Shown: one piece after another, positions 1 through 64,000 of the stretch
Numbering within the stretch: the stretch's first letter is position 1
Layout of the letters: every line of letters starts with the position of its first letter
Program-made: the position numbers and the translations under genes
The notes under the pieces: model-generated
Seen by the model: only the letters and a program-made list of their open reading frames with translations
The model's database searches: none
Told to the model about the DNA's origin: nothing
NCBI RefSeq assembly: GCF_900475315.1
Contig: NZ_LS483369.1
Coordinates: forward strand, 1,364,001-1,428,000
From: Neisseria cinerea
Lineage (GTDB): Bacteria; Pseudomonadota; Gammaproteobacteria; Burkholderiales; Neisseriaceae
Reading direction: 5' to 3'
Length of the DNA stretch: 64,000 bases

Positions 1-63
1 ATCGGTAAAGCCTTAATCAATATATTCGGTGATGACTGAAATCAGTCAGTAAGCTTTTATCTT

Positions 64-82
64 TGAAGTTCTTCAAATGATA

Positions 83-90
<8 letters not shown>
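64..90 (-). other. 23S rRNA 3' processing stem arm
   Basis: This arm is complementary to bases 2967-2992 (the core, tgatagagtcaag, pairs with cttgactctatca). Together they close a long stem around the 23S ends, the usual RNase III substrate. Bases 1-60 are 23S-5S spacer with no gene visible; the 5S gene must lie beyond the left edge. Confidence 0.75.
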
Positions 91-2973
<2,883 letters not shown>

Positions 2974-3318
2974 CTATCATTTCAAGAACTTCTTTGACTT
3001 CGTTTACCTACCCGTTGACTAGGGAAGCAAACTTGAAATTTCTACTTTGATAAAGCTTACTGCTTTGTTGTGTCTTAATCCTGCCTTTTGTGTTTCAGGA
3101 TTAAGTCGATACAATCATCACCCAAATACTGTGTTTGTTTTCTTTTCTCTCGCGAGAGATTTTTACCCTTTGCAAAAGGTAAAAATCAAAACAAACTCAT
3201 TGTCTTTGTTTGTTGATTTCGGCTTTCCAATTTGTTAAAGATCGATGCGTCGTTATTCTACTTCGCAAATCAAAATAAGCTGCTAAAAATAGCAAACTTG
3301 CTTTCATTTGTAAAGTTT
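2974..3318 (-). other. tRNA-Ala to 23S spacer with boxA-like antitermination site
   Basis: The transcribed spacer holds no gene. On the minus strand it contains gatctttaacaaattgg near 3228-3244, a boxA-type element for Nus-dependent antitermination ahead of 23S, and the 5' arm of the 23S processing stem (2967-2992). A hairpin-like run of ttttaccc/gggtaaaa lies near 3160-3186. Confidence 0.6.
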
Positions 3319-3394
3319 TGGTGGAGGCAAACGGGATCGAACCGATGACCCCCTGCTTGCAAAGCAGGTGCTCTACCAACTGAGCTATGCCCCC
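3319..3394 (-). tRNA. tRNA-Ala (TGC)
   Basis: Minus-strand 76-base cloverleaf that begins GGGGGCATAGCTCAG and ends with an encoded CCA. The anticodon stem-loop CTGCTTTGCAAGCAG gives anticodon TGC. It sits in the 16S-23S spacer beside tRNA-Ile, the usual pair in proteobacterial rRNA operons. Confidence 0.97.
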
Positions 3395-3399
3395 GTTAT

Positions 3400-3476
<77 letters not shown>

Positions 3477-3534
3477 GGATTCTCTTCTTAAGCGAACCTT
3501 GCCTTCACTCAAGCTTCTTCCGCATCTTTTCAGT

Positions 3535-3556
3535 TTACCGATAAGTGTGAATGCCT
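3535..3556 (-). other. 16S rRNA 3' processing stem arm
   Basis: These bases are complementary to 5214-5236 in the 16S leader: on the minus strand aggcattcacacttatcggt here pairs with ttaccgataagtgtgagtgc there. The two arms close the loop around 16S for RNase III cleavage. Confidence 0.7.
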
Positions 3557-3573
3557 AAAGCCTCTTCTTTCTC

Positions 3574-5118
<1,545 letters not shown>

Positions 5119-5213
5119 ATCTCTAACTTTTTAACTTCTGGTCTGCTTCAAAGAAACCGACAGGACAATGTTCAAAACATCATCTTGTCTGTCTTTCAAA
5201 CAGTGTGAGGCTC

Positions 5214-5254
5214 AAGGCACTCACACTTATCGGTAATCTGTTTTGTTAAAGAGC
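5214..5254 (-). promoter_or_regulatory. 16S leader: processing stem arm and boxA
   Basis: Bases 5214-5236 pair with 3535-3556 to form the 16S processing stem. Bases 5242-5254 read GCTCTTTAACAAA on the minus strand, a near-perfect boxA for rRNA antitermination. The rest of the leader (5119-5300) shows no gene. Confidence 0.75.
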
Positions 5255-5301
5255 GTTTGAATTACTTCGTTACCGCCGCTTCGTCAGCAGCGAAGAACCG
5301 A

Positions 5302-5400
5302 ACTATACGCTTGAAGAGATTTGTGGTCAACCGTTTTCTTGAAAAATTTTTATAAAAATATTTATCATATTGTTTATAAATTAATTTATATTTATTAACC
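5302..5400 (-). promoter_or_regulatory. rRNA operon promoter with AT-rich upstream element
   Basis: On the minus strand TTGACC (5325-5330) and TATAGT (5302-5307) are separated by 17 bases. Just upstream, 5331-5400 is almost pure A/T, as expected of an UP element. The pseudouridine synthase gene ends at 5395, inside this AT-rich block. Confidence 0.85.
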
Positions 5401-6048
5401 TGCTTTTGCCATATAAAATTCTTCCAGTGCATGAGAGATATTTTCAGCCTGCCATGCATTTTTCAAAGGTGCAGTAATTTCGATTTCTTGTTGTTGATAG
5501 GTAAATTGTATTTTCCATGCATACAGGAACATAGTTTCGGATTCTGTCCCTCCATATAAGCGGTCCCCCAAAATAGGACTGCCCAGACTTTTCATTGCCA
5601 CTCTCAGCTGATGTGTCTTACCGGTATGAGGCTCAAGAATGAACAGCCGCATTTTTTCACTGATACGTATACTGAAAAACCGGGTAACAGCAATATTTTC
5701 CATATTGCGCGTCAGCTTCCACATCCCGCGTCTGGATTTTTCCATGCCGCCTTTTATCCATCCTTGTTTTTTGGACGGTTTACGGTCGGACAAAGCCAAA
5801 TAGGTTTTCTTCATTTTCCTTTCTGCAAACTGTGCGGCAAGAACAGCGGCGCTTTGGGGATTAAGGGCAAACAGCAATATGCCTCCGGTCTGCTTGTCCA
5901 ACCTGTGCAGCAACCATACCTTTTCTACGCCCAACTGTGCCGCAAGTGTTGCCGTCAGACTGACTTCGCCGTCGGAACGGTGGACGGATATGCCTTGAGG
6001 TTTATTGATGGCGACAAAATCTTGGTGTCTGAATAAGATTTCCCACAT
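5395..6048 (-). CDS. RluA-family RNA pseudouridine synthase
   Basis: A 217-residue protein of the RluA/RsuA fold that isomerises uridine to pseudouridine in RNA; the target base cannot be read from sequence. The motif HRLDKQTGG at residues 48-56 holds the catalytic Asp51, and the C-terminal half has the PHTGKTHQLRVAM block typical of the family. It lacks an N-terminal S4 domain, like the short RluA subgroup. The gene stands alone, reads towards the rRNA promoter and stops within its upstream element. It follows coaD on the same strand after about 35 bases. Confidence 0.88.
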   Translation of the reverse strand: MWEILFRHQDFVAINKPQGISVHRSDGEVSLTATLAAQLGVEKVWLLHRLDKQTGGILLFALNPQSAAVLAAQFAERKMKKTYLALSDRKPSKKQGWIKGGMEKSRRGMWKLTRNMENIAVTRFFSIRISEKMRLFILEPHTGKTHQLRVAMKSLGSPILGDRLYGGTESETMFLYAWKIQFTYQQQEIEITAPLKNAWQAENISHALEEFYMAKAG

Positions 6049-6083
6049 ATTTGAACCTGAATATATTTGACAGAAGCTTTCTG

Positions 6084-6596
6084 TCAGGCATTGTTGTGAT
6101 GTTCTGCAATCATTTTTTGGTACACGGCCGGCGGCACATATCTTTTAACGGTTTCCATCCAGCCTTCCGGCCCGACCAGTCCTTTGACCATAGTGGACGA
6201 CACTTCGGCAATTTCGCGCGGCGGCATGAGGAATACGGTGGATATTTCGGGTGCGAGGTCACTGTTGATATGGCGCATGGAACGTTCGTATTCGTAATCC
6301 GAAGCAGAACGTATGCCGCGCACGATGAATCCCGCCTGCACTTCGCGGGCGTAATGCACCAAAAACCGGTTTTCAAATACATCGATTCTGACGTTGGGAA
6401 ACATTTCGGTAATATCGTGCAGCATATCCCGCCTATCGGCTATCGTGTAGGTGCTGCGTTTATCCGGATTAATGCCGATGGAGACAATAAGTTCGTCAAA
6501 CATGGATTGTGCCTGCCGTATCATCCACAGATGCCCCAATGTGGGCGGATCGAAACTGCCGGCATAAACGGCTCGGCGCGGTGTATTCGGTGACAT
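6084..6596 (-). CDS. coaD: Phosphopantetheine adenylyltransferase
   Basis: A 170-residue enzyme for the penultimate step of coenzyme A synthesis: 4'-phosphopantetheine plus ATP gives dephospho-CoA. The nucleotidyltransferase motif TLGH is at residues 19-22 after GSFDPP, RGIR is at 93-96, and the C-terminal SSTMVKGL is at 133-140. The ATG at 6596 is chosen because tcggaaggaa lies just upstream and the alignment begins there. A longer in-frame extension would only translate the uptake-sequence terminator at 6668-6698. No signal peptide, so cytoplasmic. Confidence 0.95.
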
Positions 6597-6667
6597 ATGA
6601 TTCCTTCCGACAGCATAGTCGGCCGTATGTTGATGAATGTGTATCCGTATTGTATGCCCAAAACAAA

Positions 6668-6698
6668 ATGCCGTCTGAAATAACTTTTCAGACGGCAT
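6668..6698 (-). terminator. DUS inverted-pair terminator after the BI-1 gene
   Basis: Two DNA uptake sequences in inverted order (ATGCCGTCTGAAA and TTTTCAGACGGCAT) form a hairpin 25 bases past the BI-1 stop codon and upstream of coaD. Confidence 0.75.
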
Positions 6699-6722
6699 GG
6701 TTCGGATGGCGTTTTACCGATA

Positions 6723-7406
6723 TCAATCATCACCGTTTAAAGACAATAGGATATGCAACAAGCTGCTGAATATGTTGTATAAGGAGATGAAGATGGTTAA
6801 TGCCGCGCTGATGTGGCTGTCTTCTCCGCCATCAATGACTGTGCGTACCTGCCACATAATCATTAAGGAACTGAACAAGACAAAACCTGCCGAAATGGTC
6901 AAGGCGAGTGCGGGAATACTCAAAAACAGGTTGGCCACCATGGCGACCATCAGAATCACCGCACCCACAGTCAGAAAGCGTGCAAGTTCGTTCATATTAA
7001 GCCTCGAACGTCGTGCCAGTACGGACATAGTCAGGAAAACGGCGGCGGTCATAGCTGCGGCAATGCCGACGATTTTCGCACCGTCGGCAATATGAAGCGC
7101 ATATTGCAGCACAGGGCTGATCAATACACCTATACCGAATGTGAATACCATCAACAGGGTAACGCCGGTATTACTGTAACGGTTTTTCTCGATAAGATAA
7201 GTCATGCCGTAGAAAAATACCAAGAATGCGATGAGACTGATCCAGCGCGAACCTAAGGCGGCATAAAAATTGAAGTTCATGCCGGCTGCAAATGCCGCAC
7301 CTGCCACCGCAGGGATAAAGGACAGCCCGAGCAGGCGGTAAGTTTTTTGCAAAACGGTGTTTTTAGAAACTGTATGCGCGGTGTAGTCGTAAACGTCGTG
7401 CTGCAT
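6723..7406 (-). CDS. Bax inhibitor-1 family (YccA/YbhL-like) membrane protein
   Basis: A 227-residue integral membrane protein with seven likely transmembrane helices from about residue 24 to the C-terminus. The pattern of short loops and small residues fits the BI-1/YccA family. Bacterial members are linked to calcium flux or to control of the FtsH protease. No partner gene is adjacent, so the role here is unresolved. It ends before a DUS terminator. The family call is secure; the function is not. Confidence 0.82.
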   Translation of the reverse strand: MQHDVYDYTAHTVSKNTVLQKTYRLLGLSFIPAVAGAAFAAGMNFNFYAALGSRWISLIAFLVFFYGMTYLIEKNRYSNTGVTLLMVFTFGIGVLISPVLQYALHIADGAKIVGIAAAMTAAVFLTMSVLARRSRLNMNELARFLTVGAVILMVAMVANLFLSIPALALTISAGFVLFSSLMIMWQVRTVIDGGEDSHISAALTIFISLYNIFSSLLHILLSLNGDD

Positions 7407-7511
7407 GGCATATGCTCCTGAAAGTGTGGTTGGGAATACTTGGGGATTTTAACATTGTTCAACGTCAAAACTTGTTCGGTTGCGTCAAGATAAGGTTGTT
7501 CTGAGTATTTT

Positions 7512-7546
7512 AAAGGCTGTCTGAAACAGGTTCGGACAGCCTTTTA
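7512..7546 (-). terminator. Rho-independent terminator after yggX
   Basis: Stem AAGGCTGTC / GACAGCCTT with an A/T-rich tail, just past the yggX stop. One arm plus loop reads AGGCTGTCTGAA, one base from the AG-type uptake sequence. Confidence 0.75.
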
Positions 7547-7564
7547 TTTGAAGCAGGAAACCGT

Positions 7565-7831
7565 TTATTGCGGAACATACCCCTGAACGGCATCCGCGCC
7601 GTCGCCGAAGAAATACTGCTCCATCTGCTGAGCCAGGTATTCGCGCGCGCGCGGATCGGCAAGGCTTAAGCGGTTTTCGTTAATCAGCATAGTTTGGTGG
7701 CGCGTCCACGCCATCCATGCTTCTTGCGATACGTTTTCAAAAATGCGCTTGCCCAATTCGTTGGGAAGCGGTGGAAATTTCATGCCTTCGGCTTCTTTGT
7801 TGAGCTTAACGCAGAATACCATGCGTGCCAT
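7565..7831 (-). CDS. yggX: YggX-type Fe(2+)-trafficking / oxidative-damage protein
   Basis: An 88-residue cytoplasmic protein that matches YggX over its full length: MARMVFC with conserved Cys7, the [10 protein letters not shown] block, and a [14 protein letters not shown] helix. YggX homologues protect iron-sulphur clusters from oxidation and influence iron pools. The gene is monocistronic, with a terminator 20 bases downstream, and is separated from rlmH by about 75 bases. Confidence 0.93.
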
Positions 7832-7905
7832 AGCGGATTCCTTTGCTGTGTGTTCAGAAATAACGGGGTGATTTTAACCGATTAGGGGTACAGACAAAAG
7901 CCTTC

Positions 7906-8376
7906 TTATTCCCGATGATAAGGATGGTTGTGCAGGATGGAAACAGCCCGGTAGAGCTGCTCGGTCAGAAGGACGCGCACCATGCCGTGCGGCAGGGTGA
8001 GGCTGGACAGGCGCATCATCATGCGGGCTTGTTGTTTGAGGCGGTCGGTCATGCCGTCCGCACCGCCGATGACGAAGCAGACGTGTTCGCCGTTTTGCTG
8101 CCAGCTTTTGAGGTGTTCCGCCAGCTCGACGGAGGTCGGTGCTTTGCCGCGTTCGTCAAGAACGACGAGGAACGCGCCTTGCGGAACGGCTTCAAGGATG
8201 CGTTTTTCTTCCGCCGCCATACTTTGGGCGGCATTCACGCCCGCGCCGCGTTTTTCGGGTTTGATTTCTTTGAGTGCGTAGGCGACGTCGCGTCCGAAGC
8301 GTTTGGCGTATTCGGCGACGGCCTCATCAACCCAGCGCGGCATTTTGGTGCCGACTGCCAAAACGGTAATGTTCAA
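7906..8376 (-). CDS. rlmH: 23S rRNA pseudouridine-1915 N3-methyltransferase
   Basis: A 156-residue SPOUT methyltransferase that methylates pseudouridine 1915 of 23S rRNA in the assembled ribosome using S-adenosylmethionine. It matches RlmH end to end, with the GGADGM loop of the knot and the invariant C-terminal NHPYHRE. The start is a TTG at 8376: agggag lies six bases upstream and the resulting length equals the E. coli protein. The only ATG further up (8412) lies in the uptake-sequence hairpin and adds 12 unrelated residues. It follows rsfS. Confidence 0.92.
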   Translation of the reverse strand: MNITVLAVGTKMPRWVDEAVAEYAKRFGRDVAYALKEIKPEKRGAGVNAAQSMAAEEKRILEAVPQGAFLVVLDERGKAPTSVELAEHLKSWQQNGEHVCFVIGGADGMTDRLKQQARMMMRLSSLTLPHGMVRVLLTEQLYRAVSILHNHPYHRE

Positions 8377-8397
8377 TGCTTTCTCCCTTACAGGAAA

Positions 8398-8423
8398 ATG
8401 CCGTCTGAACATTCAGACGGCAT
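8398..8423 (-). terminator. DUS inverted pair between rsfS and rlmH
   Basis: ATGCCGTCTGAA and TTCAGACGGCAT face each other with a two-base loop between the rsfS stop and the rlmH start. It may attenuate rather than fully stop transcription, because the genes otherwise look co-transcribed. Confidence 0.6.
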
Positions 8424-8429
8424 CGGAAA

Positions 8430-8816
8430 TCAGTCTGCCGCGTGCCACGGCTTCTGCATTCCGGCGTGGAAACTCGGTTTCTCGCCGCCCCAGAGAGTGT
8501 CGATGTCGTAGAAGTCGCGCACGGCAGGGAGCATGACGTGGACGACGAGGTCGCCTGCATCAACCAACGTCCATTCGCCGCTGTCGCCTTCGGTACTGAG
8601 GATTTCAAAACCGGCTTCTTTCAAATCGACGGCAACGTTGTTGGCCAGTGCTTTGACTTGGCGGGTACTGTCGCCGCTGGCGATAATCATTCTGGCAAAC
8701 AGCGAAGTTTTGTCTTGCGTTTCGAGAACGGAAATGTCTTTGGCTTTGATGTCTTCTAGGGCGTTGACGGCCACCCCGACCATTTTTTGCAGGTCTTGCA
8801 GTTCTTGTTCGTTCAT
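8430..8816 (-). CDS. rsfS: Ribosomal silencing factor RsfS (YbeB/Iojap)
   Basis: A 128-residue protein that binds ribosomal protein L14 on the 50S subunit and blocks subunit joining when nutrients are low. It shows the Iojap core: LEDIKAKDISVLE, then MIIASGDSTRQVKALA (about residues 44-59), and GDLVVHVMLPAVRDFYDIDTLW. The position after nadD and before rlmH is a widely conserved arrangement and supports the call. A degenerate uptake sequence (ATACCGTCTGAA) lies just upstream at 8837-8848. Confidence 0.95.
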   Translation of the reverse strand: MNEQELQDLQKMVGVAVNALEDIKAKDISVLETQDKTSLFARMIIASGDSTRQVKALANNVAVDLKEAGFEILSTEGDSGEWTLVDAGDLVVHVMLPAVRDFYDIDTLWGGEKPSFHAGMQKPWHAAD

Positions 8817-8874
8817 TATGTTCCTAACGGGATGTTTTCAGACGGTATTATAGCCGTTCCTTACTGATTTGACT

Positions 8875-9480
8875 TTATTTTTCGTACAGCCGGTATTCTC
8901 GGATATAACGGGCGGCGGCAGGCGGGATGCCGTCTGAAACGCCTTGACCGGCAAGGTTGCGGCGGATTTCCGTTGACGACACATTATGCATCGGGGCGGA
9001 CAAGATGCGGACGCTGCCGTCCTGAAGGGACTTGCCCAGCCATGCGTGCAGTTCGCGCGGGGTTTGGTGCAGGCTGTCGCCCTGCCGCATGGCGACGGCG
9101 ATATTGGTTTCGCGCACGAGCATCTGCCATTTTTTCCATGTGTGCAGCTTCATCAGGCTGTCGCTGCCCATCAGCCACCAGAGTTGCGCCGAAGGGAACT
9201 GCTGGCGGAAAATTTGGACGGTGTCGAAAGTGTAAGTCTCGCCGTGACGGACGATGTCGCAGTCGCTGACGGCAAAACGCGCGTCTTCTGCCGTCGCCAG
9301 TTCGACCATGGCAAGGCGGTCGGCGGCGGAAGCGGAGGCGGCGTCTTTGTGATACGGGCCGCCTGCCGGCAGGAAAACAACCGTGTCCAACCCGATTTCA
9401 TCGGCAAAGGCACGGGCGATATGAAGATGCCCGTTGTGTATCGGGTCGAAAGTGCCGCCGAACAGTCCGATTTTCTTCAT
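8875..9480 (-). CDS. nadD: Nicotinate-nucleotide adenylyltransferase
   Basis: A 201-residue enzyme that adenylates nicotinate mononucleotide in NAD synthesis. GGTFDPIHNGH at residues 8-18 is the family ATP-binding motif, and SSTEIRRNL near the C-terminus is the second signature. Its ATG overlaps the stop of the upstream carbonic anhydrase gene by four bases (ATGA), so the two are translationally coupled. Near the C-terminus an uptake sequence is translated as GVSDGIP in a surface-type stretch just after the SSTEIRR motif. Confidence 0.95.
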   Translation of the reverse strand: MKKIGLFGGTFDPIHNGHLHIARAFADEIGLDTVVFLPAGGPYHKDAASASAADRLAMVELATAEDARFAVSDCDIVRHGETYTFDTVQIFRQQFPSAQLWWLMGSDSLMKLHTWKKWQMLVRETNIAVAMRQGDSLHQTPRELHAWLGKSLQDGSVRILSAPMHNVSSTEIRRNLAGQGVSDGIPPAAARYIREYRLYEK

Positions 9481-10076
9481 GATGTTTCCATTCCTTCCGA
9501 TAAGTCCATGCTGTCTGAAACACTGCCGTCCACAATCAGGGTCAGTTTGCCGGTAACGGGATGGATGACCAATCCGTGAACGGCAATATGGCGCGGCATC
9601 AACGGATGGCGGCGGATGAGTTCGACCGTATGGCGCACACTGTCTTCGACGTTGTCGAAACCGGTCAGCCAGCCGTCGAGGTCGACACCGGCATAACGCA
9701 GGGTTTCGATACGGTCGTCGGGAATATTGCTTTCATGCACCTTACTGAGAAAGCCGGCCGCATTCAAACCCTGCATACCGCAATCGTGATGGGAGATGAC
9801 CATGATTTCTTTGACTTTCAGTTCAAACACGGCAACCAGCAGGCTCCTCATGACCGAACCCCATGGATGCGCAACCAGCGCGCCTGCATTTTTAATCAGT
9901 TTGGCATCGCCGTTCCTCAACCCCAAAGCATTGGGCAGCAGCTCGATAATCCGCGCATCCATGCAGGACAAAATCGCCAACTCCCTGCCCGGGTATTTGT
10001 CGGTAAAATATTTCTCATATTCGCCCGACTCGACAAACTTCTGATTATAGGAAAGGATTTCGCTCAACTCGCTCAT
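9477..10076 (-). CDS. Beta-class carbonic anhydrase
   Basis: A 199-residue zinc enzyme that interconverts CO2 and bicarbonate. The zinc ligands are visible as Cys38 (SCMDARI, with the Asp40/Arg42 dyad) and HHDCG with His97 and Cys99. The short length and lack of an N-terminal extension place it with compact bacterial beta enzymes rather than the plant type. The start at 10076 is preceded by gagga seven bases away. It leads the unit carbonic anhydrase-nadD-rsfS-rlmH. No signal peptide, so cytoplasmic; it probably supplies bicarbonate, for example to Ppc. Confidence 0.92.
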   Translation of the reverse strand: MSELSEILSYNQKFVESGEYEKYFTDKYPGRELAILSCMDARIIELLPNALGLRNGDAKLIKNAGALVAHPWGSVMRSLLVAVFELKVKEIMVISHHDCGMQGLNAAGFLSKVHESNIPDDRIETLRYAGVDLDGWLTGFDNVEDSVRHTVELIRRHPLMPRHIAVHGLVIHPVTGKLTLIVDGSVSDSMDLSEGMETS

Positions 10077-10104
10077 TTTGCCGTCCTCTGAAAAAGGGTT
10101 CACA

Positions 10105-11658
10105 TTATAACGTTTCCGTCTGTTTTCCGCCTTCGCCGTTGTCCAACAGCAGGAAAATGCACACCGCAAATGCCGACAACAGCAATGTCAACACCATTGC
10201 CCGCGCATAATTGTCCTCACCCGCACGCCCCAAATAGGCATAAATCAAAGTCGTCAACGTCTGCCATTCCGGACGCGACAGGAACAATGTCGCCGCAAAT
10301 TCGCCCACGCAGGTTGCCGCCGCCAAAGTCAGGCCGCGCCGCAACGCCGGTTTCAAGAGGGGGAGCGTAATACGGTATGCCGTCTGAAAGCCGTTTGCGC
10401 CCAAACCCGCCGCCGCCCTGCCGTAATCCGGCGGCAGTGCATCCCAGGCCGATAAAACATCTTTTGCCACAAACGGATAAGCCAGCAGCGCATACATCGC
10501 CAGCAGCAACGGCAACGAAGCCGTCCACTGCGGATAAAGCAGCAGCACGCCTGCCGAAACACAAACCGGCGACACCATAAACGGCAAAAACATCAGCCCG
10601 CGCATCCACGCCAACCGCTGCGCCGCCGCCGCATACATGACACCCAATACCGCCGCCGAAAATACCGCCGCCGCAGAGAAGCGCAAAGTATTCCACACCG
10701 CCTGCCAAGTTTCGCGTTCCGCCAACACCTGCCAAGATTCTCCCGCAGAACAGGCCTTTACCACGACCGCCGCCAGCGGGAACAGGCAGCATATACCCAA
10801 CACCGCCGCCGCAAACGCCAGCAGCACATATTCCCCGACCGACTGCGGTTCAGACGGCATCACAGGGGAAACCGCCTTATCCGAACCCGCGCGTCTGCCG
10901 AACCACGCATACAGCAATCCCGCCGCCGCCGTTACCCCCAACACCAGCCACACCAGCACCGAAGCAACCGCCATATCGAGTTCGAACATGACCAACTGGT
11001 AAATTTCCACTTCGACCGTGGCATAACGGCTGCCGCCCAGCAGCAGCGCCAGCCCGAACCCGGAAAAACAATACAGGAAAACAAGGCACACGCCGCCGGC
11101 AAGCCACGGGCGCAAAACGGGCATTTCAATGTCCCAAAACCGCCGCCACGCCCCCGCGCCCAATGTCCGTGCCGTCTGAAGCCGTGCCGCAGGCACTTGA
11201 ACAAACCCCTGATATGCCGCCCTGACCAACACAGGAAGGTTAAAAAACACATTGCCGTACAACAACAAATACGGCGTATCCTGCCAGCCGCGCCACAACA
11301 GGCCGTCCGTCCCGAACAGGGCCAGCACGCCCACACCCGCCACCAACGTGGGCATCACGAAAGGCAGCATCAGCAGGCGCAGCACAAAAGTCCGCCCCGG
11401 GAACGCCAGCCGCGCCAGCACCCACGCGACAGGTACGCCCAAGGGAAGCACCAAGATACAGGTTGCCGCCGCCTGAAATACCGTCCATGCCAAACGTTCG
11501 AGCATATAGGCATCCGACAGCACCGCGCCCCATGCAAAACCGTCATACGCCGCCATCGCCCATAAAGGCGCAAGCACCATCGCGGTCAAAAAAAACAGGG
11601 GCGGCAGCGTAACCAATCCGACAACCACCCAACGCCGCATATCCATCCGTTTTCCCAT
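10105..11658 (-). CDS. ABC transporter permease, ThiP/FbpB-type fused two-domain protein
   Basis: A protein of about 517 residues with two tandem permease domains, some 12 membrane segments and two EAA-like loops (LGAGAWRRFW near residue 175 and LGANGFQTAY near residue 420). Fused permeases of this kind serve ferric iron (FbpB) or thiamin (ThiP). The segment LLGGSRYATVEVEIYQ resembles ThiP more. No ATPase or binding protein is adjacent; an orphan ATPase of matching type lies at 26636. ATG 11658 is used, with 11646 also possible. An uptake sequence is translated as MPSEPQS in the linker between domains. Confidence 0.78.
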   Translation of the reverse strand: MGKRMDMRRWVVVGLVTLPPLFFLTAMVLAPLWAMAAYDGFAWGAVLSDAYMLERLAWTVFQAAATCILVLPLGVPVAWVLARLAFPGRTFVLRLLMLPFVMPTLVAGVGVLALFGTDGLLWRGWQDTPYLLLYGNVFFNLPVLVRAAYQGFVQVPAARLQTARTLGAGAWRRFWDIEMPVLRPWLAGGVCLVFLYCFSGFGLALLLGGSRYATVEVEIYQLVMFELDMAVASVLVWLVLGVTAAAGLLYAWFGRRAGSDKAVSPVMPSEPQSVGEYVLLAFAAAVLGICCLFPLAAVVVKACSAGESWQVLAERETWQAVWNTLRFSAAAVFSAAVLGVMYAAAAQRLAWMRGLMFLPFMVSPVCVSAGVLLLYPQWTASLPLLLAMYALLAYPFVAKDVLSAWDALPPDYGRAAAGLGANGFQTAYRITLPLLKPALRRGLTLAAATCVGEFAATLFLSRPEWQTLTTLIYAYLGRAGEDNYARAMVLTLLLSAFAVCIFLLLDNGEGGKQTETL

Positions 11659-11850
11659 TTCAAAACATAATGGCTGGATTGTACCCAAAGCCAATCAAAA
11701 ATGACTGCACAATTTTATCCGTCCGCAGTCAAACTGCCGCCAACCGCCGGAATTCAGAGGCAAACACCGGCGCGGGTGCGTAACAAAGCAGCCGAAACCG
11801 GTACGCCGAACCGGAAAACATCCGGAAAACACATCCAAACCCGAAACAAA

Positions 11851-11879
11851 ATGCCGTCTGAAACCCTTTCAGACGGCAT
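11851..11879 (-). terminator. DUS inverted-pair terminator after thrB
   Basis: ATGCCGTCTGAAA and TTTCAGACGGCAT form a hairpin 25 bases past the thrB stop. Confidence 0.75.
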
Positions 11880-11903
11880 CGGATTCCTACCCGGCAGACG
11901 GTA

Positions 11904-12821
11904 TCAACCCAAACTCAACAGCAGGTTGCGGAATGCGTTCGGGTCTTTGATAAACGTCATCTCGCCCTCCTGCGGAAAATGAAAATCCAACAGGCGCGAC
12001 ACCCAAAAACGGATGCAGCCGGCACGTTGGGCGGTCGGGAAATACGCCTTTTCTTCGGCGCTCAAGGGGCGCACGCCCTCATAACCGCCGATAAACGCCT
12101 TTTTCAACGCCTCATCCAACTTATTGTCCGCCGTCCTTGCCCAATCGTTGACCGCAATCGCCAAGTCATACATAAAATTGCCCCGGCAGGCATAATAGAA
12201 ATCGATAAAGCCCGATACCTGACCGCCGTCAAGCAACACATTGTCTTTAAACAGGTCGGCATGGATGATGCCCGAAGGCAGATGATTGCCGAGATTCTCC
12301 TTCAGCGCATCGATTTCGGAACACAGCAGCGCGGCATCGTCTTGCGACAGGACGGGCAGCAGTCGGGCGCACGCCTCCGTCCACCACGCATCGTAACGCG
12401 GGTTTTCCATTTCCAAAGGGAAATCGGCGGCGGCAAGGTGCATTTTGGCCAACATCGCACCGGTATGGAAGCACTGCTCCGCCGTCGGCAGCGCAGTATC
12501 CGAACCTTTCAGGCAAGCAACCAGGCAGGCAGGCTTGCCCGCCAAAACGGAATCGAGCCGGCCGTCTTTGCGCGCAATCGGCGCGGCAACCGCCACGCCC
12601 TTCATACTCAAATGCCGGTTAAGCTCCAGAAAAAACGGCAGCTCTTCCTGTTTCAACACTTCAAACACGGTCAGCACATAACGTCCCGAAGTCGTCGTCA
12701 GAAAATAATTGCTGTTGGTAATCCCCTGCGCGATACCCTGCAGGGAAACAAATTCCCCCAAATCGTAACCGCTCAGGAAGCCGCGCATTTCATCATCGGA
12801 AACACTGGTATAGACAGACAT
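11904..12821 (-). CDS. thrB: Homoserine kinase (ThrB, aminoglycoside-phosphotransferase fold)
   Basis: A 305-residue kinase that phosphorylates homoserine on the way to threonine. It belongs to the type related to choline/aminoglycoside kinases, not the GHMP type of E. coli: the catalytic loop [10 protein letters not shown] gives His187, Asp189 and Asn194, and the metal-binding FIDF has Asp208. The N-terminal [15 protein letters not shown] and ITNSNYFL blocks are characteristic of ThrB2. Cytoplasmic. It lies about 35 bases after ubiG on the same strand. Confidence 0.93.
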
Positions 12822-12857
12822 ATCAACTCACTTGCTCAAAAACGGGCAAACCCGCCG

Positions 12858-13574
12858 TCAGAACGCCGGACGGCAGGCAAACATATAATTCACATCGGTC
12901 GAATCGCACAAGGCATAAGTTTGCGACAAAACATGGTAAGTCATACCCTTCGTATCCGCCACATCCAAGCCCGCCTGACGGCACATCCGCGCCAGCTCGG
13001 CAGGCGTGATGAATTTTTTCCAGTCGTGCGTGCCTTTGGGGACAAACTTCAACAGATATTCCGCCGCCACAATCAGATGCAGGTACGATTTCGGGTTTTT
13101 ATTGATGGTAGAAAAAAACACCATGCCGTCCGGTTTGACCAGCTTGGCACAAGCACGCACGATGGCGGCGGGATCGGGGACGTGTTCCATCATTTCCATG
13201 CACGTTACCACATCGAACGAGTGCGGTTCCGCCTCGGCAAGGTCTTCCACGCGGATACATTCGTATTCGATATCGGCGACATTATTCAAAGCCGCGTGCA
13301 GGCGGGCGGTTTCCAGCGACTGCTCCGCCATGTCGATGCCTTTGACAAACGCCGCACCGCGCCGCGCCATGCTTTCCGCAAGGATGCCGCCGCCGCAGCC
13401 TACATCCAAAACACGTTTGCCGCACAAATCCGCGTGTCCGTCGATATAATCGAGCCGGAGCGGATTGATGTCATGCAAGGGCTTGAATTCGCCCGATTTA
13501 TCCCACCATTTGTCGGCAATCCGGCTGAATTTGGCAATTTCCTCTGCGTCCACATTATATTTTCTGTCAGACAT
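12858..13574 (-). CDS. ubiG: Ubiquinone biosynthesis O-methyltransferase
   Basis: A 238-residue SAM-dependent methyltransferase for both O-methylation steps of ubiquinone synthesis. The SAM-binding motif VLDVGCGGG is at residues 55-63. The N-terminal [19 protein letters not shown] and the [10 protein letters not shown] segment match UbiG closely. The start at 13574 (MSDRKYN) is favoured over the ATG five codons upstream because alignment begins there. Ubiquinone is the electron carrier for the bc1 complex encoded by petABC in this window. Confidence 0.95.
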
Positions 13575-13649
13575 CCTGCCTCCCATCATTCAAAAACACG
13601 GCGGCGTCCGCCGTTGCCCAAAAGGAAAAAGATTATACTATGGAACGTC

Positions 13650-13679
13650 ATGCCGTCTGAACAGACTTTCAGACGGCAT
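13650..13679. terminator. DUS inverted pair between ubiG and mtr
   Basis: ATGCCGTCTGAA and TTTCAGACGGCATG form a hairpin in the divergent gap between ubiG and mtr. It is placed where it would block read-through from outside rather than end either gene. Confidence 0.55.
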
Positions 13680-13753
13680 GACCGCAAACACCTTACAGCC
13701 CCCCGCACTTTACGGCATAATGGCGGCCACGCTTTTCGTCAGAAAGATAAAAT

Positions 13754-14995
13754 ATGTCAACCAAAACCCCTTCCCTGTTCGGCGGCGCGATGATTATCGC
13801 CGGTACGGTTATCGGCGCAGGCATGCTTGCCAACCCGACCGCCACATCCGGCGTATGGTTTACCGGCTCGCTGGCCGTGTTGCTGTACACCTGGTTTTCC
13901 ATGCTCTCCAGCGGCCTGATGATTTTGGAAGTCAACACCCACTATCCGCACGGCGCAAGTTTCGACACCATGGTCAAAGACCTGCTCGGACGGAGCTGGA
14001 ACATCATCAACGGCATCGCCGTCGCTTTCGTTTTATACCTGCTTACCTACGCCTACATCTTCGTCGGCGGCGACCTGACCGCCAAAGGGCTGGGCAGCGC
14101 GGTAGGCGGCGACGTTTCACTCACCGTCGGACAACTCGTCTTCTTCGGCATTCTCGCCTTTTGCGTATGGACATCCGCACGCTTGGTCGACCGCTTCACC
14201 AGCGTCCTCATCGGCGGCATGGTATTAACCTTTATTTGGGCAACCGGCGGCCTGATTGCCGATGCCAAAATGCCCGTCCTCTTCGACACCCAAGCCCCCG
14301 TCGGCACCAGTTACTGGATTTATGTCGCCACCGCCCTGCCCGTCTGCCTCGCTTCCTTCGGCTTCCACGGCAACGTCTCCAGCCTGCTCAAATACTTTAA
14401 AGGCGACGCGCCCAAAGTAGCTAAATCGATCTGGACGGGCACACTGATTGCGCTAGTGATTTACGTCCTCTGGCAAATTGCCATCCAAGGCAACCTGCCG
14501 CGCAACGAGTTCGCCCCCGTCATCGCCGCCGAAGGGCAAGTCTCCGTCCTGATTGAAACCCTGTCCAAATTCGCCCAAACCGGCAATATGGATAAAATAT
14601 TGTCCCTGTTTTCCTACATGGCAATCGCCACCTCGTTTTTAGGCGTAACCTTAGGTCTGTTCGACTACATCGCCGACATCTTCAAATGGAACGACAGCAT
14701 CTCCGGCCGCACCAAAACCGCCGCGCTGACCTTCCTGCCGCCTCTAATTTCCTGCCTGCTCTTCCCCACCGGTTTCGTTACCGCCATCGGCTACGTCGGC
14801 CTGGCGGCAACCGTCTGGACAGGCATCATCCCCGCCATGCTGCTCTACCGTTCGCGCAAAAAATTCGGCGCAGGCAAAACCTATAAAGTTTACGGCGGCT
14901 TGTGGCTGATGGTTTGGGTCTTCCTTTTCGGCATCGTCAACATCGCCGCACAGGTATTGAGCCAAATGGAACTCGTCCCCGTATTTAAAGGATAA
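13754..14995 (+). CDS. mtr: Tryptophan permease, Mtr/TnaB/TyrP family
   Basis: A 413-residue inner-membrane proton symporter with about 11 helices. It resembles E. coli Mtr across its length: GGAMIIAGTVIGAGML near the start, SSGLMILEVN, SFDTMVKDLLGRSWN, LASFGFHGNVSSLLKY, and SFLGVTLGLFDYIADIF. Tryptophan is the likeliest substrate; tyrosine cannot be excluded. It is monocistronic and convergent with the sulfatase-family gene; a shared DUS hairpin ends both. Confidence 0.9.
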   Translation: MSTKTPSLFGGAMIIAGTVIGAGMLANPTATSGVWFTGSLAVLLYTWFSMLSSGLMILEVNTHYPHGASFDTMVKDLLGRSWNIINGIAVAFVLYLLTYAYIFVGGDLTAKGLGSAVGGDVSLTVGQLVFFGILAFCVWTSARLVDRFTSVLIGGMVLTFIWATGGLIADAKMPVLFDTQAPVGTSYWIYVATALPVCLASFGFHGNVSSLLKYFKGDAPKVAKSIWTGTLIALVIYVLWQIAIQGNLPRNEFAPVIAAEGQVSVLIETLSKFAQTGNMDKILSLFSYMAIATSFLGVTLGLFDYIADIFKWNDSISGRTKTAALTFLPPLISCLLFPTGFVTAIGYVGLAATVWTGIIPAMLLYRSRKKFGAGKTYKVYGGLWLMVWVFLFGIVNIAAQVLSQMELVPVFKG

Positions 14996-15002
14996 AGGCA
15001 AA

Positions 15003-15036
15003 ATGCCGTCTGAACGAGTTTTCAGACGGCATTTTC
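15003..15036. terminator. DUS inverted-pair bidirectional terminator
   Basis: ATGCCGTCTGAA / TTTTCAGACGGCAT with a T-run, between the convergent mtr and sulfatase-family genes. Confidence 0.85.
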
Positions 15037-15064
15037 GTAACCGTTGCAGCCATGCGGCAAAAAG

Positions 15065-16717
15065 CTAACGGGCAATTTTCAAAACGTCGTACAGATAGTT
15101 GCGGTAATTTCCGACCAACTCCCGGTTCGGGCAGTCTTCCAACCCTCCGCCGCACAAACCGCGCATCGCCATATTCGCACGCATGAAGCCGTCTTTGGCT
15201 TCCAAACCCGCCGCCTCCATCAGCACGCCGCCTGCAAAGGCAAGGTCGAGGAAATCCTGCCGCTGTACGAATCCGCCAGCAATATTGCTCCTGACGGCAA
15301 ACTGCGTTACATAATCCGGCTGCGCGTAATCCCATTTCTTCCTGACGGACACGCCCTCAAACGGTACCTGATGATCGCCGAAATAACCGAAAACAAAGGG
15401 TTTTCCGCGTTCGTGCAGATAACGGTCGAAACTTTCCACCGCTTTGTCCAAATCGGCAATGCGCCCGATGTAGTCATTAAGCGCGGATATGGTTTTCGCA
15501 TTCAAATCGGGCACATCCAAATCAAACACATTATCGGTATCCGTCCGATACGGCCCGTGCTCCTTCATGGTCAGCACATATACGAACATCGGTTGGCGCA
15601 CGTTTTCCAAATCGGGATGGCGTTTTTCCAAAATCATCCGCACATACTGCATCATTTCCTCACTGGAAATGTGCCACAGGTTTTTGCCCATCGGCGCGGG
15701 ATAGCCCAAATCTTGCGGCTGGAACATCAGATTAAAGCCGAAATGGTCATATGCTGCCTTGGCATTGTAGTTGCCCTTGGTAAACGGCGAGAGCGCCACG
15801 CAAAAATAACCGTGTTCGCGCAGGTTGCGGACAAAACCGGTCTGCAAATGCGGTACGACCGAGTAAAACACGCCGCTTGCCAACGCGCCGAAATCCGTGG
15901 ACGGAACACCCGCCAAAAACGCAAATTCGGACTTCCACGTTGCGCCGCCGAAAGTATGCACGCGCAAAGGTGAGGAAAATACGGTATCTTCCTGCCGTCC
16001 GAACATTTTCAAATCGGGAATCTTGGCGGCGGCAAAGTCGAAACAGTGCGGATCGAGCGTCGATTCCATCAGGGTAACGACAATATCGGGTTTTTCATCC
16101 GACATGCCGCACGGCTGGGTTTCAGACGGCATCTGTTTGGCAAACCCCTCTCCATCGCCCTCGAACACGGGTACTTGGAAAAACACCGCCCGACAGGACA
16201 TCGGCAGGTTCAAAAACACGTCGCGCCCGTCGTCCGGCAGCGAGTCCAGCCACGTCTTTACCGCGCCCGGATGTTTGGAAAAATGCCGCATTGACACGAA
16301 CGCCGCCGCAAACAAAACCGCGCCCGCCCACCGCCACGGCACACCCAAAGTATCCGCACCGCTCCAGCCGAAAACCGCATATGCCGCCAAAGCCAGCAGC
16401 CCCGCCATACCGATAACCGCTTCCTTATAATGGAACAGCGTTTCCCAATTCCGCCAGTCGGCAATCAGCAAAAAGTCGGAAATCAACAGCGGCTGTTTGT
16501 AATAATGGATTTTCAGCCTGTGGAACAGTATCAGCACCACAAACCAGACCGAAGCGAAATTCAAGGCGCGCTGCCACTGCGCCGTCAACATCAGCATACC
16601 GCCCGCCAAAAAGACAAACAGCGCGGACGCGAAAAAATACGTCCAGCGGTAGTGCGACCTGACAATCAGCACCAACGCCGCCGTTACAAACAAAAACAGG
16701 AAAACATAGGCAACCAT
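15065..16717 (-). CDS. Sulfatase/LtaS-fold membrane enzyme (phosphoglycerol or phosphoethanolamine transferase-like)
   Basis: A protein of about 550 residues: four to five N-terminal membrane helices, then a periplasmic alkaline-phosphatase-superfamily domain. The nucleophile region is IVVTLMESTLDP, the LTMKEHGPY block and the GDHQVPF metal site follow. Relatives move phosphoglycerol or phosphoethanolamine onto envelope polymers. The substrate here is unknown. The start at 16717 has gaggag nine bases upstream; an ATG at 16753 lacks a ribosome site. An uptake sequence is translated as QMPSETQP between membrane and catalytic parts. Confidence 0.8.
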   Translation of the reverse strand: MVAYVFLFLFVTAALVLIVRSHYRWTYFFASALFVFLAGGMLMLTAQWQRALNFASVWFVVLILFHRLKIHYYKQPLLISDFLLIADWRNWETLFHYKEAVIGMAGLLALAAYAVFGWSGADTLGVPWRWAGAVLFAAAFVSMRHFSKHPGAVKTWLDSLPDDGRDVFLNLPMSCRAVFFQVPVFEGDGEGFAKQMPSETQPCGMSDEKPDIVVTLMESTLDPHCFDFAAAKIPDLKMFGRQEDTVFSSPLRVHTFGGATWKSEFAFLAGVPSTDFGALASGVFYSVVPHLQTGFVRNLREHGYFCVALSPFTKGNYNAKAAYDHFGFNLMFQPQDLGYPAPMGKNLWHISSEEMMQYVRMILEKRHPDLENVRQPMFVYVLTMKEHGPYRTDTDNVFDLDVPDLNAKTISALNDYIGRIADLDKAVESFDRYLHERGKPFVFGYFGDHQVPFEGVSVRKKWDYAQPDYVTQFAVRSNIAGGFVQRQDFLDLAFAGGVLMEAAGLEAKDGFMRANMAMRGLCGGGLEDCPNRELVGNYRNYLYDVLKIAR

Positions 16718-16775
16718 CCCGCCCCACTCCTCAAAACGGCATACCTGAGCCATTGCGAATTATTATCGAAAGCGT

Positions 16776-16823
16776 GCATTATAATGCAGCACAGGCGCAT
16801 TTCCACCGATATTTCAGTATAAT
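16776..16823. promoter_or_regulatory. Divergent promoter region, sulfatase gene / gmhB
   Basis: The palindrome GCATTATAATGC (16776-16787) offers a TATAAT -10 on both strands. A second TATAAT at 16818-16823, preceded by cag, is the likely gmhB -10. No good -35 is seen for either, so the exact start points are unsure. Confidence 0.45.
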
Positions 16824-16859
16824 GCCATCCCCGAACCTGCCCAACCCAAAGGAACCGTG

Positions 16860-17423
16860 ATGAAACTCATCATTCTCGACCGCGACGGCGTCATCAACCA
16901 GGACCGCGACGACTTCGTCAAATCCGTTGACGAGTGGATACCTATCGAAGGCAGCATGGATGCGGTGGCATTCCTGACGCAGGCAGGCTGCACCGTTGCC
17001 GTCGCCACCAACCAATCCGGCATCGGCCGCAAATATTTTACCGTTCAAGACCTCACCGAAATGCATGCCAAAATGCACCGCCTCATCCGTCAGGCAGGCG
17101 GGGAAATCGACGGCATCTGGTTCTGCCCGCATACCGGCGCCGACGGCTGCGGCTGCCGCAAGCCCAAACCGGGCATGATTGAAGACATCCTCGAACGCTT
17201 CAACGCCCAAGCTTCGGAAACTTGGCTGGTCGGCGACAGCCTGCGCGATTTGCAGGCAATCGATGCCGTCGGCGGAAAACCCGCGCTGGTTCTGACCGGA
17301 AAAGGCAAAAAAACGCTCTCCCAACACGGACACGAATTGCCCGAACACACACAGGTTTTCGATACCCTGCTCGATTTCTCACAATACATCATGCAGGAAA
17401 ACGCCGCACCGCAAGCCGACTGA
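16860..17423 (+). CDS. gmhB: D-glycero-beta-D-manno-heptose 1,7-bisphosphate 7-phosphatase
   Basis: A 187-residue HAD phosphatase in ADP-heptose synthesis for the lipooligosaccharide inner core. The HAD motif LDRDGV has nucleophile Asp7 and Asp9. The zinc loop Cys89-His91...Cys97-Cys99 (FCPHTG...CGCRK) is typical of GmhB. ATG 16860 is chosen because aaagga lies about seven bases upstream; a GTG at 16857 is in frame. In meningococcus this gene is also called gmhX. It is followed after about 30 bases by nlaB. hldC at 59345, elsewhere in the window, acts later in the same pathway. Confidence 0.95.
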   Translation: MKLIILDRDGVINQDRDDFVKSVDEWIPIEGSMDAVAFLTQAGCTVAVATNQSGIGRKYFTVQDLTEMHAKMHRLIRQAGGEIDGIWFCPHTGADGCGCRKPKPGMIEDILERFNAQASETWLVGDSLRDLQAIDAVGGKPALVLTGKGKKTLSQHGHELPEHTQVFDTLLDFSQYIMQENAAPQAD

Positions 17424-17451
17424 ACATACCGCATTCCGACAAGGCAAAACC

Positions 17452-18195
17452 ATGCTCATCATCCGCAACCTGATTTACTGGCTGATACTCTGTTCCAGCC
17501 TGATTTTCCTCTTTCCCTTTATGCTGCTCGCCTCGCCTTTCCGTGACGGGGCGCACAAGATGGCGCGGGTCTGGGTCGGTATCCTCAACTGGTCGCTCAA
17601 ACACATCGTCGGGCTCAAATACCGTATCATCGGCGCGGAAAACATTCCGGACCGCCCCGCCGTTATCTGCGCCAAACACCAAAGCGGCTGGGAAACGCTT
17701 GCCCTCCAGGACATTTTTCCGCCGCAGGTTTACGTTGCCAAGCGCGAGTTGTTCAAAATCCCCTTTTTCGGCTGGGGTTTGAAGCTGGTCAAAACCATAG
17801 GCATAGACCGCAACAACCGCCGCGAAGCCAACGAACAGCTCATAAAACAGGGGTTAGCGCGTAAAAACGAAGGCTATTGGATTACCATTTTCCCCGAAGG
17901 CACGCGCCTTGCGCCCGGAAAACGCGGCAAATACAAGCTCGGCGGCGCGCGCATGGCGAAAATGTTTGAGATGGACATCGTCCCCGTCGCCCTCAACAGC
18001 GGCGAATTTTGGCCGAAAAATTCCTTTCTGAAATATCCGGGCGAAATCACCGTCGTCATCTGTCCGACTATCCCGCACGCAAGCGGCAGCGAAGCCGAAT
18101 TGATGGAAAAATGCGAACACCTCATCGAAACGCAGCAGCCGCTCATTTCCGGTGCAGGCCCGTTTGCCGCCAAAATGCCGTCTGAAACCGTATGA
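17452..18195 (+). CDS. nlaB: 1-acyl-glycerol-3-phosphate acyltransferase (lysophosphatidic acid acyltransferase)
   Basis: A 247-residue membrane enzyme that acylates lysophosphatidic acid to phosphatidic acid. It has an N-terminal hydrophobic segment (about residues 5-28), the catalytic KHQSGWE block (His76) and FPEGTR at 147-152. The fourth-spaced acidic residue is Glu81 rather than the textbook Asp, as in several beta-proteobacterial relatives. The neighbour order gmhB-nlaB-metallopeptidase matches the meningococcal gmhX-nlaB locus as I recall it. The last residues, KMPSETV, are the translated uptake sequence that also forms part of the gene boundary. Confidence 0.9.
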   Translation: MLIIRNLIYWLILCSSLIFLFPFMLLASPFRDGAHKMARVWVGILNWSLKHIVGLKYRIIGAENIPDRPAVICAKHQSGWETLALQDIFPPQVYVAKRELFKIPFFGWGLKLVKTIGIDRNNRREANEQLIKQGLARKNEGYWITIFPEGTRLAPGKRGKYKLGGARMAKMFEMDIVPVALNSGEFWPKNSFLKYPGEITVVICPTIPHASGSEAELMEKCEHLIETQQPLISGAGPFAAKMPSETV

Positions 18196-18226
18196 CCTCC
18201 CTGATCCACACTCTTTCAGACGGCAT
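18174..18226 (+). repeat. DUS inverted pair across the nlaB stop and next start
   Basis: ATGCCGTCTGAAAC (from 18176) and TTTCAGACGGCATG (to 18226) face each other about 25 bases apart. The nlaB stop and the start of the next gene lie between them. A hairpin here would sequester that start. Confidence 0.6.
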
Positions 18227-18881
18227 GAAACTGACCATAGAAATCAAGCGCCGTGCCAAGAAAAACCTGATTATCCGCCCTATCGGCACACATACCGTCA
18301 GCATCAGCATCCCACCCTGCTTCTCCATCTCCGCTCTAAACCGCTGGCTGTACGAAAACGAAGCCGTCCTGCGGCGAACACTGGCGAAAACACCGCCGCA
18401 CAATACGGCAAACCGGCTGCCCGAACATATCTGGTTCCACGGCAGGCAGCTTGCCCTCACCGCCCATCAAGACACGCAAATCCTGCTGATGCCGTCTGAA
18501 ATCCGCGTTCCCGAAGACACGCACGACAAACAGGCGGCACTGTTGGCAACCTTTCTGAAACGGCAGGCCCAAAGCTACCTGCTTCCCCGCCTCGAACACC
18601 ACGCCCGCACCACACAACTGTTCCCCGCCTCCTCCTCGCTAACCTCTGCCAAAACCTTCTGGGGCGTGTGCCGCAAAACCACAGGCATACGCCTCAACTG
18701 GCGGTTGGTCGGCGCACCGGAATACGTTGCCGACTATGTCTGCATACACGAACTCTGCCACCTCGCCCACGCCGACCACAGCCGCGCATTCTGGGCGCTG
18801 ACCCGCCGCTTCGCACCCTACGCGGACGAAGCCAAGCAATGGCTCAAAGACCGCGGCAGGGAACTTTTTATTTTGGGATAA
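18192..18881 (+). CDS. YgjP-like zinc metallopeptidase (DUF45/SprT-like)
   Basis: A 229-residue protein with the zinc signature HELCHLAHADHSRAFW: His186, Glu187 and His190, plus His196. This defines the YgjP/WLM-like metallopeptidases, whose substrates are largely unknown. The nlaB stop and this ATG overlap (ATGA at 18192), so it is translationally coupled. A second start, ATG 18225, falls inside an uptake sequence and would drop the first 11 residues, which are the translated uptake sequence itself (TLSDG). A third uptake sequence is read as LMPSEIRV near residue 100. Confidence 0.85.
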   Translation: MTSLIHTLSDGMKLTIEIKRRAKKNLIIRPIGTHTVSISIPPCFSISALNRWLYENEAVLRRTLAKTPPHNTANRLPEHIWFHGRQLALTAHQDTQILLMPSEIRVPEDTHDKQAALLATFLKRQAQSYLLPRLEHHARTTQLFPASSSLTSAKTFWGVCRKTTGIRLNWRLVGAPEYVADYVCIHELCHLAHADHSRAFWALTRRFAPYADEAKQWLKDRGRELFILG

Positions 18882-18934
18882 TGCCATCCGTTTCAGACGG
18901 CATTTCTGCATTCAACCTACACGGGAGATTCAAT

Positions 18935-19258
18935 ATGAAGAAACTCGCCGTCCTGACCGCGCTCGCCGGATGCAAAGAACAGGCTGCACAAAAACCGCCT
19001 GTCGATCAAAGCAGGATATGTATATATTCTAATGACGAAGAAGCCCGGAAATGCGTAAACGGCGAACTGTCTTTCTTCAATCCGACCCGATGGGGAAATG
19101 AGCAACTCCCGCTCTTTGCGGTCGCCCAATACTGCGACACCAACTACAACATTACCTACAACAATGCCGGCGTCGTTTGCGTATTTACCGACAAAAGAGT
19201 GCAAAAGCCTGCCTCCGGCAGCGAATCGTCCGTAAGCGGATCGGTTCCTGCAAAATAG
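18935..19258 (+). CDS. Small putative lipoprotein of unknown function
   Basis: A 107-residue product that starts MKKLAVLTALAGC, with a lipobox-like LAGC ending at Cys13. The hydrophobic stretch is unusually short (about eight residues), so lipidation is likely but not certain. The mature part has four cysteines, suggesting disulphides in the periplasm, and a Ser/Gly-rich tail. The start has gggaga upstream of ATG 18935. It is preceded by an uptake sequence at 18893-18905 and followed by a bidirectional terminator. I recognise no domain. Confidence 0.65.
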   Translation: MKKLAVLTALAGCKEQAAQKPPVDQSRICIYSNDEEARKCVNGELSFFNPTRWGNEQLPLFAVAQYCDTNYNITYNNAGVVCVFTDKRVQKPASGSESSVSGSVPAK

Positions 19259-19304
19259 GCTTCCGTCCGCACACCAGCTCAGAACCGTACCCCGTTTGAA
19301 AACA

Positions 19305-19350
19305 AAAATGCCGTCTGAAACCCGACATCCGGTTTTCAGACGGCATTTTT
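19305..19350. terminator. DUS inverted-pair bidirectional terminator
   Basis: ATGCCGTCTGAAACC and GGTTTTCAGACGGCAT with a following T-run, between the convergent lipoprotein gene and thiC. Confidence 0.85.
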
Positions 19351-19360
19351 TGCTTGACGT

Positions 19361-21446
<2,086 letters not shown>

Positions 21447-21462
21447 TTCAATGTTAACCAAA

Positions 21463-21491
21463 ATTAAACCACGAACATGAACTTTTGTAAA
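21463..21491 (-). promoter_or_regulatory. thiC promoter
   Basis: Minus strand TTTACA (21486-21491), 17-base spacer, TTTAAT (21463-21468), placing the start about 10 bases before the aptamer. The IS1016 remnant begins only ten bases beyond the -35, so upstream control sequences may have been replaced. Confidence 0.6.
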
Positions 21492-21500
21492 GAAAATAAA

Positions 21501-21864
21501 GGGCTGTACTAGATAACCAGACCAAAATTCCATTTCACTAATTTTTTAAAATTGGAATTTGAGATTTATTTCACTGACCGCGTTTACCTTTCCGGGTACC
21601 ACCGGAATAGCTTTCATCGGCTTCAATCCCGCCTTCAAGTATTTCCAAATGCAGGCTTGTTTGATAGATGAGTAAGCGTAATCGATAAAAGCAATAAGCG
21701 GCTGTATTTTGTTTACATTAAACAATTCACCGGCTGTTCTTGCTGAGACACATAAGACAAACGGTTCAACGGGTTAATTTTGTTTATGCCGACTTAAGCG
21801 ACTTTTTTCTCGTTGGTTTATTCTAACCTAAATGGGATTTTTGGTCGGTATCTAGTACAGCACC
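21501..21864 (-). mobile_element. IS1016-type (IS1595 family) remnant, copy A
   Basis: The 364-bp element has terminal inverted repeats GGGCTGTACTAGATAACC (left) and, reversed, GGTGCTGTACTAGATACC (right). The minus strand between them still reads a piece of an ISXO2-like transposase: GIEADESYSGGTRKGKRG, containing the DES of the catalytic region. Stops and frame breaks elsewhere show it is dead. It lies between the thiC promoter and the pilC terminator. A shorter inverted copy is at 25299-25434. Confidence 0.8.
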
Positions 21865-21902
21865 AAACGTTTTTATCCGTGCAATCTGTCTGACAGATGG
21901 AG

Positions 21903-21947
21903 AAATGCCGTCTGAACAACCTGATGTTGTTCAGACGGCATTTTTTT
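21903..21947 (-). terminator. DUS inverted-pair terminator after pilC
   Basis: ATGCCGTCTGAACAAC and GTTGTTCAGACGGCAT make an extended stem with a seven-T run on the far side, 18 bases past the pilC stop. Confidence 0.85.
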
Positions 21948-21964
21948 ATCAACGGTATTTCCAA

Positions 21965-24900
21965 TCAGAAGAACAGTTCGCGCCAGCTGATGCGACGGAT
22001 ACCGCAGCGTCTGCCTTGTACGTCGAGATTGTCGGTAGCATTCAGAAGCAGCGTGCGTGCGGCTTTTTCGGAGAAACAGCGGTTGTTGGGAATGGCTGCA
22101 GACGTTTGCAGGGCATTGTCCTTGCCGCTGCCTCCGATTTCGCCGTCGAGGCTGGTGGGATTTTCGGAGACACGTTTGGCATCAAGATAGCTGAAGTTCA
22201 GCAGACCGTTGCGGGTTACGCCGTTGGCTAAAAAAGTTTTGCCGTTGTCAGTACGTGCGGAGCTGTCGGGAGTGAAGCGTGCGCTGCGCGTGGTGAGTGC
22301 GCCGCCGTTGTCGGCATGTAGACCGAGAATGGTCGTTTTGGCAGTTGTGGTCCGGTCGCTGCTGGTAGGCAGGCAGACATCTTCGGGCTCGGTGGTGTGT
22401 TTTTGTCCCGAACGGGTGTAGCTGTGGATGGTCAATACGGCGGTACGCAGAATTATGGTCGGTTTGACGGTAATGCGCTCGCCTCGGGCAAGGTCGATTT
22501 TCCAGCCTTTTTGACTGCTTTCGATACCGTGGTCGCTCACATAGAGAAAGCCTTTGTCTTCGCTGACGGTTTGGGTTTGCAGTTGGTCGCGTGTGGCGGC
22601 TTCGAAACCGGTGTCGTTTTCAGCATGGGGATTGTCGTAAATGCCGTAGGCGGATTGCTGCGCGTCGTTGGTCAAATCGTCCTGATAGATTTCGCTGCCC
22701 GTACCGAAAATGACGACGTAGCTGCCGTTGGGACGGCGTGAAACGGCAGGGGCGGAGGTAACGGGCTGCCCGCTGCCTTGGAAAATCTGTACGGCTTTCC
22801 AGTCTTTGGGGGTTTTGCCGCGCAAATCGAAGCGGTACATATTGCCTCCGCGGTCGCCGGCATAGGCAAGGTCGGCAAGACCGTCGAAATCGGTATCGAT
22901 GACGGCGGGTGTGGAAAGCCCGCCTATGCCTTTCGGTGCGGTGATTTTGGCAATCAAATCTCCCGGTTTGCCGACGGTGTCGCCGTGGGTACGGTTGTTG
23001 CTGCCGGCTTCTTTGCCCAACATATCGTAAATATAAAGTGCGGTTTCATTGGCTGCATCACTCGGGTTTTCCTTACGATAACCGCTGGCAAGGAAACCGG
23101 CATAGCGCACGTGTTCGGCAATCAGAGGATGTGCGTTGTCGACGGCACGGTTTACAGATATACGGGCGATTTGAGGTGTGCCGACGGTATAGCCGAGCGT
23201 GTTGGCTTCTCCTTTGGGCGTTTCGAACAGGGGAAGGGTTGCTTCCGGTTTGTCGTCGTTGACGGCATCAATATTGAGTGCGTATGCACCGCGTCCGCCC
23301 TGACCGGTTGCACCGAAAATCAGGGTGTGGCTTTTTCCGCCGACGGGATCGGTTTGGCGCAGGGTAAAACCGCCGTTGACGGTATAGCGGTGGTTTGCCA
23401 GCAATTTCGGATAGTCTTCTTTGGCAATGTATTTCAGGGTTTTGCCCAAAGTTTCTCCGCTTTCGCCTTCAATGCCTGCAGGGATATAGCTGATTTTGAG
23501 GTCGTAGGGATGGTCGGGGTTGCCGGTGCTTTCAAACAGGTGAACCATGCCGTCGTTGGCGGCGGCTGCCAGATAACGGCGGCGGTTGTGCTGTATTTCG
23601 CCTACTGTAGCAATACTTCCATCCAAAATATCGCCCAAGTCGCGCTGCCCTTGCAGACGGATGCGGTAGTTTTGGCTGTAGTCCTGTGTTTTGGCACGGT
23701 TGGCAATATCACTGTCTTTGCCGATACGCGCCGTCCATTTTAGCAAATCCAGCCATTCTCCCCTGTTTTTGTCGGGCGTAACAGAATCGGCAATGCCGAA
23801 ATAGGCATTGTTCAGCTCGTCGCCTTGCAGACGTGCGATATCGTACACGGCAGAACCTGTATTGATGAGGGTTCTGCGGTTGGCAAACGAAGGTTGTACG
23901 GTTTTCGGATTTTGTTTCTGTCTGTGTCCGCTGGAAGCGAGTTTGTCGAACTCTATGCGGCTGCTCCATGAAGATGAATCAACGTGGACGGTAGCGGCAA
24001 GCTCGGGAATGCCGGAAGAAACGGTGGCAGGCGCGGTGCTGCCGGTTCCGCTGTAAATCAGCGCGGCACTGGTATCGACTTCAATCAGTTTGAGAATATC
24101 GTCAAATGCCTGCAGCAAATCTTCGGATTTGGCCGCATTGAAGTACCAATCGTCGCGGCTGGCAGCGCGGGCCAGATAAGCTTTGCCGTCTTGGGAGAGA
24201 CTGCTGCCGAAGCCGACGGTAAAGGTCTGTACCAGCTGTTTGCTGTAGTCCACGCCTTTGGGGTCGATGCTCGGGTCGCCGTTCCAGCTGACGCCTGCCG
24301 CATCTTTGCCGGAGGTTTTGATGTCTTTGATGGAAAGTGTTCGGCTGAAAAATTCGATGCCGCCGGGTTTTCCGTCTAATGTGCCGGCAAGATCCCAATA
24401 ACTGGACCCGTGTCCGCCATCGACTTCTTTGTTGCACACATTGATCAGCTGCTGCGTATTCAAATTTTTCATCGGGGAAGGACCGAAATATTCGTAGGCA
24501 GTCTGGAAGTCGGGTGTGTTGTACTTGTAGTTTTTGCTATAGCTATACAGAGCGCTCGAAAAATCTTCTGGAAGGTCGGTGTTTTGGTCATTACCGCCGT
24601 AGTTTTGGTCGTAATTGAAATTCTGGTGGAATGTCTTGTTCGAGGTTTTTTCGTCGGAAATGCTGCACGACAGGTTGGCATCGCCATCTGACAGCATGAT
24701 GATGTAGGATTTTTGGCAGCGGTATTTGATATTGGGCATGACGGCGGATGCGGCAACCTCGTAATAACGGCGGGTTGCCGGTGTATAACCGTAGGGTCTC
24801 ATGGCATCGACCCGGTTTTTCATGTTTTGCCAAGAAATATTAAAGGTTTCAGAGGGTAAGGTATAGTTTCTCTTTCCCGCATAGACGTTTGTCAGCCCTT

Positions 24901-25198
24901 GAATACCCCAGTTGAAGCGGTCTTGGTATTTGTCCAATACAGAGTTCAACGCCTGTTGGGCGACTTTTATGCGTATGTGTTCATCGCCATTGCCGACTGG
25001 CCAGTACATACTGCCTGAGTTGTCCACGAGAAACATGATGTTGTGTTTGACCTTGGGCTGCTCGATAACAACATTTTCGTTTTGCAGATAGGGTGGTACT
25101 TTGGCAAAACCTTTGGCATAGGCATGTGCCGATGCGGCAAGTGCCAGTGCAGAGGCGATGTTAGCAGTGATGGTGCTGATTCTTGTGTTTGGTTTCAT
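21965..25198 (-). CDS. pilC: PilC/PilY1-family type IV pilus tip-associated protein
   Basis: A 1077-residue exported protein of the PilC/PilY1 family, which acts in pilus assembly, twitching and adhesion. It has a signal peptide (cleavage near SAHA-YA, residue 26). An N-terminal von Willebrand A domain carries the metal site DNSGSM (residues 59-64) and LSDGDAN. A C-terminal beta-propeller has a calcium loop DTDFDGLAD near residues 764-772. The end ISWRELFF is Phe-rich. The classic poly-G tract of pilC1/pilC2 signal sequences is absent, so on-off switching by that route is not possible here. It is flanked by inverted IS1016 remnants. Gagga lies about ten bases before the ATG. Confidence 0.88.
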   Translation of the reverse strand: MKPNTRISTITANIASALALAASAHAYAKGFAKVPPYLQNENVVIEQPKVKHNIMFLVDNSGSMYWPVGNGDEHIRIKVAQQALNSVLDKYQDRFNWGIQGLTNVYAGKRNYTLPSETFNISWQNMKNRVDAMRPYGYTPATRRYYEVAASAVMPNIKYRCQKSYIIMLSDGDANLSCSISDEKTSNKTFHQNFNYDQNYGGNDQNTDLPEDFSSALYSYSKNYKYNTPDFQTAYEYFGPSPMKNLNTQQLINVCNKEVDGGHGSSYWDLAGTLDGKPGGIEFFSRTLSIKDIKTSGKDAAGVSWNGDPSIDPKGVDYSKQLVQTFTVGFGSSLSQDGKAYLARAASRDDWYFNAAKSEDLLQAFDDILKLIEVDTSAALIYSGTGSTAPATVSSGIPELAATVHVDSSSWSSRIEFDKLASSGHRQKQNPKTVQPSFANRRTLINTGSAVYDIARLQGDELNNAYFGIADSVTPDKNRGEWLDLLKWTARIGKDSDIANRAKTQDYSQNYRIRLQGQRDLGDILDGSIATVGEIQHNRRRYLAAAANDGMVHLFESTGNPDHPYDLKISYIPAGIEGESGETLGKTLKYIAKEDYPKLLANHRYTVNGGFTLRQTDPVGGKSHTLIFGATGQGGRGAYALNIDAVNDDKPEATLPLFETPKGEANTLGYTVGTPQIARISVNRAVDNAHPLIAEHVRYAGFLASGYRKENPSDAANETALYIYDMLGKEAGSNNRTHGDTVGKPGDLIAKITAPKGIGGLSTPAVIDTDFDGLADLAYAGDRGGNMYRFDLRGKTPKDWKAVQIFQGSGQPVTSAPAVSRRPNGSYVVIFGTGSEIYQDDLTNDAQQSAYGIYDNPHAENDTGFEAATRDQLQTQTVSEDKGFLYVSDHGIESSQKGWKIDLARGERITVKPTIILRTAVLTIHSYTRSGQKHTTEPEDVCLPTSSDRTTTAKTTILGLHADNGGALTTRSARFTPDSSARTDNGKTFLANGVTRNGLLNFSYLDAKRVSENPTSLDGEIGGSGKDNALQTSAAIPNNRCFSEKAARTLLLNATDNLDVQGRRCGIRRISWRELFF

Positions 25199-25298
25199 GA
25201 TGACTATATCCTCGTAACGTTTGATATTAATTATTCTTTATATTTTTATCTTATAGTTTATTCTTATAGTTTATTATAGCAGGCTCGTGATTTGTTTT
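25199..25298 (-). promoter_or_regulatory. pilC upstream region with tandem AT-rich repeat
   Basis: The minus strand reads TATAAT followed by two near-identical copies of ataaactataaga, then the ribosome site and the pilC ATG. The TATAAT is the likely -10; no good -35 is seen. Copy-number change in the repeat could alter expression. Confidence 0.5.
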
Positions 25299-25434
25299 GG
25301 TACCGTACTAGATAACGACTGAAAGCTATTCTGGCAGTGACCGGAAAGGTAATCGCGGTCAATGAAATAAATCTCAAATTTCAATTTTAAAAATTAGTGA
25401 AATGGAATTTGGTCTGGTTATCTAGCACAGCTCC
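25299..25434 (+). mobile_element. IS1016-type remnant, copy B (internally deleted)
   Basis: A 136-bp element with ends GTACTAGATAAC and GGTTATCTAGCACAGC. Its interior matches the reverse complement of copy A at 21501-21620, including the transposase codons for ESY and RKGK, now with a shifted frame. Its orientation is opposite to copy A, so pilC sits in an inverted-repeat bracket. Confidence 0.78.
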
Positions 25435-25505
25435 GAAAATAATATTTCAAATCAGGCACAAATCGGCCTCGGACAAGATTTCATGATTTTTCGTGGAAAG
25501 AATGC

Positions 25506-25534
25506 TTGACACCGCGTACTGCCTTCTGTATAGT
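25506..25534 (+). promoter_or_regulatory. Promoter of initiator tRNA gene
   Basis: Consensus TTGACA (25506-25511), 17-base spacer, TATAGT (25529-25534), 12 bases before the tRNA. Confidence 0.88.
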
Positions 25535-25546
25535 TTCACCTTCTGA

Positions 25547-25623
<77 letters not shown>

Positions 25624-25628
25624 AATAT

Positions 25629-25661
25629 TAAAACCCCTCGGCTAAAACCGAGGGGTTTTGC
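25629..25661 (+). terminator. Terminator of tRNA-fMet
   Basis: AAAACCCCTCGG - CTAAAA - CCGAGGGGTTTT, a strong intrinsic terminator six bases after the tRNA. Confidence 0.93.
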
Positions 25662-25751
25662 TTTGTCCGCCAAACGGCGCACTGCCCTCGCAGTTGCAAT
25701 CTCAACCGGTTTGGTTACAATCTTCCGCACTGTTTTTCAAGAAAGCCAACC

Positions 25752-26627
25752 ATGCCGACCGTCCGTTTTACCGAATCCGTCAGCAAACACGACCTTGATG
25801 CCCTGTTCGAGTGGGCAAAAGCAAGTTACGGTGCAGAAAGTTGCTGGAAAACGCTGTATCTGAACGGCCTGCCTTTGGGAAACCTGTCGCCGGAATGGGT
25901 GAACCGCGTTAAGACAGACTGGCGGGCAGGCTGCTCGGAGTTTTCAGACGGCATTTTTCTGAATGCGGACGGCTGGTCGGATATGGGCGGCCGCTTGCAG
26001 CACCTCGCCCGCACATGGAACAAGGCGGGGCTGCTTCACGGATGGCGCAACGAGTGTTTCGACCTGACCGACGGCGGCGGCAATATCTTGTTCTCACTCG
26101 AACGCGCCGCTTTCCGTCCGTTCGGACTGCTCAGCCGCGCCGTCCATCTCAACGGTCTGACCGAATCGGACGGCCGATGGCATTTCTGGATAGGCAGGCG
26201 CAGTCCGCACAAAGCAGTCGATCCCGACAAACTCGACAATACTGCCGCCGGTGGTGTTTCCAGCGGTGAATTGCCGTCTGAAACCGTGTGTCGCGAAAGC
26301 AGCGAAGAAGCCGGTTTGGATAAAACGCTGTTCCCGTTTATCCGTCCGGTATCCCGGCTGCACAGCCTGCGCCCCGTCAACCGCGGCGTCCACAATGAAA
26401 TCCTGTATGTATTCGATGCCGTCCTGCCCGAAACCTTCCGGCCTGAAAATCAGGATGGCGAAGTGGTGTGTTTTGAAAAGATGGACATTGGCGGCCTGTT
26501 GGATGCCATGTTGTCCGGACGCATGATGCACGATGCCCAGCTCGTTACTTTGGACGCATTCGACCGTTACGGATTAATCGCCCCGAACCACCCTCTGTCG
26601 GACTGGCTTCGCGGCATTAGGAATTAG
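25752..26627 (+). CDS. Nudix hydrolase with N-terminal DUF4743-type domain
   Basis: A 291-residue protein: an N-terminal domain (to about residue 130) of the kind fused to Nudix domains in thiamin-pyrophosphokinase-related proteins, then the Nudix box GGVSSGELPSETVCRESSEE (residues 167-186). All catalytic glutamates are present. Relatives in fungi and plants hydrolyse damaged thiamin diphosphates; whether this one does is inference. The LPSETV part of the box is an uptake sequence in frame; a second is read as FSDGIF at 64-69. It is followed after eight bases by an ABC ATPase gene. Confidence 0.8.
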   Translation: MPTVRFTESVSKHDLDALFEWAKASYGAESCWKTLYLNGLPLGNLSPEWVNRVKTDWRAGCSEFSDGIFLNADGWSDMGGRLQHLARTWNKAGLLHGWRNECFDLTDGGGNILFSLERAAFRPFGLLSRAVHLNGLTESDGRWHFWIGRRSPHKAVDPDKLDNTAAGGVSSGELPSETVCRESSEEAGLDKTLFPFIRPVSRLHSLRPVNRGVHNEILYVFDAVLPETFRPENQDGEVVCFEKMDIGGLLDAMLSGRMMHDAQLVTLDAFDRYGLIAPNHPLSDWLRGIRN

Positions 26628-26635
26628 GAACCGGT

Positions 26636-27574
26636 ATGCTCAAATTGAACAAGGTCTGCAAACGCTTCGGCAATAAAACCGTCGCCGACGACATCTGCCT
26701 GACTGTCGGCCGCGGCAAAATACTTGCCGTGCTGGGTCGGTCGGGCTGCGGAAAATCAACACTGCTGAATATGATTGCGGGGATTATCCGTCCGGACGGC
26801 GGGGAAATATGGCTGAACGGGGAAAACATTACCCGTATGCCGCCCGAAAAACGCCGTATTTCGCTGATGTTTCAAGATTACGCGCTGTTTCCCCATATGA
26901 GTGCGCTGGAAAATACGGCATTCGGTTTGAAAATGCAAAAAATACAAAAAACCGACGCCGAACGCCTTGCCATGGCGGCACTTGCGGAAGTCGGACTGGA
27001 AAACGAGGCGCACCGTAAGCCTGAAAAACTTTCCGGAGGCGAGAAGCAACGGTTGGCACTGGCGCGCGCTTTGGTTGTCCGCCCTTCCCTGCTGTTGCTG
27101 GACGAATCGTTTTCCAGTTTGGACACGCATTTGCGCGACCGGCTGCGCCGCATGACTGCCGAACGTATCCGAAACGGCGGCATCCCTGCCGTTTTGGTTA
27201 CCCATTCGCCCGAAGAAGCCTGTACGACGGCAGACGAAATTGCCGTGATGCATGAAGGTAGGATTCTACAATACGGCACACCCGAAACATTGGTCAAAAC
27301 ACCGTCCTGCGTGCAGGTCGCCCGACTGATGGGTTTGCCCAACACCGACGATGACCGCCATATTCCGCAACATGCGGTGCATTTCGATCAAGACGGCATG
27401 GAGTGCCGCGTATTATCCCGCACCTGTTTGCCCGAATCGTTCAGCCTGTCCGTCCTCCATCCGAAATACGGCATCCTGTGGCTGAACCTCGATATGCCGC
27501 ACGCCGGTGAGATATCGGGAAACGATACGGTACGCATCCATATCGAAGACCGGGAAATCGTCCGTTTCCGCTGA
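26636..27574 (+). CDS. ABC transporter ATP-binding protein (FbpC/ThiQ/PotA type)
   Basis: A 312-residue ATPase: Walker A GRSGCGKST (34-42), Q-loop FQDYALFPH (79-87), signature LSGGEKQ (132-138), Walker B LLLLDE (152-157) and switch His190. The C-terminal 90 residues form a TOBE-like regulatory part as in iron, spermidine or thiamin importers. Taggaa lies upstream and it is in one unit with the Nudix gene. No permease or binding protein is adjacent. The orphan two-domain permease at 10105 is a possible partner, by type only. Confidence 0.82.
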   Translation: MLKLNKVCKRFGNKTVADDICLTVGRGKILAVLGRSGCGKSTLLNMIAGIIRPDGGEIWLNGENITRMPPEKRRISLMFQDYALFPHMSALENTAFGLKMQKIQKTDAERLAMAALAEVGLENEAHRKPEKLSGGEKQRLALARALVVRPSLLLLDESFSSLDTHLRDRLRRMTAERIRNGGIPAVLVTHSPEEACTTADEIAVMHEGRILQYGTPETLVKTPSCVQVARLMGLPNTDDDRHIPQHAVHFDQDGMECRVLSRTCLPESFSLSVLHPKYGILWLNLDMPHAGEISGNDTVRIHIEDREIVRFR

Positions 27575-27592
27575 TGCTTCCTTAAAAACAAA

Positions 27593-27628
27593 ATGCCGTC
27601 CGAAAAACCTTTCAGACGGCATTTTTTT
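27593..27628. terminator. DUS inverted-pair bidirectional terminator
   Basis: ATGCCGTCCGAAA (one base off the uptake consensus) and TTTCAGACGGCAT with a seven-T run, between the convergent ABC ATPase gene and ptsI. Confidence 0.82.
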
Positions 27629-27695
27629 ACCAAAGCAGCTATATTTTTTCTAAGGGCGTTATTTGACTGCAATCTTTTTCCATTGTCAACAATAT

Positions 27696-29471
27696 TTATT
27701 TCCGCATTTTGGCTTCGCCCTCTTCCTCGACAGGCACACTGTTGATTTGTTTAATCAGTTTTTCCGACTTTTCCTCGTCCTCGCAGCGGATGACTTTCGC
27801 GGTATCGCCTTCAAGCTGTCCGGCATTGCTGTGCAGGATGATGTTTTTGACCGACAGGATATTGTTGGGGTTCATCGAAAAACGGCGCAGCCCCATACCG
27901 AGCAGGATGCGGGTAAACGCCGTATCGCCCGCCATTTCGCCGCACACGGATACGTCTTTTTCCATACGGTTGGCGGTACGGATGACGTGTTGCAGCATTT
28001 TCAACACGGAAGGATGTCCGGGCTGGTAGAGGTGGCTGACGCTGTCGTCGCCCCTGTCGACGGACAAGATGTATTGAATCAGGTCGTTGGTACCGATGGA
28101 AATAAAATCGACCAGTTTCAAAATGCTGCCGACGGTCAACGCGGCCGAGGGGATTTCAATCATGCAGCCGACACCGACATCGCCGAAGGCTTCACCCCGC
28201 TCGGTAAGCTGCCGCTGGGCGGTATCCAAATGAATCAGGCATTGGCGCACTTCGGACAAGGAGGTAATCATCGGCCACATCATGCGCACGGGGCCGTGGG
28301 CGGCGGCGCGGAGGATGGCGCGCATCTGCGTGCGGAACATGACCGGTTCGGCAAGGCACAGGCGGATGCCGGTCATGCCCAGTGCGGGGTTGAGGCTGCC
28401 GTTGGGGGTGGCGTTTTGACCGAACCAGCGGGGGTTTTTATCCACGCCTAAATCAACGGTTCGGATGGTAACGCTTTTGCCTTTCATTTTTTTAACAATC
28501 GAGCTGTAAACTTCATACTGTTCGTCTTCAGACGGCATCGTATCGCGGTTCAGGTAAAGAAACTCGCTCCTGAACAACCCGATGCCGTCTGCGCCGAGAT
28601 TGTGCAGCAATTTGACATCTTCGGCTGATTCTATATTGCCCAAAAGCTCGATACAGACCCCGTCGGCGGTGGCGGCGGCGGTCTTTTTGAGCTTGTTCAA
28701 CTCGCGTTTGTGGCTGCGGTATTCGCGGGCACGGCGGCGGTATTCGTTCAACACTGACTCGTCCGGCGAAATAATCAACACACCGTTGATACCGTCCACG
28801 ATGACTGTTTCGCCTTCGGTAATCAGTTTGCGCGCGTTGTGCAGCCCGATGACGGAAGGAATATCCAAACTCCTGCCCAAAATCGCCGTATGACTGGTCG
28901 GACCGCCGACATCGGTTACAAAAGCAGCAATCCGCTGCTCCCTGAACAAAACCGTATCGGCAGGCGAAAGGTCGTGCGCAATCAGCACGGTTTCGTCAAA
29001 CAGGTTGTCGGCAACATTTAAATCGTTGCCCTGCCCGACCAGGTTGTTGTGGATGCGCTGGACGACTTGCAGCATATCCTGCTTGCGTTCGCGCAAATAG
29101 GCATCGCCTATGCCGTCAAACTGAGCGGCAAGTTTGTCGCTCTGCTGTTTCAACGCCCATTCGGCGTTGATTTTTTGTTCTTTTAAAATATCGACGGGTT
29201 CGCGCGACAAGGTTACATCGGTCAACAGCATCAAGTGCAGCGAAATAAACGCGCCCAATTCGGTCGGAGCGTTTTCGGGAATCGCGCTGCGCAGCTGTTC
29301 CAACTCTTTGCGCGTGGCTTTGATGGCGGCATCGAAACGGGCGGCTTCGGTGTCGATGAGCTCGTCTGAAACGTCGTATTGCGGCACTTCAGCCGTGCCG
29401 CGCGTAATCAGGTGGGCTTGTCCGATGGCGATGCCTTTGCCCGCGGCGACACCGTGCAGCACGATACTCAT
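27696..29471 (-). CDS. ptsI: PTS enzyme I (phosphoenolpyruvate-protein phosphotransferase)
   Basis: A 591-residue cytoplasmic kinase that passes phosphate from PEP to HPr. The phospho-histidine is His194 in GGPTSHTAILGRS. The C-terminal PEP-binding barrel shows NPALGMTGIR and SIGTNDLIQYILSVDR. Its ATG overlaps the ptsH stop by one base (TAATG). An uptake sequence is translated as DTMPSEDEQ in the middle of the protein. With HPr and EIIA alongside but no sugar-specific EIIB/EIIC here, the chain is probably regulatory. Confidence 0.96.
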   Translation of the reverse strand: MSIVLHGVAAGKGIAIGQAHLITRGTAEVPQYDVSDELIDTEAARFDAAIKATRKELEQLRSAIPENAPTELGAFISLHLMLLTDVTLSREPVDILKEQKINAEWALKQQSDKLAAQFDGIGDAYLRERKQDMLQVVQRIHNNLVGQGNDLNVADNLFDETVLIAHDLSPADTVLFREQRIAAFVTDVGGPTSHTAILGRSLDIPSVIGLHNARKLITEGETVIVDGINGVLIISPDESVLNEYRRRAREYRSHKRELNKLKKTAAATADGVCIELLGNIESAEDVKLLHNLGADGIGLFRSEFLYLNRDTMPSEDEQYEVYSSIVKKMKGKSVTIRTVDLGVDKNPRWFGQNATPNGSLNPALGMTGIRLCLAEPVMFRTQMRAILRAAAHGPVRMMWPMITSLSEVRQCLIHLDTAQRQLTERGEAFGDVGVGCMIEIPSAALTVGSILKLVDFISIGTNDLIQYILSVDRGDDSVSHLYQPGHPSVLKMLQHVIRTANRMEKDVSVCGEMAGDTAFTRILLGMGLRRFSMNPNNILSVKNIILHSNAGQLEGDTAKVIRCEDEEKSEKLIKQINSVPVEEEGEAKMRK

Positions 29472-29740
29472 TATTCGCCCTCGCCGAAGTAGTCGTTGAT
29501 TAAGTCGGTCAATGCCTTCATGGCGGCGGCTTCGTCCAAGCCGTCGGTTTCCAGCTCGATGACGGTGCCTTTGGCGGCGGCGAGCATCATTAAGCCCATG
29601 ATGCTTTTGCCGTTGACGCGGCTGCCGTTTTTCGTTACCCAGACTTCGCTTTGAAACTGAGACGCGGTTTGGGTGAATTTGCTGGAGGCACGGGCGTGAA
29701 GTCCGAGTTTGTTGATGATTTCGATGGATTGTTTGAGCAT
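29471..29740 (-). CDS. ptsH: PTS phosphocarrier protein HPr
   Basis: An 89-residue phosphocarrier. His15 (KLGLHARASS) takes phosphate from enzyme I. Ser46 in NGKSIMGL is the site used by HPr kinase in organisms that have it. It sits between the EIIA gene (upstream, about 70 bases) and ptsI (overlapping). Confidence 0.96.
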   Translation of the reverse strand: MLKQSIEIINKLGLHARASSKFTQTASQFQSEVWVTKNGSRVNGKSIMGLMMLAAAKGTVIELETDGLDEAAAMKALTDLINDYFGEGE

Positions 29741-29808
29741 TTCGATTCCCGTTTTATGTATATCGGCAGCAGACGCCGTTTAAAATGTTTTCTTGTCCTG
29801 CCACTCCT

Positions 29809-30246
29809 TCAGGCGGCATCATGGTTTTTCCGGCACACCAAATCGTCTGGTGCGGACATAATGGCGAAAATTCCCCTGACGGCGGCCTCCCTGACATTCT
29901 CGGTGAAGGCGGCAAGGTCTTCCGCCTCCGGAGAATGTTGGATGGCCTTAATCATCATCGGCGCATTCAGGCCGGTCAGAATGGCCGATTTGTTTTCGCG
30001 TACAAGGCGGCGGGCCGCATTGCAGGGGGTCGCACCGAAAATATCGGTCATAATCAGCACGCCGTCGTTGTCGGGAAATTCCTGAAGCGCGGCAATGGCG
30101 TTGTTGATGATGTCGTCTTGGTCTTCCGTCGGCTGCACGCCGAGTATGCGGACGTTTTCAGGCATCCCGCTTGGGAAAAAATGATGTGCCAGCTTGCGGT
30201 AGGCTTCGCCTATGGTTTCGTGTGTAACAATTAAAAGCCCTATCAT
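29809..30246 (-). CDS. PTS EIIA component, mannose family
   Basis: A 145-residue domain protein of the mannose-type EIIA fold. The phosphorylation site is His9 (LLIVTHE), and MTDIFGATPCNAA forms the second conserved block. It occurs as a single domain with no EIIB, EIIC or EIID next to it. Such lone EIIA proteins usually report the phosphorylation state to regulators rather than carry sugar. First gene of EIIA-ptsH-ptsI on the minus strand. Confidence 0.88.
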   Translation of the reverse strand: MIGLLIVTHETIGEAYRKLAHHFFPSGMPENVRILGVQPTEDQDDIINNAIAALQEFPDNDGVLIMTDIFGATPCNAARRLVRENKSAILTGLNAPMMIKAIQHSPEAEDLAAFTENVREAAVRGIFAIMSAPDDLVCRKNHDAA

Positions 30247-30299
30247 GGTGTATATGCGTCCTGTTTATAATTCTTCTGCCAACCTGCCGTATAAACGTT

Positions 30300-30328
30300 A
30301 TGCCGTCTGAAAAACATTCAGACGGCAT
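30300..30328 (-). terminator. DUS inverted-pair terminator after hpt
   Basis: ATGCCGTCTGAAAA and TTCAGACGGCAT, six bases past the hpt stop. Confidence 0.75.
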
Positions 30329-30334
30329 GCCTGC

Positions 30335-30901
30335 CTATTTGCCGTTCAGTGCGTAAATCTCGCCTAGATTGCGCCAGCAGCCTGCCGCATCCATGCCGTA
30401 ACCGAAAACATAACGGTTCGGCACATCCAGTCCGACATAATCGGCTCGGATAGGCTTGGGTTTGTCGATCAGCTTATTGGCGAACACCGCCGAACGGCAG
30501 CTTGCCGCACCCATTTCCAAAAGTTTGGCTTGAATGGCGGACATCGTATGCCCTTCGTCCAGAATATCGTCCAACACAACCACATGCCTGCCTCGGATTT
30601 GTTCCGCATCGGGCATACGTTTCCAGTTGAACGCGCCGCCCTCCAGCTTGTCGCCGTAACGGGAAACATGAACATAATCAAAATCTAACGGAAAGCGCAA
30701 CAGCGGCAGCAACTGCCCCGTAAACACCACCGCCCCGCCCATCACGGGCAGGAGCAACGGATATTTATCTCCCAGGTCGCGCGTAATCTCGTCCGCCACT
30801 TTTTGCAGTGCGGTACGGCATTGACCTTGGTCGAACAAAAGATCGGCGTTTTCAAGCATTGCCTGTGTTTCAAGGCGTTTGGTTTCTAAATCGGTCATCA
30901 T
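30335..30901 (-). CDS. hpt: Hypoxanthine(-guanine) phosphoribosyltransferase
   Basis: A 188-residue purine salvage enzyme that joins hypoxanthine or guanine to PRPP. The PRPP loop VVVLDDILDEGHT is at residues 106-118, and the base-contacting VPNRYVFGYGMD lies near the C-terminus. Two adjacent ATGs (30901, 30898) could each start it. Cytoplasmic; monocistronic with a DUS terminator. Confidence 0.9.
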   Translation of the reverse strand: MMTDLETKRLETQAMLENADLLFDQGQCRTALQKVADEITRDLGDKYPLLLPVMGGAVVFTGQLLPLLRFPLDFDYVHVSRYGDKLEGGAFNWKRMPDAEQIRGRHVVVLDDILDEGHTMSAIQAKLLEMGAASCRSAVFANKLIDKPKPIRADYVGLDVPNRYVFGYGMDAAGCWRNLGEIYALNGK

Positions 30902-30967
30902 GTCAAAATCTGTCGGTAAAAGAAAAATTATAAACCAAAGTATCGGATGCCGTCTGAACTGTCCTGC

Positions 30968-31792
30968 TCAGCGGTCGGTACGCACGCGCACAAATGTGGC
31001 AAATTTCGGCGTACCTTTCTGCGTAAAGCCACGGTAGTGGTAGGTAATCAGCGTGCCGATTTTGGGCGGGTTGTCGCGGTCTTTGTCTTTGAAGCCGCTG
31101 CCGATGCGGAATTCGCCGTGCCGGTTTTTGCAGCCGACCGCGCCCAACCGTCCGGCATTGCGCCCTTTGCCCTCATAGTGCCGCGTTACCGTGCATTCGT
31201 CGTCGTATTGGCTTTTCAGCTTCAATAATTGGCTGCTCCTGCCGCCGCTGTAACGGGATTCGGGCTGGCGCAGCATCACGCCTTCGCCGCCCTGCGCTTC
31301 GATTTGTTTTAAAAAGTCCATCGCGTGTTGCCGATCGCGCACTTTGATTTGCTGGATGATGGTAATCGGCGCGTTCGGATGCGTTTTCAGCCATTGCGTT
31401 GCGACTGCCAAACGTTGGTAGAGGTTGCCCTGCGCCTTGGGTACGTCGAAAACGTGCAGGCGGATGCCGCGCCAGTCTGAAGAAGCAGAACGCACGGCGG
31501 CGGAAATCTGCTCGAACTGACCGCGTCCGCTATACAATTCGCCGTCCAAAGGATAAGGCGGAAACTGCGCGGTAAAACCTTTGGGCGGAGCAAACGCATA
31601 CCCCTGACGGCTCATCAGGTGCTTTCCGTCCCAATAGGCGCGCACGCCGTCGAGTTTCTCGCTCATCGCCCAGCCTGCAATCTCTTGGTCTTTGTATTCC
31701 TGCGCCAGCATCAAATCCGCCGCGCCTGCCGATGCAGGGATGAAAACCGCCGTAAAAATCGGTATGATGCCCCTGATTGTCTTCTTAATCAT
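30968..31792 (-). CDS. Periplasmic minimal ATP-dependent DNA ligase (Lig E type)
   Basis: A 274-residue ligase with a clear signal peptide (hydrophobic residues 8-20, cleavage near SAGA, residue 24). The catalytic Lys46 lies in SEKLDGVR, the DGELY metal site and EGVMLR follow, and a compact OB domain (LGAVGCK, IGSGFKDKDR, ITYHYRG) ends it. It lacks the N-terminal DNA-binding domain and extra insertions of replicative ligases. A meningococcal enzyme of this kind has been shown to seal nicks with ATP. Export suggests work on DNA in the periplasm, in a genus that imports DNA. ATG 31792 is chosen over 31804 because the signal peptide begins MIKK. Confidence 0.9.
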   Translation of the reverse strand: MIKKTIRGIIPIFTAVFIPASAGAADLMLAQEYKDQEIAGWAMSEKLDGVRAYWDGKHLMSRQGYAFAPPKGFTAQFPPYPLDGELYSGRGQFEQISAAVRSASSDWRGIRLHVFDVPKAQGNLYQRLAVATQWLKTHPNAPITIIQQIKVRDRQHAMDFLKQIEAQGGEGVMLRQPESRYSGGRSSQLLKLKSQYDDECTVTRHYEGKGRNAGRLGAVGCKNRHGEFRIGSGFKDKDRDNPPKIGTLITYHYRGFTQKGTPKFATFVRVRTDR

Positions 31793-31882
31793 CTGATTCC
31801 CCAAATATCAAAACAGGCGGCAAACCGCCATAAAATAAACGGTAAACCCGATGCCGTCTGAAAAACCGTTTAGGAACACGCC

Positions 31883-32515
31883 ATGACCCTACGTTACGAA
31901 ATCCTCTCCGTTACCCCCTTCCGCCAAAACTGCACCCTGATTTGGGACGACGAAAGCGGCGAAGCCGTCCTGACCGATGTCGGCGGCGACGTGCCGTTCC
32001 TGCTGCAAGAGTTGGCAAACCGCAAACTTACGCTCACGGCAATCTGGCTGACGCACGGCCATCTCGATCATGCAGGCGGCGTGGTCGAGATGCTGAAAAC
32101 GCGTAACGTTCCCGTCCTCGGGCCGCATCCGGACGATGAATTCCTGCTCCAATCTCTGCCGCAAACCACCGCGCAATACGGATTTCCCGTCTCGCCCGCC
32201 TTTGCGCCGACACGTTGGCTCGAAGAAGGCGAAACGCTCACGGTCGGACGCTATGCCTTTCAAGTGCTGCATATTCCGGGTCATACGCCGGGACATGTCG
32301 TCTTTTATTGTGCCGAGGCGGAATTGCTGATTGCAGGCGACGTGCTGTTTTACGAAACCATAGGCAGAACCGATTTTCCGCGCGGCAATCACGCCGACTT
32401 AATCAATAATATCCGCAACAAATTATTCGCCCTCCCCGAAACCGTGCAAGTTGTCGCCGGACACGAGCGTATGACTTCCATCGGACACGAAAAACGGCAC
32501 AATCCGTTTTTCTAA
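31883..32515 (+). CDS. Metallo-beta-lactamase-fold hydrolase, glyoxalase II-like (YcbL type)
   Basis: A 210-residue cytoplasmic hydrolase with the binuclear metal motif THGHLDH (His58, His60, Asp62, His63), then IPGHTPGH, the bridging AGDVLF, and a C-terminal VAGHE. Length and motif spacing match the type II glyoxalase group of E. coli YcbL rather than full-length GloB. The physiological thioester substrate is uncertain. An uptake sequence at 31851-31862 precedes it. Confidence 0.85.
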   Translation: MTLRYEILSVTPFRQNCTLIWDDESGEAVLTDVGGDVPFLLQELANRKLTLTAIWLTHGHLDHAGGVVEMLKTRNVPVLGPHPDDEFLLQSLPQTTAQYGFPVSPAFAPTRWLEEGETLTVGRYAFQVLHIPGHTPGHVVFYCAEAELLIAGDVLFYETIGRTDFPRGNHADLINNIRNKLFALPETVQVVAGHERMTSIGHEKRHNPFF

Positions 32516-32532
32516 CCGCCTTCACTACGGTC

Positions 32533-32567
32533 TTCAGACGGCATCATCTGCACTGATGCCGTCTGAA
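32533..32567 (+). terminator. DUS inverted pair after the MBL-fold gene
   Basis: TTCAGACGGCATCA - loop - TGATGCCGTCTGAA. The order is the reverse of most pairs here, with the GGCAT ends inward. It lies 17 bases past the stop. Confidence 0.7.
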
Positions 32568-32721
32568 ACACAAAAAGCTCAGGCAACCGCCGCCTTACCG
32601 GTGTACCTCGCCGGACAAGGCTTTGGTAAGTACTTCAAACAAACCCCGAATCAGAACCGGCACGGTTACGCCGCGCTTTCGGCATTCCCGCTCCGGCTGA
32701 AACAATATTTTTCCGCACAAG

Positions 32722-34506
32722 TCAGACTGCTTCATCTTCTGCCGCATATTCCAAAGATTCCGACAACGCCGTTGTTTCATTGGCACGTTCGGTCAAATCG
32801 CGTGCAAGCTGCTTGTTTGCCTTCACACCCAACAGACGCAGTTTCTCGGCGCGGCCGACCAGATTCCCGCGCCCCTCGGCAAGTTGCTTAAATGCCGTCT
32901 GAAAGCTGCTTTGCGCCTGATCGATGCTTTTGCCGACGCTTTCGAGCGTTTGTGCGAACCCGACAAACTTGTCATACAGCTTGCCGCCTTCGTCCGCAAT
33001 CGCCAGTGCGTTCTGATTTTGCTGTTCGTTGCGCCAAATATTCGCCACCGTCCGCAAAGTCGCCAGCAGCGTACTGGGGCCGACCAGCATAATCCGTTTG
33101 TCGAAACACTCTTGGAACAATCCCGCGTCATGCTGCAACGCCAGCAGGTACGCCGGCTCGACAGGTATAAACATAAAGACGAAATCCAAAGTGTTCACAC
33201 CTTCCAAATCGGTGTAATTCTTTAATGACAAACCTTTCATGTGCGCACGGATACTGGCGACATGCGCCGCTAACTCGCGTGCCGCCGCATCCGCATCCGC
33301 CGCCTGCGTGTAGCGCACATAAGCCGTCAGCGAGACCTTGGAATCAATCACAATCTGTTTGTTGTCCGGCAGGTTGACCAAAACATCGGGCTGCAAACGG
33401 CGCGTGCTGCCGTCTTCCTCCTTACGGACAGATGCTGCCTGAACCGTATATTCCCGTCCCTTCTGGAGGCCGGAATTTTCCAAAACCGTTTCCAGAATCA
33501 TCTCGCCCCAATTGCCCTGAACCTTATTCTGCGTACCGGTCAGCGCGTTGGTCAGGGCCTTTGCCTCGCTGTGCAGCTGCGCATTCAACCCTTGAAGCCG
33601 TTTCAATTCGTTTTCCAACGTCAGCCGCTCGCGCGATTCTTTATCATAGGTTTGCTTGACCAACTCGCCGAAACCGTGGATGCGTTCGTTTAGCGGGTTC
33701 AAAACCTGATGGAGCTGCTCTCGGTTCTGCTCGGTAAAACGGCGGCTTTTTTCTTCCAAAATCGTGTTGGCAAGATTTTGAAACTGATCGCTCAAGCTCT
33801 TGCGCGCTTCGCCCAGTAAGGACAGCTTCTCTTCAGAAGCAAGGCGTTCCTGTTCGATTTGCGTTGTCAAACGTTCGTTTTCAACCGCCAAACCCTGTGC
33901 CTTTTCCTGCAAATCGATATGCGACTGCCTCAACCGCTCCGCTTCTGCCTCTTTTTCCTGCAAATGGGCAATCTGTTTTTCAGCTGCGGCAAAACGGTTG
34001 CCGACATCGGAAAGGTCGTTTTGCACGTCGCGGACAGTTTGGCGGCTTTCTTCCAAATCGGTTTCGATTCTTTGGCGGATTTGGCGTTCCAGCGCATATT
34101 GGTCGGCAAATGCCTTCCGCTCCTGTCCGAGCTGCGTTGCCAAACGTTCGTTTTCAACCGCCAAACCCTGTGCCTTTTCCTGCAAATCGATATACGACTG
34201 CTTCAGCCGAACCGATTCCGCCTCTTTTTCCTGCAAATAAGCAATCTGCTTTTCGGCTGCGGAAAAACGATTGCCCAAAGCATAATTTTCGTCTTGCAAA
34301 TGCTCGTATTTCCCATCCAAAACGGCCAATTCCGATGCAATTTCTGCGTGTGCCTGTTCAACAAAATCACATCTTGCCGCCTTTTCCGCCAATTGCGCGT
34401 TCAATACGGCTAATACACCTTGAAACCGGCTCTTCATCAGTAACCATGTAAACAACACGCTTGACAGCAAAGCCGCCAGCAATAGCAACACAGTCATCAG
34501 CTCCAT
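32722..34506 (-). CDS. rmuC: DNA recombination protein RmuC
   Basis: A 594-residue protein: an N-terminal membrane anchor (residues 4-23), a long coiled coil, and the C-terminal RmuC nuclease-like domain (GNWGEMILETVLENSGL, DVLVNLPDNKQIVIDSKVSL). RmuC limits rearrangement at inverted repeats. It is over 100 residues longer than the E. coli protein because the coiled coil holds a tandem duplication: residues about 78-168 recur at 169-227 with a 91-residue (273-base) period. The DNA is also nearly identical (33861 versus 34134). Confidence 0.92.
   Translation of the reverse strand: MELMTVLLLLAALLSSVLFTWLLMKSRFQGVLAVLNAQLAEKAARCDFVEQAHAEIASELAVLDGKYEHLQDENYALGNRFSAAEKQIAYLQEKEAESVRLKQSYIDLQEKAQGLAVENERLATQLGQERKAFADQYALERQIRQRIETDLEESRQTVRDVQNDLSDVGNRFAAAEKQIAHLQEKEAEAERLRQSHIDLQEKAQGLAVENERLTTQIEQERLASEEKLSLLGEARKSLSDQFQNLANTILEEKSRRFTEQNREQLHQVLNPLNERIHGFGELVKQTYDKESRERLTLENELKRLQGLNAQLHSEAKALTNALTGTQNKVQGNWGEMILETVLENSGLQKGREYTVQAASVRKEEDGSTRRLQPDVLVNLPDNKQIVIDSKVSLTAYVRYTQAADADAAARELAAHVASIRAHMKGLSLKNYTDLEGVNTLDFVFMFIPVEPAYLLALQHDAGLFQECFDKRIMLVGPSTLLATLRTVANIWRNEQQNQNALAIADEGGKLYDKFVGFAQTLESVGKSIDQAQSSFQTAFKQLAEGRGNLVGRAEKLRLLGVKANKQLARDLTERANETTALSESLEYAAEDEAV
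33861..34201 (-). repeat. 273-bp-period internal duplication in rmuC
   Basis: The stretch beginning gcgttgtcaaacgttcg at 33861 recurs almost unchanged at 34134 (gcgttgccaaacgttcg) for about 65 bases, with weaker similarity on either side. Frame is kept because 273 is a multiple of three. Confidence 0.85.
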
Positions 34507-34596
34507 AAATCATCCTAATATTCAAACATTTTTCACACCGGACAAAACTGCCGCTTATTCCGATTCTACCTGTTTGTTCGACATAGCTCCAAAAAA

Positions 34597-34650
34597 TATA
34601 GCGGATTGGCTTTAAACCTGTTCGACATCGCCTTACCATGCTGCTTACGG
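34597..34650 (-). repeat. Degenerate half of a Correia element
   Basis: The minus strand reads ggtaaggcgatgtcgaacag then gtttaaagccaatccgctata. This parallels the right half of the Correia element at 55110-55164 (ggcaaggcgaggcaacacc, then gtttaaagttaagccactata). The other half is not recognisable. It lies between rmuC and the AT-rich lipoprotein locus; no gene is seen in 34507-34740. Confidence 0.55.
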
Positions 34651-34740
34651 TTTCAGACCTTTTCCTAATTCAATATCAATCTGCCACAAACCCTGATTAA
34701 GTTCCCGATGTCTGACATTTTTAGTAAGCACCTTTGTTAA

Positions 34741-35103
34741 TTACTGCCAAGGCTTAGCATCAGGTTTGCTATGTTTTTTTCGCCATTGAATACATGCAGG
34801 TCTATTCCACATTGTTTTTTCTTCACAGATTGGTCCACCTTCTAAATACCAGCCTTTTTTCTCTAAACAAAGATTTACCTCCGGATTATCACTTTCACCG
34901 GTAACAAAATCCATACCGCAATCCTTCATATCTTTTTCTTTTCTATCAACATATTTAGTTAAAACATTAGGATCTGATTCAGGGAATAATGCATCTGCAT
35001 TATGTAAGCGCCAACGATCATGTGGTGGAAGTGGTTGAAACCATCCACTACAGCTTGTAAGCAATAAGATTGAGGGTATTAAGAATAAAAATCTTATTTT
35101 CAT
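34741..35103 (-). CDS. Small Cys-rich lipoprotein of unknown function
   Basis: A 120-residue lipoprotein: signal MKIRFLFLIPSILLLTSC with lipobox LTSC (Cys18). The mature part has a further four cysteines (CGMDF, NLCLEK, PICEEK, PACIQW), likely paired in disulphides. AAGGAG lies six bases before the ATG. The DNA is clearly more A/T-rich than the flanking genes, which suggests acquisition. I recognise no function; the layout (small ORF, then exported lipoprotein, then uptake sequence) resembles accessory cassettes. Confidence 0.7.
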   Translation of the reverse strand: MKIRFLFLIPSILLLTSCSGWFQPLPPHDRWRLHNADALFPESDPNVLTKYVDRKEKDMKDCGMDFVTGESDNPEVNLCLEKKGWYLEGGPICEEKTMWNRPACIQWRKKHSKPDAKPWQ

Positions 35104-35104
35104 T

Positions 35105-35226
35105 TTATTTCTCCTTCGCTTTATTTAATTCAAAAATAGTTCTTTCATTACCCATTTTAAGATCTCCTCCAGTTCTATATCCGTCATTAATACATTGTCG
35201 TTGTCCTAAGCCATGGCAATTATGTA
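35105..35226 (-). pseudogene. Truncated upstream reading frame or 16-residue leader ORF
   Basis: The frame reads HNCHGLGQRQCINDGYRTGG then LKMGNERTIFELNKAKEK and stops two bases before the lipoprotein ATG. Its upstream part runs into an uptake sequence at 35230, so it looks like the 3' end of a lost gene. Alternatively, GGAGGAG seven bases before an internal ATG (35155) would allow a 16-residue peptide coupled to the lipoprotein gene. Confidence 0.4.
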
Positions 35227-35229
35227 ATG

Positions 35230-35268
35230 ATGCCGTCTGAAATGTTGCAGGTATGTTAAGACGGCATA
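35230..35268. repeat. DUS pair with one degenerate arm
   Basis: ATGCCGTCTGAA and TTAAGACGGCAT (one base off) bound the AT-rich lipoprotein locus on the petC side. Confidence 0.6.
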
Positions 35269-35302
35269 CGGGTGCTGACTTTCCCAAAGGGCCGAAGCAT
35301 GC

Positions 35303-35336
35303 AAAAAGGGCAAACCCTAAAGGATTTGCCCTTTTG
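35303..35336 (-). terminator. Terminator of petABC
   Basis: AAAAGGGCAAATCC / ACCCTAAAGGATTTGCCC type stem with a T-rich tail, ten bases past the petC stop. Confidence 0.8.
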
Positions 35337-35346
35337 TTCCAAACGT

Positions 35347-36135
35347 TTAGTGTACGTCTTTCCAATATTCTTTTTTCAGGAAATACGCCAAAGGCAGCAT
35401 AACCGCAAATAGGAAAATCATCACGATATAGCCTATACGTTTGCGTTGCAGCTGAGCAGGTTCGCCCATGTACACAAGGTAATTGACCAAGTCGCGTACG
35501 TAAGTATCGTACTCTTTTTGGATGACTTTGCCGTTAGGCAGACGGCGGCTGTGCAAACCGGTAGATTCCCAATACAGCTTAGGAGTCAGGTTGCCATGCT
35601 CGTCTTTAATCATAACGGGTTGACCTTTAGCATCCAACTCAACGGCTTGAACACCTTGTTGCTCCCACAGCGGGTGAGGCATACCGACTTTATCAAATAC
35701 GGTATTGTTCCAGCCGCTCGGACGCGTAGGATCCTTATAGAATCCGCGCATATAGGCGTAAAGATAGTCTGCACCTTTGGAACGCGCAATCAACGTCAAA
35801 TCGGGCGGAGCAGCACCAAACCATTTTGCCGCATCTTTAGGATCCATTGCAGCATGCATCACATCGCCGACATTATCGGTGGTAAACATCAGGTTTTTCT
35901 TGATTTCTTCGTCAGTCAAACCGATGTCCTTCAAACGGTTGAAACGCATACCGCTTGCCGAGTGACATGACAGACAGTAGTTGGTAAAGATTTGTGCACC
36001 GCGCTGCAAGCTTACTTGGTCGCGCAAATCGATATCGACTTTCTCATAATGTGCATGACCGCCCGAAGCAAATGCCGCACTCATGGGTACTGCCAACAGT
36101 AAGGCAGCAAACCAGTTTTTCATAACTTGTTTCAT
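35347..36135 (-). CDS. petC: Cytochrome c1 of the bc1 complex
   Basis: A 262-residue periplasm-facing, membrane-anchored haem protein. Signal peptide at residues 1-24; c-type haem site CLSCH (Cys54, Cys57, His58); axial Met expected in the C-terminal half; a single anchor helix near the end (YIVMIFLFAVMLPLAYF). ATG 36135 (MKQVMKNW) gives the normal length. It accepts electrons from the Rieske protein and passes them to soluble cytochromes. Last gene of petABC. petABC is reported as an NrrF target in gonococcus; nrrF is at 56525. Confidence 0.95.
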   Translation of the reverse strand: MKQVMKNWFAALLLAVPMSAAFASGGHAHYEKVDIDLRDQVSLQRGAQIFTNYCLSCHSASGMRFNRLKDIGLTDEEIKKNLMFTTDNVGDVMHAAMDPKDAAKWFGAAPPDLTLIARSKGADYLYAYMRGFYKDPTRPSGWNNTVFDKVGMPHPLWEQQGVQAVELDAKGQPVMIKDEHGNLTPKLYWESTGLHSRRLPNGKVIQKEYDTYVRDLVNYLVYMGEPAQLQRKRIGYIVMIFLFAVMLPLAYFLKKEYWKDVH

Positions 36136-36149
36136 TTCGACTGCCCTCA

Positions 36150-37499
36150 TCAGATGTTGGTTGCAAACAGATATGCACAAACCGCCGTAATGCCTACATA
36201 AACAAAAAACATGATTTTTTGTTTGGCGGTACTCATGGTTACACGTTCGGGAACCGGTTTGTTGGTATCCAGTTTGGTATAGAACGGCATACCCAGGAAG
36301 AATGCAAAATAAACGAAGGACAGGATGCGTGCAACCAAAGTACGCGTATCAGTTGCCACCATCGCACCCAAAATACCCAAACCGATAAAGGCAATGATGA
36401 ACAGAACCAATGCGGTTTTAAAGATCGGACCACGATAGCGGACGGATTTAACCTCGCCTTTATCCAGCCAAGGCAACAGGGCAATCAGTACAACTGCCGC
36501 ACCCATACCGATTACACCCCATACCTGTGTTCCCAAGAACGAGGGAATCGCACGCAAAATGGCGTAGAACGGAGTGAAGTACCATACCGGTGCAATGTGC
36601 GGAGGTGTTTTCAGCGCATTCGCAGCATCGAAGTTCGGTGCTTCGAGGAAGTAGCCGCCGCCTTCTGGTGCAAAGAACAACACGGAACAGAAGACAATCA
36701 GGAATACAACGACGCCCAAGATGTCTTTAACAGTGTAGTAAGGATGGAATGGGATACCGTCGCGCGGGATACCGTTTTCGTCTTTGTTTTTCTTGATTTC
36801 AACGCCGTCAGGGTTGTTAGAACCCACTTCGTGCAGGGCGATGATGTGCGCCACAACCAAGCCGAGCAATACCAGAGGTACCGCGATAACGTGCAGGGCA
36901 AAGAAGCGGTTCAGGGTAACGTCGGAAACGTTGAAGTCGCCGCGGATCCAAGTAGACAAATCAGGACCGATAACAGGGATGGCGGAGAACAGGTTAATAA
37001 TTACCTGCGCACCCCAGAAGGACATTTGACCCCAAGGCAACAGGTAGCCCATAAAGGCTTCCGCCATCAATGCCAAGAAAATCAGGGACCCGAAAATCCA
37101 CACCAACTCACGGGGTTTTTTGTACGAACCGTAAATCAAACCACGGAACATGTGCAGATAAACAACAATGAAGAAGAAAGATGCGCCAGTGGAGTGCATG
37201 TAGCGGATAATCCAACCGCCGGACACGTCGCGCATGATGTACTCTACTGCGGTAAAGGCAGCAGGCAGATGGTAGGCGTTAAGGTTACCGTCCGGTTTGT
37301 AGTTCATAGTCAGGAAAATACCGCTGACGATTTGAATCACGAGGACAAGCAAGGCTAAAGAGCCGAAGTAATACCAAAAGTTGAAGTTCTTTGGTGCGTA
37401 GTATTGAGCCAAATGCTCATTCCACATCTTAGACAGGGGGAAACGAGCGTCCATCCAGCCTAACAATGCTTTTGCTTTGCTATTGGTTTGGTTTGCCAT
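36150..37499 (-). CDS. petB: Cytochrome b of the bc1 complex
   Basis: A 449-residue integral membrane subunit with eight or nine helices. Helix B (YMHSTGASFFFIVVYLHM) and helix D (FFALHVIAVPLVLLGLVVAH) supply the four haem-ligating histidines, and PEW-type quinol-site residues sit in the C-terminal half (FAPEGGGYFLEAPNF region). Between petA (18 bases upstream) and petC (14 bases downstream). Confidence 0.96.
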   Translation of the reverse strand: MANQTNSKAKALLGWMDARFPLSKMWNEHLAQYYAPKNFNFWYYFGSLALLVLVIQIVSGIFLTMNYKPDGNLNAYHLPAAFTAVEYIMRDVSGGWIIRYMHSTGASFFFIVVYLHMFRGLIYGSYKKPRELVWIFGSLIFLALMAEAFMGYLLPWGQMSFWGAQVIINLFSAIPVIGPDLSTWIRGDFNVSDVTLNRFFALHVIAVPLVLLGLVVAHIIALHEVGSNNPDGVEIKKNKDENGIPRDGIPFHPYYTVKDILGVVVFLIVFCSVLFFAPEGGGYFLEAPNFDAANALKTPPHIAPVWYFTPFYAILRAIPSFLGTQVWGVIGMGAAVVLIALLPWLDKGEVKSVRYRGPIFKTALVLFIIAFIGLGILGAMVATDTRTLVARILSFVYFAFFLGMPFYTKLDTNKPVPERVTMSTAKQKIMFFVYVGITAVCAYLFATNI

Positions 37500-37517
37500 A
37501 ATTATCGTTCCTTATTC

Positions 37518-38099
37518 TCAGTCTTCACCCACCAAGATGGTAGTATCACTCAGATATTTGTAAGGTGGTACGACCAAGTTGGTCGGCGCAGGAACACCTT
37601 TATACACCCTGCCTGCAATGTCGAATTTCGAACCGTGGCAGGGGCAGAAAAAGCCGCCCTTCCAGCCAGCACCCAAATCGGCAGGTGCAATGTCGGGACG
37701 GTAGGTCGGAGAACAGCCCAAGTGAGTGCAGATACCGATGGCAACGAGAATGTTCGGTTTAATCGAACGTGTCTCGTTTTTAGCGTATTCCGGCTGTTGT
37801 TCCACATCGGAATTGGGATCGGCCACTTCGCCGTTCAGGCTTTTCAGGTCTTTAAGCTGTTGATCCGTACGGTTGACCACCCAAATCGGTTTGCCTTGCC
37901 ACTCAGCAGTCAACATCTGACCCGCTTCGATTTTGCTGACATCCACTTCGACGGCAGCACCGGCAGCCTTAGCTTTTTCCGAAGGAAAAAAACTGGCCAC
38001 AAACGGCGTTGCCACACCCAATGCTGCCACTCCGCCTGCGCCGCAGGTCGCAAGTGTCAGGAAACGGCGGCGGCCGTTATTGATTTCTTGATTATCCAT
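37518..38099 (-). CDS. petA: Rieske iron-sulphur protein of the bc1 complex
   Basis: A 193-residue subunit with a twin-arginine-like N-terminus (NNGRRRFLTLAT), one membrane anchor, and the 2Fe-2S motifs CTHLGC (Cys124, His126, Cys129) and CPCHGS (Cys152, Cys154, His155). First gene of petABC. Confidence 0.96.
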   Translation of the reverse strand: MDNQEINNGRRRFLTLATCGAGGVAALGVATPFVASFFPSEKAKAAGAAVEVDVSKIEAGQMLTAEWQGKPIWVVNRTDQQLKDLKSLNGEVADPNSDVEQQPEYAKNETRSIKPNILVAIGICTHLGCSPTYRPDIAPADLGAGWKGGFFCPCHGSKFDIAGRVYKGVPAPTNLVVPPYKYLSDTTILVGED

Positions 38100-38148
38100 T
38101 ATTCAGTCGTCCTAATATTTTGGGAATACCGAGCCATTAAACATTGCA

Positions 38149-38176
38149 ATTTTACCCAGTTTGCAGTGATACTCAA
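38149..38176 (-). promoter_or_regulatory. petABC promoter
   Basis: Minus strand TTGAGT (38171-38176), 16-base spacer, TAAAAT (38149-38154), about 45 bases before petA. Confidence 0.55.
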
Positions 38177-38221
38177 AGCATTATTTAAAATAAGGTAAAG
38201 TTTTATGATATTTCTCAATAA

Positions 38222-38971
38222 TCAAGCCGGATTGCCTTCATCAAAATGACACACTCCCAATCCGAATATTCCTGCCGCCGCCGCCGCCAATGCCTGTACG
38301 CCGTAACGTTCCGTCGCATGATGCCCTGCAGAAATAAAAGCCGTACCCATTTCATTGGCAAGGTGGTATTGGGCTTCAGAGATTTCCCCCGTCAAATATA
38401 AATCGACACCTTCGTCTATTGCCGTCTGAAAAAACCCCTGCGCCCCCCCGCTGCACCATGCAACCTTTCTGATTTCACGGCTCAAATCGCCGATAACGAC
38501 CGGCTTCCTCTGCAAAACCGCTTCAATATGGACAGCCAATGCACCAAGTGTCTTGACTTGTTTCAGGCTTCCTGAGTTAAGCAGGTTTTGTTCGCCAAAA
38601 CGCCTTTCAACTGTAAAACCTAGTTTTTCAGCGAGTTGGGCGTTATTTCCTAATTCAGGATGCACATCCAGCGGTAAATGGTAAGCCGCCATATTGATAT
38701 CATTATCCAATAACGCGGCAATCCGTTCTTTTTTCCAACCGGTAATGGTCGGCAACTCGTTTTTCCAAAACATGCCGTGATGAACCAGAAGCAAATCTGC
38801 CTTCTGATCCGCGGCAAAATCAATTGCCGCTTTACTTGCAGTTACCGATGTGGCAATCTTACCGATATACTCTTTCCCTTCAATCTGCAAACCGTTGGGG
38901 GCATAATCTTTAAACAATGCTGTCTGCAATGTTTCATTACACCAAGTCAGAAAATCCCTGCGCAATACCAT
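38222..38971 (-). CDS. Nif3-like dinuclear metal centre protein
   Basis: A 249-residue protein of the Nif3/YbgI (GTP cyclohydrolase I type 2-like) family, which forms hexamers with a dinuclear metal site. Metal ligands are in LLVHHGMFW and in SAGHHATER, and YHLPLDVHPELGNN is the family block. Molecular role is not established. ATG 38971 is used; upstream codons lack a ribosome site. A run of seven G (minus strand, 38443-38449) lies in frame at CSGGAQG, next to an in-frame uptake sequence read as FFQTAI. Confidence 0.87.
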   Translation of the reverse strand: MVLRRDFLTWCNETLQTALFKDYAPNGLQIEGKEYIGKIATSVTASKAAIDFAADQKADLLLVHHGMFWKNELPTITGWKKERIAALLDNDINMAAYHLPLDVHPELGNNAQLAEKLGFTVERRFGEQNLLNSGSLKQVKTLGALAVHIEAVLQRKPVVIGDLSREIRKVAWCSGGAQGFFQTAIDEGVDLYLTGEISEAQYHLANEMGTAFISAGHHATERYGVQALAAAAAGIFGLGVCHFDEGNPA

Positions 38972-39101
38972 CTTTTTTCCTAATCGCTTTAAACAAGCGG
39001 GCATTCTAATCGCAAAATGTCCGGCATTCACATTTTTCCGATTTGCACCCGCATATGAATTATTTTAATATGCGCCTGTTCAATATGCCGTCTGAAATCT
39101 C

Positions 39102-40031
39102 ATGGATTCCATCATCGAACTGCGCCACCTCAAGACCCTGCTGGCACTTGAAGAAACCGGCAGCGTCTCCCTTGCCGCCAAACGGGTTTTCCTTACCCAA
39201 TCTGCACTTTCCCACCAAATCCGTATGCTTGAAAACCACTACGGCGCACCGTTGTTCGAACGAAAATCCACACCTTTGCGCTTTACCCCGGTTGGAGAAA
39301 GGCTGTTACGCCTCGCTCACGACCTGTTGCCTCAAGTTACCGATGCAGAACGTGATTTGGCGCGCATTATAGAAGGAGAGGCAGGAGAATTGCGGATTGC
39401 CGTCGAATGCCATACCTGTTTCGACTGGCTCATGCCCGCAATGGGTGAATTCCGCCCGATATGGCCCCAAATCGAATTGGATATCGTATCGGGATTCCAA
39501 GCGGACCCTATCGGACTGCTGCTGCAACACCGCGCCGATCTTGCCATTGTTTCCGAAGCGGAAAAACAAAACGGTATTTCTTTCCAACCACTGTTTGCCT
39601 ACGAAATGGTCGGCATTTGCGCACCGGACCATCCGCTTGCCGCCAAAAACGTTTGGACGGCGGAAGACTTTATCGGGGAAACCCTGATTACCTATCCCGT
39701 TCCCGATGAAATGCTGGATTTACCCAAAAAAATCTTAATTCCGAAAAACATCAACCCGCCCCGCCGACACAGCGAACTGACCATTGCCATTATCCAATTG
39801 GTTGCCAGCCGAAGGGGAATCGCCGCCCTTCCCTACTGGACCGTTATGCCTTATCTTGAAAAAGGCTATGTCGTTCACCGGCAGATTACCGACAACGGAC
39901 TGCAAAGCAAACTGTATGCCGCCATCCGCACTGAAGACACAGATAAAAGTTATCTGAACAACTTTTGCCAAATCATACGTGAACGCGGCTTCGCGGACTT
40001 GCCCGGATTAAGTGAGTTGGAACCGGTCTGA
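39102..40031 (+). CDS. metR: LysR-family regulator, MetR-like
   Basis: A 309-residue transcription factor: N-terminal winged helix (LALEETGSVSLAAKRVFLTQ, recognition helix SALSHQIRMLE), then an effector domain. It aligns with E. coli MetR better than with other LysR types (HLKTL, QSALSHQ, PLRFTP.GE.LL, RIAVECHTC..WL.PA, IAALPYWTV). MetR uses homocysteine to activate methionine genes. No met gene is adjacent. An uptake sequence at 39088-39099 touches the start. Confidence 0.85.
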   Translation: MDSIIELRHLKTLLALEETGSVSLAAKRVFLTQSALSHQIRMLENHYGAPLFERKSTPLRFTPVGERLLRLAHDLLPQVTDAERDLARIIEGEAGELRIAVECHTCFDWLMPAMGEFRPIWPQIELDIVSGFQADPIGLLLQHRADLAIVSEAEKQNGISFQPLFAYEMVGICAPDHPLAAKNVWTAEDFIGETLITYPVPDEMLDLPKKILIPKNINPPRRHSELTIAIIQLVASRRGIAALPYWTVMPYLEKGYVVHRQITDNGLQSKLYAAIRTEDTDKSYLNNFCQIIRERGFADLPGLSELEPV

Positions 40032-40145
40032 TTTCCCTTGTTCAAACCATACCCGGGCAGTTTTTCTATTCTTTCATGTACTGTTTTTGATTTTTGCCCA
40101 ATCCGTAATCTTTAGATTACCAATGGGAAACCGCCTGTTACAAAT

Positions 40146-40174
40146 AAAAAACCCTGCGATAAGCAGGGTTTTTT
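40146..40174. terminator. Terminator between metR and rpsI
   Basis: AAAAAACCCTGC - gataa - GCAGGGTTTTTT, symmetric with A- and T-runs, so it serves both convergent genes. This is one of few terminators here not built from uptake sequences. Confidence 0.93.
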
Positions 40175-40186
40175 GAATTTCCAACA

Positions 40187-40579
40187 TTAACGTTTGGAGA
40201 ATTGTTTTGCACGGCGTGCTTTGCGCAGACCCGGTTTTTTACGTTCAACTTCGCGGGCATCGCGGGTAACAAAACCAGCTTGAGACAAGGCGGGTTTCAA
40301 CGCGGCATCGAAGTCAATCAGGGCACGGGTAATGCCGTGACGGATAGCGCCGGATTGACCGGTTTCACCACCACCGACAACATTGACTTTGATATCGAAC
40401 GATTCTGTGTTTTCAGTCAGAACCAAGGGTTGGCGAACAACCATTCGGCTGGTTTCGCGTGCGAAGAATTCGTCAACGGGGCGGCCGTTTACGATGATTT
40501 GACCTGTACCTTTAGTCAGGAATACACGAGCCACTGAACTTTTGCGGCGGCCTGTGCCGTAGTAGTATTTACCGTTCAT
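40187..40579 (-). CDS. rpsI: 30S ribosomal protein S9
   Basis: A 130-residue small-subunit protein, full length. It has [14 protein letters not shown] at the start and the basic C-terminal tail [18 protein letters not shown] that reaches the P-site tRNA. Nine bases after rplM, the normal operon. Confidence 0.98.
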
Positions 40580-40588
40580 GTCGCGTCC

Positions 40589-41020
40589 TTATTTCAATTC
40601 CAAAACTTTGGGTTGTTGTGCGGCATGGGCATGTTCTGCACCAGCGTACACTTTCAGTTTTTTAATCATAGCGTAACCCAGTGGACCTTTAGGCAACATG
40701 CCTTTTACGGCTTGTTCCAAAGCGCGACCTGGGAATTGCTCTTGCATTTCGCGGAAAGTGCGTTCGTAGATACCGCCTGGGAAACCGGAGTGACGGAAGT
40801 ATTTTTTATCTTCGAATTTGGCACCGGTTACACGCAGTTTGTCCGCATTGATGACGATAATGTAATCGCCGGTGTCAACGTGGGGGGTGTATTCAGGTTT
40901 GTGTTTGCCACGCAAACGGCTGGCGACTTCGGCTGCAACGCGACCCAAGACTTTGTCTTGAGCATCGATGACGAACCATTCGCGCTTCACCTCGTGGGGT
41001 TTCGCTGAAAAGGTTTTCAT
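40589..41020 (-). CDS. rplM: 50S ribosomal protein L13
   Basis: A 143-residue large-subunit protein, full length: [19 protein letters not shown] at the start, [16 protein letters not shown], and [12 protein letters not shown] near the end. First gene of rplM-rpsI. Confidence 0.98.
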
Positions 41021-41053
41021 AGTGGAAATCCAGATAGATATAGAAAGTTGTAA

Positions 41054-41082
41054 ATTTTAAAGATGACGGCGCATTTTGTCAA
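41054..41082 (-). promoter_or_regulatory. rplM-rpsI promoter
   Basis: Minus strand TTGACA (41077-41082), 17-base spacer, TAAAAT (41054-41059). Confidence 0.85.
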
Positions 41083-41167
41083 TCGCATTACTGCGTTACG
41101 ACGAGGTTTTCTCATTGCACCATCGGTTGCGGACAGTTTGCATTTCTCTAGGCGTTTTATTCCAAAG

Positions 41168-41195
41168 GAAAGGCCGCATCTTGCGATGCGGCCTT
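41168..41195 (-). terminator. Terminator after 6S RNA
   Basis: AAGGCCGCATC / GATGCGGCCTT with a T-rich tail on the minus strand. Confidence 0.88.
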
Positions 41196-41197
41196 AT

Positions 41198-41380
41198 ATC
41201 GGAATCCCCGCGAGAGCCGTTTCGGCCGAATCCGCTTGAACCTTGTTGACAAGGCGGCTGCCTCGGGTAGTTTCGGGTGCATCCGTAAGGGGACGCTCGC
41301 GCCCACTACTTCTCCCGGCAACCTTAAGCGAACTTATTGGTTCAAAGGAATATATGCCTTCGCGGACACCGCAGGGAAAA
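41198..41380 (-). ncRNA. ssrS: 6S RNA (ssrS)
   Basis: A non-coding stretch directly after zapA on the same strand, the position of ssrS in E. coli and many proteobacteria. Its ends pair (CCCTGCG with CGCGGGG), and the central part contains the ACCTTG..CAAGGTTCAAG type element seen in 6S (minus strand ccttgtcaacaaggttcaag). The 3' end GGGGATTCC is also 6S-like. 6S mimics an open promoter and holds sigma-70 RNA polymerase in stationary phase. Ends are approximate. Confidence 0.8.
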
Positions 41381-41384
41381 ACTG

Positions 41385-41687
41385 TTACTCCTGCCCCAAG
41401 CGGGTTAGTGCTTTTTGGCAGGCATTGCTCATATCGGTTATTTTACGCTCAAAATCACCGATTGCCAAATCGCCGTTAAGGGAAATTTTCAACAGGTCAT
41501 GGACGACATTGAGTGCCGCCATGATGACGATTTTCTCGCTGTCGGCAACTCGTCCGCCTTCTCGGATTGCCTCGGCTTTTCTGTTGAGCATTTCGACTGC
41601 CTGCAAAAGTGTGTCTTTTTCTTCTGCCGGCGTGTTGACGGTCAATTGGGCGTGCATGACTTCGATGTGGACTTGTTCGGTATTCAT
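41385..41687 (-). CDS. zapA: Cell division protein ZapA
   Basis: A 100-residue FtsZ-associated protein: an N-terminal globular part (EQVHIEVMHAQLTVNTPAEE) and a C-terminal coiled coil for tetramer formation. The ADSEKIVIMAALNVVHDLL segment is conserved in the family. It follows the coiled-coil gene by 14 bases and precedes 6S RNA. Confidence 0.92.
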   Translation of the reverse strand: MNTEQVHIEVMHAQLTVNTPAEEKDTLLQAVEMLNRKAEAIREGGRVADSEKIVIMAALNVVHDLLKISLNGDLAIGDFERKITDMSNACQKALTRLGQE

Positions 41688-41700
41688 CCTCTACTCCTTA

Positions 41701-42027
41701 TCACTGCGTTTCCTGATTTTGGGGAAGCTGTGCAATCAGTGCTTCGATTCTTGCCCTACTCTGTTCGAGCAGGGTGCGGTATCGTGAATTTTCTTCCATC
41801 AGGCTGTCAATCTTGTTTTGCAGGTCTTCCTTAAGTTTGCTGACTTGAATGAGCAGGGCTTCGCTGAGTTCGTCAACGGCGGTTTTGTGTTCGTATTCCT
41901 GCCGCTCGTGCGCCCGTTTGAGCTCGGCAACGGTTTCTTTGAGGCGGCGGTTTTCGCTGATGAGGGTTTCGAATTTCTGTACCAACGTATAAACGCTGCT
42001 TTCGAGTTTTTCGATATTTTGTTTCAT
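41701..42027 (-). CDS. Small coiled-coil protein, ZapB-like (TIGR02449 type)
   Basis: A 108-residue protein that is almost wholly coiled coil (heptads from KLESSVYTLVQKFETL to LLEQSRARIEALIAQL). The placement before zapA suggests a division role similar to ZapB. Start ATG 42027 has aagg upstream; a longer frame from 42069 would only translate an uptake-sequence hairpin. Confidence 0.72.
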   Translation of the reverse strand: MKQNIEKLESSVYTLVQKFETLISENRRLKETVAELKRAHERQEYEHKTAVDELSEALLIQVSKLKEDLQNKIDSLMEENSRYRTLLEQSRARIEALIAQLPQNQETQ

Positions 42028-42043
42028 GACCTTACCTGTCTGT

Positions 42044-42069
42044 ATGCCGTCTGGGGTTTCAGACGGCAT
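42044..42069 (-). terminator. DUS pair upstream of the zapB-like gene (gpsA side)
   Basis: ATGCCGTCTG - G - GTTTCAGACGGCAT with almost no loop, 12 bases past... the gpsA stop (42081). It should end gpsA transcription, although the next gene on the same strand follows closely. Confidence 0.65.
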
Positions 42070-42080
42070 CTGTTTGTTGT

Positions 42081-43070
42081 TTATTCGAAACGTGCGCTGC
42101 GTTCCATCAGTCTTTCGACAACCTGTTGCGGGGTCATTTCCTTACGGATGAGTTGCAGCAAGGTTTGGGTAATCGGCATGTCAATTTGGTACTTACAGGC
42201 AGTATTGAAGACTTCTTCTATCGTGCTGACCCCTTCTGAAACGTGCCCGATTTCGACAAGCACCTGATGCAGTTCCTTACCTTCTGCCAAACCCAAACCG
42301 ACGCGACGGTTGCGTGAGAGTGCGCCGGTACAGGTCAAGATGAGATCGCCGATACCGGCCAGCCCCATCATGGTTTTGGGCTGTGCGCCCATTGCGGAGG
42401 CAAGGCGGGTGATTTCGGCCAGTCCGCGTGTAACCAGCGCGGCACGGGCGTTAAGCCCATACTCTAGACCGTCGGATAATCCGGTGGCAATCGCCATAAC
42501 ATTTTTTACCGCGCCGCCAACCGCCACGCCGATAACGTCGGTACTACCGTAAAGCCGCATGACCGAAGTGTTGAGTTGGGGGACAAGTTCCTCGACCCAT
42601 TCTTGGTTTTCGGAAGCGAGAACGACGGCACAGGGCAGTTGTTTGGCCAGTTCCTGTGCAAAACTCGGACCGGAGAGTACGCCGATTTTCTTATTATCGG
42701 GCAATACTTCTTTCAATACTTGGAAGGTCAGCAGCCCGGTATCCTGCTCAAATCCTTTGCAGGCGGCTAGAATCGGAAGATGTCCTGCATTGTATTGCTT
42801 CAACAGTTCCGCGCTGCTTCTCAAACCTGCGACAGAAGTAACAATCAACACCAGCCCGCTGTCTTGCAACGCCTCTGCCAAATCCGTACACACTTCCAGC
42901 GTTTCAGGAAAGGGGAAACCGGGCAGCCCGTGCTTGTTTTCACGTTCTTCCTTCATTTGGCGGACTTGATCTGCGTTGCGCGTCCATAGGGATACGCGGT
43001 TGCCGTGTTGGGAAAAATGTAGGGCAAGCGCCGTACCCCACGAACCTGCGCCGATAACGGTAATTTTCAT
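42081..43070 (-). CDS. gpsA: Glycerol-3-phosphate dehydrogenase [NAD(P)+]
   Basis: A 329-residue cytoplasmic enzyme that makes sn-glycerol 3-phosphate for phospholipids. The dinucleotide motif GAGSWGTALA starts at residue 7, the catalytic Lys lies in VGGAVKNVMAIA, and SRNRRVGLGLAEG is the product-binding part. It supplies the backbone that acyltransferases such as nlaB extend. Confidence 0.96.
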   Translation of the reverse strand: MKITVIGAGSWGTALALHFSQHGNRVSLWTRNADQVRQMKEERENKHGLPGFPFPETLEVCTDLAEALQDSGLVLIVTSVAGLRSSAELLKQYNAGHLPILAACKGFEQDTGLLTFQVLKEVLPDNKKIGVLSGPSFAQELAKQLPCAVVLASENQEWVEELVPQLNTSVMRLYGSTDVIGVAVGGAVKNVMAIATGLSDGLEYGLNARAALVTRGLAEITRLASAMGAQPKTMMGLAGIGDLILTCTGALSRNRRVGLGLAEGKELHQVLVEIGHVSEGVSTIEEVFNTACKYQIDMPITQTLLQLIRKEMTPQQVVERLMERSARFE

Positions 43071-43143
43071 TGGTCGTCTTTCAACATATCACTGCCGTTC
43101 ACTTTAAAACAATCGCTGTTTCTCTGCAAGTGCAGACAGGGAA

Positions 43144-43175
43144 ATGCCGTCTGAAAGGCGTTCAGACGGCATTTT
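43144..43175 (-). terminator. DUS inverted-pair terminator after ppc
   Basis: ATGCCGTCTGAAAG and TTCAGACGGCATTTT, 18 bases past the ppc stop. Confidence 0.8.
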
Positions 43176-43192
43176 ATCCCGAAACGGCACAA

Positions 43193-45964
<2,772 letters not shown>

Positions 45965-46099
45965 TCACCCTCGTACGGGGGCAGCACGCCCTAAACCATT
46001 TATACTTTAATTATCTTTCTCCCGAAATGCCGTCTGAAGTTGAAAACGCGATACCGACGGCGGTAAAATCGGCCGACCGATTCCAGACCCGACTTTTCC

Positions 46100-46870
46100 A
46101 TGAATACCACCCGACACGACCCCGACGACGAATTCCTGCTGCGGTACAGCCGGCACATCCTTCTGGACGAAATCGGCATCGAAGGGCAGCAAAAGCTCTC
46201 CGACGCGCATATTTTTGTCGTCGGATGCGGCGGTTTGGGTGCCGCCGCACTGCCCTACCTTGCCGCTTCGGGTGTCGGTACGCTGACCATAGCCGATTTC
46301 GACATGGTCGAACTGCACAACCTGCAACGTCAGGTTGCATTTGACGAGGGCGACGTCGGCAAACCCAAAACCGAAGCCTTGGCAGACCGTCTGTGCCATA
46401 TCAACCATACCGTCGATGTCCGCACCGTCAACGAAAAACTCGACGGCAGCCGCCTAACCGATTTGGCTCAAACTGCCGACATCGTTTTAGACTGCTGCGA
46501 CAACTATGCCACACGGCAGGCGGTCAACCGTGCCTGCGTGCAGGCGAAAACACCCCTGGTTTCAGGAGCGGCGGTACGCTTTGAAGGGCAACTTGCCGTG
46601 TACCGTCCCGACTTACCCAACTCGCCGTGTTATGCCTGCCTGTTCGACGGCGGATCGGCTTCAGACGGCATCTGTTCCCTTTTCGGCGTATTCTCGCCGC
46701 TGGTCGGCATCATCGGCTGCACGCAGGCGGAGGAGGCACTGAAAATCCTGCTGGATGCAGGCGAACCGTCACAAGGCAGGCTGGCGGTTTACCGTGCCTT
46801 GGAAGGAGGGTGGCGGTATTTCGACCTGCCGCGCAACCCCGAATGCCCGGTTTGCGGCTCGACGCGATAA
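46100..46870 (+). CDS. ThiF/MoeB-family adenylyltransferase
   Basis: A 256-residue E1-like enzyme that adenylates the C-terminal Gly of a ubiquitin-fold sulphur carrier. GCGGLGAAALPYLA is the ATP loop, DNYATRQAVN follows, and zinc-binding CYAC and CPVC pairs are present. The window encodes ThiS (55186) and no thiF of its own, so ThiS is a plausible partner; MoaD is the alternative. No rhodanese domain. An uptake sequence is read as ASDGIC in the crossover-loop region. Confidence 0.85.
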   Translation: MNTTRHDPDDEFLLRYSRHILLDEIGIEGQQKLSDAHIFVVGCGGLGAAALPYLAASGVGTLTIADFDMVELHNLQRQVAFDEGDVGKPKTEALADRLCHINHTVDVRTVNEKLDGSRLTDLAQTADIVLDCCDNYATRQAVNRACVQAKTPLVSGAAVRFEGQLAVYRPDLPNSPCYACLFDGGSASDGICSLFGVFSPLVGIIGCTQAEEALKILLDAGEPSQGRLAVYRALEGGWRYFDLPRNPECPVCGSTR

Positions 46871-47040
46871 ACCGTGCCGCCGCTCACATTATGCACCGGC
46901 GTGCGGTTGCCGCCGGCAAAACGTGTGCCGTAAACCGCAACCGTTTACCGTAAACAAACCCCTATTTCCCCAAAAAACGAGTTGCGCCTTTTCCGGGCGT
47001 ATTTCCCAAACGTTTGCCCATTCCACTCTCTGCACGCAAA

Positions 47041-47072
47041 ATGCCGTCTGAAAAAGATTTCAGACGGCATTT
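47041..47072. terminator. DUS inverted-pair bidirectional terminator
   Basis: ATGCCGTCTGAAA / TTTCAGACGGCAT between the convergent thiF-like gene and slyX. Confidence 0.8.
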
Positions 47073-47081
47073 GGATGTGTA

Positions 47082-47306
47082 TCAATAATGCGGGGGAATC
47101 TCATCGCGCAGGGAATACGGCTCTTGCGCGTCGGAATTTTTGTCTTGCAGCTTGCCGTACAAAAGCCTCAACTGAGCCTGCTGCAAATCCAACGTCTGCC
47201 GTAATTCCGCCACCATCGCGTTCAGGCCGGTAATCACGTCCTCCTGAAGCGCAGATTGGATTTCCAGTTCGACAATACGGCACTCCAGCCCTTCAAGCCC
47301 ATCCAT
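47082..47306 (-). CDS. slyX: SlyX family coiled-coil protein
   Basis: A 74-residue coiled-coil protein (LECRIVELEIQSALQEDVI to QAQLRLLYGKL) with the family's acidic C-terminus (SLRDEIPPHY). Function unknown. The upstream antiporter stop touches its ATG, so the two are coupled. Confidence 0.85.
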   Translation of the reverse strand: MDGLEGLECRIVELEIQSALQEDVITGLNAMVAELRQTLDLQQAQLRLLYGKLQDKNSDAQEPYSLRDEIPPHY

Positions 47307-48695
47307 TTACAGCACCATCGCGGCAATCCAACCGGCAATCAGCAGCGGGATGTTGTAGTGGAGAAAGGTCGGAATGACGGAATCCCGGATATGGTCGTGT
47401 TGTCCGTCAACGTTTAAGCCCATGGTCGGGCCCAGCGTCGAATCGGACGCGGGCGAACCGGCATCGCCCAACGCACCCGCCGTACCGACAATAGAGACTG
47501 TGGCAAGCGGCGAAAAGCCCAGACTGATACACAACGGTACATAAATCGCGGCAATAATGGGCAAAGTGGAAAAGGACGAACCGATACCCATGGTTACCAA
47601 CAGCCCCACCAGCAGCATGGCCAATGCCGCCATGCCTTTGTTGCCGCCGAACATCGCCATGCTGCTTTCGACCAGCGGCTGGATGTGTCCGGTCGCACTC
47701 ATAACAGCGGCAAAACCCTGTGCCGCAATCATGATAAAACCGACCATGGCCATCATCTTGATGCCTTCCCCGAAGACATCGCTGGCCTTGTTGCGGTTGA
47801 TTACGCCCAACATCATAAATACGGCGAAACCGAGCATCGCCCCCAACACCAGCGAATCTTCGTACATCAGCTGGATGGCAAAACATACGGCAATGGCGAT
47901 GGCCGCAACCAGACTGCGGTATGAAGACGCCTGAGGTTGGTTTGCCGCATCGGCATTGCCCGCCGCATCGGTGTCATTGCTTTGATACAGGCGAGGCTTG
48001 CGGTAATGTACAAACGACAGCAGGAGTCCGGTTACCATACCCAATGCAGGGATAGCCATTGCCGCCATAACGTTGATGTTTTTAACGTCGAGTTCCGGCG
48101 CGGCGGAATGTATGTTGCCCAACAGAATTTCATTTAAGAAAATCGCACCGAAGCCGTAAGGTAGAAACATATAGGTCGTAACCAGACCGAAAGTGATGAC
48201 GCATGCAACCAGTCGGCGGTCGACCTTCAGGCGGTTGAACACCAAAAGCAGCGGGGGGACAATCATCGGAATAAAGGCAATATGGATAGGCACGACGTTC
48301 TGGCTCATGATGCCCATCACCAAGATGATGGAAAGCAGCATCCATTTAACCGCACCTTCTCCCGAACGCACGCTGTCGGGCATACTGCTCCGGTTCAATT
48401 TGCGGATAATCGCACCCGCAAGCTGTTGAGGCAGTCCCGAATGGGTGATTGCCATGGCAAACGCGCCGAGCATGGCATAAGAGAGCGCAATTTTCGCGCC
48501 GCCTTCCAAGCCTTTGTTAAATACGGGGATAATCCCCGCCTGACTAACCTGTCCGGCCGCATCGGTTATATTTTGCAGCGGCATACCTGCCACCACGCCG
48601 CCGACAAATGCACCGACCGTCAAACTCAATACCACATGCACGCGCGACAGCGACAGCACCAACATGACGATTACGGCGATTACGACTGCATTCAT
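47307..48695 (-). CDS. Na+/H+ antiporter family membrane protein
   Basis: A 462-residue transporter with about 11-12 helices of the NhaC-related family (YuiF-like). The block GTAGALGDAGSPASDSTLGP and GIGSSFSTLPIIAAIYVPL are typical. Substrate not proven: homologues are annotated as sodium/proton antiporters and some as amino-acid carriers. It precedes slyX. Confidence 0.78.
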   Translation of the reverse strand: MNAVVIAVIVMLVLSLSRVHVVLSLTVGAFVGGVVAGMPLQNITDAAGQVSQAGIIPVFNKGLEGGAKIALSYAMLGAFAMAITHSGLPQQLAGAIIRKLNRSSMPDSVRSGEGAVKWMLLSIILVMGIMSQNVVPIHIAFIPMIVPPLLLVFNRLKVDRRLVACVITFGLVTTYMFLPYGFGAIFLNEILLGNIHSAAPELDVKNINVMAAMAIPALGMVTGLLLSFVHYRKPRLYQSNDTDAAGNADAANQPQASSYRSLVAAIAIAVCFAIQLMYEDSLVLGAMLGFAVFMMLGVINRNKASDVFGEGIKMMAMVGFIMIAAQGFAAVMSATGHIQPLVESSMAMFGGNKGMAALAMLLVGLLVTMGIGSSFSTLPIIAAIYVPLCISLGFSPLATVSIVGTAGALGDAGSPASDSTLGPTMGLNVDGQHDHIRDSVIPTFLHYNIPLLIAGWIAAMVL

Positions 48696-48796
48696 CTTCG
48701 TTTCTCCTTATTTTTTTCTCCAAAAATTAAAATAAAATTTACATATCAAAACCCATCATAACCCAATAACGGAAAAACCGCCAATTATGTAAACAC

Positions 48797-49618
48797 TTAT
48801 TTCAAATGCTTCATATATTTCCCAAACGTAACCCTGTCCAGCCCAGCCAGGTCGGTCAAGGTTTCCACTTCCGTAAACCCATGTGCCACCAACACGCCGC
48901 GCACCGCACCGCCCTGATTGAATCCGTGTTCCAACAGCAGAAACCCGCCGTCTACCAGATACTTTGGCGCACCCTCCGCCAACGCCCTGATGCAGCTCAT
49001 GCCGTCTGAAAAATCGGTCAGCGCGTTTTTCGGCTCAAACCGCAAATCCCCTTGAGAAAGATGAATGTCGCCGTTTTCAATATAAGGCGGGTTGGAAACG
49101 ATGACATCCCATTGCCTTTCAGACGGCATATCGGTGTCGAACCAGGAACCGTGTGCAAACTCGACCGCCGCACCCAAATCTGCCGCGTTCTTCCTGGCGG
49201 TTTCGAGTGCGCTCAGACTGATGTCGGATGCGCGGACGAAGGCATCCGGGCGTTCGAGTGCGACGGTAAGGGCAACCGCGCCGCTGCCCGTCCCCAAATC
49301 CCATATACTGCCACATTCCGGCAAACGTCCGATGGCCGCATCGACCAGATGTTCGGTTTCGGGACGCGGAATCAACACGCTCGGATTGACCGTAAAGCGT
49401 CTGCCATAAAATTCGCGCACACCTAAAATATAGGCAACCGGCTCGCCGTTCAGACGGCGTTGCACCAGCATATCCGCATGCTGACGGACGCTGTCGGGCA
49501 TTTCGTCCCCACCACGGGTAACCAGCTCGATGCGGCTGTATCCGCCGGCGTGCTGCAACAGCATCCGCGCTTCGTTTTTGGGCAAAGGGTTTAAGCGAAG
49601 CCATTGATCGGGAGTCAT
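48797..49618 (-). CDS. prmC: Peptide chain release factor N5-glutamine methyltransferase
   Basis: A 273-residue SAM enzyme that methylates the GGQ glutamine of RF1 and RF2. DLGTGSG (107-113) binds SAM and NPPY (176-179) holds the target glutamine; IPRPETEHLV precedes them. Two uptake sequences are translated here, as TDMPSERQW just before the NPPY strand and as TDFSDGMS further on. Confidence 0.94.
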   Translation of the reverse strand: MTPDQWLRLNPLPKNEARMLLQHAGGYSRIELVTRGGDEMPDSVRQHADMLVQRRLNGEPVAYILGVREFYGRRFTVNPSVLIPRPETEHLVDAAIGRLPECGSIWDLGTGSGAVALTVALERPDAFVRASDISLSALETARKNAADLGAAVEFAHGSWFDTDMPSERQWDVIVSNPPYIENGDIHLSQGDLRFEPKNALTDFSDGMSCIRALAEGAPKYLVDGGFLLLEHGFNQGGAVRGVLVAHGFTEVETLTDLAGLDRVTFGKYMKHLK

Positions 49619-49636
49619 ATTTTCCTTTCATGGAAA

Positions 49637-49667
49637 ATGCCGTCTGAAAGGTTTCAGACGGCATTTC
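49637..49667 (-). terminator. DUS inverted-pair terminator after tldD
   Basis: ATGCCGTCTGAAAG / GTTTCAGACGGCAT, between the tldD stop (49681) and the prmC start. Confidence 0.78.
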
Positions 49668-49680
49668 GTGTTGGTCTGTT

Positions 49681-51123
49681 TCAGATTTCGCTACCGCCGA
49701 CGGTCAGTCCGGCATCAATCCGCAAGGTCGGTTGCCCCACGCCGACAGGGACGCTCTGCCCTTCTTTGCCGCACACGCCGACACCGCTATCCAACGCAGT
49801 ATCGTTGCCTATCATGGAGACGTGTTTCAGCACTTCGGGGCCGTTGCCGATAATGGTCGCGCCTTTGACGGGATATTGCAGTTTGCCGCCTTCCACCCAC
49901 CACGCTTCGGATGCGCTGAACACGAACTTGCCACTGGTAATGTCCACTTGTCCGCCGCCGAAGTTGACGGCGTAAATGCCTTTGTCGATGGACGCGATGA
50001 TTTCGTCGGGTTCGTAGCCGCCGTTTTCCATAAAGGTGTTGGTCATGCGCGGCATAGGAACGGAGGCGTAGCTTTCGCGGCGGCCGTTGCCGGTGGATTG
50101 CGTACCCGTCAGGCGGGCGTTGGTTTCGTCCTGCATATAGCCGACCAAAATACCGTCTTCAATCAATACGGTGCGGCGGGTTTCATTGCCTTCGTCGTCG
50201 ATATTGAGCGAACCGCGTCTGTCGGCAATATCGCCTTGATCCACAACGGTAACGCCTTTGGCGGCCACGCGCTCGCCAATTCGGCCGGAGAAAACGCTGG
50301 TTTCTTTGCGGTTGAAATCGCCTTCCAAACCATGTCCGACCGCTTCGTGCAGCAACACGCCCGGCCAGCCGTTGCCCAAAACGACGGTCATCTCGCCGGC
50401 AGGCGCAGGACGGGATTCGAGATTAATCAGGGCTTGTTTGACGGCGGAATCGACAAACTGCCGCACGAGGGTTTCATCGAAATAAGCCAAGTCGTAGCGT
50501 CCGCCGCCGCCCGCGCTGCCCTGTTCGCGCCTGTCGCCCTGTTTGGCGATGACGGTAACGTTCAGGCGCACCATCGGACGGATATCCGCGGCGTGTTTAC
50601 CGTCCAGACGGGCGATGTACACCATGTCGTATTCGCAGGTCAAACCGGCCATCACTTGCACGATACGCGGATCGGCGGCTTTGGCCAGCGTTTCGACTTT
50701 GTTCAACAACGCGACTTTGGCAGCGGAATCAAGGCTGGCAATAGGATCCATCGCCATGTGGACAGGCTTGCCGTAGGCAGGTGTCGGCACTTTGACGCTG
50801 GCCTCGCCGCCGGTCGCACCAATCACGCGCACGGCTTTGGCAGAGCGGTTGATCGAATCGATACACAGGCTGTCGGCGTAGGCAAAAGCAGTTTTATCGC
50901 CCGAAACGGCACGAACGCCCACACCCTGATCGATTTGGAAGCTGCCCGATTTGACGATGCCTTCTTCCAAATGCCAACTTTCATAGGCGGTGCGCTGACA
51001 ATAAATGTCGGCATAATCGACATGGTTGGCGCCGATAATGCTCAGGCTTTGGGCGAGCAAATCGGGAGAAAGATGGTTGGCTTCGAGCAAATCTCGCTGT
51101 ACGGCATAATAGGTTTGATGCAT
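49681..51123 (-). CDS. tldD: Metalloprotease TldD
   Basis: A 480-residue subunit of the TldD/TldE protease. The metal motif HEAVGH lies near residues 258-263. The family also shows GGYEPDEIIASIDKGIYA and the C-terminal GVGQPTLRIDAGLTVGG. ATG 51123 (MHQTYY) matches the usual length. In E. coli the complex trims microcin B17 and CcdA. The partner tldE/pmbA is not in the window. Confidence 0.93.
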   Translation of the reverse strand: MHQTYYAVQRDLLEANHLSPDLLAQSLSIIGANHVDYADIYCQRTAYESWHLEEGIVKSGSFQIDQGVGVRAVSGDKTAFAYADSLCIDSINRSAKAVRVIGATGGEASVKVPTPAYGKPVHMAMDPIASLDSAAKVALLNKVETLAKAADPRIVQVMAGLTCEYDMVYIARLDGKHAADIRPMVRLNVTVIAKQGDRREQGSAGGGGRYDLAYFDETLVRQFVDSAVKQALINLESRPAPAGEMTVVLGNGWPGVLLHEAVGHGLEGDFNRKETSVFSGRIGERVAAKGVTVVDQGDIADRRGSLNIDDEGNETRRTVLIEDGILVGYMQDETNARLTGTQSTGNGRRESYASVPMPRMTNTFMENGGYEPDEIIASIDKGIYAVNFGGGQVDITSGKFVFSASEAWWVEGGKLQYPVKGATIIGNGPEVLKHVSMIGNDTALDSGVGVCGKEGQSVPVGVGQPTLRIDAGLTVGGSEI

Positions 51124-51206
51124 GGTGTCGGGACATAGAAAATCAGTGGGCTGATTATACGGCATTTGTTATTAAAATGTATCGTGCCGCCTGAAATGTA
51201 AGATTT

Positions 51207-51236
51207 TTGCCAACGCCCCCTGCTTTTGTGTACACT
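51207..51236 (+). promoter_or_regulatory. cytX-thi promoter
   Basis: TTGCCA (51207-51212), 18-base spacer, TACACT (51231-51236), just before the riboswitch. Confidence 0.55.
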
Positions 51237-51244
51237 TAAAGCTT

Positions 51245-51333
51245 CTTGTCGGAGTGCCGCCGCCGGGCGGCTGAGATTGCGAAAGCAAAATCCGTAGAAC
51301 CTGTCGGGGTAATGCCTGCGTAGGAAACAAACC
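51245..51333 (+). promoter_or_regulatory. TPP riboswitch of the cytX-thi locus
   Basis: Plus strand carries the aptamer blocks CGGAGTGC, GGCGGCTGAGATT, ATCCGTAGAACCTG and GGTAATGCCTGCGTAGGAA. It precedes cytX by about 75 bases. Confidence 0.93.
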
Positions 51334-51408
51334 TTCCCTGCCCGTTCGGGCTTGCGTTCCCTTTTCCGCACTTCCCCGCCCACCTTCCTTCTTTTTAAAG
51401 GACGTCAT

Positions 51409-52644
51409 ATGTCGGGCAATATTTCACAACAACCTTCGTCTGCCGCCTCCGCTGCCGGCATCGGGCTGATTTGGTTCGGCGCGGCGGTATCGATTGCCGA
51501 AATCAGCACGGGCACACTGCTCGCCCCCTTGGGCTGGCAACGCGGTTTGGCGGCACTGCTGCTCGGCCATGCCGTCGGCGGCATATTGTTTTTCGCGGCG
51601 GCATATATCGGTGCATTCACGCAAAAAAGCGCGATGGAAAGCATACGCCTGTCGTTCGGCACAGGCGGTTCCGTCTTATTTTCGGCGGCGAACGTGCTGC
51701 AATTGGTCGGCTGGACGGCCGTCATGATTTATTCGGGTGCGGCGGCAAGTTCCGCACTGGGCAAAATGCTCTGGCAAAACGGATCGTTTTCCTGGTGGGC
51801 TTTTACCAACGGCGCGCTGATTGTCTTGTGGCTGATTTTCGGCGCACGCAAAACAGGCTGGCTGAAAACCGGTTCGATGGTGCTGATGCTGTTGGCGGTT
51901 CTGTGGCTGAGTGCCGAAGTCTTTTCCACGGCAGGCAGCACCGCCGCACAAGTTTCAGACGGCATGAGCTTCGGAACGGCAGTCGAACTGTCCGCCGTCA
52001 TGCCGCTTTCCTGGCTGCCGCTGGCCGCCGACTACACACGCCAAGCACGCCGCCCGTTTGCGGCAACCCTGACGGCAACGCTCGCCTATACGCTGACGGG
52101 CTGCTGGATGTATGCCTTAGGTTTGGCAGCGGCGTTGTTCACCGGAGAAACCGATGTGGCAAAAATCCTGTTGGGCGCGGGCTTGGGCATAACGGGCATT
52201 CTGGCAGTCGTCCTGTCGACCGTTACCACCACTTTTCTCGATGCTTACTCCGCCGGCGTAAGTGCCAACAATATTTCCGCCAAACTTGCGGAAACACCCG
52301 TCGCCGTCGCCGTCACCGTTGTCGGCACACTGCTTGCCGTCCTCCTGCCCGTTACCGAATATGAAAACTTCCTCCTCTTGATCGGCTCGGTATTTGCGCC
52401 GATGGCGGCAGTTTTGATTGCCGACTTCTTCGTCTTAAAACGACGGGAGGAAGTAAAAGGCTTTGATGTTGTCGGACTGGCCTTATGGCTGGCCGGCTTC
52501 ATCCTCTACCGCTCCCTGCTGTCGGCAGGCTGGGAAAGCAGCATCGGCCTGACCGCGCCCGTAATGTCTGTCGTTGCCATTGCCACCATACCGGTGCGCC
52601 TTTTCTTTAAAAAAACCCAATCTTTACAAAGGAACCCGTCATGA
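51409..52644 (+). CDS. cytX: Hydroxymethylpyrimidine transporter CytX (NCS1 family)
   Basis: A 411-residue nucleobase-cation symporter with about 12 helices, including IGLIWFGAAVSIAEISTG, MPLSWLPLAADYTRQARRP and VSTVTTTFLDAYSAGVSA. The position behind a TPP riboswitch identifies it as CytX, the thiamin-precursor importer. ATG 51409 follows aaagga; the longer frame from 51352 is leader RNA. An uptake sequence is read as VSDGMS. The stop overlaps thiO (ATGA). Confidence 0.88.
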   Translation: MSGNISQQPSSAASAAGIGLIWFGAAVSIAEISTGTLLAPLGWQRGLAALLLGHAVGGILFFAAAYIGAFTQKSAMESIRLSFGTGGSVLFSAANVLQLVGWTAVMIYSGAAASSALGKMLWQNGSFSWWAFTNGALIVLWLIFGARKTGWLKTGSMVLMLLAVLWLSAEVFSTAGSTAAQVSDGMSFGTAVELSAVMPLSWLPLAADYTRQARRPFAATLTATLAYTLTGCWMYALGLAAALFTGETDVAKILLGAGLGITGILAVVLSTVTTTFLDAYSAGVSANNISAKLAETPVAVAVTVVGTLLAVLLPVTEYENFLLLIGSVFAPMAAVLIADFFVLKRREEVKGFDVVGLALWLAGFILYRSLLSAGWESSIGLTAPVMSVVAIATIPVRLFFKKTQSLQRNPS

Positions 52645-53735
52645 CCCGTATCGCCATCCTCGGCGGCGGCCTCTCAGGAAGGCTGACCGCACTGCAACTT
52701 GCAGAACAAGGTTATCAGATTGCACTTTTCGACAAAGGCACCCGCCAAGGCGGACACGCCGCCGCTTATGTTGCCGCCGCCATGCTCGCGCCTGCGGCGG
52801 AAGCAGTCGAAGCCACGCCTGAAGTCATCAAACTGGGCAGGCAGAGCATTCCGCTTTGGCGCAACATCAGAGGCCGTCTGAAAACGCCTGCCATGATGCA
52901 GGAAAACGGCAGCCTGATTGTGTGGCACGGGCAGGACAAACCATTATCTAGCGAGTTCGTCCGCCATCTCAAACGCGGCGGCGTGGCGGATGACGAAATC
53001 GTCCGTTGGCGCGCCGACGACATCGCCGAACGCGAACCGCAACTCGGCGGACGTTTTTCAGACGGCATCTACCTGCCGACCGAAGGCCAGCTCGACGGGC
53101 GGCAAATATTGTCTGCACTTGCCGACGCTTTGGACGAACTGAACGTCCCTTGCCATTGGGAACACGAATGTGCCCCCGAAGACCTGCAAGCCCAATACGA
53201 CTGGCTGATCGACTGCCGCGGCTACGGCGCAAAAACCGCTTGGAACCAAGCCCCCGAACACACCAGCACCTTGCGCGGCATACGCGGCGAAGTGGCGCGG
53301 GTTTACACACCCGAAATCACGCTCAACCGCCCCGTGCGTCTGCTCCATCCGCGTTATCCGCTCTACATCGCCCCGAAAGAAAACCACGTCTTCGTCATCG
53401 GCGCGACCCAAATCGAAAGCGAAAGCCAAGCCCCTACCAGCGTGCGTTCCGGGCTGGAACTTTTATCCGCGCTTTATGCCGTCCATCCTGCCTTCGGCGA
53501 AGCCGACATCCTCGAAATCGCCACCGGCCTGCGCCCCACGCTCAACCACCACAACCCCGAAATCCGTTACAACCGCGCCCGACGCCTGATTGAAATCAAC
53601 GGCCTTTTCCGTCACGGCTTCATGATTTCCCCCGCCGTAACCGCCGCCGCCGTCAGATTGGCAGTGGCACTGTTTGACGGAAAAGACGCACCCGAACGTG
53701 ATGAAGAAAGCGGTTTGGCGTATATTGGAAAATAA
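52641..53735 (+). CDS. thiO: Glycine oxidase ThiO-like flavoprotein
   Basis: A 364-residue FAD-dependent amine oxidase that oxidises glycine to the imine used in thiazole synthesis. The FAD motif GGGLSG is at residues 8-13, with an AAMLAPAAE block and, at the C-terminus, GLFRHGFMISPAV. Translationally coupled to cytX. It holds both an AG-type uptake sequence (AGGCCGTCTGAA, 52871-52882) and an AT-type one (FSDGIY), a mosaic of dialects. Confidence 0.92.
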   Translation: MTRIAILGGGLSGRLTALQLAEQGYQIALFDKGTRQGGHAAAYVAAAMLAPAAEAVEATPEVIKLGRQSIPLWRNIRGRLKTPAMMQENGSLIVWHGQDKPLSSEFVRHLKRGGVADDEIVRWRADDIAEREPQLGGRFSDGIYLPTEGQLDGRQILSALADALDELNVPCHWEHECAPEDLQAQYDWLIDCRGYGAKTAWNQAPEHTSTLRGIRGEVARVYTPEITLNRPVRLLHPRYPLYIAPKENHVFVIGATQIESESQAPTSVRSGLELLSALYAVHPAFGEADILEIATGLRPTLNHHNPEIRYNRARRLIEINGLFRHGFMISPAVTAAAVRLAVALFDGKDAPERDEESGLAYIGK

Positions 53736-53740
53736 GCTTG

Positions 53741-53752
53741 AGGTCGTCTGAA
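53741..53752 (+). repeat. Foreign-dialect uptake sequence (AG-muc type)
   Basis: AGGTCGTCTGAA exactly, the dialect of the N. mucosa group, right after the thiO stop. Confidence 0.8.
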
Positions 53753-53786
53753 AACGTCGCGTTATCAGTTTTATAAAAGTAACAAT

Positions 53787-54245
53787 ATGAATTTAGAAAC
53801 CAAAATTCCGCCGCCAGCGATATGTTTTATTTGTGCGTTGTTGATGTACATCTCTGCACAAGTGTCGGCATTGGCCGGCATATTGCCGCGCTTTCCTATA
53901 TTGCTGTCGGTTGTTTTCATGGTGTTTGGGACTCTGTTGAGCGTATTAGGTGTGTGGGCGTTTCGCCGTGTGCGCACGACCGTCAGCCCACTCAACCCCG
54001 AACAAACCGAACACTTCGTTTCAGACGGCGTGTACCGCTTCAGCCGCAACCCGATGTATGCGGGTATGGGCTGTTGGCTGGTTGCATGGGCAGGCTATAT
54101 GGCGCACCCGCTGCCGTGGTTGTTTTTGGCTGCATTTGTTGTCTATATGACACGCTTTCAAATCATGCCCGAAGAACGCGTTTTGGCGCGAAAATTCGGT
54201 GCCGAGTACGAAGCGTACTGCCGACACGTCCGCCGTTGGTTATAA
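53787..54245 (+). CDS. Isoprenylcysteine carboxyl methyltransferase-like membrane protein
   Basis: A 152-residue protein with three or four helices and the ICMT/PEMT signature at the C-terminal end: GVYRFSRNPMYAG then a hydrophobic segment and EERVLARKFGAEYEAYCRHV. It uses SAM to methylate small or lipid substrates; substrate unknown. It interrupts the thiamin genes and is bracketed by AG-muc-type uptake sequences (53741, 54313), which marks it as an import. A short AT-like uptake sequence (TTTCAGACGGCGT) lies inside, read as VSDGV. Confidence 0.82.
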   Translation: MNLETKIPPPAICFICALLMYISAQVSALAGILPRFPILLSVVFMVFGTLLSVLGVWAFRRVRTTVSPLNPEQTEHFVSDGVYRFSRNPMYAGMGCWLVAWAGYMAHPLPWLFLAAFVVYMTRFQIMPEERVLARKFGAEYEAYCRHVRRWL

Positions 54246-54312
54246 AAGCGAAAGCTTCCCATCAAGTATCGCCCGTCTTCTGCTCTACGGCATGAATGTG
54301 AATACCCGATGT

Positions 54313-54324
54313 TTTAGACGACCT
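54313..54324 (-). repeat. Foreign-dialect uptake sequence (AG-muc type, one mismatch)
   Basis: On the minus strand AGGTCGTCTAAA, one base from AGGTCGTCTGAA. With the copy at 53741 it brackets the ICMT-like gene. Confidence 0.65.
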
Positions 54325-54357
54325 TTATTGCTCCGTAAGAAATGAAAAGGACACCCC

Positions 54358-54975
54358 ATGACCTTCCCACCCCTAAAATCCCCGCTTAAACTCTACGCCG
54401 TTGTTCCCACCGCCGATTGGGTCGAGCGCATGGTCAAAGCAGGTGCCGACACGGTGCAACTGCGCTGCAAAACCTTGTATGACGATGAATTAAAACGTGA
54501 AATCGCCCGCTGCGTCGCCGCCTGTCAGGGCAGCCGTACGCAGCTTTTCATCAACGACCACTGGCGCGAGGCGATAGAAGCGGGCGCATACGGCGTGCAT
54601 CTCGGACAGGAAGACATGGACACCGCCGACCTTGCCGCCATCGCCGCCGCCGGTTTACGTTTGGGTTTGAGTACGCACTCCGTCGCCGAACTCGACCGCG
54701 CCTTGTCCGTACATCCCAGCTATGTCGCCAGCGGCGCGATTTTCCCGACCACGACCAAACAAATGCCCACCGCTCCGCAAGGTTTGGACAAACTGCGCGA
54801 ATATGTGAAACAGGCAGGCAGCACGCCCGTCGTCGCCATCGGCGGCATCGATTTGAACAACGCCCGAGCCGTCCTTGCCACTGGTGTTTCCTCACTCGCC
54901 GTCGTCCGTGCCGTGACCGAAGCCGAAAATCCCGAAGCCGTGGTTAAAGCGTTTCAGGCTTTGTGGGATGAATGA
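54358..54975 (+). CDS. thiE: Thiamin-phosphate synthase
   Basis: A 205-residue TIM-barrel enzyme that joins the pyrimidine and thiazole halves into thiamin phosphate. Blocks are LYAVVPT, GADTVQLRCK, FINDHWREAIEAGAYGVHLG, HSVAELDRA, SGAIFPTTTK and AIGGIDLNNA. Aaaagga is upstream. Preceded by the ICMT-like insert and followed by an AG-type uptake hairpin. Confidence 0.95.
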   Translation: MTFPPLKSPLKLYAVVPTADWVERMVKAGADTVQLRCKTLYDDELKREIARCVAACQGSRTQLFINDHWREAIEAGAYGVHLGQEDMDTADLAAIAAAGLRLGLSTHSVAELDRALSVHPSYVASGAIFPTTTKQMPTAPQGLDKLREYVKQAGSTPVVAIGGIDLNNARAVLATGVSSLAVVRAVTEAENPEAVVKAFQALWDE

Positions 54976-55006
54976 GGCCGTCTGAAAAACCAATTTCAGA
55001 TGGTCT
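54975..55006 (+). terminator. thiE terminator built from AG-dialect uptake sequences
   Basis: AGGCCGTCTGAAA and TTTCAGATGGTCT pair with two G-U wobbles. The AG dialect contrasts with the AT dialect used for most hairpins here. Confidence 0.7.
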
Positions 55007-55057
55007 AAGAAAGCGAAAAAGATTCAATTTACCGTGTAGGCAAAACTTAGCCCGCTA

Positions 55058-55164
55058 TATAGTGGATTAAATTTAAATCAGGACAAGGCGACGAAGCCGC
55101 AGACAGTGCAGATAGTACGGCAAGGCGAGGCAACACCGTACTGGTTTAAAGTTAAGCCACTATA
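55058..55164 (+). repeat. Correia element (short, internally deleted form)
   Basis: A 107-bp element with terminal inverted repeats TATAGTGGATTAAATTTAAA and, reversed, TATAGTGGCTTAACTTTAAA, interior GGACAAGGCGACGAAGCCGC, and TA at the ends, the target-site signature. It sits between thiE and thiS and ends 21 bases before thiS. Such elements can carry promoters, IHF sites and RNase III sites. Confidence 0.9.
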
Positions 55165-55185
55165 AATACAGAAAATCGAGAAAAC

Positions 55186-55380
55186 ATGAATATCATCTTA
55201 AACGGCGAACCCGCCGAACTTCGCGGCAAAACCGTTGCCGACCTCATCGCCCAAACCGCGCCGCAACAACCTTTTGCCGTCGCCGTGAATACCGGATTTG
55301 TCGCCAAAGGCACGTATGCGGAAACGGTTTTGAACGAAAACGACAAAGTCGATATTGTGCGGCCGGTAGTCGGCGGCTGA
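55186..55380 (+). CDS. thiS: Sulphur carrier protein ThiS
   Basis: A 64-residue ubiquitin-fold protein ending VVGG. The C-terminal Gly is adenylated by a ThiF-type enzyme and then carries sulphur for thiazole synthesis. It lies 21 bases after the Correia element and just before thiG. Confidence 0.93.
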   Translation: MNIILNGEPAELRGKTVADLIAQTAPQQPFAVAVNTGFVAKGTYAETVLNENDKVDIVRPVVGG

Positions 55381-55427
55381 ATGCCATCTGAAACCCCAAA
55401 GGCACGCCGCCGGCTTTCAGACGGCAT
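55381..55427 (+). terminator. Imperfect DUS pair between thiS and thiG
   Basis: ATGCCATCTGAAA (one base off) and TTTCAGACGGCAT with a 22-base loop start at the base after the thiS stop. It may attenuate thiG. Confidence 0.5.
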
Positions 55428-55455
55428 CGTATCCCAAACATATCAAGGAATTTTT

Positions 55456-56244
55456 ATGCTCACCCTATACGGAGAAACTTTCCCTTCACGGCTGTTGCTC
55501 GGCACGGCTGCCTACCCGACCCCTGAAATCCTCAAACAATCCGTCCGTATCGCCCAACCCGCGATGATTACCGTCTCGTTGCGCCGCGCAGGAAGCAGAG
55601 GTGAGGCACACGGTCAGGGATTTTGGTCGCTATTGGAAGAAAGCGGCGTGCCCGTACTGCCGAACACAGCAGGCTGCCAAAGCGTGCAGGAAGCGGTAAC
55701 GACGGCGCAGATGGCGCGTGAAGTGTTTGAAACCGATTGGATCAAACTCGAGCTCATCGGCGACGACGACACCTTGCAGCCGGATGTATTCCAGCTTGTC
55801 GAAGCGGCGGAAATCCTGATTAAAGACGGCTTCAAAGTACTGCCTTATTGCACCGAAGACCTGATTGCCTGCCGCCGCCTGCTCGACGCGGGCTGTCAGG
55901 CGTTGATGCCGTGGGCAGCTCCCATCGGCACGGGTTTGGGCGCGGTTCACGCCTACGCGCTGAACGTCCTGCGCGAACGCCTGCCCGACACGCCGCTGAT
56001 TATCGATGCGGGCTTGGGTTTGCCCTCGCAGGCGGCGCAAGTGATGGAATGGGGGTTTGACGGCGTATTGCTGAACACCGCCGTTTCCCGCAGCGGCGAC
56101 CCCGTCAACATGGCGCGCGCCTTCGCGTTCGCCATCGAATCCGGGCGGCTGGCATTTGAAGCCGAACCGGTCGAGGCTCGCACCAAAGCGCAAGCCAGTA
56201 CGCCGACCGTAGGTCAGCCGTTTTGGCATTCGGCGGAATATTGA
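55456..56244 (+). CDS. thiG: Thiazole synthase
   Basis: A 262-residue TIM-barrel enzyme that forms thiazole phosphate from deoxyxylulose phosphate, dehydroglycine and ThiS thiocarboxylate. The Schiff-base lysine is Lys97 in [11 protein letters not shown]. It ends with the PTVGQPFW block. ATG 55456 follows aagga; upstream in-frame codons are the uptake hairpin. Confidence 0.96.
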
Positions 56245-56256
56245 AAAAGGCAGCGA

Positions 56257-56290
56257 AAATGCCGTCTGAAATGTGTTCAGACGGCATTTG
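56257..56290 (+). terminator. DUS inverted-pair terminator after thiG
   Basis: ATGCCGTCTGAAAT / TGTTCAGACGGCATTT, 12 bases past the thiG stop. The rest of 56291-56488 shows no gene. Confidence 0.82.
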
Positions 56291-56488
56291 TGTTTTCAGG
56301 ATACCGATAGTTTGCGGCTCACTTGCGGTAAAGGCATACGATAGGTAGACCTTGATATCCCGGCGTGAACCTTTATTAGGAAACGGGTACATAAAATATA
56401 CTGGACATCGTGCGCGCACCCTTTACAAAATATTTAATTTCTTTATTTTCATCATATTACAGAAAATATGTATTTATTTCTGATTTTT

Positions 56489-56518
56489 TATTGATAATTA
56501 TTATTATTAGCGTATAAT
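56489..56518 (+). promoter_or_regulatory. Fur-regulated promoter of nrrF
   Basis: TTGATA (56491-56496), 16-base spacer, TATAAT (56513-56518). The region tattgataattattattattag (a Fur-box-like tract) covers -35 and spacer, so iron-loaded Fur would block it. Confidence 0.8.
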
Positions 56519-56524
56519 TAAAAC

Positions 56525-56685
56525 CACTCGGAAGTCGTCAATTCCGAACCATTAAACACCGTATTCCCCATAATTCACTTTCACACTTGGAGTCTGCATA
56601 TACGAGACATACATTCCCTTTTTATATATCAGATACTCAAAACCGAAATGCCAAACCCACCGTAAAGGTGGGTTTGGCATTTCTC
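56525..56685 (+). ncRNA. nrrF: Iron-responsive small RNA NrrF
   Basis: A non-coding transcript of about 160 bases from the Fur-controlled promoter to a strong terminator (ATGCCAAACCCACC - gtaaa - GGTGGGTTTGGCAT, 56648-56680, then T-rich). The location between thiG and a SPOR-domain gene is where NrrF was described in meningococcus. It contains unpaired C- and A-rich stretches suited to pairing and Hfq binding. NrrF lowers sdhCDAB mRNA under iron limitation and, as reported in gonococcus, petABC. Confidence 0.88.
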
Positions 56686-56694
56686 CGTCTGCGG

Positions 56695-57558
56695 TTATTT
56701 GCAAGACTTAAAGTTCAGGCTCCCGTATGGGGACGTAATCTTGCGGATTTCGCGCGCGTCTTCATCATTAACGCCGGAAAACAAAACCGTCATGCGCGAT
56801 ACACTTAAGGATTCGTCCTGACCGTCGGATTCGGCAAAATGTTCGACAATGCGCGCACCTCCAAACCCCGCGCCGGCAAGCCGGTTTTGTAGCGTTTGGG
56901 CATTTTGGCGGCTGTTGCTCACACCCAGGCTCAATTCACCGTTAAGCGGTACGGCGTTAAAGCCTTGGGCAGACAATTCGGCCACCTGTCCTTCGGCATT
57001 GCCGGAAAGAGGCAGGACGACACGGTAGGTCTTGCCTCCGGGTTTTCTTTTGGCAGTGCGTTTTTCGACACTCCGGCTAGCAACGTGCGACCATTTGCCC
57101 AGAAGACCTTTAATCCGATGGTAGTCGTCTTCATCCATCGTGAGGCTTGCCTGAGCCGAACATGAAGCACGTCCATCCGGTGCGGCATTCATTTCACCGT
57201 TTTCCCCCTCTTCGCCTGCCTTTTCGGCGGCGAGTTTTTCTCGGCGTGCTTTTTCTTCACGCTGTTTTTTCTCCCTCAGTTTTTTCTGTTCCGCTTCTTT
57301 TTTCAAGCGCAACTGCTCTGCCTGTTCTTCGGTCAAAATATCGCTTGCACCAAGCAGTACGCCTGTATCCGATTCAGATGCCGTCTGAACGTCTGGCTCG
57401 TATTCCGGGGCTTCTAAAGCAACGGGACCGGTTGCCGGCATACTTTCGACAGCCTGTGTTTCCGATACGCTTGCCTGCTTCGGGGTCAGTTTGTAGCCTA
57501 CCGTACCGCCGAATACGGCAATATTAATCGCAACCAAAAGGATAAATAGCCATTTCAT
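56695..57558 (-). CDS. SPOR-domain inner-membrane protein
   Basis: A 287-residue protein: one N-terminal membrane helix (residues 3-21), an acidic linker, a highly charged coiled coil (EQAEQLRLKKEAEQKKLREK region), and a C-terminal SPOR domain (about 170-287, KTYRVVLPLSGNAEGQVAEL...). SPOR domains bind denuded septal peptidoglycan. Immediately after the birA-coaX gene (11 bases). Confidence 0.83.
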   Translation of the reverse strand: MKWLFILLVAINIAVFGGTVGYKLTPKQASVSETQAVESMPATGPVALEAPEYEPDVQTASESDTGVLLGASDILTEEQAEQLRLKKEAEQKKLREKKQREEKARREKLAAEKAGEEGENGEMNAAPDGRASCSAQASLTMDEDDYHRIKGLLGKWSHVASRSVEKRTAKRKPGGKTYRVVLPLSGNAEGQVAELSAQGFNAVPLNGELSLGVSNSRQNAQTLQNRLAGAGFGGARIVEHFAESDGQDESLSVSRMTVLFSGVNDEDAREIRKITSPYGSLNFKSCK

Positions 57559-57569
57559 CTCTGTATTCC

Positions 57570-59348
57570 CTAAATATGTTCATATTCCCTGCCTTCGGCG
57601 GCAATCATGTTCAACAACCCGTAAATAACGAGGTTGTCGACAACGCGCACGGTATTGGCTTCTAAAAACGCAGACGGCATGGCTTCTGCGACTTTTGCCG
57701 CACCGCCGCCGGTAATGATGACATCGACAGGCTTGCCTGCCCCGATTTTTTCTTTCAAACGGCCGTGCATCATCATAACCGAACCGCAAACCGCATCCAT
57801 CATACCGCTGGCGACGGCATTACCCGTCGTGGTCGGAAACGGATAAACTTTACCGACAGGACGGTTTAGATTGGCCGTTTTGACGGCAAGCGATTCTTTC
57901 ATTAGATGGAAACCGGGCATGATGGTTCCGCCGAGATAATGCCCGTCATCGGTGAGCGCATCAACCGTTACCGCTGTGCCGCAGCTGACGACGACGCAGG
58001 CATTTCGGCTGAAACGGCGGCTGCCCAATGCGTTAAACCAACGGTCGGAACCATGTTCTTCGGGATGACGGTAGTGATTGCGTATGCCCAAAGCCTGAGC
58101 GGAAGACGGCAGCCATTCGATTGTACTTGCAAGCTGTTCCTGAACCTGTGCCTTTTTTGATTCCCCGCACACGGCGCAACCGACAATACGGACACGGCCA
58201 TCCGCCCTTTCCGCCCACTCCGCGCCCAAACGGGACAAATCACGGTACGGTGCACGGCTGACTGCTGTAAATATGCCGTTTTCCACCCATGCCCACTTGA
58301 GCTGGCTGTTACCGCCGTCCAACAGCAAAAAACGTTCCGGTTCCCGCTTTCTCGGAACAGAGACCGGCCTATCGTCGGGACGCAGGCTGATTTCTCCGCT
58401 GACTACGGTTTGCCTGCCGTCTCCGGTATCCAGATGCAATATACCTTTCTCGTCCACACCGCTGACCGTACCTTCGCAAACGGTTTCGCCGTCGCGCAAA
58501 AGCAATACTGCCTTGCCGTGATCGCGGTTGGCCGTTTCATATTCCTTTAAAAATGGTGCAAACCCTTCTTCCGCATATTGTTCCAACACCGCATCCAACT
58601 CGGCCAACAACGTTTCCAACAACACGGTGGCATCCGCATTACCACGCTGCAATGCCGTCTGAAACAGCGATTGCACGGAAGCGGCATTTTCGACTTCCTT
58701 GGGCAGGACAAAATTGATGCCGATACCGATGACGGCAACCGTCTTGCCACCGACCCTGACCGTTTCGATAAGGATGCCGCCCAATTTATCGCGCCCGACA
58801 ACCAAATCATTGGGCCACTTAATCTGTACATCCAAACCTAAACGCAACAAAGCTCGGCGGCACGCCACTGCCGTTGCCAGCGACAGCGAACCCAACTCAT
58901 ACTGCGGCCGGTCAAACACCCAGCCGAAACTGAACATCAGGCACTCGCCCAAACGGTGCGACCATTTCCTCCCCTGCCGCCCCCTGCCCTTACTTTGCAG
59001 ATGAGCCACGCATAAGGCCTTATGTACTTTGTCCGGAGAAATCCGCGCCAGCTCCAGTATCTCATCGTTGCTGGAAACGCACTCGTGTTTCAATGCTGCC
59101 TGAAAACCCGACTTTTCCCCTAAAATACGCAAATTTTCAGCATTAAAAACCGCCAGCGGGCGCACCAGCCGCCAATAACCGTCATGCTGGCGCAGCAGTC
59201 CTCGTATATGCGCCGGCATCTGCTGCCAAAAACCGTTCAACTGATGCGGCCTCATATCCGCCATACGCGCCAGTTGCGAGACGTGTTGCGGCAAACCACC
59301 AGCAAGTTCTGCCAAAATCCGCCATTGCCGGGATTTTAAAACCATCAT
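57570..59348 (-). CDS. Bifunctional biotin-protein ligase / type III pantothenate kinase
   Basis: A fusion of about 592 residues. N-terminal winged helix ([20 protein letters not shown]), then BirA ligase (biotin loop [18 protein letters not shown]), then a CoaX-type type III pantothenate kinase from about residue 340 ([48 protein letters not shown]). The fusion is known in Neisseria. BirA loads acetyl-CoA carboxylase with biotin and CoaX starts CoA synthesis, so both ends serve acyl-CoA supply; coaD at 6084 acts later in that pathway. Start ATG 59348 overlaps hldC stop (ATGA). A translated uptake sequence reads LFQTALQ. Confidence 0.93.
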
Positions 59349-59851
59349 TTCCAACCCTCTGACGCACGGATTTTCTCCAGCGTTCCGGTTGTCGACGTTT
59401 GATGCAGGAAAGGAATCGAAAACACCTTACCTCCGCGCGCCAGCGTTTCCGCCGACCCGACAATCTTATCCACGGTCCAATCGCCGCCCTTGACTAAGAC
59501 CTCTGGTCTGACTGCCTCTATCAAAGCCGCCGGCGTATCCTCGTCAAACCATGTAACCAAATCCACACTTTCCAACGCGGCGACAACGGCGGCACGGTTT
59601 TCCAAACTATTGATGGGACGGTCGCCCCCCTTACCCAAACGGCGTACCGAAGCATCCGTATTCAAAGCCAGAATCAGGGCAGCCCCTTTCGAACGCGCCT
59701 GCGCCAGATAAGTAACATGACCGCGATGAAGGATGTCGAAACAGCCGTTGGTAAACACCAGCGGGCGCGGCAACCGAGCCAACCGTTCGGACAATGCCTC
59801 AGGCGGACAGATTTTCGATTCAAAATCAGGAACAGACCAATGGCCAACCAT
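59345..59851 (-). CDS. hldC: D-glycero-beta-D-manno-heptose 1-phosphate adenylyltransferase
   Basis: A 168-residue nucleotidyltransferase that makes ADP-heptose from heptose 1-phosphate for lipooligosaccharide. The motif [12 protein letters not shown] carries HxGH. It corresponds to the C-terminal half of E. coli HldE; the kinase half is a separate gene elsewhere. ATG 59851 has ggagg five bases away. It comes before birA-coaX with a four-base overlap. gmhB at 16860 precedes it in the pathway. Confidence 0.92.
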
Positions 59852-60066
59852 CAAAGCCTCCGACAGAAACCATAAAAGACAGAAAAGCTACATGATACAG
59901 AAGCATATACGAAAGGCAAAGCCGAAGGCACACATGCCCCATCTAAAATACCCTTTCCCCACAGGGAAAACAGCTTCAGACGGCATATCCGCCGCACCAA
60001 TATGACTGATGCAAATAATGAGCACAAACGGAAAAAGACCTGTACTGAAAAGTACAGGTCTTTATC

Positions 60067-60143
60067 TGGGGTGGCTGATGGGGCTCGAACCCACGACAAC
60101 CGGAATCACAATCCGGGGCTCTACCAACTGAGCTACAGCCACC
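60067..60143 (-). tRNA. tRNA-His (GTG)
   Basis: Minus strand, anticodon loop in CGGATTGTGATTCCG (GTG), with the extra 5' G (position -1) and encoded CCA. Last of a three-tRNA cluster Pro-Arg-His. Confidence 0.95.
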
Positions 60144-60170
60144 ATAAAAACAGTTTGCAATCAAAAATCT

Positions 60171-60247
60171 TGGCACGCCCGACAGGAATCGAACCTGTAA
60201 CCCCCGACTTAGAAGGTCGGTGCTCTATCCGGTTGAGCTACGGGCGC
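60171..60247 (-). tRNA. tRNA-Arg (TCT)
   Basis: Minus strand, 77 bases, GCGCCCGTAGCTCAACC start; anticodon loop in CGACCTTCTAAGTCG (TCT); CCA encoded. Confidence 0.95.
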
Positions 60248-60271
60248 TCATGCCGATTCGTGCTGGTTGAT

Positions 60272-60349
60272 TGGTCGGGGCGGTGGGATTCGAACTCACG
60301 ACCCTCTGCTCCCAAAGCAGATGCGCTAACCGGGCTGCGCTACGCCCCG
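60272..60349 (-). tRNA. tRNA-Pro (TGG)
   Basis: Minus strand, 78 bases, CGGGGCGTAGCGCAGCC start; anticodon loop in TCTGCTTTGGGAGCAGA (TGG); CCA encoded. First of the cluster. Confidence 0.95.
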
Positions 60350-60363
60350 ACTTGAAGTTTTGA

Positions 60364-60392
60364 ATTGTACATACGGACGGAAAACACGTCAA
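60364..60392 (-). promoter_or_regulatory. Promoter of the Pro-Arg-His tRNA cluster
   Basis: Minus strand TTGACG (60387-60392), 17-base spacer, TACAAT (60364-60369), with an A/T-rich stretch upstream. The remaining gap to folD shows only a possible -10 (TGCGATAAT, 60526-60534) for folD. Confidence 0.8.
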
Positions 60393-60571
60393 CGCTTATT
60401 TTTAAAATCCTAATAAAATCTATTTAGTATTTTGATTTGTAAAAATATTTAACCAGATTCAAAATCCAAGCTCCATTTCCGGATAAATTTATTTTCGGCA
60501 TCCTGCTGTAAAAATATACGGAAAATGCGATAATTTTTAGCAATTTCTACCTGTTTAATAAAAGGACGGAC

Positions 60572-61426
60572 ATGTCGGCACAATTAATCAACGGTAAAGA
60601 AGTTTCACAAAAGCGTTTGGAAGCGGTAGCCGAAGCTGTGGCGAAACGCCAACGCGACAGCCTGCATACGCCTTGTCTGGCCGTGGTTTTAGTCGGAGAC
60701 GACCCTGCCAGCGCGGTTTATGTGCGCAACAAGAAAACAGCCTGCCAAAAATGCGGCATCAAATCGCTGTCGTACGAGCTGCCCGAAAAAACGCCGCAGG
60801 AAGAACTGTTGGCACTGGTTGACCGGTTAAATGCCGATCCCGAAATAGACGGCATCTTGGTTCAGCTGCCCCTGCCGAAGCACCTCGACAGCCAGGCGGT
60901 TTTAGAACGTATTTCGCCGGATAAGGACGTGGACGGTTTCCATCCTTACAATGTGGGCAGGCTTGCAGTCAAAATGCCGCTGATGCGCCCGTGTACGCCC
61001 AAGGGCGTGATGACGCTCTTGGAAGCTTACGGCATTGATCCGAAGGGGAAAAAAGCGGTCGTGGTCGGCGCATCCAATATCGTCGGCCGTCCGCAGGCAC
61101 TGGAACTGCTGCTGGCGCGTGCAACGGTAACAATCTGCCACAGTGCGACCGAAAATCTGGAGGATGAAGTTGCCGGGGCCGATATCCTTGTCGTCGGCGT
61201 AGGCATTCCGAACTTTGTCAAAGGCGAATGGATCAAACCCGGCGCGGTCGTTATTGATGTGGGCATCAACCGTCTGGACGACGGCAGCCTGTGCGGCGAC
61301 GTGGAATTTGAAACGGCAAAAGAACGGGCGGCGATGATTACGCCTGTTCCCGGCGGTGTGGGCCCGATGACAATCGCCACATTAATGGAAAATACCCTGC
61401 ACGCTGCTTCCCTGCACGATATGTAA
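60572..61426 (+). CDS. folD: Methylenetetrahydrofolate dehydrogenase / cyclohydrolase
   Basis: A 284-residue bifunctional cytoplasmic enzyme of one-carbon metabolism. Tyr50 and Lys54 (VYVRNKK) are the active-site pair. [16 protein letters not shown] is the NADP site and [13 protein letters not shown] ends the fold. Aaagga lies before the ATG. Confidence 0.97.
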
Positions 61427-61440
61427 GTATCAGGGAAATA

Positions 61441-61477
61441 AAAATGCCGTCTGAAAAGCCTTTCAGACGGCATTTTG
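61441..61477. terminator. DUS inverted-pair bidirectional terminator
   Basis: AAAATGCCGTCTGAAA / TTTCAGACGGCATTTT between the convergent folD and RDD genes. Confidence 0.87.
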
Positions 61478-61486
61478 TATGGCTGT

Positions 61487-62071
61487 TTATCCGGGCAGCT
61501 TGACGACAACCGTATCCGCCATCATGTCGTAAAGCGTGCGGCGGTCGCGTTTGATCATAAAAAGCAGGACAAAGTTGGCAAGAAATGCCAGCAGGTTGAT
61601 GGCGTTTTCTCCGTTTTCACCTGCTATAAGACCGATAATGGCGGCAATAATGGCAACCAAAACCGACCATGCGATTTCGCGTACCAAAACCGTACCGACA
61701 AAACCGGGATTACGTCCGTCAGTTTTCAATACCCTGATTTTCATGATTTTCTTACCCAATGACTGCCCATCCCTGCTCATATAGTAGATTTGGACGACGG
61801 TATAAACCAAAATGGCGGCCAACCCGATCCAAAACGATGCCATACCTGCCAACAGTCCGAATATTTCCTCACTGTCTCCGATTCTGCCTTCATGCTTGAC
61901 GGCGAAGACAATCAGTCCGACAAACGGCACCAACAAAACCAAAAAGGTAAACAATTGGTTCAGCAAGGCCGCAAGTATCCTGTCTCCGGCACCGGCAACC
62001 GTTACCTCGATTTCCTGAATGTCAGACCTGCCGACACTGGCCGCACCGATATAGTTGTTTCTTTCTTCCAT
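61487..62071 (-). CDS. RDD family membrane protein
   Basis: A 194-residue protein with an N-terminal cytoplasmic stretch (EIEVTVAGAGDRILAALLNQ carries the R..D pattern), then four helices and a C-terminal RDRRTLYDMMADTVVVK. Some RDD proteins move sodium or protons; the function here is unknown. Monocistronic. Confidence 0.8.
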   Translation of the reverse strand: MEERNNYIGAASVGRSDIQEIEVTVAGAGDRILAALLNQLFTFLVLLVPFVGLIVFAVKHEGRIGDSEEIFGLLAGMASFWIGLAAILVYTVVQIYYMSRDGQSLGKKIMKIRVLKTDGRNPGFVGTVLVREIAWSVLVAIIAAIIGLIAGENGENAINLLAFLANFVLLFMIKRDRRTLYDMMADTVVVKLPG

Positions 62072-62244
62072 GTCTCTTCCTGATAATGGTTCTTAACTAA
62101 CTCCGATTCTACCGTTCTGACACCGAAAACGCCAATATTTAAAGAAATCCCGATAAAGAACTTTACATTTTCTTAAGACGGCGTTAAAACGCTTCCTTTA
62201 CGCAATACATAATTTTGTTAACGATTTTCCTCAAGGAGCAACAC

Positions 62245-63360
62245 ATGAAAGTAGGTTTCGTCGGCTGGCGCGGCATGGTCGGTTCGGTTTTGATGCAGCG
62301 TATGCAAGAAGAAAACGACTTCTCCCACATTCCCGAAGCATTCTTCTTCACCACTTCCAACGTCGGCGGCGCGGCACCTGATTTCGGTCAGGCGGCTAAA
62401 ACATTATTGGACGCGAACAACGTTGCCGAGCTGGCGAAAATGGACATCATCGTAACCTGCCAAGGCGGCGATTACACCAAATCCGTATTCCAACCCCTGC
62501 GCGACAGCGGCTGGAACGGTTACTGGATTGACGCGGCGTCCTCCCTGCGTATGAAAGACGACGCGATTATCGTCCTCGACCCCGTCAACCGCAACGTCAT
62601 CGATAACGGCCTCAAAAACGGCGTGAAAAACTACATCGGCGGCAACTGCACCGTCTCCCTGATGTTGATGGCTTTGGGCGGCCTGTTCCAAAACGATTTG
62701 GTCGAATGGGCGACCAGCATGACCTACCAAGCCGCTTCCGGCGCGGGCGCGAAAAACATGCGCGAACTCATCAGCGGCATGGGCGCGATTCACGCCCAAG
62801 TGGCGGACGAGCTTGCCGATCCTTCCAGCGCGATTCTCGACATCGACCGCAAAGTATCCGATTTCCTGCGCAGCGAAGACTATCCGAAAGCCAATTTCGG
62901 CGTACCGCTCGCCGGCAGCCTGATTCCGTGGATTGACGTGGATTTGGGCAACGGTCAGTCCAAAGAAGAATGGAAAGGCGGCGTAGAAACCAACAAAATC
63001 CTCGGCCGCAGCGACAATCCGACCGTAATCGACGGCTTGTGCGTGCGCATCGGTTCTATGCGCTGCCACAGCCAAGCCATCACCCTGAAGCTGAAAAAAG
63101 ACCTGCCTGTTTCCGAAATCGAAGCGATTTTGGCAGGCGCGAACGACTGGGTGAAAGTCATCCCCAACGAAAAAGAAGCCAGCATCCACGAGCTGACCCC
63201 TGCAAAAGTTACCGGCACGCTGTCCGTCCCTGTCGGACGCATCCGCAAACTGGGCATGGGTGGAGAATACATCAGCGCGTTCACCGTCGGCGACCAACTT
63301 TTGTGGGGCGCGGCCGAACCTCTGCGCCGCGTGCTGCGTATCGTGTTGGGCAGCCTGTAA
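62245..63360 (+). CDS. asd: Aspartate-semialdehyde dehydrogenase
   Basis: A 371-residue enzyme that reduces aspartyl phosphate for lysine, diaminopimelate, threonine and methionine. The NADP site [10 protein letters not shown] is at residues 7-16, and the catalytic Cys135 lies in [12 protein letters not shown] 62245 follows aaggag. It supplies the branch to homoserine used by thrB in this window, and diaminopimelate for the wall. Confidence 0.97.
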
Positions 63361-63373
63361 GCCGGATTTGAAT

Positions 63374-63414
63374 AAAAAAATGCCGTCTGAATCCTGTTTC
63401 AGACGGCATTTTCC
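63374..63414. terminator. DUS inverted-pair bidirectional terminator
   Basis: AAAATGCCGTCTGAA / TTTCAGACGGCATTTT between asd and the convergent RBBP9-like gene. Confidence 0.87.
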
Positions 63415-63454
63415 TTGCAACCCCAGTTAACCGAAATTCCGATAAAGCAACCGT

Positions 63455-63985
63455 TCACGCCAGCAACATTTCCTGCATCAGCTTCATGCCCCACTGCCAG
63501 CCGCCGAGCATGCCATTCAAACTGCCCGGATGTGGGGACAGCAAAAGGCGGGCGTTCCACGTATCTGCCTGTTTTTGCGCCCAACCGTGAGGCACGCCCC
63601 CGTGTTCGGGTACAACCAATGCGGCACGGCAAGGACAGCGGACGCGCCGGAAGGTGTGTTCCGCATCATCGGAGAAAATATCGGGACGCTGCGGTACAAG
63701 GATGATGTTGGCAATTTTCTTCCGGGTCAGGATGTCTGCCCGATACAGCCACGCCAAGAATGCGGCCGCGCCCGCTCCGTGTGCGACAACGGCGATATGT
63801 CTGCCCTGTATCCGTTCGAATGCCGTCTGAAGCCCTGCCTGCCATTCCCCTATGCTTTGACCGGCCGATGCTTCGGACATCTGCACGACGGGATAACTGA
63901 CCGCCCAACGGTCTATCCACATCTGATCCTCTCCGGCATCGCGTATCAGCCAAAGCGTCAAATCTTCGAGTTCAAAACCCTGCAT
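63455..63985 (-). CDS. RBBP9/YdeN-like alpha/beta-hydrolase fold protein, nucleophile missing
   Basis: A 176-residue protein of the serine-hydrolase RBBP9/YdeN family (WAVSYPVVQ, then IAVVAHGAGAAAFLAWLY, later VPEHGG and SPHPGSLNG). The expected nucleophile elbow G-x-S-x-G reads A-H-G-A-G (residues 68-72), so the serine is replaced by glycine while the C-terminal His remains. Either a pseudoenzyme or a decayed gene with an open frame. An uptake sequence is read as LQTAFERI just before the elbow strand. The gene starts 15 bases from the right edge; its upstream context is not visible. Confidence 0.7.
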   Translation of the reverse strand: MQGFELEDLTLWLIRDAGEDQMWIDRWAVSYPVVQMSEASAGQSIGEWQAGLQTAFERIQGRHIAVVAHGAGAAAFLAWLYRADILTRKKIANIILVPQRPDIFSDDAEHTFRRVRCPCRAALVVPEHGGVPHGWAQKQADTWNARLLLSPHPGSLNGMLGGWQWGMKLMQEMLLA

Positions 63986-64000
63986 ACCGCCCCGCCTATT

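Follow-up and report, generated by a model that had tools for sequence, protein, structure and literature searches.

Comparison of the thi locus across Neisseria indicates that a block of about 1.9 kb, comprising the end of thiO, a gene for an ICMT-like methyltransferase and thiE, was very probably imported across uptake sequence (DUS) dialects, from an AG- or AG-muc-dialect commensal into the AT-dialect host, Neisseria cinerea. An earlier note on this DNA had proposed the footprint of a cross-species transformation event. The import itself is borne out by the absence of the ICMT-like gene (hereafter ICMT) from five other AT-dialect genomes, empty sites in four of them, shared junctions and a mosaic tract, while transformation is the route that we infer. 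The window analysed is the 64,000-nucleotide stretch at 1,364,001–1,428,000 of the host genome (complete, 1.83 Mb), and the survey covered 46 Neisseria genomes, with one genome per species. Besides the host, the AT-dialect genomes were G019, G005 (N. bergeri), G014 (a record titled N. gonorrhoeae), G022 (N. polysaccharea) and G039 (N. viridiae).

The ICMT-like gene in the thi operon

The operon has the order TPP riboswitch, cytX, thiO, ICMT-like gene, thiE, thiS and thiG (Table 1), and the ICMT-like reading frame was located inside it as the earlier note had said, between the thiO stop (53735) and thiE (54358). Its product matched the Pfam families PF04191 (PEMT, 1.9e-12) and PF04140 (ICMT, 2.1e-5) as well as PDB 4a2n (6e-6), and shares with the ICMT/PEMT family the conserved RNPMYAG and EER...FGxEY stretches. 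It differs in scoring far under the NCBIfam equivalog cut-offs, namely, 46 bits versus 160 for NF040696 (protein-S-isoprenylcysteine O-methyltransferase) and 24.2 versus 270 for MddA; the ICMT-like assignment is therefore one to the wider Pfam families and names no substrate. The dN/dS values of ICMT against all relatives were 0.10–0.14, indicating purifying selection.

Table 1. Features of the thi region of the host, in window coordinates
Feature	Position	Strand	Basis or remark
TPP riboswitch, upstream of thi operon	51240..51343	+	Rfam RF00059, 66.6 bits
cytX, putative hydroxymethylpyrimidine transporter, host-type	51409..52644	+	TIGR02358, 510.9 bits; closest to N. bergeri
thiO (glycine oxidase)	52641..53735	+	host-type to ~53470–53510; 3′ end foreign-type
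Foreign tract, best estimate	53510..55368		maximum-segment permutation test, N. bergeri vs G007, P = 0.0002
ICMT/PEMT-like small membrane methyltransferase, 152 aa, intact	53787..54245	+	Pfam, PDB
Degenerate AG-mucDUS AGGTCGTCTAAA	54313..54324	-	putative scar of NERD-gene deletion between two DUS copies
thiE (thiamine phosphate synthase)	54358..54975	+	TIGR00693, 172.3 bits; nearest G007
AG-DUS AGGCCGTCTGAA and inverted partner, 13-bp hairpin 3′ of thiE	54975..55006	+	fold
thiS-like gene	55186..55380	+	ORF position, synteny
thiG	55456..56244	+	AT-dialect grouping, tree 85/89

Folding of the thiO–ICMT and ICMT–thiE spacers revealed no terminator hairpin better than shuffled sequences. The hairpin after thiE had a free energy of -18.5 kcal/mol (z -5.6), its 13-bp stem being still perfect through G-U pairs, and G007 carries a perfect AG-mucDUS pair at the homologous position. 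With no similar hairpin between thiO, ICMT and thiE, ICMT is probably cotranscribed with the thi operon under the control of the TPP riboswitch. By direct sequence comparison, the thiE–thiS spacer is interrupted at 55058–55164 by an element which we take, from its ends, to be a Correia-type repeat. The site is uninterrupted in G007 (CCCGCTATA-AATACAG), indicating that this element entered a foreign-type spacer. The small RNA NrrF (RF01416, 179.9 bits) was detected downstream of thiG, at 56524–56682 of the window.

Distribution of ICMT and contents of the thiO–thiE slot

ICMT was detected at an identity of at least 88% in 8 of the 46 genomes, among which the host is the sole AT-dialect one. The other carriers are of the AG-muc dialect (G007, G018, G023 or N. 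sicca, and G026 or Neisseria sp. HMSC077D05) or the AG dialect (G012, a record titled N. elongata, G021 and G035). None of the five other AT-dialect genomes compared has the gene: the thiO–thiE slot is empty, with a gap of approximately 30–35 bp, in G019, N. bergeri, G014 and N. polysaccharea, and holds genes other than ICMT in N. viridiae. The gene order is thiO–ICMT–NERD gene–thiE in G007 and thiO remnant (last ~47 codons)–ICMT–thiE in G035, and in G012 a thiO remnant–ICMT pair lies ~10 kb before a complete thiO–WG-repeat gene–NERD–thiE block. In G018, G023, G026 and G021, ICMT is at a locus other than thiO–thiE; its flanking genes in G018, as read from translations, resemble those for a pseudouridine synthase and, on the opposite strand, for an alcohol dehydrogenase.

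Slots flanked by thiO and thiE were found in G000, G019, G005, G014, G022, G039, G007, G018, G023, G026 and G012, and were empty or contained ICMT, ICMT plus NERD, WG-repeat plus NERD, or WG-repeat alone. No integrase or transposase ORF was found in the host slot, where ICMT is the only gene. Judged from these gene orders, the thiO–thiE interval behaves as a minimal mobile element, with contents that differ between species. In N. viridiae (L116 6335–8277), a broken WG-repeat gene and a NERD gene occupy the slot together with two AG-mucDUS copies, which appears to be the outcome of another cross-dialect import at this interval, independent of the one in the host. The gap between thiE and thiS holds a DUF4304 gene flanked by AGGTCGTCTGAA copies in N. 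polysaccharea (L115 9995–10895), N. viridiae (L116 8893–9793) and N. bergeri (L113 4049–4955), and other genes in AG-muc genomes; this gap may be another such slot.

That G007 has the arrangement of the host, and G035 too except for its truncated thiO, would also be expected if ICMT were ancestral between thiO and thiE in both AT and AG-muc species and had been lost in most AT species. This we regard as extremely improbable, because the AT species, whose shared thiO end and spacer are of another form, would have had to lose the gene cleanly and repeatedly, and because in most AG-muc genomes ICMT lies at another locus and the slot is filled by other genes. Furthermore, the thiO body and petB of the host are AT-type, whereas the tract is G007-type, as detailed below.

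Junctions, mosaic tract and phylogeny

Import of the block is also reflected in its junctions. From the thiO stop through AGGTCGTCTGAA to the ICMT start, the host sequence is nearly letter-for-letter that of G035 and G007, and the ICMT–thiE spacer is near-identical between the host and G035. The AT species have a different thiO end, which in G019 and N. bergeri reads YIRRQD and is followed by AAGCCGTCTGAA. At the sites differing between N. bergeri and G007, the host changes from bergeri-like to G007-like across the tract given in Table 1, and other host proxies gave P = 0.0008–0.005. The left end was placed at 53612 with G019, 53523 with G014 and 52831 with G022 as the proxy; the right end varied with the proxy between 55281 and 56217 and is less certain than the left. 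Pairwise host and donor proxies were used because fixed AT/muc differences, of which the region has 43, are too sparse in thiE. Apart from the Correia-type element, the thiE–thiS spacer showed 90–93% identity to G007 and G012 versus 59% to G019 and G014. Background DNA identity between the host and AG-muc genomes was 87% for ppc and about 86–91% for petB.

In the petB tree the host grouped with N. bergeri, N. polysaccharea and N. viridiae (95/99), while in the ICMT tree it grouped with G035, G007 and G012 (100/100), as the earlier note had predicted. Its prediction that thiG would follow the host lineage also agrees with the tree obtained, in which the host grouped with AT species (85/89, not starred). 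The trees thus conflict with the species tree inside the tract (ICMT) and agree with it outside (petB and thiG), the pattern expected of an import. The same note had expected thiO to be foreign, which applies to its 3′ end, mosaic from ~53510, but not to its first ~820 bp. For these the best tree put the host among the AT species (98/100), closest to N. bergeri, although the AU test did not reject a grouping with muc (p = 0.23). The 3′ end is short and gave AU p = 0.24 for AT monophyly. For thiE, predicted to group with mucosa-type species, the host was indeed nearest to G007, but AT monophyly was only borderline disfavoured (AU p = 0.068). Among the loci fetched, cytX stands beside thiO only in those of the AT dialect.

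DUS copies against the genome background

The DUS placements of the earlier note were accurate. The AG-mucDUS AGGTCGTCTGAA lies at 53741–53752(+), between thiO and ICMT and at the cassette junction; the minus-strand copy before thiE (Table 1) is a one-base variant of it. The AG-DUS AGGCCGTCTGAA at 54975–54986(+) has an inverted partner at 54995–55006(-), which reads AGACCATCTGAA, and a further AGGCCGTCTGAA lies in the interior of thiO at 52871–52882(+). That the AT dialect prevails in the window was likewise confirmed: 60 of its 78 GTCTGAA-core sites are ATGCCGTCTGAA, including one at 53057, between the copies at 52871 and 53741, and only four of the 78 are AGG[C/T]CGTCTGAA (20726, 52871, 53741 and 54975). 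Genome-wide, the host has 1437 copies of ATGCCGTCTGAA, 247 of AGGCCGTCTGAA and 88 of AGGTCGTCTGAA, and is by these counts an AT-dialect genome with ~19% AG types among the three DUS counted. Its 10-mer count, at least 1684, does not fit the figure of 943 published for N. cinerea strain ATCC 14685 (PMC3630211).

With AG types this frequent, the AG copies could be ordinary background left by old exchange or point mutation, and three of them close together would mean nothing. The genome contains 335 AGG[C/T]CGTCTGAA sites (0.18 per kb). At one given place, 2.1 kb would contain three or more AG-type copies with P = 0.007, but ~19 equally tight clusters (three AG-type copies in 2.1 kb) are expected genome-wide by chance, and the window has fewer AG-type sites than expected (4 vs 11.7). 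DUS clustering, which is not significant against the genome background, was thus rejected as evidence of import; motif clustering alone does not show it. For the motif cluster alone the background explanation stands, and the copy at 52871 looks like a separate case of it. As a full explanation of the locus it is refuted by the shared junctions and leaves ICMT and the mosaic tract unaccounted for, and we consider it very unlikely.

The earlier note had included the 52871 copy in the foreign block. At the homologous site, G019 and G014 have ATGCCGTCTGAA, N. polysaccharea and N. viridiae have ATGCCTTCTGAA, and the host has AGGCCGTCTGAA; all four AG-muc genomes, G012 and also N. bergeri have AGGTCGTCTGAA. 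The muc-type sites at 52831–52872 are common to the host and N. bergeri and are flanked on both sides by host-type sites, the informative sites at 52874–53306 being host-type. The copy is therefore not part of the block and marks a separate patch, probably an older one.

Donor and course of the probable import

The N. mucosa group, to which the earlier note had assigned the foreign dialect, is not where the closest sampled block was found: this is in the AG-dialect genome G035, whose own block was apparently imported. ICMT is only 92–95% identical to its nearest sampled relatives, indicating that the direct donor is not among the sampled genomes. The import may have come immediately from an AG-dialect (G035-like) strain rather than an AG-muc one, an option that we take seriously without favouring it. 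The G035 block is the most similar to that of the host (ICMT 94.6%, ICMT–thiE spacer 96.4%) and is also NERD-less. AG-DUS is moreover the better-accepted dialect in meningococci, which were transformed by AG-mucDUS DNA at 36% and by AG-DUS DNA at 90% of the AT-DUS level (PMC3630211). However, G035 looks like a recipient itself, since the thiO of the block is reduced there to its final ~47 codons, its own thiO (78% identity) lies ~14 kb away, and its relatives G013, G024 and G036 were found to lack ICMT. In addition, the foreign thiO end of the host reaches further left than is shown for the G035 remnant, and one unsampled AG-muc donor could have supplied the host and G035 independently.

In G035 (L124 6537–7919), the thiO end, ICMT and thiE stand before thiS–thiG, with a full divergent thiO elsewhere, and the block looks imported there too. 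In the AG-dialect G012 (L126), thiO and thiE showed ~93% DNA identity to the host compared with 79% for petB, and its whole thi block looks imported from the AG-muc side.

For the host, we propose that DNA of an AG- or AG-muc-dialect commensal would have been taken up by transformation, and that homologous recombination in the thiO 3′ end and in thiE–thiS would have replaced ~1.9 kb. This exchange would have brought in the thiO end, the AG-mucDUS, the intact ICMT-like gene, thiE and the thiE–thiS spacer, with the foreign DUS copies as passengers. We infer uptake by transformation from the DUS content and tract length, and the direction of transfer and the order of events are likewise proposals. 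Meningococcal conversion fragments average ~1.5 kb (PMC2397512). Before this, ICMT may have entered the slot first in an AG-muc ancestor, with junctions at DUS copies, from a source locus between the pseudouridine-synthase and alcohol-dehydrogenase genes; the neighbouring NERD gene would have been deleted later, by a loss running from one DUS copy to another, and only then would the block have passed to the host.

DUS copies at cassette junctions

The thiO–WG site of G023 shares the 19-bp string GAGGTCGTCTGAAAACGTC with the sequence preceding ICMT at the other ICMT locus, and this string forms the left junction in G007; the shared length drops to 14 bp with G023's own ICMT copy. GTTTCAGACGACCT is common to the WG–NERD site and the stretch that follows ICMT. 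In G007, most of the NERD gene lies between two DUS copies that have GTTTTCAGACGACCT in common; in the host, the sequence to the left of one of these copies continues directly into the sequence to the right of the other. Three cassette junctions would thereby fall on 14–19 bp repeats containing DUS copies. These alignments raise the idea that DUS serve both as uptake tags and as short homology joining whole-gene cassettes, ICMT having replaced the WG-repeat gene and NERD having been deleted between DUS copies. We advance this only as a speculation, and a rather doubtful one: DUS often lie at gene ends anyway, the right side needs further small deletions, and the pattern comes from one locus.

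Relation to known systems and significance

Minimal mobile elements of Neisseria (Saunders and Snyder 2002; Snyder et al. 2007) are defined by the anatomy seen at thiO–thiE (PMC3082526), where conserved flanking genes in the same order bound a slot with different whole genes, exchanged by homologous recombination in the flanks. Consistent with such exchange, the host tract reaches into thiO and thiE–thiS and the slot carries no mobility gene, the mechanism itself being deduced from this. The present case differs in that the genomes concerned belong to separate species with distinct DUS dialects, not to strains within a single species, and in having junctions that fall on DUS copies. Earlier work has described import between species and the occurrence of AG-mucDUS in AT genomes (Frye et al. 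2013, PMC3630211), and islands have been located by means of foreign-dialect DUS (Hughes-Games et al. 2020, PMC7371117). As in those studies, AG-mucDUS in an AT-dialect host accompany DNA of the AG/AG-muc side; unlike them, the host case is a gene-conversion tract of ~1.9 kb, not an island or ICE, and dialect density alone would not have found it.

A literature search by locus tags turned up an unrelated metabolic-model paper but no published description of the thiO–thiE locus, and a search for DUS with microhomology found no paper on DUS as cassette junctions. The host import adds a new, well-resolved instance to a known process, gene exchange by DNA uptake; only the DUS-junction idea is potentially novel. 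On their own, foreign-dialect DUS say little about import until they are set against the genome background.

The host tract provides a bounded case of a gene crossing between DUS dialect groups, and such groups have been described as barriers to transformation between species. The thi locus appears to have been exchanged repeatedly, several species having traded different genes at thiO–thiE. If the DUS-junction idea is true, scattered DUS would make intergenic regions interchangeable slots across dialects, and if the pattern is general, it would give DUS a role in recombination.
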